Shown here: positions 1 to 41,771 of the stretch, piece by piece
How the letters are laid out: each line of letters opens with the position of its first letter
How positions within the stretch are numbered: the stretch's first letter is position 1
Origin: Microcaldota archaeon
GTDB taxonomy: Archaea; Micrarchaeota; Micrarchaeia; Micrarchaeales; CABMGC01
NCBI GenBank assembly: GCA_021810455.1
Contig: JAJZIU010000004.1
Coordinates: 1-41,771 of the forward strand
Length of the DNA: 41,771 nt
Direction: 5' to 3'
Made by a program: the position numbers and the translations under genes
The notes under the pieces: generated by a model
Databases searched by the model: none
What the model was told of the DNA's origin: nothing
The model's input: only the letters and a program-made list of their open reading frames with translations

Positions 1-2
1 TG

Positions 3-1235
3 GAACTGACAAGAGCCTATAAATTCAGAATCTATCCCGATGCCACAAGGCAGGAGGAGATAGATGAACGTCTAATCCTTGCACAACAATTCTATAACAA
101 GATTCTTGAGAAGTCAACCGAGTCCTATAAAAACGGAAAGACAAAGGTTTCTATGGCTCAATTCAACAAGTTCGTGAAGGAAATAATCCATGGCGACAAG
201 AAGTACTTGAAACTATATTCGCAGACAAGATGCGAGATAGAATTCAGGCTTCTGAAGGCATACCAGAACTTCTTCAGAAGAGTAAAGGAGAAGAAACAGG
301 GAAAGAATCATGAAGTCGGATTCCCAAGATTCAGATCAAGAGACAGATACAAATCAATAACTTATCCACAGGACAATGGTTCCTTCTCAATTCATAAAGG
401 AAGACTCAGAGTTTCAAGGATAGGGACTATGCCAATAGAATTGCACAGACCAATAGAAGGCAAAATCAAGACGCTTTCAATCAAGAAGGATGCTGATAAG
501 TATTATGCAATCTTCACAGCGATAACTGACATCAGGATTCCAGAAGTGGAAAATTCAAATCCAGTAGGAATAGATCTGGGACTAAATTCATTCATCGCAC
601 TTTCTGACGGAACAAAGATAGAGAAGCCGAGGTTCATGCAACAAAGGAGAAGGAGGATTGCCATCTGGCAAAAAAGAGTTGCAAGAAGAGATAGGGGTTC
701 AAAGAGACGGGAGAAGGCAAAGGCAGGTCTCCAAAAGACATACGAACACATAACAAACCAATCAGATGACTATCTGCACAAGTTGTCAAAAACACTGGTA
801 ACCTCAGAATACACCTCATTCGCAGTTGAAGACCTTCAAATTCAGAATATGGTAAAGAACCACCGCCTCGCACAGTCAATACAGAACGCTTCATGGAACA
901 GGTTCATCCAACTGCTCTCATACAAGGCTGAAAGTGCTGGTTTGAGAGTAGAAAAAGTGAATGCAAGAAATACCTCAAAGACATGCAGTAATTGTGGCAA
1001 CATCCAAGATATGCCACTTTCTGAAAGGACATATAACTGCCAGAGATGCGGAATGTCAAAGGACAGGGACATAAACGCATCAATAAATATATTGCATATG
1101 GCAACTACCCTCGGACAGAGGGAAAGTCACGCTCAGGGAGAGGATCGCAAATACATTCCAACTGGGAATGCAAACGGACTCGAAGAACTGAGAACTGATA
1201 AAACACATCCTTTGCAGGATGCAGTGATTGCATGA
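3..1235 (+). CDS. tnpB: TnpB (IS200/IS605 family RNA-guided nuclease), 5' end cut by the window edge
   Basis: Frame is open from base 3 (ELTRAYKFRIYPDATRQEEIDERLILAQQFYNKIL...). RuvC motifs GIDLGLNSFIALSDG (D), FAVEDLQ (E) and DRDINASINI (D), plus zinc finger CSNCG...CQRCG. Confidence 0.93.
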   Translation, partial: ELTRAYKFRIYPDATRQEEIDERLILAQQFYNKILEKSTESYKNGKTKVSMAQFNKFVKEIIHGDKKYLKLYSQTRCEIEFRLLKAYQNFFRRVKEKKQGKNHEVGFPRFRSRDRYKSITYPQDNGSFSIHKGRLRVSRIGTMPIELHRPIEGKIKTLSIKKDADKYYAIFTAITDIRIPEVENSNPVGIDLGLNSFIALSDGTKIEKPRFMQQRRRRIAIWQKRVARRDRGSKRREKAKAGLQKTYEHITNQSDDYLHKLSKTLVTSEYTSFAVEDLQIQNMVKNHRLAQSIQNASWNRFIQLLSYKAESAGLRVEKVNARNTSKTCSNCGNIQDMPLSERTYNCQRCGMSKDRDINASINILHMATTLGQRESHAQGEDRKYIPTGNANGLEELRTDKTHPLQDAVIA

Positions 1236-1242
1236 ATGCAGA

Positions 1243-1277
1243 GGAAGCCCATACCGTTTACGGGTGGGAGGATGTCA
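1243..1277 (+). repeat. Right-end hairpin of the TnpB element (CCCATACCG-TTTA-CGGGTGGG then GGATGTCAC)
   Basis: Imperfect hairpin with TTTA loop 3' of tnpB; same motif at 13425-13456 and 32991-33030. Confidence 0.7.
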
Positions 1278-1360
1278 CAAACGTACCTGGTTTGGCACTG
1301 CCGACATTCCGGCATCAAAACCATGGGATTGCATCTGCGCTAAAATATTCGTGAAACGGA

Positions 1361-1475
1361 TTCATTCGACTGTTCTCATACAAGGCTGAAAGTTTCTGGT
1401 TTGAGAATAAAAAAGCTGATGCAGGAAACGCCTTGAAGACGTGCAGCGATTGCGGCAGTGTCCAGGTTTTGGAAA
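1361..1475 (+). pseudogene. Degraded tnpB fragment (RuvC/zinc-finger region)
   Basis: DNA similar to 900-1015 inside the adjacent tnpB (ctctcatacaaggctgaaagt..tggtttgaga..), no intact frame. Confidence 0.75.
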
Positions 1476-1525
1476 CATTCAAATATTTTGACAAATATAT
1501 CTATTTAATACAAAAAGTGTAATAA

Positions 1526-2254
1526 ATGAACAAATTTATCAAAATAGAAAACCTGCCGTTGATTTTCAGATTTGGTGAATTGCTAGATGTCAGCCGTGGA
1601 ACTCTGAGCAGGCGCATGCTCAGCTACGGCATAAGAAAACTTCTCGCAGAAAAGAAACTTTTTAGAGTATCAAAAGGCACTTACTCCAAGACTGCAAACG
1701 TATTCTACATTGCACAGTACATCTACAAGGGGTACATAGGATTATCCTCAGCTCTTTATCTGTACGGATTGAAAACCGAAGTCGAATCGAGTGTGTACGT
1801 ATGCACTTCTCATCCTATGAAAAGCATAAGGGTTTTAGACAAAATACTGATTCCGGTTAACGTATCGGACATGCAGTTCGGCACAGCTTTCGCCACTGTT
1901 GAAGGCGAGGAAGTCCTCCTGTCTTCTTATGCAAAAACAGTTTTTGACATCATCACAAATCCCAAGCATGCTGACTACTTCGATATGTATAGGGCTATCA
2001 ATGCCAAGCCTTTAAGCAAAGAAGACTGGCTCGAGATGCTTTCGTACGCACTCAACACAAAACTTGCCAATGTGAGAAGGGTAGGCTATGTTCTTGAGGG
2101 CTTTGCCCCGGCATGGTTCCTTTCAAGACTGTTGCACATCAGCAACAAAAGCAACGGGATTTCATATTTTTTCAAGCATAAGAGCTTAAATTACAGTTCT
2201 TCATGGAAGATATACGACAGCATCGGCGTGAGGAGATGGGCTAATGCAAGATAA
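1526..2254 (+). CDS. AbiEi-like antitoxin/transcriptional regulator of a type IV TA module
   Basis: N-terminal wHTH-like region (SRGTLSRRMLSYGIRKLLAEKKLFRVSKGTYSK), then AbiEi-like core; overlaps the nucleotidyltransferase gene by 11 bp. Confidence 0.7.
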   Translation: MNKFIKIENLPLIFRFGELLDVSRGTLSRRMLSYGIRKLLAEKKLFRVSKGTYSKTANVFYIAQYIYKGYIGLSSALYLYGLKTEVESSVYVCTSHPMKSIRVLDKILIPVNVSDMQFGTAFATVEGEEVLLSSYAKTVFDIITNPKHADYFDMYRAINAKPLSKEDWLEMLSYALNTKLANVRRVGYVLEGFAPAWFLSRLLHISNKSNGISYFFKHKSLNYSSSWKIYDSIGVRRWANAR

Positions 2255-2990
2255 CATCGAACTTAATGAAATCGCATTGAAACTGGGCATGGGTGTAGAC
2301 AAGCTCAGAAAGGACATAGGAACTTATCGTGCAATCAGTGAGATATTTCCAATGCTAGAAACTGAAGAGTGCAAGGTCGGCCTGTTCGGCGGCACTGCCA
2401 TGAACAAACTGTACTACGGCAAAATGCAGAGATTGTCTTATGATCTTGACATCTTTTCCTACTCTTATAAAAAGACTGTAAAACTTCTCGATGAACACGC
2501 AGCCGTGCTGAAATACGAGGGTGCTTTTCCAGGCAGGAAGGCACAATCCTCAAGGATGATGTACAAAGGCATCGAGCTTGACATAGTCTCTGTATCAAAC
2601 ACTGCCGAAGAGCCTAAGAAGATGCAAATGACCGACCTGCTTTATTACTACGGGCAGCTGATGCCACCCGTCACGGTTCCATCCTATAGCCTCGAGTACC
2701 TGCTTGCAGACAAAACAATCACAATGGCGAACAGAAATGAACTGAAGGACATTTACGATACGTGGCTCGGGACCAAGTTCCTTAAGGACAAACACGCATA
2801 CCATTCATACCTTGAGAAGATCTCAAAAGGCCTTGGGATAAAAGACGTGCATTCATATCTCGACAGCCAGATGACTATGATGCTTTCCAATCTCGACTAT
2901 TACGGCAAAAAGCATATAGAGGTCGTTTATCAGCCCAGCCCTGTGCTTATGCTTAGAGACATAACTGCATTCTTGAAAACATGGGCTTGA
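2244..2990 (+). CDS. AbiEii-like nucleotidyltransferase toxin
   Basis: GGTAMNKLYY...RLSYDLDIF nucleotidyltransferase motif (GG-TA..., DxD). Confidence 0.85.
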   Translation: MQDNIELNEIALKLGMGVDKLRKDIGTYRAISEIFPMLETEECKVGLFGGTAMNKLYYGKMQRLSYDLDIFSYSYKKTVKLLDEHAAVLKYEGAFPGRKAQSSRMMYKGIELDIVSVSNTAEEPKKMQMTDLLYYYGQLMPPVTVPSYSLEYLLADKTITMANRNELKDIYDTWLGTKFLKDKHAYHSYLEKISKGLGIKDVHSYLDSQMTMMLSNLDYYGKKHIEVVYQPSPVLMLRDITAFLKTWA

Positions 2991-3023
2991 ACCACCCGCC
3001 ATTCATAGAAGGAGTTCTATTTT

Positions 3024-3962
3024 TCACTGAACTGGGCCACCAAACATGCTTCTCCTCTGTTTTGCCTTCTTTATGCTTCCATTAACCATGTCCATGGTTA
3101 TGCCTTCAGGTAGCTTCCCCCCATTCATGGCATCATAAAGCACAAGCTTGTAAACATTCATCAGGGTGTAGCCCAGCATCATCCCATAAGCCATCAGCAT
3201 TACTCCGAGTACGGCAATCACTATTCCAAGAACAACAGATGCAAAGACTGACATTATGCCTATGAATATGACTCCGACACCGGCAAGCACGAACAGGAGG
3301 GAGTACAAATCAGTGTATGCAAGCCCTCCGAAAGTCTTCCCAAAATTGTTTATTATGAACTGGGTGCTACTCTTAAGCGTTGCAACAGGACCCGTTTTCT
3401 TCTCTATTATTACGGGTATTGCGAATGTAGTAGCTATGGATATCGCAATAGATGTTGCCAATCCAAAGATAACCGAGCCTATAAGCCCCAATCTTTGTTC
3501 TATCACCCTTATTATCATCGTGATTATCGATTCGAACAAAGCCCATTCTAATATCTGCACCTTGTACTCATAGGTTTTTGAAAAAGCATCGCCAATGCTC
3601 ATTCTCTTGTTTCCAGAATTTCCCTTAAAAGCTATGAGCATAGCCACAAGTATGTAAGCAGATGTGAAGTAAACTACAACATAATAAACAGGAAGCATGA
3701 TGTAAAACGCGTTAGAGTTCATGTGCGAAAGGAAGAACGTGAGGAATATGGCCACGGTTTCAAGCAGTATCACAATGCCTGACATTATGGGAAATAAAAG
3801 AAGCTTCCTATCGTTGAATACCAGCTTCCTCACAGCAGAACCCATGCGCCATCCCGCCTTGACATTCTCGAACATAAGATTACCCGTTATATCTTGCTTA
3901 TACTGGTTAATATTCGTTTTGGAATGTTTCTTTAGTTTTTTGCTACCGCGCTTTTTTAGCAA
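3024..3962 (-). CDS. Multi-pass membrane protein (DUF6159-like)
   Basis: 312 aa with several hydrophobic segments; a later start at MFENVKAGW (about 3875) is possible. Confidence 0.6.
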   Translation of the reverse strand: MLKKRGSKKLKKHSKTNINQYKQDITGNLMFENVKAGWRMGSAVRKLVFNDRKLLLFPIMSGIVILLETVAIFLTFFLSHMNSNAFYIMLPVYYVVVYFTSAYILVAMLIAFKGNSGNKRMSIGDAFSKTYEYKVQILEWALFESIITMIIRVIEQRLGLIGSVIFGLATSIAISIATTFAIPVIIEKKTGPVATLKSSTQFIINNFGKTFGGLAYTDLYSLLFVLAGVGVIFIGIMSVFASVVLGIVIAVLGVMLMAYGMMLGYTLMNVYKLVLYDAMNGGKLPEGITMDMVNGSIKKAKQRRSMFGGPVQ

Positions 3963-4098
3963 GCTTTAAATATTTTAAATAAGCTTACATACTCAAGGCG
4001 ATACGGAAAAAGAAAATCCTAACCTCTAGATGAAACGAAAATGGATTTCACAATCCTTGGAGAAACACTAATACTCAAATATAAGAGGAGGTGAAAAA

Positions 4099-4281
4099 AT
4101 GGAAAAAACGAACGGACTTCTTGGAAGATATCCATACAGAGGCGCAGCGTCGCAGAGAGCTGTTGACTTTCAGGTGCGCCTGTATGAGATCAGGCAACAG
4201 AACGCAATCAGGGAATTGAAGAGAAGTGAAGTAAAAGAAGAAGCAAAGAGGCTCGGAATTCAGGAAATTCTGAGAAAGTGA
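4099..4281 (+). CDS. Small basic hypothetical protein
   Basis: 60 aa ORF preceded by a strong Shine-Dalgarno (gaggaggtg) about 8 nt before the ATG. Confidence 0.5.
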   Translation: MEKTNGLLGRYPYRGAASQRAVDFQVRLYEIRQQNAIRELKRSEVKEEAKRLGIQEILRK

Positions 4282-4379
4282 AGGGGGATCTGTTTTTCAC
4301 ATGCGCGTAAAGACAAACAATCTGTAACGCGGGAACATGTGACAAAACAGTGGGCGAATTTATTGCACTAATCAAGGAA

Positions 4380-4750
4380 CTATCTAAGTCACATTTACGC
4401 TTCCATGCAGTGATGTAGTCTTCGTATTCTAGCATCATCGACAGTTTTGCAAAGCTCCTTGCTATTCCCTCTAATCCATGGCAATCAATAAATTGATGCC
4501 ATACTGCCTGCCATTTCATGAATGGCTCTGGAAAACGGAATGGTGCGCCTACTTTCCCCACATTCATCTCCTCAAATTCCTTTTCCCAGTTATTCACGAA
4601 TCCAAAATCGAGGTAAATCTCGCCTCTGATTATGTACATCTCATTTGTTTCTGCCTAGTTCCTGCTGTCTTTGCACTTCCTCTTGCCCCATCTACCTCCC
4701 TACATCTGCGTAAATGCCGTATCTAGATTCTGGATGAGCTTGTTATAACG
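4380..4750 (-). pseudogene. Decayed IS5-type transposase N-terminal region
   Basis: Reverse strand reads RYNKLIQNLD...WGKRKCKDSRN(*)...IIRGEIYLDFGFVNNWEKEFEEMNVGKVGAPFRFPEPFMKW, typical of archaeal IS5-like transposase N-termini, with in-frame stops. Confidence 0.6.
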
Positions 4751-4994
4751 TGATTTACCCAATTTACCTTGAAAACGCATTCAGAATCATGTCTTTAGCA
4801 ATCTCTCATCTCCAATTCGTGCAATTTTAGGCGATTTCTCCATTAAATATGGAGATAGAAATCATCATCTGCGCTGATAAAACTCGAAATGGCGGATTTG
4901 GCTAGATCATTTTGTTAGTACGAAGTGGAGAAGTTAAGTTTGTAATTTATAATGAATGTGATAATTTTTTATAATTTTCAACATAGACATTATT

Positions 4995-5019
4995 TTCTTC
5001 CTCCAACCTTGGAGAAGAA
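4995..5019. repeat. Near-perfect hairpin (TTCTTCCTCCAACCTTGGAGAAGAA)
   Basis: CTCCAA-CC-TTGGAG core extended by TTCTT/AAGAA; adjacent to the 3' end of the nrdJ remnant. Confidence 0.5.
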
Positions 5020-5020
5020 A

Positions 5021-5516
5021 CTATTTTACTAAAATCCCTTCGCGGGAACCTTCTCTGTAAACGGTTATCCCTCTGCATCCAGATTCCCAAGCCTGATAAT
5101 ACAAATCAGATATGCGCTTTATATTTATATCTTCTGGCAAATTGATCGTAGAAGATATTGCGCCATCTATGTGTTTTTGAATGATACCTTGCATTTTAAT
5201 CCTAAATTCCGGTTTTATACTTATTTCTTCCAGTAGAAAACATTATTCTGCCACCATGAATAAACTTGAAATCTGTTAGAAGCCATTCAAAATTTCTTTG
5301 CCATTTTTCTTTTTCTATTTCACATTCTGCAATTTTTGTAGAAATCCTTCTCCACATTTCTGAAGGTAATCTGTCTAAAAGCTCTCCATTTCCGTCTTTT
5401 AATGCATATTTTTCGCAAAATACTCTAGCACGAAACTCATTATGATTAAAGAAATCAAGAGTTTCCCTAGGTAAGAAAAGTTTGTTCGTGGGAGATTTTT
5501 GTAAAAGCTTATTCGT
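5021..5516 (-). pseudogene. nrdJ: Remnant of a class II (adenosylcobalamin-dependent) ribonucleotide reductase, N- and C-terminal stubs joined
   Basis: Upstream part reads LFLPRETLDFFNHNEFRARVFCEKYALKDGNGELLDRLPSEMWRRISTKIA...FKFIHGGRIMFSTG; downstream part, in another frame, reads KMQGIIQKHIDGAISSTINLPEDINIKRISDLYYQAWESGCRGITVYREGSREGILVK*. The catalytic middle is absent. Confidence 0.8.
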
Positions 5517-6011
5517 TTAAGTAGTGCAATTACCGCCTTTCCAAAAATTGCCTAAAATCTCTACCATTTCTTTAGTAGGGTTTATTCTGTGGAAATCTTC
5601 TTGTGTAACCCATTTGTAATCATCATGTTCTGTACTAAGATGTATTACTAATGGACTTCTTACTGTAACAGTAAAATTAAATTGTCTAGTTTTTCCACCG
5701 TTTTCAGAAGAATAATCAAATGATCCAACATATCCAATTACATTTTTTACAGATAAACCTGTCTCTTCTTTAATTTCTCTTTTTATGCAGTCTACTAATG
5801 TTTCGCCCTCTTCTATACCTCCTCCGGGAATTTCATATATTCCACCTAGAAAATCATTTTTCTCTCTTCTGAAAAGTAATACTTTTTTGCCTTTCGATAT
5901 AACTGCACCAACACTGAAACGATTTATGCCATCTGATGTCGCTGCCTTTAAAAGCTTCATATAGAAATTTTCTCCGGATACCTGTTCAGTTTTACCATTT
6001 TTTGTTCCCAC
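5517..6011 (-). CDS. NUDIX hydrolase
   Basis: Nudix box GGGIEEGETLVDCIKREIKEETGL. Confidence 0.9.
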   Translation of the reverse strand: MGTKNGKTEQVSGENFYMKLLKAATSDGINRFSVGAVISKGKKVLLFRREKNDFLGGIYEIPGGGIEEGETLVDCIKREIKEETGLSVKNVIGYVGSFDYSSENGGKTRQFNFTVTVRSPLVIHLSTEHDDYKWVTQEDFHRINPTKEMVEILGNFWKGGNCTT

Positions 6012-6204
6012 ATTTACACCAATTAAAGCAGTTCTTGATAGTTATCCACAACCTTTTTGAAAGCTTCGATAGGGACTTGACAAATTAAGAATCTTTCCGT
6101 TCAATAGACTCTGGGGGGTTTTCTCTTCTCTTTTTGTCGTCTGAAAGCAGTGAGTGTGGGGTCTCCTGTTGACGTTGGTCGTCCTTGCCAGGAGATCGAT
6201 ACAA

Positions 6205-6404
6205 TGAACATTGGTGAGATAAAAGATAAAATAGTAGAGGTTTGTGCGGCAGCACGGGTGGTCGTGCAGCACTTTGGGCATACGAAGAAGTTTGCAAAGC
6301 ACGTAGTTGCTCTTGTAATAAAACAGGAGAAGAACTTACGAGATTATCAACTCATAGAGTTCTTAGAAAAAGATCCATTGGAAAGATATTGGGTTATAAA
6401 ATGA
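6205..6404 (+). CDS. Transposase, N-terminal reading frame
   Basis: MNIGEIKDKIVEVCAAARVVVQHFGHTKKFAKHVVALVIKQEKNLRDYQLIEFLEKDPLERYWVIK*, overlapping the downstream frame. Confidence 0.6.
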
Positions 6405-7063
6405 GGATCGATCCGTCGACTTTTTCAAAAGTGCGTGAAAGGGCATATCCTAGAATCTTTCAGGAAATCTATAACTGGATAATTCAGGATAGATTTAAGG
6501 GAAAGCAAATCAAATTGGTTGCGCAGGACAGTTCGGAGATACCTGCCCGCTCAAAATTCGACAAGGATGCTAGATGGGGACACAGAACGCCATCAAAAAG
6601 GGAACAGGAGGATGCAAATGGCAATGCCAACGACATGTTCTTTGGTTACAAATTGCATGCAATTGCAGACGCGGAGAATGAACTTCCAATAGGTTTCTTC
6701 ATCGCTCCTGGAAATAGGCACGATTCCGTGTTCTTTCACGGATTGCTGAATGAAGTCAAAAACAGGTTCAGGATTGCATTCAGCACAAAGTTCCTTGCGG
6801 ATTCAGGATACGATGCCACACACATATACAAAGAACTGCATTATGAGAACATAAAGGCGGTAATTGCGACAAATGGAAGGGGCCATAGGGAGTCTGAAAC
6901 ACCAAAAGATCCAGAATACGGGAAAAGATGGTCAATCGAAAGGATTTTCTCAAGGCTGAAGGGCATGTTTGGTCTTGGAAACAACCGGTTTATTGGAATG
7001 AAAAAGGTGTCAATCCACATCTATTCGTGCCTGATTGCATACCTCATGCCTTATCCGAAGTGA
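6242..7063 (+). CDS. Transposase, DDE catalytic reading frame
   Basis: VAQDSSEIPARSK...FFGYKLHAIADAENELPIGFFIAPGNRHDS...FLADSGYDA...KRWSIERIFSRLKGMFGL, DDE_Tnp_1-like; probably expressed by frameshift from the frame above. Confidence 0.85.
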   Translation: MCGSTGGRAALWAYEEVCKARSCSCNKTGEELTRLSTHRVLRKRSIGKILGYKMRIDPSTFSKVRERAYPRIFQEIYNWIIQDRFKGKQIKLVAQDSSEIPARSKFDKDARWGHRTPSKREQEDANGNANDMFFGYKLHAIADAENELPIGFFIAPGNRHDSVFFHGLLNEVKNRFRIAFSTKFLADSGYDATHIYKELHYENIKAVIATNGRGHRESETPKDPEYGKRWSIERIFSRLKGMFGLGNNRFIGMKKVSIHIYSCLIAYLMPYPK

Positions 7064-7165
7064 TAACCATGGGGATTGACGATGGTGGTTGTATGTAAAT
7101 GTCAAGTCCCTAAAATTAAAATAAAAGGTAGCTTTATATATCTGGTTATAATCACTACTTACCAC

Positions 7166-7241
7166 GGTTTTGGAGGGAAAAGGTCTTTTTACTGTTGGTA
7201 TCCCCACCATATCCCATTGCCTTGACCCTCCAAACCTTTTC
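7166..7241 (+). ncRNA. Candidate structured 5' leader or small RNA
   Basis: GGTTTTGGAGGG (7166-7177) pairs with CCCTCCAAACC (7226-7236); overlapping alternative GAAAAGG/CCTTTTC; TATA-like ctttatatatc about 30 nt upstream. Confidence 0.35.
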
Positions 7242-7271
7242 GCTTAATTATTGACTCAAGAGGATCATCCA

Positions 7272-8471
7272 ATGCTTCAAAGAACAGCTGCCTTTGTCGT
7301 ATTTCTAATGTTTTTTTTGAACGGCATAAATGCAACACAGGGCAATACTGGAATATTCGCTTCATCAAATGTGCTAGACTCGGGACAGTCTGTTATCATC
7401 ACGGCAAACGCGAGTTTGGGATCTGTAGCAGCAACTATCCATTGTTACCAACCTGATTATTACTATTGCAAACTAGATTCGGGTTCGTACACATTCCAAA
7501 CAAGCCATGCGTACAACTCAATGCTCGATTGTGACAGGGGCAGTCTTTACGTGTACACGTGTCTGTACACATATGGGTACGGTGGTTCCAGCAGCTACTC
7601 GTATGAATGGTTTGTTAACGGGAAAAAAGTGAGCACTAACGATACTCTTGTGCTGAATAGAAGTAATACTGTAGTCGGCAAGAATAACATAGCAGTTAAG
7701 ATAAGCTCCCCTACTGGAAAAACCCAGTCGTTCTCCACTGTGGTAAACTCCAATCCATCTCCAAAAACAGCTTTAAATCCGGGCACGGCTTACATAAAAC
7801 AGGGAGAAAGCGTAGCTTTCTCCAACACTTCCGGAGGCGGATCAGGCCCATACAATTATTTCTATTCTGTTGCACCTCTGACTGGTTACACGAGGTATGG
7901 GAACCTATTCACATTTACAAAACCAGGAGATTACATAATAACTCTCAATGTGATAGACGCTCAGGGAGAGTACACGCAATCTGTTGCTTATGTTTATGTA
8001 TCAGCTACTCCCGCTTCGTCATCTCAAAATACAACCTCTTCAAATAACGGATCATCACACGCTCAAAACAACTCTGGCGGAAACACAGGATCGGTTTTCA
8101 ACTACACTTACCCTACTGGAAACGTATCGGAAAACTATGCATTAGCTACGTACAATTCAAGTGTATCTTCATTATGCGTATCATCAAATCCGTACAAATC
8201 CAATACATTGGAATACACTCTCTGCTCAGTGGCAAATACCATAAGGGAATTGATAGTGGTGACTGCACTGTTCATGTTTATATTCGGGGCCATGCTTTAT
8301 GCTGTGTCACACTTTCTTCCTTCGGCAGGAAACCTGAAGGGAAGCTCGCAGGCATGGGCGATAGGCATGATGATCGGAGGCATAATAGGCATAATTCTCA
8401 TAGCAGTAGCACCATTCATAGTTAATACGTTTGCAAATGCAGGAGGACTGAATCCCGTGCCTTGCTGCTAA
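7272..8471 (+). CDS. Secreted PKD-like surface protein with C-terminal two-TM module
   Basis: Signal-like N-terminus (MLQRTAAFVVFLMFFLNG), PKD-like region, Ser/Asn/Thr linker, two C-terminal TM segments, Cys-Cys terminus; SD-like gaggatc upstream of ATG 7272. Confidence 0.75.
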   Translation: MLQRTAAFVVFLMFFLNGINATQGNTGIFASSNVLDSGQSVIITANASLGSVAATIHCYQPDYYYCKLDSGSYTFQTSHAYNSMLDCDRGSLYVYTCLYTYGYGGSSSYSYEWFVNGKKVSTNDTLVLNRSNTVVGKNNIAVKISSPTGKTQSFSTVVNSNPSPKTALNPGTAYIKQGESVAFSNTSGGGSGPYNYFYSVAPLTGYTRYGNLFTFTKPGDYIITLNVIDAQGEYTQSVAYVYVSATPASSSQNTTSSNNGSSHAQNNSGGNTGSVFNYTYPTGNVSENYALATYNSSVSSLCVSSNPYKSNTLEYTLCSVANTIRELIVVTALFMFIFGAMLYAVSHFLPSAGNLKGSSQAWAIGMMIGGIIGIILIAVAPFIVNTFANAGGLNPVPCC

Positions 8472-8480
8472 CGAAAATTA

Positions 8481-9806
8481 TCACTCTGATCTCAAAGCTT
8501 TTATCGGATCTATGGTTGAAGCTTTCCATGCTGGGTACATGCTCGAAAGCACGCTAACCACTATTGATATCAGTATGGCAATTATTATCACTACTGGGCT
8601 TACCTGCGGGCTTATCGATATAGATGAAGAACCAGAAGAAGCAGGATTACTGGTTCTTTGAGGAGATCCTGTCCCTACGGCAACAAACTGCGAGCCCCTA
8701 CCCGCGCTTCCACCACCCGATCCGAATGCACTTTGTCCTGCGCTGGGACTGGCGCTCTGGTGTGAGCTTCCGCCGAGCAGGGCAGGCAAAGCGTACGCGC
8801 CTCCTATTCCAACGCTGACTCCAACTATTCCCCCTATCAATCCTATCAGAACCGCTTCGGAAAGGAAAAGAAGCATCACGTCGTTTCTCCTGAATCCTAT
8901 AGATTTGAGTATTCCTATTTCATGAGTACGCTCATTCACCGATATCATCATTATGCTCAGTATGCTTATCCCTGCAACAAGAAGCGAAATGCCTGCTATC
9001 GCACTCAACAGTATCGCCAGAGAACCCGTAATGGAAGCTACCGTGCTTGCTATTTCCTGAACCGATATTACTCTTGCACTGTTTCCGTATATGTTTGAAA
9101 GCAGCGTGTCCAGTGCTCCTACCGTGCTCGCGTTTGTTGCCTTAACAATTAGCATGCTGTACGAGTATTTGCCCAGCACGCTTTCAGCAACTGACATGGG
9201 CACAAAAACGGAACTGTCTGGAGAAACGAAAGAAGCAGACCCGTACTTGTTTAATATTCCTACCGGTATCAATGTCAGGCTCTTGCTCCCACTCTGGCTA
9301 TGCACTGTCAGGTACATAGGCTGATTCAAGCTAACGGAAGGCGAGGTTTGCGTAGTGGTTGGAAATGCGACATCATAACCTACAAGCGCATATGGAACTG
9401 AAGTATCGTTGTAAACACTTCCGGAGTAAAGATCTACGCTTCCAAGGGTTCCTGCTATGCTGTAGTTGTTAACTCCGTAAACCGTGATAGTTGTCTGTGT
9501 TCCGGCTTCGGAAAGATTAGCACTGAAAGATACAACTGGTGTAACGTTTGCAACATACGGCAATGATTCTATTTCTGCAACGTCAACATCGGTTAATATG
9601 TGGGACCCAAATCCTGCTACGTAAAGCGTGGTTGGCCCTGTTGCTTCCAATGAGTGCGCTATGCTTGCAGATATTCCTGAGACCAGGGAAATGAGGGCAA
9701 CTATTGCAGCTATGCCTATCATTATGCTGAGAACCGTAAGCATGGTTCTGAACTTCCTCTCGGCTATCCCCTTCACTCCAAGAGCGAAAATGTCTCTTAA
9801 CTTCAT
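8481..9806 (-). CDS. ABC transporter permease, MacB/FtsX type
   Basis: RKFRTMLTVLSIMIGIAAIVALISLVSG N-terminus and C-terminal ISILSIMMISVNERTHEIGILKSIGFRRNDVMLLFLSEA...STIDPIKALRSE. Confidence 0.92.
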   Translation of the reverse strand: MKLRDIFALGVKGIAERKFRTMLTVLSIMIGIAAIVALISLVSGISASIAHSLEATGPTTLYVAGFGSHILTDVDVAEIESLPYVANVTPVVSFSANLSEAGTQTTITVYGVNNYSIAGTLGSVDLYSGSVYNDTSVPYALVGYDVAFPTTTQTSPSVSLNQPMYLTVHSQSGSKSLTLIPVGILNKYGSASFVSPDSSVFVPMSVAESVLGKYSYSMLIVKATNASTVGALDTLLSNIYGNSARVISVQEIASTVASITGSLAILLSAIAGISLLVAGISILSIMMISVNERTHEIGILKSIGFRRNDVMLLFLSEAVLIGLIGGIVGVSVGIGGAYALPALLGGSSHQSASPSAGQSAFGSGGGSAGRGSQFVAVGTGSPQRTSNPASSGSSSISISPQVSPVVIIIAILISIVVSVLSSMYPAWKASTIDPIKALRSE

Positions 9807-11456
9807 TTATTTTCGCACCTTCTGCTTGCCCTTAACCCGCCTATAAACGTAATACGAAGCACCAACAATCAGCACTATAACAAGTATATCGATTACTGGA
9901 TGTCCGGAAGATTTTTTTCTTACTGTCAATTCTCCAGATCCTTGGTACGCGTTTGCTCCAGCCCCGCTTGATGCCAAACTAATGTTTCTGGTTCCTATCC
10001 TTACGTGAAACTCGAAACTGGCGTTAAGTTTCTGATTCAGATTATTAAGATAGGAAACGCTTACTGGTATTATATAAGTTCCTGCCTTGGCACTCGGAGA
10101 AGCTATGAAACTGAGGGTGTATGCAGTTGGCGTGTCTATAGGTATGCTTCCTATGAACGATGTGTTCTGCCCAACTATGCTTATTCCTTGCGGAGGATAA
10201 GCGGTTACGCTGGCTGCATCTGCCGACTCTGATCCGAGATTATCAAGTGTCGATGTTATTGTAAATATGCTTCCCTGAACTGGCGCAGATGGCAATACTG
10301 TAGAACTCACCTGCGTGAGGTTTATTGCACCAGGGGTAAGGAAGGTTATTGTTCTAGATATGCTTTGTGACTCCTGATTCATAACGTATGTTACTGATGC
10401 ATCCATCGTGTCTACTGTGGAACTGGATGAAGCCTGCGAATAGAGTGTAACTGGGAAACTGAGGCTAGAACCGGCATTTATCTCTGGTATTACGATGTAA
10501 TTGTTTTTTCCAAGAACGTCCAATGGGGACTGCGGAGTCAAAAGCACAGAAACGTTGTATATGGGATAAATTCCGTTATTCTGTATGACTATGCTTTTGT
10601 TTTGAATTTCTCCTGAAACAAGAGTCACATTGGAAGGATACGCGTAAACGTTTTGGCTTGCTGGCACTATGTACATGCCAAGCTCCCTGTTGTTCGTAGT
10701 GTTGTGTCCGTAAGAATCTATGTAATGTGAATCAACTGACAGTACAACCGGTTCTCCATTGCTGCTTTGCTGCACATAAAGAAGAACACTCACGTTTTTA
10801 CTTTGTCCAGGACTTAGGGAATCAATTGTTTTGGGCTGCCCTATCACACTAACGCCTGAAGATGACACTACATAATTGTATATGTCGGATGCCTGTCCCG
10901 TTCCGTTGTTGGACAACTTCAGTGTGACGTTGTTTAAACCAGGGAACAATCCGTAACTGCTTGGTGTGTATGTTATGTTTGGAGATCCATGCATGGGTAT
11001 TTCTATATTAAGTGTTTGGCTTTCCCTTACCGTGCTATTGCTGCTGTTGTAGTACATGTACAGATAATAATTCTCTGATGTCTGAGCACCAGCCGATGCG
11101 TTCTGGGCTATATTCAAATAAAACACCATGTTGAATATGGATGAAGGTGAAACCTGCTGTACGTACTGTGTTGCATACTGTGATCCGTTAAAGTTTGATA
11201 AATCCCCATAAACCTGTAATTGCCCCTCAAGATTGTTTATAGTGCATGCCGTATTTCCTGAAGTGGTTCCGTAACTTTCAAGACTCACTGTCAATGGAAC
11301 GTCCATGCTTCCGGGACCTGCCGAAACGAAGCCTGTGGAGTTTCCCCATGCAACATTGAGCACCTTGAAACTGGTGCCGGTAGAGCATGCGCTAACAATC
11401 CCAATTCCCATCAACACAAACAGCATGCCAAGTATAGTGTATTTTACGATTTTCAT
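9807..11456 (-). CDS. Secreted, membrane-anchored CARDB/COG1361-like protein
   Basis: Signal peptide (MKIVKYTILGMLFVLMGIGIVSAC), repeated beta-rich segments (NITYTPSSYGLFPGLNNVTLKLSNNGTGQASDI), C-terminal TM plus basic tail; between ABC genes. Confidence 0.75.
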   Translation of the reverse strand: MKIVKYTILGMLFVLMGIGIVSACSTGTSFKVLNVAWGNSTGFVSAGPGSMDVPLTVSLESYGTTSGNTACTINNLEGQLQVYGDLSNFNGSQYATQYVQQVSPSSIFNMVFYLNIAQNASAGAQTSENYYLYMYYNSSNSTVRESQTLNIEIPMHGSPNITYTPSSYGLFPGLNNVTLKLSNNGTGQASDIYNYVVSSSGVSVIGQPKTIDSLSPGQSKNVSVLLYVQQSSNGEPVVLSVDSHYIDSYGHNTTNNRELGMYIVPASQNVYAYPSNVTLVSGEIQNKSIVIQNNGIYPIYNVSVLLTPQSPLDVLGKNNYIVIPEINAGSSLSFPVTLYSQASSSSTVDTMDASVTYVMNQESQSISRTITFLTPGAINLTQVSSTVLPSAPVQGSIFTITSTLDNLGSESADAASVTAYPPQGISIVGQNTSFIGSIPIDTPTAYTLSFIASPSAKAGTYIIPVSVSYLNNLNQKLNASFEFHVRIGTRNISLASSGAGANAYQGSGELTVRKKSSGHPVIDILVIVLIVGASYYVYRRVKGKQKVRK

Positions 11457-12160
11457 TTTCTCACTCTTATCTCTTTTTCCACAAGTCCATCTCTCATGTA
11501 CACGCATCTGTCCGAAAGTTTCGCAAGATCCGGATCGTGCGTTACCATAAGTATTGTAGTATCATTTTCCTTGCTCATCCTCGCGAGAAGGTTTATCACT
11601 TCGTCTGATGTTTTCGAGTCCAGATTTCCTGTAGGTTCGTCAGCAAGGAGTATGTGTGGTTTATTCACCAGGGCACGCACTATGGCGACTCGTTGCTGTT
11701 CACCTCCGCTAAGCTCCGTAGGCTTCTTTCCCAGTTTCCCGCTCAAGCCGACCTCCTCGAGCAGAAGCGTAGCTAATTTCCTGTGTTCATCATCAGAATT
11801 GCCATTGACCATAAGCGGAAGCATTACGTTCTCTATAACATTAAGATACGGAACAAGGTTATATGATTGGAATATGAATCCTATCTTTTCGTTTCTCAGT
11901 ACTGAAAGTTGTCCATCATTCATTTCAGAAGTGTCAACTCCTTCTATAAGCACCTTGCCGCTTGTGGGTGTATCCAGCGTACCTATCACATCAAGCAAAG
12001 TTGTCTTCCCGCTTCCTGACGGCCCAAGCACTGTTACAAACTCCCCTCTTGCAATTTCCAATGAAATGTCCTTTATGGCTATGTATTCCATCTCCTTAGA
12101 CCTGTAAACCTTTCTGACGTGATTTACGTTTATCACAGACTCTTTGCTTTTTTGTTTCAT
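11453..12160 (-). CDS. ABC transporter ATP-binding protein, LolD/MacB type
   Basis: Walker A GPSGSGKTT, signature LSGGEQQRVAIVRAL, Walker B ILLADEPTGNLD. Start at MKQKSKES preferred because the longer ORF begins inside the TnpB element left end. Confidence 0.95.
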   Translation of the reverse strand: MKQKSKESVINVNHVRKVYRSKEMEYIAIKDISLEIARGEFVTVLGPSGSGKTTLLDVIGTLDTPTSGKVLIEGVDTSEMNDGQLSVLRNEKIGFIFQSYNLVPYLNVIENVMLPLMVNGNSDDEHRKLATLLLEEVGLSGKLGKKPTELSGGEQQRVAIVRALVNKPHILLADEPTGNLDSKTSDEVINLLARMSKENDTTILMVTHDPDLAKLSDRCVYMRDGLVEKEIRVRK

Positions 12161-12182
12161 TAACTCATCTCGGCTCGGAAAC

Positions 12183-13455
12183 CACATTCTTTAGAATGTG
12201 AGGGAGAGCCTTAGTATTATATATATTGCTGACTATATGCTCTTGGTTGAGAGAGTGAAAAGAGCTATTCTTTTGCAGATTAATCCTACCACCAAGAAGG
12301 ATAAGGTGTTGAATCAGGTTGTTCAGACTGCAACTTCCGAGTTCAATCGCCTTTGGGATGAGAGGAATTTCTGCCCAAAATTCATGGACTTCCATAAAAA
12401 AGTATATGTGCCGACTAAAGAGAGGACTGGGTTCAATTCCCAGATAATTTGCGATATTGAGCGAAGTGTCTGGAAGAGCAAAGAAAAGTCCAAGGGGATA
12501 ACTCTCAAATTCAATGTTCCTCGCAATTGTAAGACATTCGATAAAAGCATGTCTTTTGTGAAGTTTTCTATTTTTTCTAAGAATCCTATTGCCATCCCTA
12601 TTGTAAAGAATAGGAATTACCAAAGATATTCCGACCTTCTCAAGACAGGATGGAGTTGCAAGACTTATGGGCTGACTTCTGATTTGCAGATTGTCGCCTA
12701 TCTTTCCAAAGAGGAAACTAAGCTGCCACAGAGGAAGAATGTTCTTGGGATTGACATTAACAGCAAATGCCTTGCGATTACTGTCCTTTCTCCTGATGGG
12801 AAGGTTCTGCATCAGAACTATCTCGGACTTGACATGTGGACAAGGCGAAAACGATTCATGGAAAGAAGGTCGAAAATGCAGTCCTCTTTTAATCTCCCCA
12901 GACTGAGAAAAATCAAGATTGATGAATATAATTTCGTTGCAAACCACATTGGAGAGATTGTAAGGGACATAACCAACCTCGCTCTTAAGTATGATGCTGA
13001 CATTGCGATTGAGAATCTGAAGAGGTTCAGCAAGAAGAGCAAGAAATTCAATCGTGAGGTTATGCGTATTCCTTTCCTCAAGATTAAACAGATTCTCCTT
13101 TCCAGATGCTTTGATAAAGGAATCACCATTGATGTTGTAGATGCTTGGCATACGTCCAAGTTCTGTTCCCACTGCGGTGCTGTTGGGGAGGGACACAGTA
13201 GTAAGAATTATGCCCTGTTCATCTGCAAGAAGTGCGGAGTTGTCGTGAACTCCGACAGAAATGCAAGCAAGAATATTGCTATAAAATCCCTGTTGGGGCG
13301 AGAAGACTCTCTCAACCAGAAACTTCTCAGTGTTCCCAATGGGCAGGGTCTCGTAAATGCCCCTTTGCTGTTCGATGAAGTTGGTTTGCCCAACGTTGCT
13401 GTGCAACACGCTTATCAACCTGATGGAAAGCCACCCAATTTATTGGGTGGATGAT
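12183..13455 (+). mobile_element. tnpB-only IS200/IS605-like element with TTTA-loop hairpins at both ends (exact boundaries undetermined)
   Basis: Left hairpin CACATTC-TTTA-GAATGTG (12183-12200) and right hairpin CCACCCAA-TTTA-TTGGGTGG (13431-13450) bracket a tnpB gene; no tnpA. Confidence 0.8.
12237..13454 (+). CDS. tnpB: TnpB (IS200/IS605 family RNA-guided nuclease)
   Basis: GIDINSKCLAITV (D), IAIENLKRF (E), NSDRNASKNIA (D), CSHCG...CKKCG zinc finger. Stop lies just after the right-end hairpin. Confidence 0.93.
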   Translation: MLLVERVKRAILLQINPTTKKDKVLNQVVQTATSEFNRLWDERNFCPKFMDFHKKVYVPTKERTGFNSQIICDIERSVWKSKEKSKGITLKFNVPRNCKTFDKSMSFVKFSIFSKNPIAIPIVKNRNYQRYSDLLKTGWSCKTYGLTSDLQIVAYLSKEETKLPQRKNVLGIDINSKCLAITVLSPDGKVLHQNYLGLDMWTRRKRFMERRSKMQSSFNLPRLRKIKIDEYNFVANHIGEIVRDITNLALKYDADIAIENLKRFSKKSKKFNREVMRIPFLKIKQILLSRCFDKGITIDVVDAWHTSKFCSHCGAVGEGHSSKNYALFICKKCGVVVNSDRNASKNIAIKSLLGREDSLNQKLLSVPNGQGLVNAPLLFDEVGLPNVAVQHAYQPDGKPPNLLGG

Positions 13456-14931
13456 TTACTTCTGATTCACTCTAATGTTTATTACTCCACGGTTTGTCAT
13501 TACCAAAGCTGTGTATGTGTTATTATTCTGAACACCAAAAAGTTTCAGATATCCTGTATATGATAAATTCGCTGTCTTTCCCGATCCAAGCGCAAAGCCA
13601 TCGCTGCTAGGGTCTATATTTATCGGAACCTTTCCTAACAATGTACCGTTTTCGTAAACCTCAAAATTAGTATAAAACGTCTGGTTTTGTATGAACTGAT
13701 AACCTATACTATCCACTCCGTATATTCGTATCTCATTAACTGGCGTATCTGGCTTTATTATAATCATGTGAAATCCTGCTCTACCGGCACCTGCATTCAG
13801 GTAGAAAGCAGATGCGTTTATTGTTATGTTGGAGCTATCCTGCCTGTATACTCCTGTCGTGTTTTTTACAATCTCTACAGAATTGCCTGTATCAGCAACA
13901 AATGGCTCTTTTGTATCCCCACGCAATATCACATCATAAACTGTCAGGTTTTCTACACCATAATTGTGAAGCATCATGTCCAACTGTGTGACATTACCTC
14001 GTTCGTACATGGTTGCATTTGCACTGATTGGAACATTCTCAGAGTAAAAAACGAGTCTGTCAGTGCTGGGAAATCTCATGTACATTATCCTATAATCTGG
14101 TTCATGTGCCTTGTATCCTTGCGGAGCTCTATTGCCTTCGAATAAGGGATTCCTTCCAACCATGGCGCTAAGAGAAGGAAGCATCACAAATCTCGTAGTA
14201 TTATTTTCATAATAAGGTATCACAACAGGATAAAAGTCAAGAAGAACTCCTGAAGATAAATTAACCTTGTTTTTGATGTTCAATGTTGCATACGCCTGCC
14301 TATCTGACAACATTACTGGAAATGTTACGTTGTTTATTGTTATGCTTGCCGATGTTATATTGAATCTTGCAGCATTTATCGATGAACCCGGTTTTATACC
14401 GAGCTCGGCTATTATCTGGCTAGTATTAATTATACTCATTAGATTTATTCTACCACTCGTATTGATTGATATCCATTGCTGAGCTCCATCGTTGTATGTC
14501 TGAACACTTACTGAAGAGTAGTTTATGTATAATGATTGGGTACCTACCGGCACCTGCGGAGGATCTGTCATGCTTACTGGTATGTAAATGTTACTTACAC
14601 TTTTTGTGTAAAAGAAAACAAAAGATCCTAAAACAAAAATCAAAACAAAAACGGGCAATATGACTTTATACCGGTTTTTAACAAGATTCTCATAAATCCC
14701 AATCTGTGCACCATCTCTTGAATCTTCTTTACCAACAACCGCATAATACTTCCATTTTTTAATGTGTGGATTTTCTTTCTGAACTATGACTCCTGAATCC
14801 TCCAAATCGTGTATGTGCTTGCTTACTGTTGATGGTCTAAGATCCAGTTCTTTGCATATCTCACTGAGGTTGTTCGTGCCTTTTGATATAAGATCCACAA
14901 TCACCTGTTTTGTACTACCGTGTTTGCTCAT
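13456..14931 (-). CDS. Membrane-anchored wHTH transcriptional regulator with extracellular DUF4382-like domain
   Basis: N-terminal wHTH (NNLSEICKELDLRPSTVSKHIHDLEDSGVI), single TM (VILPVFVLIFVLGSFVFFYT), then VSMTDPPQVPVGTQSLYINYSSVSVQ... beta-rich extracellular region. Confidence 0.75.
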   Translation of the reverse strand: MSKHGSTKQVIVDLISKGTNNLSEICKELDLRPSTVSKHIHDLEDSGVIVQKENPHIKKWKYYAVVGKEDSRDGAQIGIYENLVKNRYKVILPVFVLIFVLGSFVFFYTKSVSNIYIPVSMTDPPQVPVGTQSLYINYSSVSVQTYNDGAQQWISINTSGRINLMSIINTSQIIAELGIKPGSSINAARFNITSASITINNVTFPVMLSDRQAYATLNIKNKVNLSSGVLLDFYPVVIPYYENNTTRFVMLPSLSAMVGRNPLFEGNRAPQGYKAHEPDYRIMYMRFPSTDRLVFYSENVPISANATMYERGNVTQLDMMLHNYGVENLTVYDVILRGDTKEPFVADTGNSVEIVKNTTGVYRQDSSNITINASAFYLNAGAGRAGFHMIIIKPDTPVNEIRIYGVDSIGYQFIQNQTFYTNFEVYENGTLLGKVPINIDPSSDGFALGSGKTANLSYTGYLKLFGVQNNNTYTALVMTNRGVINIRVNQK

Positions 14932-15058
14932 AAACTACGCCAGGCATTAGTAATATACATTTAGTATCGATACTTTTAAATCCATGCGTATGTTTCGTTT
15001 TTTGTTTCGTTTTTACTAATGACAACCAATATAATAATTTATCCGGAGATATTTCTCC

Positions 15059-15679
15059 ATGGTCAGTGTAATCATATTTGACTATGATGATACGTTGGTA
15101 AATTCGAGTAAAGCTCTTTACAAGATCGAAGTCAGAGTTATAAAATCAATGAGTCTCAAAGTTCCTTCAGAAAAGGAGTACTTCTCTCTTTGGGGATTAC
15201 CACATTCATCAATGATAAAATCCATGTTCCCTAACATAAGTATCAACGAATATATGAAACGATACAGTGACATTTACAATCCGGATTCCATAAAACCTTT
15301 CAAATGCACTCTGAATGTCGTGAATTCACTGTCTAAGAAGTACAGACTTGCTGTGCTATCTTCAAAATCTATGTATTTTCTAAAACAACATCTTGAACAC
15401 ACTAAACTGTACGAGTACATGGATTATGTACATGCTGAAGATTCGAGCGTTTACAAGAAACCTGATCCGCGTGTTTTCGATGATATAATAGCACATTTTG
15501 ACTGCCAACCTTCAGACATGCTTTATGTTGGAGATCAGTTGGGCGATTTCAAAGCAGCATCTGGAGCAGGATTAGACTTCGTGGCTGTAACTACCGGTGT
15601 GAATTCACGTTCACAATTCAATTCGATAGGATGTAAAAACGTAATAGGATCTCTCGCATCTCTTTACACGATTGTATAA
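15059..15679 (+). CDS. HAD-superfamily hydrolase (phosphoglycolate phosphatase-like)
   Basis: DYDDTLVNSS motif I, AVLSSKS motif II, KKPDPRVF and MLYVGDQLGDFKAA motifs III/IV. Confidence 0.88.
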   Translation: MVSVIIFDYDDTLVNSSKALYKIEVRVIKSMSLKVPSEKEYFSLWGLPHSSMIKSMFPNISINEYMKRYSDIYNPDSIKPFKCTLNVVNSLSKKYRLAVLSSKSMYFLKQHLEHTKLYEYMDYVHAEDSSVYKKPDPRVFDDIIAHFDCQPSDMLYVGDQLGDFKAASGAGLDFVAVTTGVNSRSQFNSIGCKNVIGSLASLYTIV

Positions 15680-15739
15680 AATTTGTGATCAGATCACATC
15701 CTGATACTTCTAAATATCTTACATTCTCTAATTCATTTA

Positions 15740-16519
15740 ATGCAAAGTTTTTCAAAATTGATTCTGTTCATTGTATCTTTACTACTAGTCACATTCATTG
15801 TACAGACAAATAACCTTTTTGGGCAAAATGAAATTCCGGCTGCGAACTTTTACACATCAAATACAACCTCATTAAATACATCTTGTCCATTGGTTTCTAT
15901 TCCACAAGAAAACAAAATTTACATACTGATAAATGGTAACCAGAACACTACTGAAATATGCTCAAAAAAACCATACAGCACATACATAATTAACTATCCT
16001 TCAATGGGTGCTTATCTAAACATCAGCACGTATTCATCATGCTGTTTTGAAATCTCAGCTACAAATGTGACAAACAATCTGACTTCTATTTCTAGTTCAA
16101 TAAATGGCACGTTTCCAATCAAAGCACTCAACATCACATTGACTGGTGGACCTGTTTCTGCAAATGTTACTGTGTTTTATCCATGCGGTCTTGCTTCTAC
16201 GGGCGTAGTTCCTTATCATCTACAAGGCACTTGGGAAAAAACCAATGGGTTTTCCATAAACACTACATCCTGTACAATCTCGTTTCCTTTAGGCAAAAAC
16301 TCAACCTTCGGAATATTCAATACAACGGCTAAAAAACCATTGATAATCATACCTCGCTTCATAAGCAATTTGCCTTCTTATATTAAAATTGCAATATACG
16401 GAATATTTCTCGGAATAATAATTGCTCTTGTAATCGCCTTATGCCTCACGATGATCAAATTAATGAAAAAAAGGATGTACGCAAAGACCCATCAACAAAG
16501 AAAAAAACACAATCGCTGA
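15740..16519 (+). CDS. Secreted/anchored hypothetical protein
   Basis: N-terminal hydrophobic signal, Cys-containing extracellular region with many NxS/T sequons, C-terminal TM plus basic tail. Confidence 0.6.
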   Translation: MQSFSKLILFIVSLLLVTFIVQTNNLFGQNEIPAANFYTSNTTSLNTSCPLVSIPQENKIYILINGNQNTTEICSKKPYSTYIINYPSMGAYLNISTYSSCCFEISATNVTNNLTSISSSINGTFPIKALNITLTGGPVSANVTVFYPCGLASTGVVPYHLQGTWEKTNGFSINTTSCTISFPLGKNSTFGIFNTTAKKPLIIIPRFISNLPSYIKIAIYGIFLGIIIALVIALCLTMIKLMKKRMYAKTHQQRKKHNR

Positions 16520-16523
16520 TCTA

Positions 16524-17066
16524 ATGATCGCAAAAAGATTACGCACTAAAAACGCATTCGAAAGTGCAGACGGAAAATTTGTAGTAACCGAAGCAAACGA
16601 CTCTGTTTGTGGTAAAAACATCCAATCCCGGTTTGTAAACGAAAACAACTGCGTGATAATAATACCAGTAATGGATAACGGCAATGTACTGCTAGAAAAA
16701 CAGTATAGATCTTCAATGCTTAATACAAATGAAAAAGGATGGCTTCTAGAGCTTCCCGGAGGACATATGGAAAAAGGAGAAGGCATTTCAAAATCGGCAA
16801 GACGGGAACTTGAAGAGGAAACTGGTTACTCTGCAAAACAGATCAAGGTTCTGTACATCAGAGCAATGGCACCGCACGTAACCAACGCTATGGAGTGGGT
16901 GTGTCTTGCACGTGGACTGTCAAAAACAAAACAAAGCCTTGATTCAGACGAGATAATAACTCTTGTTGAGATAAAGAAATCTGAAATACCTAGGGCAATA
17001 AAATCAGGAAGGATAAAAGACACTCTTACAAGGGAAGCCCTGCTTTACTATCTCTATTTTTTGTAG
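16524..17066 (+). CDS. NUDIX hydrolase (ADP-ribose pyrophosphatase-like)
   Basis: GGHMEKGEGISKSARRELEEETGYSA Nudix box. Confidence 0.9.
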   Translation: MIAKRLRTKNAFESADGKFVVTEANDSVCGKNIQSRFVNENNCVIIIPVMDNGNVLLEKQYRSSMLNTNEKGWLLELPGGHMEKGEGISKSARRELEEETGYSAKQIKVLYIRAMAPHVTNAMEWVCLARGLSKTKQSLDSDEIITLVEIKKSEIPRAIKSGRIKDTLTREALLYYLYFL

Positions 17067-18001
17067 ATTTTTTCCCAGTAGTCTATAGTTGCTTTAAGCC
17101 CTTCTTCCAGATTGTACTTTGGTTCCCAATTCAATAAGTCTTTCGCCTTGGTATTGTCTCCAATAAGGACTTTTGCATCAAGAGGTCTTGGGGGTGTAGC
17201 TCTCCAAACTATCTCTCCTTTGAATCCAGTAAGTTTTGCTATCAGTTCGGCTGTTTCTTTTGTTGTGTACCCCTTACCCGTACAAAGCTGTATCTCTTGT
17301 CCTATCGCCTTCTTGTTGCCAAGTGCTTTAAGATAACCTTGAACGTGGTCATCTACATAAACCCAGTCTCTTACCGTATCCGGATCTCCAAGATAAACCT
17401 TGTCCTGCTTGAGCATCTGAGTTATTGTCCTCTCAATGAAGAAATGGGAATTATCGACTCTTCCATAAGTGTTGAAAGGTCTGAGCGTTGTGTAGGGGAA
17501 GCCATAAGCCATGTGCATATATCTAAGGTAAAGATCTCCTGCCACCTTTGCAACTGCATACGGGCTGTTAGGCTTAAGTTCATAATCTTCAACTATCTTT
17601 TTGTCTGTTGTCAACAGACTCATCCCGTACTCTTCACTGGTACCAGCCATCAAGAACTGCTTGAAGTGTGGAACATCTCTGTAGCAAGCCTCTGCAAGGT
17701 TTACTGTACCTAAATAATTCGCTTCACTAACTTCTATGTAATGATCATAACTGAAACTCACTGCGCTCACTGCTGCAGTGTGTATGCAGTATTCCGGCTG
17801 TACCTCCTTTACAACATGCCTTACGGCGGGATAGTCTGTAAGATTGGCATAATGTCTTACGACACTTTGAGGAGCATCAAGCGAGTATCTTCCTGTCACG
17901 TATCTCTCAAGCGTATGCACCTCATAGCCCTTCTCAACAAGCTTTTTAACTAATATTTTTCCTACGAATCCAGTGGCTCCAGTAAGCAGTACCTTTTCCA
18001 T
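17054..18001 (-). CDS. NAD-dependent epimerase/dehydratase (nucleotide-sugar SDR)
   Basis: MEKVLLTGATGFVGKILVKKL Rossmann motif, SPYAVAKVAGDLY (YxxxK), RPFNTYGR. Confidence 0.92.
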   Translation of the reverse strand: MEKVLLTGATGFVGKILVKKLVEKGYEVHTLERYVTGRYSLDAPQSVVRHYANLTDYPAVRHVVKEVQPEYCIHTAAVSAVSFSYDHYIEVSEANYLGTVNLAEACYRDVPHFKQFLMAGTSEEYGMSLLTTDKKIVEDYELKPNSPYAVAKVAGDLYLRYMHMAYGFPYTTLRPFNTYGRVDNSHFFIERTITQMLKQDKVYLGDPDTVRDWVYVDDHVQGYLKALGNKKAIGQEIQLCTGKGYTTKETAELIAKLTGFKGEIVWRATPPRPLDAKVLIGDNTKAKDLLNWEPKYNLEEGLKATIDYWEKIYKK

Positions 18002-18212
18002 TGTATCAATTATACATCTCATATAAATTTAATAAATGGGTAGGGCGTATAACAAGATATAATGGCGTTGCCATTTACCTTCTAGCAATGAAACTATTCG
18101 TTTGAACCTCCGGTTTCATATAGGAAGATAAAACGTTGCTTAAAGAGCTGAAAGGATACAGTGAATACTCTAAAAAAGTACGATACAGGCTCCTTCCAGA
18201 TATTTGGTGAAA

Positions 18213-21047
18213 TCAGGTTCCCACTACCTGCTTCAGCTTTACGCTCCTTGATTTGCCCGATATCTCTCTTTTTAGTGATTCAAACTCTTTTATCATCGGG
18301 TTTCTGTCCCTTATTAGTCCTCTTTTTTCAAGTTCCTTAAGTGTAACGAGCCTAGTGGCGCTAACTATTGGATATCTGTGTTCATCATCGAATATCAGAG
18401 ATGTCATTGTAAATCCTCTTAAAGAATCAGAAACTCCTATTCCTATGCTTTCTGCATAAGAGTTTATTCCCTGGAGGCATGGGCTTACCAATTGAAATCC
18501 ATTGTCAACTATGCTTTTTCTGAACACATGCGCATCTCCTGCAAATGTGGTTGCCTGTATTCCCGCCTTGTCTATCTGATTGTATGGATCCTTGCTTGGT
18601 TTATGTATCATGAAGAACGGTTTTCCATCTATCAAGTACATACCATGCCCATAATCTCCTCCTGGAGCCCTGACAACTTTATCCTCTCCTATTATTGCAG
18701 ATATAAGCATGCCTAACTTTATCGATTCATCCATACTTCTGTCTTCGTGCGTCTTGTTAACGTGGTTTCCAGATACTGTAACCACCATTCCGGCATTTCT
18801 TAATAATGGTTTTATTATGTTTATTAGCTTCTCAGCCTGAATGTCTGGATTTGGTATTGCCTGTCTTTCGTACATCAGTGCCCTGTACTCTTCCATGTAC
18901 GTCTCAAATTCTACGGAGTTCCTGTTCAATCCTTTTCTTGTTAGAAATCTTTCAAAGAATTCAACGTTAGATTGATTGTTTTCAATGTTCACTTCGTACT
19001 TGTGATTCCTGAGATTGCCTTCTATATTGTCTCCCAGGAGAAGGAGATTAAAAGGTCTAAACGCTTTGAATCCTGAAACATAACCTACCACACTATCAAG
19101 TATGCGGGTTGCTGGTTCTCCCATTCCCGGACTTCCTATGTGCGTATCTGTCAGAACAACGAAGTGCATCTTTCTTAAGTTGTACTCCCTGTTTATTGCC
19201 TGTCTTACTATGTTATCTGCAAATTCCTTTATTTTCGGGTTTTTTGTATCTCCACATTTCGATACCGCTCTGAGCAATTCCGGTACTGCATTTTGATCAG
19301 AAGGATTTATTCCGTGCATGAGCAGCATAACATTCAAGAGTCTGTTATTCAATTCCGAAGGCAGTTTGGAAACAACTTGTGCCCTCTCTTTGTCATCTAT
19401 GTTCCTCTCAGTTATCCCCAAAGGCTTGATATTTTTAATACGGGATATCAAAATCCCCGCCTGTCTCTGGGCTTCCTTCTCTGCGGATATCTGCAGATAT
19501 TCGGAGGTCATAAACTCGGTTTGGAATGCGCCTCCATTGTATGTTATCTTGTAGAATCCTGATGTTATAGGCATTGATCCAAATGCGCTTAGAAATGGGG
19601 TTTTGTGTCCTGTGTTCCATGCTTTTGACACCATTTCCCTATCTACAAACGTAGGAAGCACCACACTGTAAACATAGTTCGAGCTTCTGTTTCTCCATGG
19701 AAATGCTTCCTCTCCAGCCTTATAACTGTGTCCACTTATGATCATGTCTACTGGTATTTCTGAAGTGTTTATCACGTGCTGTATCGCTTTGGAATAATCT
19801 TTGCGCACAGATTTAGAATAACTCACCGGATCATACGTGACCATTACTCGCATGTTATTTACGTTGAGCACTGACAGCCTGTCAGATACTATATTCAATC
19901 TCGCACTCCTACCGAAAACATCACGTATGGTCGCATAAGCTTCCATCATTGAAAGTTCCTGAGCAATGGTGCTCAAGGATTTAGTACCTGGCATCATATT
20001 GACAAATCTGAATATGCTTGCACCGCTTCCAGTTTCCATCTGCTCTTTTCCAACAGTCCTTGATACACTGTCAACGTTTTCATAGCCCAACTTTGTCATC
20101 ATCTTTGCCAATGTTTTTACTTTTTCTACAAGTTCCTCTATTTTTTCATTATCCTGCTTCTTGCTGCTTCTTGCTGCATCTAAATTTTTGTTAGCCTTTG
20201 CAAACTCGTCCCTAAGCGCTTCGAGTGTTTCATTCCTTCTATCACTTCCCATGCTTTCTAAGTAAATTTTTAAGAACAGTTCATCATTGGAGTAGGCCTT
20301 GAATTTTGATATTATATCATTCACTGGCATGGCTCCGTTTTCTTCAAACCATAGTTTTATGAGCTCTACGTATTTTTCGCCTATTTTTCTATAATCGTCC
20401 ACCTCATTCTGATGTGCACGCACCTTATCTCTTATTCTTTCTATCCTTGCCTCAAGATTTTTTTTCTTCTCATCACTTTCAATATTTTTCATCCTTCTCT
20501 CATAGTGGTCCAACGTATTCGTCGTGCTTTTTATTATCTCCTCTTCAGATTCGACCCTGTCTGATACTTTATAAAATAGCTCAAACAGTCTTTCGGGTTT
20601 CCTGTTGTAAATGTAAACTAAAAGATCGTACTTAACTGTCATGTTGTCTCTATCACTGTTTCCCATCACGTACGTCATACCATTCCTGTCTCCTGATCTC
20701 TCAACAAGGTTGGCTATCCTACTCATGTGTGGCTTCATAGATACGCTCGCGCTGCCTATGTCACTCACGTACTCTCCGAGCATGAGGCTTTCCGCCCTTC
20801 CGCCTCTCGTTATGTAATTCGGTATTTTTGGAAGTAGCTCTCCATTAAATATTATGTGGTCAGGAGCATTTCCTCTCTGTATGCTTTTTCGTAGTTCTCT
20901 GTAAAGTCCGACCATGTTGTTTCTGCTAAAGTACGTTGTGCCTCCGCCAAGCTCTCCAACCGCCCATATTGTTGCACCCCCTTCAACCTCTGTTTTTTCA
21001 TCATTTAACCTCCCGTAACTGGCCCCATACTCAAATTGTCCCGCCAT
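18213..21047 (-). CDS. Large tandem calcineurin-like metallophosphoesterase with coiled-coil insert
   Basis: C-terminal MPE motifs DTHIGSPG, LLGDNIEGN, VSGNHVNKTHED, MIHKPSKD, GDAHVF; N-terminal degenerate counterpart GELGGGT, NGELLPK, MGNSDRDN, SGHSYKAG. Confidence 0.8.
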   Translation of the reverse strand: MAGQFEYGASYGRLNDEKTEVEGGATIWAVGELGGGTTYFSRNNMVGLYRELRKSIQRGNAPDHIIFNGELLPKIPNYITRGGRAESLMLGEYVSDIGSASVSMKPHMSRIANLVERSGDRNGMTYVMGNSDRDNMTVKYDLLVYIYNRKPERLFELFYKVSDRVESEEEIIKSTTNTLDHYERRMKNIESDEKKKNLEARIERIRDKVRAHQNEVDDYRKIGEKYVELIKLWFEENGAMPVNDIISKFKAYSNDELFLKIYLESMGSDRRNETLEALRDEFAKANKNLDAARSSKKQDNEKIEELVEKVKTLAKMMTKLGYENVDSVSRTVGKEQMETGSGASIFRFVNMMPGTKSLSTIAQELSMMEAYATIRDVFGRSARLNIVSDRLSVLNVNNMRVMVTYDPVSYSKSVRKDYSKAIQHVINTSEIPVDMIISGHSYKAGEEAFPWRNRSSNYVYSVVLPTFVDREMVSKAWNTGHKTPFLSAFGSMPITSGFYKITYNGGAFQTEFMTSEYLQISAEKEAQRQAGILISRIKNIKPLGITERNIDDKERAQVVSKLPSELNNRLLNVMLLMHGINPSDQNAVPELLRAVSKCGDTKNPKIKEFADNIVRQAINREYNLRKMHFVVLTDTHIGSPGMGEPATRILDSVVGYVSGFKAFRPFNLLLLGDNIEGNLRNHKYEVNIENNQSNVEFFERFLTRKGLNRNSVEFETYMEEYRALMYERQAIPNPDIQAEKLINIIKPLLRNAGMVVTVSGNHVNKTHEDRSMDESIKLGMLISAIIGEDKVVRAPGGDYGHGMYLIDGKPFFMIHKPSKDPYNQIDKAGIQATTFAGDAHVFRKSIVDNGFQLVSPCLQGINSYAESIGIGVSDSLRGFTMTSLIFDDEHRYPIVSATRLVTLKELEKRGLIRDRNPMIKEFESLKREISGKSRSVKLKQVVGT

Positions 21048-21212
21048 AATGAATCCCCGATTGTTGAACTATGGTAACTTTATTTAAACTTTGCATAATT
21101 GTAAATCAGGAATAGTGTAATTTAGAAAGTATTAAATTAATTATAATCCAAATTGTGTTTGCACATGTCTGGCTTCAGTCGTCAATCGATTTCAGCCTTT
21201 TTCTTAAACTAA

Positions 21213-22460
21213 TTATCCAAACATGTTGACCTTGGAAACCTTTCTTGGTTTTGGAAGAAGCAATCCCATCAATGCAGATATTATTGCTACAGCAAGAAGA
21301 ATTTCAAAAATCAATGGCAAATTGGAATAGCTACTTCTTATCACAAGACCTACGATGAGGGGTCCTATCGCCTGCCCGCTCGTGCCCCCCAAATTCCAAA
21401 CCAGCGCATTGCTGCTCGTTGTTGCGCCTCTCGGAACATAATCTGATATCATTGACATGAATATCGGAAATCCACTGAAGTTTACAAATCCGAATAATAA
21501 CAGGGAAGTTAAGGATTCAAAACCTGTAGTTTCTAGATACATAAACATGAAAACTGCCGATATTATTGTACTTGCAACTAGTATCATTCTTTTGTCGTGA
21601 TTCTCAACAAGCTTGCCAAATACAAGCTGTCCAAATATGCCTCCAGAGAACATCAATGTTAATATTGTTCCCAAAGACAAACTCGCGCCAATACCTCTTT
21701 CAAATGATATGTATTCTGGTATCCAGGATATTATCCCAAAAAATGCCAGAGATCTTACGAGGAATATGATCGCAAGAAGAATTATCCCAAAATTTATGGT
21801 CTTACCTTGTACACCTTGTCTCTGTTTCATTTGGCTGTTTGTCTCTTTTATTTTTTCAAAACTCCCATCGGCCTTTCTGAGCCCAAAAAGTATTGTGATG
21901 GAAAACACTATTCCAATGGCTCCGAAAAGTATGATCGCATCAGCATGCGACTGAAACATAAGTGCTATTATAAAGAAAAGCGCAGGATAAAGCGCCCTAC
22001 CGATCCCTCCTGCAGATCCATTAATCCCTAGATATCTTCCAAGCTTGTCCTTTCCGTAGTACTTCTGTAATATGGATGAACCTGTAGGATGGTAAAACGA
22101 TGCACCAAATCCTGTAATTATTGAAGATAACAACATGAAAAATGGAATATAAAAATTGCCCATCGCAATCGAAAACAAAAGCAATCCTAACGAAAGAGCA
22201 AATATACCCATTGACATTCCTTCAGCATGGAGATTTCTTTTGTCTATCAATGAACCCAGGATGTTTGCGCTTATTGCCATTGATGCATAAAACAAAACCA
22301 GCGATGCAGTGATAAGCTCTGTACCAACGTGGTAGTTAACTGCAAGCAAATCTATTATGACAGGTACAAAAAACACAGTGCCATCATTTGCAAAATGGCC
22401 TAGCGAAGTAAATAGTAACGCACTCTTCGCACTATCAACATTCTTGTTTGTCTTTTGCAT
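21213..22460 (-). CDS. MFS transporter
   Basis: About 12 TM segments, SLGHFANDGTVFFVPVI and GSLIDKRN motifs typical of MFS. Confidence 0.88.
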   Translation of the reverse strand: MQKTNKNVDSAKSALLFTSLGHFANDGTVFFVPVIIDLLAVNYHVGTELITASLVLFYASMAISANILGSLIDKRNLHAEGMSMGIFALSLGLLLFSIAMGNFYIPFFMLLSSIITGFGASFYHPTGSSILQKYYGKDKLGRYLGINGSAGGIGRALYPALFFIIALMFQSHADAIILFGAIGIVFSITILFGLRKADGSFEKIKETNSQMKQRQGVQGKTINFGIILLAIIFLVRSLAFFGIISWIPEYISFERGIGASLSLGTILTLMFSGGIFGQLVFGKLVENHDKRMILVASTIISAVFMFMYLETTGFESLTSLLLFGFVNFSGFPIFMSMISDYVPRGATTSSNALVWNLGGTSGQAIGPLIVGLVIRSSYSNLPLIFEILLAVAIISALMGLLLPKPRKVSKVNMFG

Positions 22461-22573
22461 TAAATATCACTTTCGTATCTCTTAATTGTTTCATAATTTT
22501 CATATATGCATTACATTTACACGTTAGGATTCGGATTCCAATGTAAATGCCCACATTCACACTCTAGAACCAT

Positions 22574-22620
22574 GATTGCCGTAGGTCGGATTTGAACCTA
22601 CATTTCAATCTTCAGTCCAA
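22574..22620 (-). repeat. Intronless tRNA-Phe 3'-half copy (possible att-like site)
   Basis: Minus strand GGACTGAAGATTGAAATGTAGGTTCAAATCCGACCTACGGCA aligns with the spliced form of tRNA-Phe at 23213-23317 from anticodon loop to discriminator. Confidence 0.65.
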
Positions 22621-22872
22621 TTCGTTATATATGTTCTTCCTGTGACCTACAGTCCTTATTAGTATCCTCTTTGCAGGTTCATCTATGTTTGCAATAACTC
22701 TATAATCACCAACTCTGAGTTTATACTCTGGGCGGCCCTTCAGCTGCCTGAAGAAATTATGCGGACTCACTGCTGCATTTTCAATTTTCTTAAGAATCCT
22801 TTTGGTCACAGTTTTGTCAAACTTCTCCAATTGAATTACTGCCTCAGAAGAATATCCTACAGTGTAGATCAC
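22612..22872 (-). CDS. RelE/ParE-superfamily toxin
   Basis: SEAVIQLEKFDKTVTKRILKKIENAAVSPHNFFRQLKGRPEYKLRVGDYRVIANIDEPAKRILIRTVGHRKNIY. Confidence 0.9.
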   Translation of the reverse strand: MIYTVGYSSEAVIQLEKFDKTVTKRILKKIENAAVSPHNFFRQLKGRPEYKLRVGDYRVIANIDEPAKRILIRTVGHRKNIYNELD

Positions 22873-22873
22873 A

Positions 22874-23110
22874 TCACAACCCTAACTTTGTACGGACTTC
22901 GGCAGAACTATAAGTGGCACCATGTTTTATGTCAATCATGCTGCGCAAAAGCGAGGCTCTAAACTCTTCAGTGTACTTCCCTTCTTCGTCTCCTTCTGGA
23001 ATCAAACTCATAAGTGCATTTATTATCTCGTCATAAGTGGCTCTCTTATACATTCTCAGTTTGTTAAGCTTCTCTCTGGTGTTTTTTTCCAGTTGGATTG
23101 TTGTATACAT
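22874..23110 (-). CDS. Antitoxin of the RelE-like toxin
   Basis: MYTTIQLEKNTREKLNKLRMYKRATYDEIINALM, RHH/VapB-like N-terminus; directly upstream of the toxin. Confidence 0.85.
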   Translation of the reverse strand: MYTTIQLEKNTREKLNKLRMYKRATYDEIINALMSLIPEGDEEGKYTEEFRASLLRSMIDIKHGATYSSAEVRTKLGL

Positions 23111-23212
23111 ATAATCACTATATGATTAGTGTATAACTAATATATAATATTTTTGTTCTTGATGTCAATATACATGCAAAAACGCCCCGTAGGATGCGAA
23201 TACTGAATAGAT

Positions 23213-23317
23213 TGCCGCAGGTCGGATTTGAACCGACGACATTCCGGTTCCTGATGCTGAAAGAATCAAAAAGATCCATCTTCAGCCGGACGCTCTCCCG
23301 AACTGAGCTACTGCGGC
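23213..23317 (-). tRNA. tRNA-Phe (GAA) with about 31-nt intron at canonical 37/38
   Basis: GCCGCAG acceptor pairs CTGCGGC; D-arm GCTCAGTTCGGGAGAGC; anticodon stem TCCGG/CCGGA; loop CTGAAG^intron^A; T-arm GTCGG-TTCAAAT-CCGAC. BHB: CTGA/TCAG with bulges AG^A and GA^A. Confidence 0.95.
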
Positions 23318-23376
23318 TTGTTTTATACTCAACCAATTGATTAATATAAACCTTTTGCGATGTTCTTATTGGTAAC

Positions 23377-24921
23377 ATGCCAGGCTGGAAGGACATAGGA
23401 AACGCTTCTGAATACATAAGGACTGATGGGTTTTCTCCCAGAGAGTATCAATTCAACATAATAAATTCAATAATTGATAATGGCAACACTCTTGTAGTGC
23501 TGCCTACCGGTCTTGGGAAAACTCTTATCGGAGCCGCAATAATAGCAAACGCTCTTTCCAAAGGCAAAAAGGCACTTCTACTGGCTCCGACAAAACCTCT
23601 CGCAGAACAGCACTATTCCACACTATCTTCCATGCTCGTCATTCCCAAAGAAAAAATATTGCTGCTTGTAGGTTCCATATCAAAATCAAAAAGACGGGAA
23701 AATGAACAGCACGCTGATGTTATAATTGCAACTCCTCAAACAGTATCAAACGATCTCAAAGAAGGAAGCCTAACTCTTAACGATTTCGGAGCTGCAATCT
23801 TTGATGAGTGTCACAGAGCAGTTGGAAAGTACGCATACACATACATAGCAAACGAGTGTGCCGTTCTTGACGTTCTAATCGTAGGGTTAACGGCATCGCC
23901 CGGTGGCAAAAAGGAACGCATAAAGGCTTTGGTAGACGCACTCAACATAAAACACATAGAAGCCAGGGTGTCGAGTGATCCTGATGTCAAAAAGTACGTG
24001 ATGCAAAACAATATTCACGTTATTGATGTTGACAAGTCAGAAAGGATAATACAGATATCTAAACTTCTAACTCCTGGAATAGAACACAGCATGACATCAT
24101 TAAAGAAAATGGGTCTGATGAAGTTCAAGAGTTTTGAGAGAATGCCGAAAGGCATGCTCATACAACTTGGAAATGACATAAGCAAAATAGAGGCGCAAAA
24201 CTACAAATTTGCTGCCATATTCAGTTACACAAGGCTGCTAAATCTGATCCACGCCTACGATCTACTTATGACAGAGGGTATATACCCTTTCTCAAAATAT
24301 TTCGATTCTTTGGCTGCGAGGGAAAAGAAAAGCAGAAGTGTCGAAACGCTTTTAGCAGATGCCAACATAGTCAATGCGAGGAAACTTGCTGACGAAGCTC
24401 TAAAACACGGAGAAGAGCATCCGAAGGTCATGGCACTTCTAGATGTAATAAGGCTTTACAAGGACAAGAATGCGATAGTCTTTGCACAATACCGGTCAAC
24501 TGTGAAGATGCTGGTAGAGTACCTGCGTAATAATGGGTTTTCTGCAGAACCATTCGTAGGAAAAAAAGATGGAATAACGCAGGAAATGCAAAAATCAACA
24601 ATAAACAACTTCAGGGAAAAGAAGTTCAACGTTCTTGTAGCTAGTTCGATAGGAGAAGAGGGTCTTGACATACCTAATGTCGATGTTGTTGTTTTCTACG
24701 AACCCATACCAAATGAAATAAGAGACATACAAAGAAGAGGTAGAACGGGACGTTTCAGAACAGGAGAAGTCTACGTACTCATGACAAAAGGCACAAAGGA
24801 TGAAGTTTATCTCTACATATCGAGACAGAGGGAGCGCAAGATGCTCACGCTAATAAAGGACATTAATAAAAAACTTAATTGGCAGAGTAATAATAAACAA
24901 TGGGAGCAGAAAAAGCTCTAG
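23377..24921 (+). CDS. Hef/FANCM-like SF2 helicase (helicase domain only)
   Basis: PREYQFNIINSIIDNGNTLVVLPTGLGKT, FDECHRAVG, GLTASPGG, DIQRRGRTGR; no C-terminal ERCC4-type nuclease domain. Confidence 0.88.
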   Translation: MPGWKDIGNASEYIRTDGFSPREYQFNIINSIIDNGNTLVVLPTGLGKTLIGAAIIANALSKGKKALLLAPTKPLAEQHYSTLSSMLVIPKEKILLLVGSISKSKRRENEQHADVIIATPQTVSNDLKEGSLTLNDFGAAIFDECHRAVGKYAYTYIANECAVLDVLIVGLTASPGGKKERIKALVDALNIKHIEARVSSDPDVKKYVMQNNIHVIDVDKSERIIQISKLLTPGIEHSMTSLKKMGLMKFKSFERMPKGMLIQLGNDISKIEAQNYKFAAIFSYTRLLNLIHAYDLLMTEGIYPFSKYFDSLAAREKKSRSVETLLADANIVNARKLADEALKHGEEHPKVMALLDVIRLYKDKNAIVFAQYRSTVKMLVEYLRNNGFSAEPFVGKKDGITQEMQKSTINNFREKKFNVLVASSIGEEGLDIPNVDVVVFYEPIPNEIRDIQRRGRTGRFRTGEVYVLMTKGTKDEVYLYISRQRERKMLTLIKDINKKLNWQSNNKQWEQKKL

Positions 24922-24930
24922 GTTTTTTGA

Positions 24931-26196
24931 ATGATTGACGTAACTACTGTATTCCTACTATTCTCCGGAATTGTTTTTATGGGATACATGCTCAATGCTC
25001 TATTCTACCGAATAAAGATACTTATCACGCTTCCGCTACTGATAATAGGCTTGCTGCTAGGCCCTATACTTCACATAGTATACGCACAGGGCAACTCCTT
25101 CATAGTAAGCATTGCTTCTTATGTAAGCGCAATAGCCATAGCGTTCATACTATTCGATGTAGGTATAAACATTAAGATATCTGATATGGAATTCAAGGAC
25201 ACATCAAAGTTTATCTTCTCTTTAGGAATTGTAACGGGATTGATAATAGCTCTCGCCCTTTGGCTAGCCTTCAGATGGAATCTTGCATTCGCACTAATAG
25301 CCGGGTTCGCTGTATCCGGACCAAGCTCTGCCATAGTGCCCACGCTTACTAGATTGTCCAAGGCAAATAACAAACTTAAGACTGCACTACTCTTCGAAGG
25401 CATAGCTACGGATCTGCTCCAGCTTATAGTGCCATTGCTCATGATGGGTTTTATTTCAACACAACACCTTAATCTCGATGTGATACCCGTAAGCCTATTC
25501 GACTTTATCGTAATGTCATCTGTTATTGGGATTGTATCCGCAATATTCTGGACCTTCATGCTAAAAAGTTTCAAGGAACAGAGTGAAGAGTACAGCTGGA
25601 TGCTTACGATAACCCTTGTTTTGGCAACTTACGGTGTTGCTCAAGCGCTTGGATTCAACGGTGCGATAGCAGTTTTCGTTTTCGGACTGAGCTTTGTCAA
25701 CATACCGCGCCTATCCAAAAGAACGGAAAGATATGCGTATGGACTGCAGCCTATATTCTCACACATACAATCGTACCAGAAGGAGATAACATTCTTCATA
25801 AGCACATTCCTTTTTGTTTATGTCGGCCTGCTGTTTACCCCTAACATTTCATTTTCAGGGCTTCTAATAACCGTAATAGTGGCTGCATTGATATCTGCAA
25901 TCATACTTGTGCTTAGGTGGGTATTCGTGCCCATGCTCAAAAATTTCTTTACCAACTCAGAGACTAACCGAAGCGAGGTCGTACTGGCAAAGTTTGATGT
26001 TGCTAGGGGATTGTCACCAATAATAATAGCCATATTAGTGGCGTCAACTCCCTCTTTGGGAGCACCAGCAGGATTCCTCGATGTAATAGTTGCCATAGTC
26101 TTTATAACGAACATAATAGAAACCGGAGGCATGTTTAGGTATGCACAGATAGCAAGCAAGGAGCTACCCCTCAAACAAACCAAACAAAAACAATAG
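24931..26196 (+). CDS. Cation:proton antiporter (CPA/KefB-like)
   Basis: Multi-TM protein with FALIAGFAVSGPSSAIVPTLTR and LGFNGAIAVFVFGLSF motifs of Na+/H+ exchangers. Confidence 0.85.
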   Translation: MIDVTTVFLLFSGIVFMGYMLNALFYRIKILITLPLLIIGLLLGPILHIVYAQGNSFIVSIASYVSAIAIAFILFDVGINIKISDMEFKDTSKFIFSLGIVTGLIIALALWLAFRWNLAFALIAGFAVSGPSSAIVPTLTRLSKANNKLKTALLFEGIATDLLQLIVPLLMMGFISTQHLNLDVIPVSLFDFIVMSSVIGIVSAIFWTFMLKSFKEQSEEYSWMLTITLVLATYGVAQALGFNGAIAVFVFGLSFVNIPRLSKRTERYAYGLQPIFSHIQSYQKEITFFISTFLFVYVGLLFTPNISFSGLLITVIVAALISAIILVLRWVFVPMLKNFFTNSETNRSEVVLAKFDVARGLSPIIIAILVASTPSLGAPAGFLDVIVAIVFITNIIETGGMFRYAQIASKELPLKQTKQKQ

Positions 26197-26239
26197 CTTT
26201 AAATATCTGAAACCAGCGTAAAAGATTACTTGGTGGGGG

Positions 26240-26497
26240 ATGATTGTGGGTGGTGAGAAGCCTAAAGCTCTAGAGCTATTGCTCTATGGTGCAAGGGCAG
26301 ACGCTCGTTTAATAGACGAGCTTGAACAGTACGCTATGGCGTTCCCTGAAAGCAGGGAGGAAACTGTAGTTTATCTGAAAAGCCATGCGGCTAAGCACAG
26401 CAACAGGAAGGTTTCCACAGCAGCGAGGAAGACGATAAGACGGCTGGAGGTTGTCTCCATGCTTGAGATTCTCGCGGGTGACTGCGGAATGAAGTAA
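26240..26497 (+). CDS. Small hypothetical protein
   Basis: 85 aa, helical/charged; stop and next ATG separated by about 1 bp, suggesting translational coupling with 26499-27287. Confidence 0.6.
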   Translation: MIVGGEKPKALELLLYGARADARLIDELEQYAMAFPESREETVVYLKSHAAKHSNRKVSTAARKTIRRLEVVSMLEILAGDCGMK

Positions 26498-26498
26498 A

Positions 26499-27287
26499 AT
26501 GCTTAACATGAACAGGAAAAGTAGTCAACACAATGACCAAAATGCAAAAAGCGCATCGAGTAAACTCAGCGTAGCTCACATATCGAAACTGATTCGTAAA
26601 GGTGAATATTACGATCCCGTTATGCCTCCGAAAAGAAATCCTTTAGGATTGCACGGAACTAGTTCACAGGTTCTTTACACACTTTTTGATACTGGAATAC
26701 TTCCAACCGATAGGGAACGTACAGGTTTCATATACGTGGCTCCAGCCTGGAGTCGGAAGCTAGAAACATGGTACAGCAAATCTGGATTGGATGTTATGAA
26801 GTTCAGCAACTTCAGTAGCTTTTCATCAGCATATTCCAAGGCCGAAGATTATGCCATGATGAATGAGGATTACCGCGGAATGGTATCCATTCTAATAAAT
26901 TCGGGAATAAAGTCCGAGTACGCTAATTCACTAGCTATGCTTATACAGTTCGGCGATGAACCTAAACCAAAATCGATAAGGATTCCAACGTGGCTGCCTG
27001 AAGATCAACGTGCGCTATTCGAAATTGTATACGAACAATTACTTGATATCGCCTACGTAGGAAACAGGTTGTCTGCTATGCATAATACAGAGCCTCGTGG
27101 AGTCATCATCGGCATAAACTCAAAGGTGCTTGACGATTTAAAAATAATTCCAGATCCAGATCTGGCCGACAGTTTGATAATAGAATGTAATTCTGGACTT
27201 GATGCTAAGTACATAGAAGGCATAAAAACACTAAACGTCAACGGCAAAAAATTGATAGAACAATATTTTAATCTGAGAAGGAAATAA
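26499..27287 (+). CDS. Uncharacterised protein, possible ADP-ribosyltransferase-like fold
   Basis: LHGTSSQVLYTLFDTGILPTDRERTGFIYVAP ... SKAEDYA ... RGVIIGINSKVL ... LDAKYIEGIKTLNV resembles the H-Y-E ART layout. Confidence 0.5.
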   Translation: MLNMNRKSSQHNDQNAKSASSKLSVAHISKLIRKGEYYDPVMPPKRNPLGLHGTSSQVLYTLFDTGILPTDRERTGFIYVAPAWSRKLETWYSKSGLDVMKFSNFSSFSSAYSKAEDYAMMNEDYRGMVSILINSGIKSEYANSLAMLIQFGDEPKPKSIRIPTWLPEDQRALFEIVYEQLLDIAYVGNRLSAMHNTEPRGVIIGINSKVLDDLKIIPDPDLADSLIIECNSGLDAKYIEGIKTLNVNGKKLIEQYFNLRRK

Positions 27288-27289
27288 TC

Positions 27290-28375
27290 TCATAAACTGT
27301 CAAATATTTTTTTGTACGAACCAATTACTTTACCGAACGAGAAGTTCTTTGAGTATGAAAGAGCATTCGAGCCAAATCTTGATCTTTCTTTATCATTGCT
27401 ATACAGTCTAAAGAATTTCTCTGCGAAATCACTTATATCATCGCATCTGTAAACCAAGCCGTTGTAACCTCCCTTTACCATACTCCTCTTTGGTTTGCTG
27501 CTTATTTCAACATTTATCCTATCATTAATGAGCAACGGCAAGCCGCATGCCATTGCTTCTATGAAGTTCCTTCCGAAAGATTCCCACACCGAGCTTGAAA
27601 CAAGGAAACCTGCATTGTTATACGCTTCTACGAGCTTGTTTCCTGTGAGGAAACCTAAAAATCTTATATTAGCTCCCAATCCTAACCCATCCACGAGAAC
27701 CTTATACCTCTCAAGATCTCTCCCCTCTCCAACTATTCTAAGAAGTTCTTCGCCTTCTAGCTCCTCATGCTGCTCTATAACCCTCGCAATTCCTCTTATC
27801 ATGAAACTGAGCCTTTTCTGTCTCTCATCAAGTCTTCCAACACACAGCGCTCCAGTGTAATTCTTACCGATTTTCATAACCTTGAACTCATCGTGTGGTG
27901 CTATCGGTATACACTTTATTTTTATGTTTTCATCAAAATATTTTTTTGCAAGTTTTTCCTGCAGCGGTGATATGGCAACATAGTAATCCAACCATTTTTT
28001 CATAGAGGAGATAAGGGAACTTCTCAGTATCGTTTTAGGCAGTAATTTTCTTGCCCCTGCTGAAGAAAGGTTTGTAAGAACCCCTCCTCTATCCACGTAA
28101 ACAAATCTCGCATTTCCTTTTCTATGGATATGTCTGTATCTATTTACAAATAAAACATCCCTTATGGAATTCAACATTATTATGTCATATTTTCTGTGCA
28201 AGAATTCCATCTTGCTTACTGTTTCGATGTTTTTATCTATTTTAGAAAAATCTCCGAACAGGTCTATCTCGTACCATTTGCTAAGTCTTTTGTACAATTT
28301 GTAAGTATCCTTGGCTGCGCCTCCGATGTTCTTGAATGAACCGGATTCAAGCATAAGTACTTTCTTGTGCGGCAT
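27290..28375 (-). CDS. Glycosyltransferase, GT4-like
   Basis: ALCVGRLDERQKRLSFMIRGIARV...VSSSVWESFGRNFIEAMACGLPLLIND. Confidence 0.9.
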   Translation of the reverse strand: MPHKKVLMLESGSFKNIGGAAKDTYKLYKRLSKWYEIDLFGDFSKIDKNIETVSKMEFLHRKYDIIMLNSIRDVLFVNRYRHIHRKGNARFVYVDRGGVLTNLSSAGARKLLPKTILRSSLISSMKKWLDYYVAISPLQEKLAKKYFDENIKIKCIPIAPHDEFKVMKIGKNYTGALCVGRLDERQKRLSFMIRGIARVIEQHEELEGEELLRIVGEGRDLERYKVLVDGLGLGANIRFLGFLTGNKLVEAYNNAGFLVSSSVWESFGRNFIEAMACGLPLLINDRINVEISSKPKRSMVKGGYNGLVYRCDDISDFAEKFFRLYSNDKERSRFGSNALSYSKNFSFGKVIGSYKKIFDSL

Positions 28376-28418
28376 AGATTACTTTTTAATAGCTAGATGT
28401 ATAAATACATTCGATTGA

Positions 28419-29186
28419 ATGGTCAAAACCGTAATAAAAGCAGTCATAACGGCTGCTGGAAAAGGCAGCAGGATGAAGCACATGACTTCAATTATGCCTA
28501 AAGTATTACTCCCATTATTCACAAAGGAAGACGGGTCTCGTACGATGCGACCTATAGTCGATCTTATTTTGGATTCCATACGAGCTGCCGGAATATCCCG
28601 TTTCTGTTTCGTGGTTGGAAAACACAAAAACATACTCATGGACTATCTGTTTGGAAGGGAAAACATAACATTTGTTTTTCAGAACGAACCGAAGGGATTT
28701 GGAGATGCGGTATTAAAAGCTGCTGAGTTTGCCGGACCAGATCCAATCCTAGTCCACGCTGATGACGGCGTGCTGACAGGAGGTTATAAGGAAGCTCTAG
28801 GTCTTTTTTCAGAGAAGAAACCTGCGTGCGTACTTCTTCTAAGAAAAACAGATAATCCCTCTAGATACGGCATAGCGGAGGTTGAAAGTGCCGGCACGTA
28901 CATGAATCATGAAATCTACATGGTAAATGGTGTTGAAGAGAAACCCAAAAAACCAAAATCAAATTTTATGCTATCTGCAGTTTACATATTTTCCCCAGAA
29001 ATCTTCGAAGCGATAAAAACCGTATCATCAGAAGGAGAACTCGAGCTCACGTATGGCATACAAAAACTAATCAATGATGGCAAGAAGGTTTATGGTGTAC
29101 TTCTCGAGAAGGAAAAATGGCTCAACGTTGGCGATACGGAAAGCTACTACAAAGCACTTTCTTACACATATGAATCTAGATCATAA
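28419..29186 (+). CDS. Sugar nucleotidyltransferase (GalU-like UTP-glucose-1-phosphate uridylyltransferase)
   Basis: AVITAAGKGSRMKHMTSIMPKVLLPLF, VHADDGVL, GVEEKPKKPKSNFMLSAVYIFSPEIFEAI. Confidence 0.88.
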   Translation: MVKTVIKAVITAAGKGSRMKHMTSIMPKVLLPLFTKEDGSRTMRPIVDLILDSIRAAGISRFCFVVGKHKNILMDYLFGRENITFVFQNEPKGFGDAVLKAAEFAGPDPILVHADDGVLTGGYKEALGLFSEKKPACVLLLRKTDNPSRYGIAEVESAGTYMNHEIYMVNGVEEKPKKPKSNFMLSAVYIFSPEIFEAIKTVSSEGELELTYGIQKLINDGKKVYGVLLEKEKWLNVGDTESYYKALSYTYESRS

Positions 29187-29187
29187 A

Positions 29188-29931
29188 TCAGATTAGCTTC
29201 AGGAGGCTAGGCCTATTGAGATATTCAAAACTATCAGGAGAGTCAAGAAACGAGTCGTATATGCATCTTTCCCTATCAGTGAATTCTGCAAGTTCGCTTT
29301 TTTTAACTTCTTCAAAAGACACCGCACTGTACAGTTCGTTATTCGCTATAGAACCGTCAGTCATTACGTATACGGCACCTCCATGCATATCTGCTATCGG
29401 TTTGTACTCTGATTTGAAATGCGCATTTACAAGATTTCCCATGAGCAATGGCCCATTTCCTGTATTTATCGTTATGTGTCCATAGTTTGGCGGTACAAGA
29501 ACCTTATCTCCACCGTTGACATGAACTAGCTTCACATCAAATCCTTTACCAAGTCTTTTCTGCAACAATAATACTCCTTTTCCCTCAATAAACTCGTACA
29601 GTTCCGGATAAGAAAGTCCATCTTCCGCTATTGGATGATAATGTCCTACTGTCTTGTTGAACTCTTTTCCCAAATTATACTTCTGTATCAATGTCACATC
29701 ATATCTCATGCTGTGCTTTTCAAAAAGTTCCTTGTTTTTTTCAACTCCTACTGCCCTGTACATAAAATACGTTTCATCATTTCTATCCGAATCATTTATT
29801 ATTTCAGGGTTTACCAGCACATCCTTCATTTCATAAAGCTTCCTTGATGTAGGTTTAACTTCGTTCCCATCTTCATAAAGCGAATGTCCCTCCAACTCCA
29901 ATCTCATACTTTCAGAATAAATTCTCATCAA
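29188..29931 (-). CDS. pgiA: Archaeal cupin-type glucose-6-phosphate isomerase
   Basis: TVGHYHPIAEDGLSYPELYEFIEGKGVLLLQK...VPPNYGHITINTG metal-binding cupin motifs. Confidence 0.88.
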   Translation of the reverse strand: MMRIYSESMRLELEGHSLYEDGNEVKPTSRKLYEMKDVLVNPEIINDSDRNDETYFMYRAVGVEKNKELFEKHSMRYDVTLIQKYNLGKEFNKTVGHYHPIAEDGLSYPELYEFIEGKGVLLLQKRLGKGFDVKLVHVNGGDKVLVPPNYGHITINTGNGPLLMGNLVNAHFKSEYKPIADMHGGAVYVMTDGSIANNELYSAVSFEEVKKSELAEFTDRERCIYDSFLDSPDSFEYLNRPSLLKLI

Positions 29932-30047
29932 ATCGAATATTCAGCTCATGTATTCTATTTAATTGTTTTCATTCCATAGATTCGAAAAAGCAAAATAAAA
30001 GCCAGAGTTTAAAATTATTGTTAACTAATACTTATCCTGGTGGAAAA

Positions 30048-31109
30048 ATGACTACAAATAAGACTATAGTTTCGAAAGGTTATGCAGTTCATAATGCTGG
30101 AGAAAAATTGTCTCCGTTCGCATTTAATAGACGCGCAGTTGGCGCATCTGACGTACTTATCGACATAAAGTATTGCGGAGTTTGCCATTCTGATATACAC
30201 GCTGCAAAGAGTGAATGGCATGGATCATCCTTTCCAATGGTTCCTGGACACGAAATAGTCGGTATTGTAAAAGAGGTTGGAAGTTTAGTCAAAAACCTCA
30301 AAGTCGGAGACCGTGTTGGTGTTGGCACTGTTGTTGGCTCGTGTGGAAAATGTGACTCATGCATGTCAGGAGATCAGCAATTTTGCAATGAAGCTACATG
30401 GACTTACAATTCTACTGAAAAACAAATAGGCGGAACAACTTATGGTGGATATTCTAACAACATAGTTGTAGATGAAAGATTCGCATTAAAACTTGATCCA
30501 AAAATTGACATGGCATCTACTGCTCCTCTACTATGCGCCGGAATAACTACGTACTCTCCGATGAAAAGATGGAAAGTCGGGCCTGGACAAAAGGTTGGAG
30601 TTGTGGGTCTTGGCGGGCTTGGCCACATGGCCGTAAAATTTGCCCATTCTATGGGTGCTAAGGTTGTTGTTTTCACAACTTCAGACTCAAAAGTCAAAGA
30701 TGCACTAAGACTCGGTGCAGATGAGGTGGTTCTTTCCAACGATAAGAAAAGTATGGAAAAGCAAGCAAACAGTTTTGATTTTATAATAGATACGGTTTCG
30801 GCTCAGCACGATATAGATTCTATGTTGTCAATGCTTAAAAGAGACAGAGTGATGGTTCTTGTTGGCCTGCCAAACAAACCCCATCAGATAAATGCACAAA
30901 CGTTGATACATGGGAGAAGGATTCTTTCTGGTTCGATAGTTGGTGGTGTTGAAGAAACACAGGAGATGCTTGACTATTCCGCAAAACATGGGATAAAAAG
31001 CGATATAGAACTAATTCCGATACAAAAAATAAACGAGGCGTACGAAAGAGTTTTGAAATCCGATGTTAAATATAGATTCGTAATAAATATGGAATCACTA
31101 AACAAGTGA
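30048..31109 (+). CDS. Zinc-dependent alcohol dehydrogenase
   Basis: KYCGVCHSDIHAAKSEW, VPGHEIVG, GSCGKCDSCMSGDQQFC, VGVVGLGGLGHMAVKFA; SD-like ggtgg upstream of ATG 30048. Confidence 0.93.
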   Translation: MTTNKTIVSKGYAVHNAGEKLSPFAFNRRAVGASDVLIDIKYCGVCHSDIHAAKSEWHGSSFPMVPGHEIVGIVKEVGSLVKNLKVGDRVGVGTVVGSCGKCDSCMSGDQQFCNEATWTYNSTEKQIGGTTYGGYSNNIVVDERFALKLDPKIDMASTAPLLCAGITTYSPMKRWKVGPGQKVGVVGLGGLGHMAVKFAHSMGAKVVVFTTSDSKVKDALRLGADEVVLSNDKKSMEKQANSFDFIIDTVSAQHDIDSMLSMLKRDRVMVLVGLPNKPHQINAQTLIHGRRILSGSIVGGVEETQEMLDYSAKHGIKSDIELIPIQKINEAYERVLKSDVKYRFVINMESLNK

Positions 31110-31115
31110 CTGAAG

Positions 31116-31697
31116 TCACTTGTTTTGCAGACTTTCTATGATTTCTTCTGTAGTAGCTCTTATTCCCATGCGCGGAAATATGAATTCCAAAGTATTCTCG
31201 TGTTCCTTAACGTTCATCGCAGCCATTGCATCTGTTGCAAAGATCTGATTATAGTTATGATGGAATGCATCTCTTGCTGTAGATTCTACTCCTATGTTTG
31301 TTGATATGCCACAAAGCACAATCGTATCTATGTGTCTTCTTCTGAGTTGCAAATCAAGGTCCGTACCATAAAACGCACTCCAGCTATGCTTCAATATTAC
31401 GTGATCATTATCTGTTATACTGAGTTCTGGAACTATATCCATCCAGTCGTTTGGCATGTTTGACATGTGCATACTACTCTCAGAATTGACAGAAGGCATA
31501 TCCTTTCCGTCTCGTGATCCTACGTGTACCGCTACTATGAATGAGCCCTTTCTTCGCATTTCAGACACGAGTCTAGATGCGTTTTTTACTACCTGTTCTC
31601 CACTAAATGGCTCGAGAATCCTCCCTTTAGCAATCCCTTTCTGAAGGTCTATTATAACAAGAGCGGTTCTCTCGGGATTAATGCTTATTTTAATCAT
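31116..31697 (-). CDS. Isochorismatase-family cysteine hydrolase
   Basis: TALVIIDLQKGIA, ILKHSWSAFYGTDLDLQLRRRHIDTIVLCGISTNIGVESTARDA. Confidence 0.92.
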   Translation of the reverse strand: MIKISINPERTALVIIDLQKGIAKGRILEPFSGEQVVKNASRLVSEMRRKGSFIVAVHVGSRDGKDMPSVNSESSMHMSNMPNDWMDIVPELSITDNDHVILKHSWSAFYGTDLDLQLRRRHIDTIVLCGISTNIGVESTARDAFHHNYNQIFATDAMAAMNVKEHENTLEFIFPRMGIRATTEEIIESLQNK

Positions 31698-31768
31698 TAC
31701 ATCACAAGAACATAATTGGAAACAAAAGCCTAAATCTATTTCTGCAAGATTCAAATGTCAGTGCTTCA

Positions 31769-32554
31769 TTATAAGTTTCTACTCTTAGGTTTCTTTCTAG
31801 ATACTATGTCTTGATCTCTGTCCAGAACATCCGTCAACATTCCTGCGGCTATTGTTATGGGATTTATTACATTGTCTATGTCGAGATCTGCAAGATGCTC
31901 CTGTGATTCTCCACTGTATGCTACTACTGATGTCTTCACATCCTTAGCCAATTTCTTTATAACAAGCACTACGTAAACCGTTTCCGAACTGTCCTTCAGA
32001 TCTACTACTATATCCGTTGCTCTGCTGAGCTCAAACTTTTCCATCTCTGCCTTTATTGTGTAATCGGCAAGGTATGCGGGATAACCCTTTGCCTTCAGTG
32101 TATCTACTGTGGGTTTGTCTCCTGTAACTATTATAAAGTTCCTCTTCTGTTCCTTTAGTTTTTGCGCAACTACCTGATTCGTAGCATCATAGCCTATCAG
32201 AACAATGTGCTTCTTAAGTCTCTTTTTGTCAAGTGTCGATAAACCCGTATATATTTTTTCTATTCTAGAACTCAGAAACTCACCAGAAAGCATCGTGACA
32301 GCACTAAGGAATATACTGAGACCAGAAATTATTAAAACTATTACAAAAATCCTTCCAAGCTCTGTAACTGGTGTTATATCCCCATAACCCACTGTGGATA
32401 TCGTCACCACTGTGAAGTAAAGTGCTTCATTAAGCGAATCCACTTTAACATTGAAGTTGCTGCTTTTGCCTAGTTCGTAAGTGCCAAAAGTACCGTACGC
32501 TAATACGATCATTATCGCCAAAGCGTACAGGTACACTCTCTTATCTATACGCAT
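31769..32554 (-). CDS. Potassium channel with RCK (TrkA-N) domain
   Basis: Selectivity filter TVVTISTVGYGDITPVTELGR, then HIVLIGYDATNQVVAQKLKEQ. Confidence 0.93.
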   Translation of the reverse strand: MRIDKRVYLYALAIMIVLAYGTFGTYELGKSSNFNVKVDSLNEALYFTVVTISTVGYGDITPVTELGRIFVIVLIISGLSIFLSAVTMLSGEFLSSRIEKIYTGLSTLDKKRLKKHIVLIGYDATNQVVAQKLKEQKRNFIIVTGDKPTVDTLKAKGYPAYLADYTIKAEMEKFELSRATDIVVDLKDSSETVYVVLVIKKLAKDVKTSVVAYSGESQEHLADLDIDNVINPITIAAGMLTDVLDRDQDIVSRKKPKSRNL

Positions 32555-32577
32555 TTATGATCTCCTTCACTGTGACA

Positions 32578-32892
32578 TCATGCGTATTTTTCAGAATATC
32601 CTCCTATTATCGGAAGGCTAACATCATTTCCATTGTACGCCATTGCACCTGTCACCATTCCTGCAAGCCATAGCAAGAACGCGAGTACCCAACCTATTAC
32701 AGGTATGAAACTTAGAACCGTTATGGCTATGCCGAGCATTGTTGCCTGAAGTGCATGGAATCTCAGTCTTTTGTCTGAAGGTTTGCTTACCATAAAAATC
32801 AGTACTCCTGTCAGCCAAGTCAACAGGTAAGCAATTACAAACTTTTTGTCCTTTCCCTTTTTCAAGTTTTTCCGTGATTCTTTTACTGCCAT
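32578..32892 (-). CDS. Small membrane protein (DUF4870-like)
   Basis: FVIAYLLTWLTGVLIFMVSKPSDKRLRFHALQATMLGI...GWVLAFLLWLAGMVTGAMAYNG. Confidence 0.75.
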   Translation of the reverse strand: MAVKESRKNLKKGKDKKFVIAYLLTWLTGVLIFMVSKPSDKRLRFHALQATMLGIAITVLSFIPVIGWVLAFLLWLAGMVTGAMAYNGNDVSLPIIGGYSEKYA

Positions 32893-32990
32893 AATATCAG
32901 ATAATATTCATTGTGCATCACTTATAAAGGTTTGTAAAATTCTGGCTTTGTTGATTGGGTGTTCTCTGATAAACTTTTAACAAAGTGAGC

Positions 32991-33030
32991 TGGAAATCCC
33001 ACATCGTTTACTGGTGGGATGATGTCACTA
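32991..33030 (+). repeat. Orphan TnpB-element right end (no adjacent tnpB)
   Basis: tggaaaTCCCACATCG-TTTA-CTGGTGGGAtgatgtcac matches the right ends at 1243 and 13425. Confidence 0.65.
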
Positions 33031-33073
33031 TAAGCAAGAGCTTACAACAGCATAAGCGATTATCTGCGCTTAT

Positions 33074-33487
33074 TTACAGCGAACCAACAATCGAAACAAG
33101 TTCTTTTGTCTTAAGGATTCTAATTCTCTTCTGTGAACCAAAATCATTGTCGTTGCTCCATATTACCGTGTCCTCATGCAATGCACATGCAATATACAGC
33201 CAATCCTTTGGGTCTGCAATCAGATTAGCAGCTGCATTCAAGAAAGGTTTAAGGTCTTTGTCTGGCACAAACGTTACCTGGGCAAATACCTTCTGAATCA
33301 TGAGTAATAGTTCCTCGTCGTTCATCCCTGACTTTTCCTTGATCTCTATGATGTGGGTTGCCAGTTCATCCTTAAGAAATTCTGGGGTAAAAAGTGTAAG
33401 TGTAGGATTGAGAACCAGGCGCCTGGTAGCAGAATCCTTTATCAGGCAGGCAAACAGTATATTCGCATCAACTGTTACTCTCATCAA
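33074..33487 (-). CDS. PIN-domain toxin (VapC-like)
   Basis: VTVDANILFACLIKDSATRRLVLN...DKDLKPFLNAAANLIADPKDWLYIACALHEDTVIWSNDNDF. Confidence 0.92.
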   Translation of the reverse strand: MMRVTVDANILFACLIKDSATRRLVLNPTLTLFTPEFLKDELATHIIEIKEKSGMNDEELLLMIQKVFAQVTFVPDKDLKPFLNAAANLIADPKDWLYIACALHEDTVIWSNDNDFGSQKRIRILKTKELVSIVGSL

Positions 33488-33710
33488 GAAGCGCCTCTGC
33501 GTGTTTTGCCATGCTCTTCGATACCTTCTTTTCTATGAGCTTCCAGTCCTTTATGGTAAACTTGCTCTTTTCCGCTAATTTTTCCAACTCTTTGAAATCG
33601 GCAAGCTTCTGCTCTATTATGTTTCTTACGGCACTTGACCATTTAATCGACGGATGTTTTTCCATATCCCTCCTAAGTTCTTCACTTACGACTAAAGTAA
33701 TATTTGGCAT
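33468..33710 (-). CDS. VapB-like antitoxin
   Basis: MPNITLVVSEELRRDMEKHPSIKWSSAVRNIIEQKL; overlaps the PIN gene start by 20 bp. Confidence 0.88.
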   Translation of the reverse strand: MPNITLVVSEELRRDMEKHPSIKWSSAVRNIIEQKLADFKELEKLAEKSKFTIKDWKLIEKKVSKSMAKHAEALLDESNS

Positions 33711-33864
33711 ATTATCACATAATTATTATGTGAATAGACATATTTAATACTTTCTATAGATTTGGTGTTTAAGACTTTTACCAACAAATACCAATTCGCT
33801 ATTTTGTAAGTCACACTCAGCGGAAGATGGACTTCATGGACTCGGCATCACTGCATCCTTTCGT

Positions 33865-33894
33865 GCAGTCCCATCCGTTAGCTTTTATATGCTG
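33865..33894 (+). repeat. 30-bp direct repeat copy 1 (GCAGTCCCATCCGTTAGCTTTTATATGCTG)
   Basis: 29/30 identical to 34621-34650; lies at the 3' side of the TA pair. Confidence 0.85.
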
Positions 33895-33907
33895 TTGCTA
33901 TACGCAG

Positions 33908-34273
33908 CTATCTGCCTCTATATCCTATGAGTCTATTATAAGTTGGATGATCGAGTATATATAGAATAAAACTTACAATCTCGACTTCGTTTGTCCTGAT
34001 CGTGTAGAGCATCCTCCAGTAGTGTGTCAGCTCTACCCTGAAGAGATTATCGACATCAAGCGTCTTAGGGATGAGACCCTTCGGAATATTCTGCCCATAT
34101 GCTGGATTATACTTCAATATCGCTACCTTCTTGTCTATCGATTTCAATAGCTGCATTTCCTCCGAGTTCGCCTTTCCCTTCTTCCTCTGCTCTTCAACAA
34201 CTCTAGACAGCGCTTCGTACTCTTTTTTGGCCTGATCCTTAAGAATGACTCTTATGGATCTTGAAGGCTTCAT
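33908..34273 (-). CDS. RelE-like toxin
   Basis: KDQAKKEYEALSRVV...LFRVELTHYWRMLYTIRTNEVEIVSFILYILDHPTYNRLIGY, RelE/ParE-like beta core. Confidence 0.8.
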   Translation of the reverse strand: MKPSRSIRVILKDQAKKEYEALSRVVEEQRKKGKANSEEMQLLKSIDKKVAILKYNPAYGQNIPKGLIPKTLDVDNLFRVELTHYWRMLYTIRTNEVEIVSFILYILDHPTYNRLIGYRGR

Positions 34274-34539
34274 AGTTCCAGTCCTCCTTTCTTCAGTTTC
34301 TCCATCATATCCTTCGGAGTGTATGTCCAGACAACCCCCTTTGTGGTTATCAGTATCTTGCCACTTGCCTGCAGGTAATCCAGTATTCTCATAAGGGTTT
34401 GGTGCATCACCTTGCGGGGCAACCTGCGTTTAAGCTCGGCTATCTTGATAACCTCTTTTGCAGCCTGCAGCGTATGCTCTACCATTAGTACAGTATCCAA
34501 TGTTGGCGAGTGCATTATTTGTGTTTGCATTTGTTTCAT
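34270..34539 (-). CDS. wHTH-type antitoxin paired with the RelE-like toxin
   Basis: AELKRRLPRKVMHQTLMRILDYLQASGKILITTKGVVWTYTP winged-helix pattern; 4-bp overlap with the toxin gene. Confidence 0.7.
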   Translation of the reverse strand: MKQMQTQIMHSPTLDTVLMVEHTLQAAKEVIKIAELKRRLPRKVMHQTLMRILDYLQASGKILITTKGVVWTYTPKDMMEKLKKGGLEL

Positions 34540-34620
34540 AGTTATTTATGTATTAAATAGATATATAAATATATCTTTTTGAGATATAAAGTACACTCAG
34601 CACACTTGCAAGAATATCCT

Positions 34621-34650
34621 GCAGTCCCATCCGATAGCTTTTATATGCTG
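34621..34650 (+). repeat. 30-bp direct repeat copy 2, containing the probable promoter of 34670-35233
   Basis: GCAGTCCCATCCGATAGCTTTTATATGCTG; TATA-like TTTTATATG sits about 25-30 nt before ATG 34670. Confidence 0.8.
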
Positions 34651-34669
34651 CAACTTACAAAACAATACC

Positions 34670-35233
34670 ATGAATAACGTGCTTGCATTCAAGTCTTCCA
34701 GGGATCTTGAAATATGGCTGGAGGGAAACCACGGTAAGAGCGATGGAGTATGGCTTAAGATTTACAAGAAGGGATTTAACTCAAATGCACTCAAGAGCAC
34801 AGAGGTCTTAGGTCCATTGCTTTGCTATGGCTGGATTACTGGACAGGCAAAGAAAGGAACAGATGAATATGCACTTTGGTGGATATGTCCTAGAAGAAAG
34901 AAGAGCATATGGTCAGAAGTAAATAGAAATCATGCAGAAAGGCTGGTTAGGGAAAGGCGAATGAAACCTAGTGGTATGAAGGAGATAGAAGATGCAAAGG
35001 AAGATGGTAGATGGGATCTTGCTTATCCGCCGCAAAGAACCGCTACACTTCCAGAGGACTTTCTGAAAAAGGTAAATAGAAATAAGAAAGCGAGAGAATT
35101 CCTTAAGACGCTAAACAGGGCCAATACCTATGCAATAATATTCAGGCTCCGTAATACAAAAGATGAGAAAAAGAGATCCGAAAAGATCGATAAGATTATT
35201 GAGATGCTTGAAAAGGGAAAAACATTTCATTGA
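34670..35233 (+). CDS. YdeI/OmpD-associated family protein
   Basis: FKSSRDLEIWLEGNHGKSDGVWLKIYKKG...LLCYGWITGQAKKGTDEYALWWICPRRKKSIWSEVNRNHAERL. Confidence 0.9.
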   Translation: MNNVLAFKSSRDLEIWLEGNHGKSDGVWLKIYKKGFNSNALKSTEVLGPLLCYGWITGQAKKGTDEYALWWICPRRKKSIWSEVNRNHAERLVRERRMKPSGMKEIEDAKEDGRWDLAYPPQRTATLPEDFLKKVNRNKKAREFLKTLNRANTYAIIFRLRNTKDEKKRSEKIDKIIEMLEKGKTFH

Positions 35234-35250
35234 AATAGCAGGAAGTCCAT

Positions 35251-35277
35251 CGCACCTGGGTATATAAACCAGGTGCG
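35251..35277. repeat. Perfect 9-bp inverted repeat CGCACCTGG-GTATATAAA-CCAGGTGCG
   Basis: Read directly; in the convergent gap between the YdeI-like gene and tRNA-Ala. Confidence 0.8.
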
Positions 35278-35304
35278 AATCACATTCTCCGACGTAACTG
35301 TCGT

Positions 35305-35321
35305 TTTTGTCGACGACAAAA
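35305..35321. repeat. Palindrome TTTTGTCGACGACAAAA
   Basis: Perfect inverted repeat about one central base, just beyond the 3' end of tRNA-Ala. Confidence 0.75.
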
Positions 35322-35329
35322 CAGCAGGA

Positions 35330-35428
35330 TGGACTCGGCGGGATTCGAACCCGCAACCATCCGCATTTTAGGCAAATTATGTTTGTTTTGCTTGCAAAGC
35401 GGGCGCTCTACCGTTGAGCCACGAGCCC
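35330..35428 (-). tRNA. tRNA-Ala (UGC) with about 27-nt intron at 37/38
   Basis: GGGCTCG/CGAGTCC acceptor, D-arm GCTCAACGGTAGAGC, loop TTTGCA^intron^T, T-arm GCGGG-TTCGAAT-CCCGC; intron helix GCAAA/TTTGC. Confidence 0.92.
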
Positions 35429-35494
35429 ATATGTACGAACCCAATTCGTGTAACAAATAGGTTGGCTGGAAAGATTTATAAAACCGTGGGAAGA

Positions 35495-35580
35495 TATAGT
35501 AACTACGGGTTCTACATAGGAAGGGTATAACTGGTCGCCTTGCCAGCGCGCAATGTTGCGCTGGCCTCTTCCTTTTTGCA
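35495..35580 (+). ncRNA. Candidate small structured RNA with terminator-like end
   Basis: Nested stems AGGAAG (35518-35523)/CTTCCT (35568-35573) and GCCAGCGC (35542-35549)/GCGCTGGC (35558-35565), followed by T-rich tract; TATA-like gatttataaaa about 25 nt upstream; no ORF. Confidence 0.45.
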
Positions 35581-35639
35581 TGTTTTTTGCGTATTACTTC
35601 TAATTATATACTTTTCCCTACCAAATACTATATGGTTAC

Positions 35640-36599
35640 ATGGCAAAAGAAGCAAAAGAAAAGAACATAAAGGAATTGGAGGATCTTCCAGGAATTGGAC
35701 CGACTACAGCTGAAAAACTGCGAGAGTCTGGGTACGATACTCTTGAGAAGATTGCCGTGGCATCCCCTCATGATCTATCCGAACTAACGGGAATGAGTGT
35801 TGACAATGCTAAAAAGGCTGTTGATGCAGCAAAACAGGCAACAACCGTTGTGTATTCAACCGGTTCTGAAATTTATGATCAACGAAAATTGATAGGAAGG
35901 ATAACTACTGGATCTAAAGACCTCAACGAGCTCTTGGGTGGCGGTCTCGAAATAAAAGCAATAACTGAAGCTTATGGTAAATTTGCATCTGGAAAAACCC
36001 AACTTGGATTTCAACTCTCTGTAAATGTGCAACTACCAAGAGACAAAGGCGGGCTTGAAGGAGCCGTCTTGTTCATTGACACAGAAGGCACTTTTAGGCC
36101 AGAAAGGATAGAAACCATCGCAACTGCGGCTGGACTGGACCCTAAACTCGCACTTGATAACATGCTAGTCGTAAGAGCCGAAACTACGGAACAACAAATA
36201 CTTACCATAGAGCGTGCTGATAAGGTAATACAGGAAAAGAACGTTAAATTAATAATAATAGATTCAATGATGGCACTTTTCAGGTCAGAGTTTCTTGGCA
36301 GAGGCGCTTTAGGTGAAAGGCAACAGAAACTGAATTCACACATACACAAACTTCAGAACCTCGCAGATACTCACGGCCTTGCGGTGTACATAACCAACCA
36401 GGTCATGGACAATCCCGGAATACTATTCGGAGATCCAACAACACCTGTTGGTGGTAACATAATGGCCCACGCTGCAACTACCCGGTTGTATATGAGAAAA
36501 AGTAAAGAAGACAAAAGGATAGTGCGACTTGTGGATTCACCGAGCATGCCTGAAGGCGAGGCAGTTATAAAAATAACTCCAAACGGCATAAGGGATTGA
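35640..36599 (+). CDS. radA: DNA repair and recombination protein RadA
   Basis: HhH N-terminus LEDLPGIGPTTAEKLRESGY; Walker A GKFASGKTQ; VVRAETTEQQILTIERA; LIIIDSMMALFRSEF. Confidence 0.97.
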   Translation: MAKEAKEKNIKELEDLPGIGPTTAEKLRESGYDTLEKIAVASPHDLSELTGMSVDNAKKAVDAAKQATTVVYSTGSEIYDQRKLIGRITTGSKDLNELLGGGLEIKAITEAYGKFASGKTQLGFQLSVNVQLPRDKGGLEGAVLFIDTEGTFRPERIETIATAAGLDPKLALDNMLVVRAETTEQQILTIERADKVIQEKNVKLIIIDSMMALFRSEFLGRGALGERQQKLNSHIHKLQNLADTHGLAVYITNQVMDNPGILFGDPTTPVGGNIMAHAATTRLYMRKSKEDKRIVRLVDSPSMPEGEAVIKITPNGIRD

Positions 36600-36602
36600 A
36601 AA

Positions 36603-37376
36603 ATGCTTTTTCTTGTAGGATTGGGCCTTGAGAATAAAGACATTTCTGCTAGAGCCTTGGAAGTTCTTCAAACATGCGATTCGATACTGATAGACACTTA
36701 CACGGCTCCGATATTTCCTGAATATATTAGCTATATAGAAGAAAAGACAAAAAGAAAACTTATTACTGCGGATAGGCATATGCTTGAAGAAAATGTAAAA
36801 GAAACAATAAAAGATGCGAAAACTAAGGACATTGCAATACTAATACCGGGGGATCCATTGGTAGCAACAACACATCACATAATACTCGACTCTGCGAAAT
36901 CCTTGAAAATAGCTTATCATGTGTATCATTCATCTTCGATATTCTCCGCGGCGATAGGCGAAAGTAGATTGGACATATATAAATTCGGAAGAATAACCAC
37001 TATACCTTTCTGGAGTGAGAAGTACAAACCCGTATCCTTCATAGATGTGATAAAGATAAATCTTGACAATGATGAACACACCCTACTTCTTGTAGATGTC
37101 AATCCTAAAACAAACAGCACTATGGATTTGAAAACTGCGTTAGACCTGCTCCTAAAAGCAGAAAATGAGAGAAAACACAAAATCATAACCGAGTCAACCG
37201 AGATTTTTGTGTTGGGAGATATAGGGATGAAAACGCAACTAATATTATTCTCAGATATCGAGTCATTGTTAAAAAACGATTATTTCAATGGAAAGAAAAT
37301 ATCTATCATAATTCCCGGAAAATTGACATTTGCAGAGGACGAAGCAACCCGATTGTTCAGGATTTCCAATACTTGA
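36603..37376 (+). CDS. dphB: Diphthine synthase
   Basis: MLFLVGLGLENKDISARALEVLQTCDSILIDTYTAP...ILIPGDPLVATTHHIILDSAK...HSSSIFSAAIGESRLDIYKFGRITTIPFW. Confidence 0.95.
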   Translation: MLFLVGLGLENKDISARALEVLQTCDSILIDTYTAPIFPEYISYIEEKTKRKLITADRHMLEENVKETIKDAKTKDIAILIPGDPLVATTHHIILDSAKSLKIAYHVYHSSSIFSAAIGESRLDIYKFGRITTIPFWSEKYKPVSFIDVIKINLDNDEHTLLLVDVNPKTNSTMDLKTALDLLLKAENERKHKIITESTEIFVLGDIGMKTQLILFSDIESLLKNDYFNGKKISIIIPGKLTFAEDEATRLFRISNT

Positions 37377-38442
37377 ATGTATAAGTAAGCGCAGCACTTC
37401 CGAATCCTTGTACAAACCAAATGCTTATTATTCTATAAAATATTGTAACGACAGACGCGAGTCCAAGCGCCGTTGCGCTTGTTATGTCATACGATGCTGG
37501 CAAGCTTTGAAAGAATAACGTCAATGATGTTGCCATTGCTACGTCAGTAACTCCCAAAGCTCCCGGAACTCCAGTAACCATTCCCAAAAGCAAAGTAAAG
37601 TAGAATATAAACAATACTGCGGGCAGATACATCAATCCTATATGTACTCCAAAACTCAATATGACTAAATAGAGCGCAAGGCCGTTTGTAAACATTGCCG
37701 GTATGGTGAATACCATAGAATACGCGTAAACATCAACTCCCATCCGTTTGTGATTTTTAAAGTATAATCTTGCAGCTCTAAAAAAACCCTTGAGCCTTTT
37801 TACCCTTCTGAGCTTCCCCTGTACGATGTTGAATAACGTACTGCTGTAAAAGAAAACAAATGGTATGAGCAGAAGTACTATCAGTATGGCAGTTATTACA
37901 TAGTATCCTTTTACCAATACTGTTGCTATTGTCAGCATGACCACAAAACCTAGAAAATCAGTAAATATGTCCACTACTATGGCTGGGAACGTCGCCGAAA
38001 ATTTAGCTCCAGTCAATTTGTTTATTGTATAAGCTACGATACTTCTCCCCCATCTACCTGGTGTTATGTCCATCGAATACATAGACAGATATATGGCAAG
38101 ATTCTTTCTTCTGTTTATTTTTATTCCCAACCTTTTCATGTACATTTCCCACTTAGGGAACCTTATCATGTATCCGAGGAACAGGACAAGTGTTGCAGCT
38201 ATGTAGTACAATGGTTCTATGCTGTGGAATGCCCTGATAAAGTTCCCTACCCCGCTTTTAACAACTGCAAAAGCGGCTATCGCTATAAAAATTATAAAAC
38301 TAATTCCGAGCAGTAGCATTATCGCATGCCTTACTGTCCTTACTCTTTTTTCGTAATCCGCAGCGCTTCTTATCTTCTGCGTGCTTTCTATGTCATAAAA
38401 TTGCGTTTCATTCTTCTGCATCGGATCATTTCTCAAATTCAA
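37357..38442 (-). CDS. Lysylphosphatidylglycerol synthase TM-like/flippase-like membrane protein
   Basis: Multi-TM; ITPGRWGRSIVAYTINKLTG and GVPGALGVTDVAMATSL motifs of the UPF0104 family. Confidence 0.82.
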   Translation of the reverse strand: MNLRNDPMQKNETQFYDIESTQKIRSAADYEKRVRTVRHAIMLLLGISFIIFIAIAAFAVVKSGVGNFIRAFHSIEPLYYIAATLVLFLGYMIRFPKWEMYMKRLGIKINRRKNLAIYLSMYSMDITPGRWGRSIVAYTINKLTGAKFSATFPAIVVDIFTDFLGFVVMLTIATVLVKGYYVITAILIVLLLIPFVFFYSSTLFNIVQGKLRRVKRLKGFFRAARLYFKNHKRMGVDVYAYSMVFTIPAMFTNGLALYLVILSFGVHIGLMYLPAVLFIFYFTLLLGMVTGVPGALGVTDVAMATSLTLFFQSLPASYDITSATALGLASVVTIFYRIISIWFVQGFGSAALTYTFKYWKS

Positions 38443-39451
38443 TGACTCTATTTTCCATCACACTTTCATCCGAGCATAATAAGGCTACATGGCTGCTTTC
38501 ATGATAATCTGCATTTATGTACCCTGATTCTTTTGCTAGTTCTTTTGAGAAGTTGATTATGTCTTCCTTGCTAGGCATCTGGTTATAAGACAGCCCCCTA
38601 CTTTCATTTCTTGCTCCTCCAACATATGCAAATCCTTTGACCTCAACATAATGTGGTTTTCCTATCCTGATTAATTCTGCATAACCTCTTGCATCCTCTA
38701 AGTTTGCTCCCTTTACCAGGGTAAGTCTGAATACACGTCTTGTATTCATACCTGAGAATATCTCCAGAAAAGAAATGAAGTTCTCCCACTTTGCACTCAA
38801 CGTTTTAGGTCTTGTCATCTTTTCATAAAGTTCTTTGTTAGGTGCTTGTATTGAGACATAGAGCTGCGTAGGCATTACCCTCAGCTCCTTGAGTGCATTT
38901 ACCATAGTACCGTTTGTTACAACGAATGTGCTTATACCTCTCTTATGGAAAGCAGACAAAAGCTCATTCATTTTTGGATAGAATAAAGGTTCTCCTGTAA
39001 GGCTCAGCGCAACATGTGCTGGATCTCTAGATTCGTTCCATCTTTCCATGTTTACGTCTTTATTTCCTTTGTATCCACTCACTATCTTTTTGTGTTCTTC
39101 AACCAATCCTTCAACTATCGCATCTGGATCGTCCCAATTCTTAACCGCATTAAGCTCGTTCCATTTGAATCCCATCTCCTCGGGTATTATTCTCCAGCAG
39201 AATGAACATGCAAGATTGCATCCTATAGCTGGTGTTGCCTGTATGCATCTCCAGCTCCTGATACCATAAAATTGATGCTTATAGCAGGAATCGCCGTTCT
39301 TCAAACTGCTTGATGTGTATCCACATATTTTTGTTGCAGAATGCCTCCCAACAAAATGATAACCCTGATTTCTCATTGTTTCTGCAAGTTCCTCTGGCAT
39401 GTGCGGATTATCATCCAGTTTTTCCTTCTGAATCGTAAGCTCTTCTTCCAT
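38426..39451 (-). CDS. taw1: tRNA-Phe 4-demethylwyosine synthase Taw1 (TYW1-like radical SAM)
   Basis: GCNLACSFCWRIIPEEMGFKWNE radical SAM motif; ALSLTGEPLFYPKMNELLSAFHKRGISTFVVTNG; QLYVSIQAPN. Confidence 0.94.
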   Translation of the reverse strand: MEEELTIQKEKLDDNPHMPEELAETMRNQGYHFVGRHSATKICGYTSSSLKNGDSCYKHQFYGIRSWRCIQATPAIGCNLACSFCWRIIPEEMGFKWNELNAVKNWDDPDAIVEGLVEEHKKIVSGYKGNKDVNMERWNESRDPAHVALSLTGEPLFYPKMNELLSAFHKRGISTFVVTNGTMVNALKELRVMPTQLYVSIQAPNKELYEKMTRPKTLSAKWENFISFLEIFSGMNTRRVFRLTLVKGANLEDARGYAELIRIGKPHYVEVKGFAYVGGARNESRGLSYNQMPSKEDIINFSKELAKESGYINADYHESSHVALLCSDESVMENRVIEFEK

Positions 39452-39501
39452 GAACGCACCAAGCTATTATTAATAATCTATTATTATATAGATTTGGTCA
39501 A

Positions 39502-40656
39502 ATGGAGATAAACTACGTTTCAAAGAACAGAATAAATGTAACTGATCAGTCTAGCCGAGACATTCTTGCAAGAGGCCATTTCGGTACGGATGAAAAAGGA
39601 ACGCTGAAACTTGAGATAGAAGAAGCTCTTTATCTAATGGATTTGAGAAACGCAGTGTGCAGATCAAAAGACAAAGAGATATCATTCAACGAACTTTCTT
39701 CAAAGTTTTGGAAGTCGGAAAAGTTCATGGCTAGGTACTTTACTTACAGAGACTGGAGAGACCGCGGTTTAATCATAAAAAACACCGATATAAATTACAC
39801 CGAACCTAACAAAACTCCCATCAAACAATATCCCGGCTCAAACATCTCTCTTCCTAAGTTTACTCTAAACGGGATATTCTTCAAAACAGATCTGATATCC
39901 ATTGTTGATGATAAAGAAAAAGGAAAAGAACTATACGATAAACTTTGGTTTGGCCAATACGGCTCTTACAAGGCATCAGAAAGAGGACAATTAAACAAAC
40001 TTGACATATACGAGACCATATTTTTATCTGAAAAAGGCATTCTCAATATACAGAACATTTCAATAAAGGATCTTGTCACTTACGCATCTTCAAGAAGAAA
40101 AGACTTTCAAAAATTATACGAAGTCTACAGGGATTGGCGTGAGAAAGGCTTCGTAATAAAAACCGGTTTCAAGTTCGGTACGCATTTCAGGGTGTACTTC
40201 CCAGGAGCAAAACCTAGTCAGAACGATGGAAAGGAATGGACACACTCAAAGCACGTAATACATGTATTCCCAAAAGAATCACGATTGTTAATATCCGAAT
40301 GGGCCAGAGCAATAAGAGTTGCACACTCTGTTAGAAAAACGTTTATACTGGCAGTTCCTGGAAGTTCTAGTACAAAAAAAGCCGATATCGATTTCATACT
40401 TTATCATAGGAGGGGGGGAGAAGCTGAGAATCCTACAAAAGATCCACCAAGATATGCTATGCTTTCTCTAAGCGAAGAAGAATACATAGGTGGCAAGGAC
40501 CTCGCAGCTGCTATAAGACAAGCAAAATCCAGTAAATTGGAGCTAATACTGGCAATAGCCGATAGGGAAACTTCTGTAACTTATTACAAAGTGCTTCAGA
40601 TACAATTACCTGGAAGCAAAGAAGAGTATTATGAAATAGATTGGTTTCAACCTTGA
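39502..40656 (+). CDS. endA: tRNA-splicing endonuclease, three-unit (epsilon2-like) form
   Basis: Two tandem EndA-like units (YFTYRDWRDRGLIIK and LYEVYRDWREKGFVIK) plus C-terminal beta-like unit; catalytic Y-H-K in GTHFRVYFPG, WTHSKHVIHVF, AHSVRKTFILAV. Confidence 0.88.
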   Translation: MEINYVSKNRINVTDQSSRDILARGHFGTDEKGTLKLEIEEALYLMDLRNAVCRSKDKEISFNELSSKFWKSEKFMARYFTYRDWRDRGLIIKNTDINYTEPNKTPIKQYPGSNISLPKFTLNGIFFKTDLISIVDDKEKGKELYDKLWFGQYGSYKASERGQLNKLDIYETIFLSEKGILNIQNISIKDLVTYASSRRKDFQKLYEVYRDWREKGFVIKTGFKFGTHFRVYFPGAKPSQNDGKEWTHSKHVIHVFPKESRLLISEWARAIRVAHSVRKTFILAVPGSSSTKKADIDFILYHRRGGEAENPTKDPPRYAMLSLSEEEYIGGKDLAAAIRQAKSSKLELILAIADRETSVTYYKVLQIQLPGSKEEYYEIDWFQP

Positions 40657-40777
40657 TGTTCAAATCACAAACTTACAGAAATAAAAATTATAACCTACTT
40701 TAAAACTTAGTTCTATTTCAACTTCAAAAAACAAAAGATTTAAATATGGATGGTGAGTCCTATGTACGGCTTTGTAT

Positions 40778-41771
40778 ATGATTATGAAGTTTCAATCAGC
40801 TGTAGAGTTCCTTACAACTTATGGTTGGGCAATATTAGTCATAGCTGTGGTAATCTCTTTTCTATATTTCTTTATTCTTGCACCATCCAATCTAGTTCCA
40901 ACCCAATGTACAACAAGCAGCGAGTTGAACTGTCAGGATATGGTTTTTGGTGCAAATCAATTGATTTCAAAAACCGTATTTTTCCTCACAAACGCTCAGA
41001 GCTATCCAATTGAAAATCCTTCTGTATTTGTAAATGTCAGCGGTGTTGGTGTTGGAACTGGCACATGCTCTCCGAACTATGTACTGCCAGGCGGAGCTAT
41101 AATATGCAACGTAACATTTACCAAGCCTTTACGTTATGGATCACTCATAGACGGCAAGATATCTCTTAGTGGGAACGTATGTACAAATCTCGCTACTCCA
41201 GGATGCGTAAGTTCTATTCCACAAACATATCAGGGCAACTTTAATACCCATGTCGTGCCAATACTAAGTCAGACTGGACTAAACGTAACAATAATTTCCC
41301 AAGGGCCATTCCTTGCTGATGGCAATTTGTACAAAATAACTGCAAAGGTAAAACTTCTTGGCTATCCACTACCTGGTGCAACAGTAAACTTTACTACTAA
41401 TGGCAAGTGTGGCACGATTTCACAACAATACATGACCACTGACAGCAATGGCAATGCAACAACATATTTATCCAGTGAGTCACAATGCAGTGGCTCATTA
41501 AATGCAACGTTCGGGGGCCATACCAATACCACCAATGTTACATTCCTGAAACCAGTGTATGCAACGTTCAGCATGAATCAGCCAAACACAGGTTATGCTG
41601 TGGTTACTGTTGGTGGAGTCCCATTCTCCAATCTACCTATAACTGTCGCATTCGCACCTAATTCAATAGCGTCATACTCTTTCCAATCAATAGTGCAAGA
41701 CACAGCAAGTGAAAGATACGCATTTTCTTCAGTTGTGGACAACTGCAATGGAGGAGATGTTCAGTCAGGAA
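40778..41771 (+). CDS. Type IV pilin-like surface protein with Ig-like domains, truncated by window end
   Basis: Open to window end: MIMKFQSAVEFLTTYGWAILVIAVVISFLYFF (class III/type IV pilin-like signal), then PGATVNFTTNGKCGTISQQYMTTDSNGNATTYL (bacterial Ig-like). Confidence 0.72.
   Translation, partial: MIMKFQSAVEFLTTYGWAILVIAVVISFLYFFILAPSNLVPTQCTTSSELNCQDMVFGANQLISKTVFFLTNAQSYPIENPSVFVNVSGVGVGTGTCSPNYVLPGGAIICNVTFTKPLRYGSLIDGKISLSGNVCTNLATPGCVSSIPQTYQGNFNTHVVPILSQTGLNVTIISQGPFLADGNLYKITAKVKLLGYPLPGATVNFTTNGKCGTISQQYMTTDSNGNATTYLSSESQCSGSLNATFGGHTNTTNVTFLKPVYATFSMNQPNTGYAVVTVGGVPFSNLPITVAFAPNSIASYSFQSIVQDTASERYAFSSVVDNCNGGDVQSG

Follow-up and report, generated by a model that had tools for sequence, protein, structure and literature searches.

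A toxin-antitoxin pair between tRNA-Phe and a displaced copy of its 3' half in a micrarchaeon: probable relic of a small tRNA-integrated element

The locus and its genes

The window analysed here is a stretch of 41,771 nucleotides from a micrarchaeal genome (G000) of 788 kb that is 85% complete. Near its middle an intact tRNA-Phe gene is followed on its 3' side by a toxin-antitoxin (TA) pair and then by a partial copy of the tRNA itself (Table 1). The interval between the tRNA and the copy holds the two TA genes only. On its other side the tRNA has a divergent helicase gene, which anchors the locus for comparison across the family.

Table 1. Features of the tRNA-Phe locus in the window, with the cassette arrays of two relatives
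Feature	Coordinates	Strand	Basis or remark
tRNA-Phe(GAA), intact	23213-23317	minus	Rfam RF00005, 59 bits
tRNA-Phe 5' exon	23280-23317	minus	alignment with intronless relatives
tRNA-Phe intron, 31 nt, position 37/38	23249-23279	minus	alignment with intronless relatives
tRNA-Phe 3' exon	23213-23248	minus	alignment with intronless relatives
AT-rich block upstream of antitoxin	23111-23150	minus	kept in TA copies elsewhere
Antitoxin, 78 aa, DUF7557	22874-23110	minus	Pfam PF24434, E 2.2e-8
Toxin, 86 aa, ParE/RelE superfamily	22612-22872	minus	Pfam PF05016 (ParE_toxin), E 6e-11
Displaced intronless tRNA-Phe 3'-half copy, anticodon loop to discriminator, with 3 shared flanking bases	22574-22615	minus	BLAST E 9e-5
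MFS transporter gene just beyond distal fragment	21213-22460	minus	not beside tRNA-Phe in relatives examined
Helicase gene, divergent from tRNA-Phe; conserved flank	23377-24921	plus	adjoins tRNA-Phe in most relatives
Cassette arrays	L191 (G049:C21) 372-5579; L193 (G053:C29) 5406-8506; L122 (G053:C49) 2261-4185

An initial annotation made from the sequence alone had placed an intron-bearing tRNA-Phe here, and both the Rfam match and the aligned relatives bear this out. The Leu(GAG) identity called by ARAGORN was ruled out, the aligned relatives being Phe(GAA); the call arose because the intron was placed one base off. By alignment with these relatives the spliced anticodon loop reads CTGAAGA. 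No second tRNA-Phe was found in the genome of the window. Many tRNA-Phe genes of the family have no intron, and well-supported branches of a helicase tree of 49 genomes force at least six changes of state for the 37/38 intron.

The toxin scores 43.2 bits against PF05016, for which the cut-off is 23, and so belongs to the ParE/RelE superfamily. With the NCBIfam RelB/RelE family models there was no match for the toxin, and the RelB/ParD match of the antitoxin (13.6 bits) lies far below the cut-off of 60. Since the Pfam assignments are to ParE_toxin and DUF7557, the earlier description of the pair as RelBE-like holds at the level of the superfamily and not for RelBE proper. The module resembles the type II ParDE and RelBE systems in its toxin superfamily, in the small antitoxin gene upstream and in its compact operon, but differs from them in having a DUF7557 antitoxin. 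Homologues of the antitoxin are present in 11 other genomes. A like AT-rich block precedes the antitoxin at other loci (L064-L068, L070, L121-L123, L170 and L171) and is probably the promoter/operator.

The displaced copy of the tRNA 3' half

The copy proper runs from 22577 to 22615 (39 nt) on the same strand as tRNA-Phe, and three further bases, to 22574, are identical to those that flank the tRNA gene. In the initial annotation the end of the copy, at 22620, was set slightly too far. The stop codon of the toxin (TGA, 22612-22614) falls within the copied anticodon loop, as had been noticed at the outset, and the toxin is one residue longer at its C-terminus than its relatives, which are without the extra last codon.

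When the copy is compared with the spliced tRNA a 3-nt deletion and a few substitutions are seen, in agreement with the first description of it, and the BLAST match within the genome (Table 1) is to the spliced tRNA. Local alignment gives a score of 26 with the spliced tRNA and of 21 with the unspliced gene; the maximum in 500 shuffles was 16, which rules out chance similarity. Leftward extension of the alignment beyond the T-arm is significant for the spliced tRNA (p 0.005) and not for the unspliced gene (p 0.45), so that homology to the unspliced gene in this part is unsupported. The CTGAAGA motif stands in register, for which 0.001 occurrences are expected by chance. The three genomic bases that follow the copy are those that follow the tRNA gene, and CCA is not found there. 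The TA pair is flanked by a 28-nt direct repeat, such that the 3' part of the tRNA is present at both borders in one orientation and one of the borders is an intact tRNA.

It had been proposed that the fragment be aligned with spliced tRNA-Phe, and that a better match to an unrelated tRNA or to random sequence, or the retention of the fragment in sister genomes without the TA genes, would speak against a mobile origin. Spliced tRNA-Phe proved to be the best alignment, and no TA-less relative keeping such a fragment was found. Among the matches listed for the order (164 genomes), none outside G000 is a close second copy adjoining tRNA-Phe; in G003 the contigs break inside it. An empty site for the insertion was not found either, none of the genomes being close enough: in G027, the sole congener, what lies downstream is different, and none of the relatives examined has the MFS gene beside tRNA-Phe.

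The 3' side of tRNA-Phe in relatives

Homologous TA pairs lie 3' of tRNA-Phe, directly or at a short distance, in four other species (G013, G038, G039 and G011), with toxin identities of 66-69%. The five tRNA-Phe copies together with that of G001 form one clade (support 100/99) as against copies at other places, and the helicase tree shows their hosts to be scattered. The branching order of the five copies cannot be read from the TA tree, which is too short for this. The distal fragments of G013 and G011 are only 12-13 nt long. Each of these scores at background level by itself, and they are counted as weak evidence. Taken over the family, fragments anchored at the tRNA-Phe 3' end and scoring at least 11 number six on the same strand downstream (matches within 3.5 kb), none on the opposite strand and none upstream, with about 0.1 expected from shuffles.

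The cargo bounded by such fragments is varied and includes PIN-domain pairs (G036 and G039), a methyltransferase (G039), TrpRS (G059) and a kinase-like gene (G060). The turnover can be followed in genus g23, in which a K+-channel-like gene is the next conserved gene and sister species differ in what lies between it and tRNA-Phe (gene names lacking a Pfam match were read from translations). Here G062 has an HPP-like gene, G059 has TrpRS and a fragment, and G060 has the kinase-like gene, a fragment and a methyltransferase; in G063 a TnpB-like gene lies by tRNA-Phe, where the contig ends. Two further genomes carry remains of tyrosine integrases at the same site. In G012, the sister of the TA-bearing G011, there is no TA pair at tRNA-Phe and a decayed integrase lies directly 3' of the gene (E 2e-8), and in G040 another lies approximately 1 kb 3' of it (E 6e-31). 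The 3' side of tRNA-Phe is a recurrent insertion hotspot across the family, and replicate cases are therefore available for study.

Integrases and an intact analogue

Tyrosine recombinase matches occur in 57 of the 79 family genomes, and at 26 of 30 loci examined (L124-L153) a tRNA gene, of varied identity, is close to the integrase. An intact integrase at tRNA-Phe was not found among the PF00589 matches in the 79 genomes. Candidates that share a contig with tRNA-Phe (in G074, G048 and G029) were set aside, as was the intact integrase of G040, all of them lying beside other tRNAs. At the locus of the window the interval has neither an integrase nor a fragment of one, and no integrase ORF lies just beyond it, which also excludes an SSV-type integrase split by the att at the borders, and Cas1, the mark of casposons, is absent from an interval that contains only TA genes. 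The single PF00589 match of the genome is on another contig. At L156 (G000:C4, 98-1073) of this genome an integrase lies right 3' of tRNA-Glu.

An intact analogue is found in G068, where a 1.77-kb element is inserted in tRNA-Glu (L150, G068:C14, minus strand, about 2396 down to 554). It encodes an integrase and small TA-like genes, one of them weakly RelE-like (E 0.017), and is bounded by exact tRNA copies of at least 45 nt as determined by script and 64 nt as read. T-arm-like GGTTCAAATC motifs lie approximately 25 and 67 nt beyond tRNA-Glu both in this element and in G000. Similar motifs occur beside tRNA-Phe in G038 and G004, where they may be what is left of arm sites for an integrase. A search of viral contigs for an attP with the exact 22-nt end of tRNA-Phe found none, and a search of viral contigs for the TA pair returned one weak match of 32 aa only.

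TA copies away from tRNA-Phe

Related TA pairs also occur elsewhere. In G017 the pair is inside an operon. At L170 (626-1250) it lies directly 3' of tRNA-Val(CAC), and a distal fragment was not seen. In G001 (L068) it stands between 73-nt direct repeats that are not of tRNA origin (5974-6044 and 6722-6794), and in G094 (L171) apparently between non-tRNA direct repeats of approximately 45 nt, read by eye; further close copies of these repeats were not found in the two genomes.

In G049 and G053 the pair is one unit of arrays (Table 1) whose units are AbiE-like, AAA/DUF4143 and ParE TA. The units are separated by copies of approximately 60 nt that correspond to the end of a pilin-like gene on its 3' side and include its stop codon (PPNGVMPGFSFGSVSVA-stop), and the order of the units differs between the two genomes, which suggests a cassette-like mobility to gene 3' ends. 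Integron cassette arrays are built by the IntI integrase at attC sites. The arrays of G049 and G053 are like them in that small TA or defence cassettes are split by a repeated short sequence and vary in order, and unlike them in that the repeat belongs to the coding part of a pilin-like gene, at its 3' end; IntI was not identified in them.

Origin of the locus

The anatomy of the locus, its direct repeat, the distribution of the TA pair in the family and the remains of integrases that relatives carry at this site are matters of observation. The most satisfactory reading of them is that the interval from 22574 to 23212 is what remains of a small element after its site-specific integration into the 3' half of tRNA-Phe, and this we regard as probable. 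The initial annotation had likewise seen in it a minimal remnant of a tRNA-targeted element, a view strengthened by the clade of TA pairs at the same site, by the decayed integrases and by the intact analogue in G068. Recombination would have restored a complete tRNA at one border of the element and displaced the earlier 3' half to the opposite border, the TA pair lying between. The recombinase would very probably have been a tyrosine integrase directed at tRNA genes, a type common in the family, which was then lost or acted from elsewhere, and the TA pair would persist as selfish or defensive cargo. The locus is accordingly classed as a relic that arose in the manner of a tRNA-integrated element and not as a complete member of that group, the integrase being absent.

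A separate matter is which partner carried the intron. It had been suggested that the element bore an intronless att. In a classical integration, however, the distal fragment is the original 3' half of the host, and therefore the host tRNA may have been the intronless one; both arrangements are possible. Of the other introns it is that of G013, the only other genome with both a tRNA-Phe TA pair and an intron, that matches the intron of G000 best (score 10.5, the next being 4.5; pairwise p 0.00075). The match is reciprocal, for a sequence of just 31 nt and in two cases only, and it suggests that the intron may have come on the att of the element. That the att of the element carried the intron, the 3' half of the host being intronless, and that integration thereby gave tRNA-Phe its intron is a proposal to which we give somewhat less than an even chance; turnover of the intron is high in the family, so that the pairing of an intron-bearing gene with an intronless copy could have other histories, a gain of the intron after the integration among them.

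One of these is the same integration with an intronless att on the element and a crossover 3' of the intron, whereby the host would have had the intron all along and the element would be the source of the left part of the copy. It is known that an archaeal att may comprise no more than a tRNA 3' end (PMC8371274), and the congener G027 also has a 37/38 intron; that intron is, however, unlike the one of G000, whose best match is in the other genome with both TA pair and intron, and we consider this arrangement rather doubtful.

A different kind of mobility would be that of integrase-less, integron-like cassettes ending in a gene 3' end and inserted either by a trans-acting recombinase or through homologous recombination of the short repeats. 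The varied integrase-less cargo bounded by tRNA-Phe fragments, the arrays with copies of the pilin-like 3' end and the flanking direct repeats in G001 are all consistent with such a process. Neither a recombinase nor a circular intermediate has been identified for it, though, and ordinary elements that lost their integrase account for the tRNA-Phe cases just as well, so that we think it unlikely here. Bolder still is the suggestion that Micrarchaeota move integrase-less cassettes of one or two genes, many of them of TA or defence type, and that these enter tRNA-Phe, tRNA-Val and the pilin-like gene at the 3' end, each with its own copy of that end of its target. Since each cassette brings such a copy, arrays would grow as in integrons, and the tRNA-Phe cassette would also have delivered the intron that converted the tRNA gene. 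As a whole this must be called speculative.

Ordinary duplication, in which a second tRNA-Phe or a segmental duplication decayed to a 3' half and the TA pair landed between the two by chance, is very improbable: tandem duplications of tRNA genes occur in principle, but the copy begins at the anticodon loop and nothing of a 5' half can be recognised, the same TA clade is found at tRNA-Phe in the four other species and other cargo is accompanied by like fragments. Retro-like insertion of a processed (spliced) tRNA fragment, raised initially as an alternative, would account for a copy without the intron, but it finds no positive evidence and is scarcely credible given that there is no reverse transcriptase in the interval, that the copy is followed by the genomic bases and not by CCA, and that intronless tRNA-Phe genes abound in the family.

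Comparison with known elements and significance

For archaeal elements with tyrosine integrases both loss of the integrase after integration and tandem integration are documented, and the att can span from the anticodon loop to the 3' end of the tRNA (PMC8371274). The locus shares with the SSV-type and pNOB8-type elements (PMC8371274) a whole tRNA on one side and a copy of its 3' half on the same strand on the other, and differs from them in that a TA pair of 0.6 kb is all that lies between, with no integrase or fragment of one. The host is moreover a micrarchaeon, and the term DPANN does not occur in that review. Cryptic integrated elements of Thaumarchaeota are similarly tRNA-targeted, lack signature genes and also use intron-bearing tRNAs (PMC6563490), but at 2.6-98 kb they are larger than the 0.6-kb relic.

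The closest parallel for the intron is the work of Sugahara et al. (2012; PMC3293823), a model also cited in PMC8371274, in which gain of a tRNA intron in Caldiarchaeum is explained by the meeting of an intron-bearing attP and an intronless attB. In both cases an intron-bearing tRNA lies beside a tRNA fragment, which in the window is an intronless displaced copy at the other border. The Caldiarchaeum case involves a 5' fragment, a 1.8-kb insert with a recombinase, an intron at 24/25 and variants in the population, whereas the locus described here has a 3' half, an intron at 37/38 and TA cargo. The kind of element is thus known; what is new is the integrase-less TA-only form of 0.6 kb, its recurrence at one tRNA and the pairing of an intron-bearing gene with an intronless copy.

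The locus shows that a mobile element at a tRNA gene can be reduced, in a lineage of small genomes, to no more than a TA pair and a 39-nt scar. How archaeal tRNAs gain their introns is an old question, for which a natural case was put forward in 2012, and an intron-bearing tRNA with an intronless scar next to it is a fossil by which such gain can be tested.
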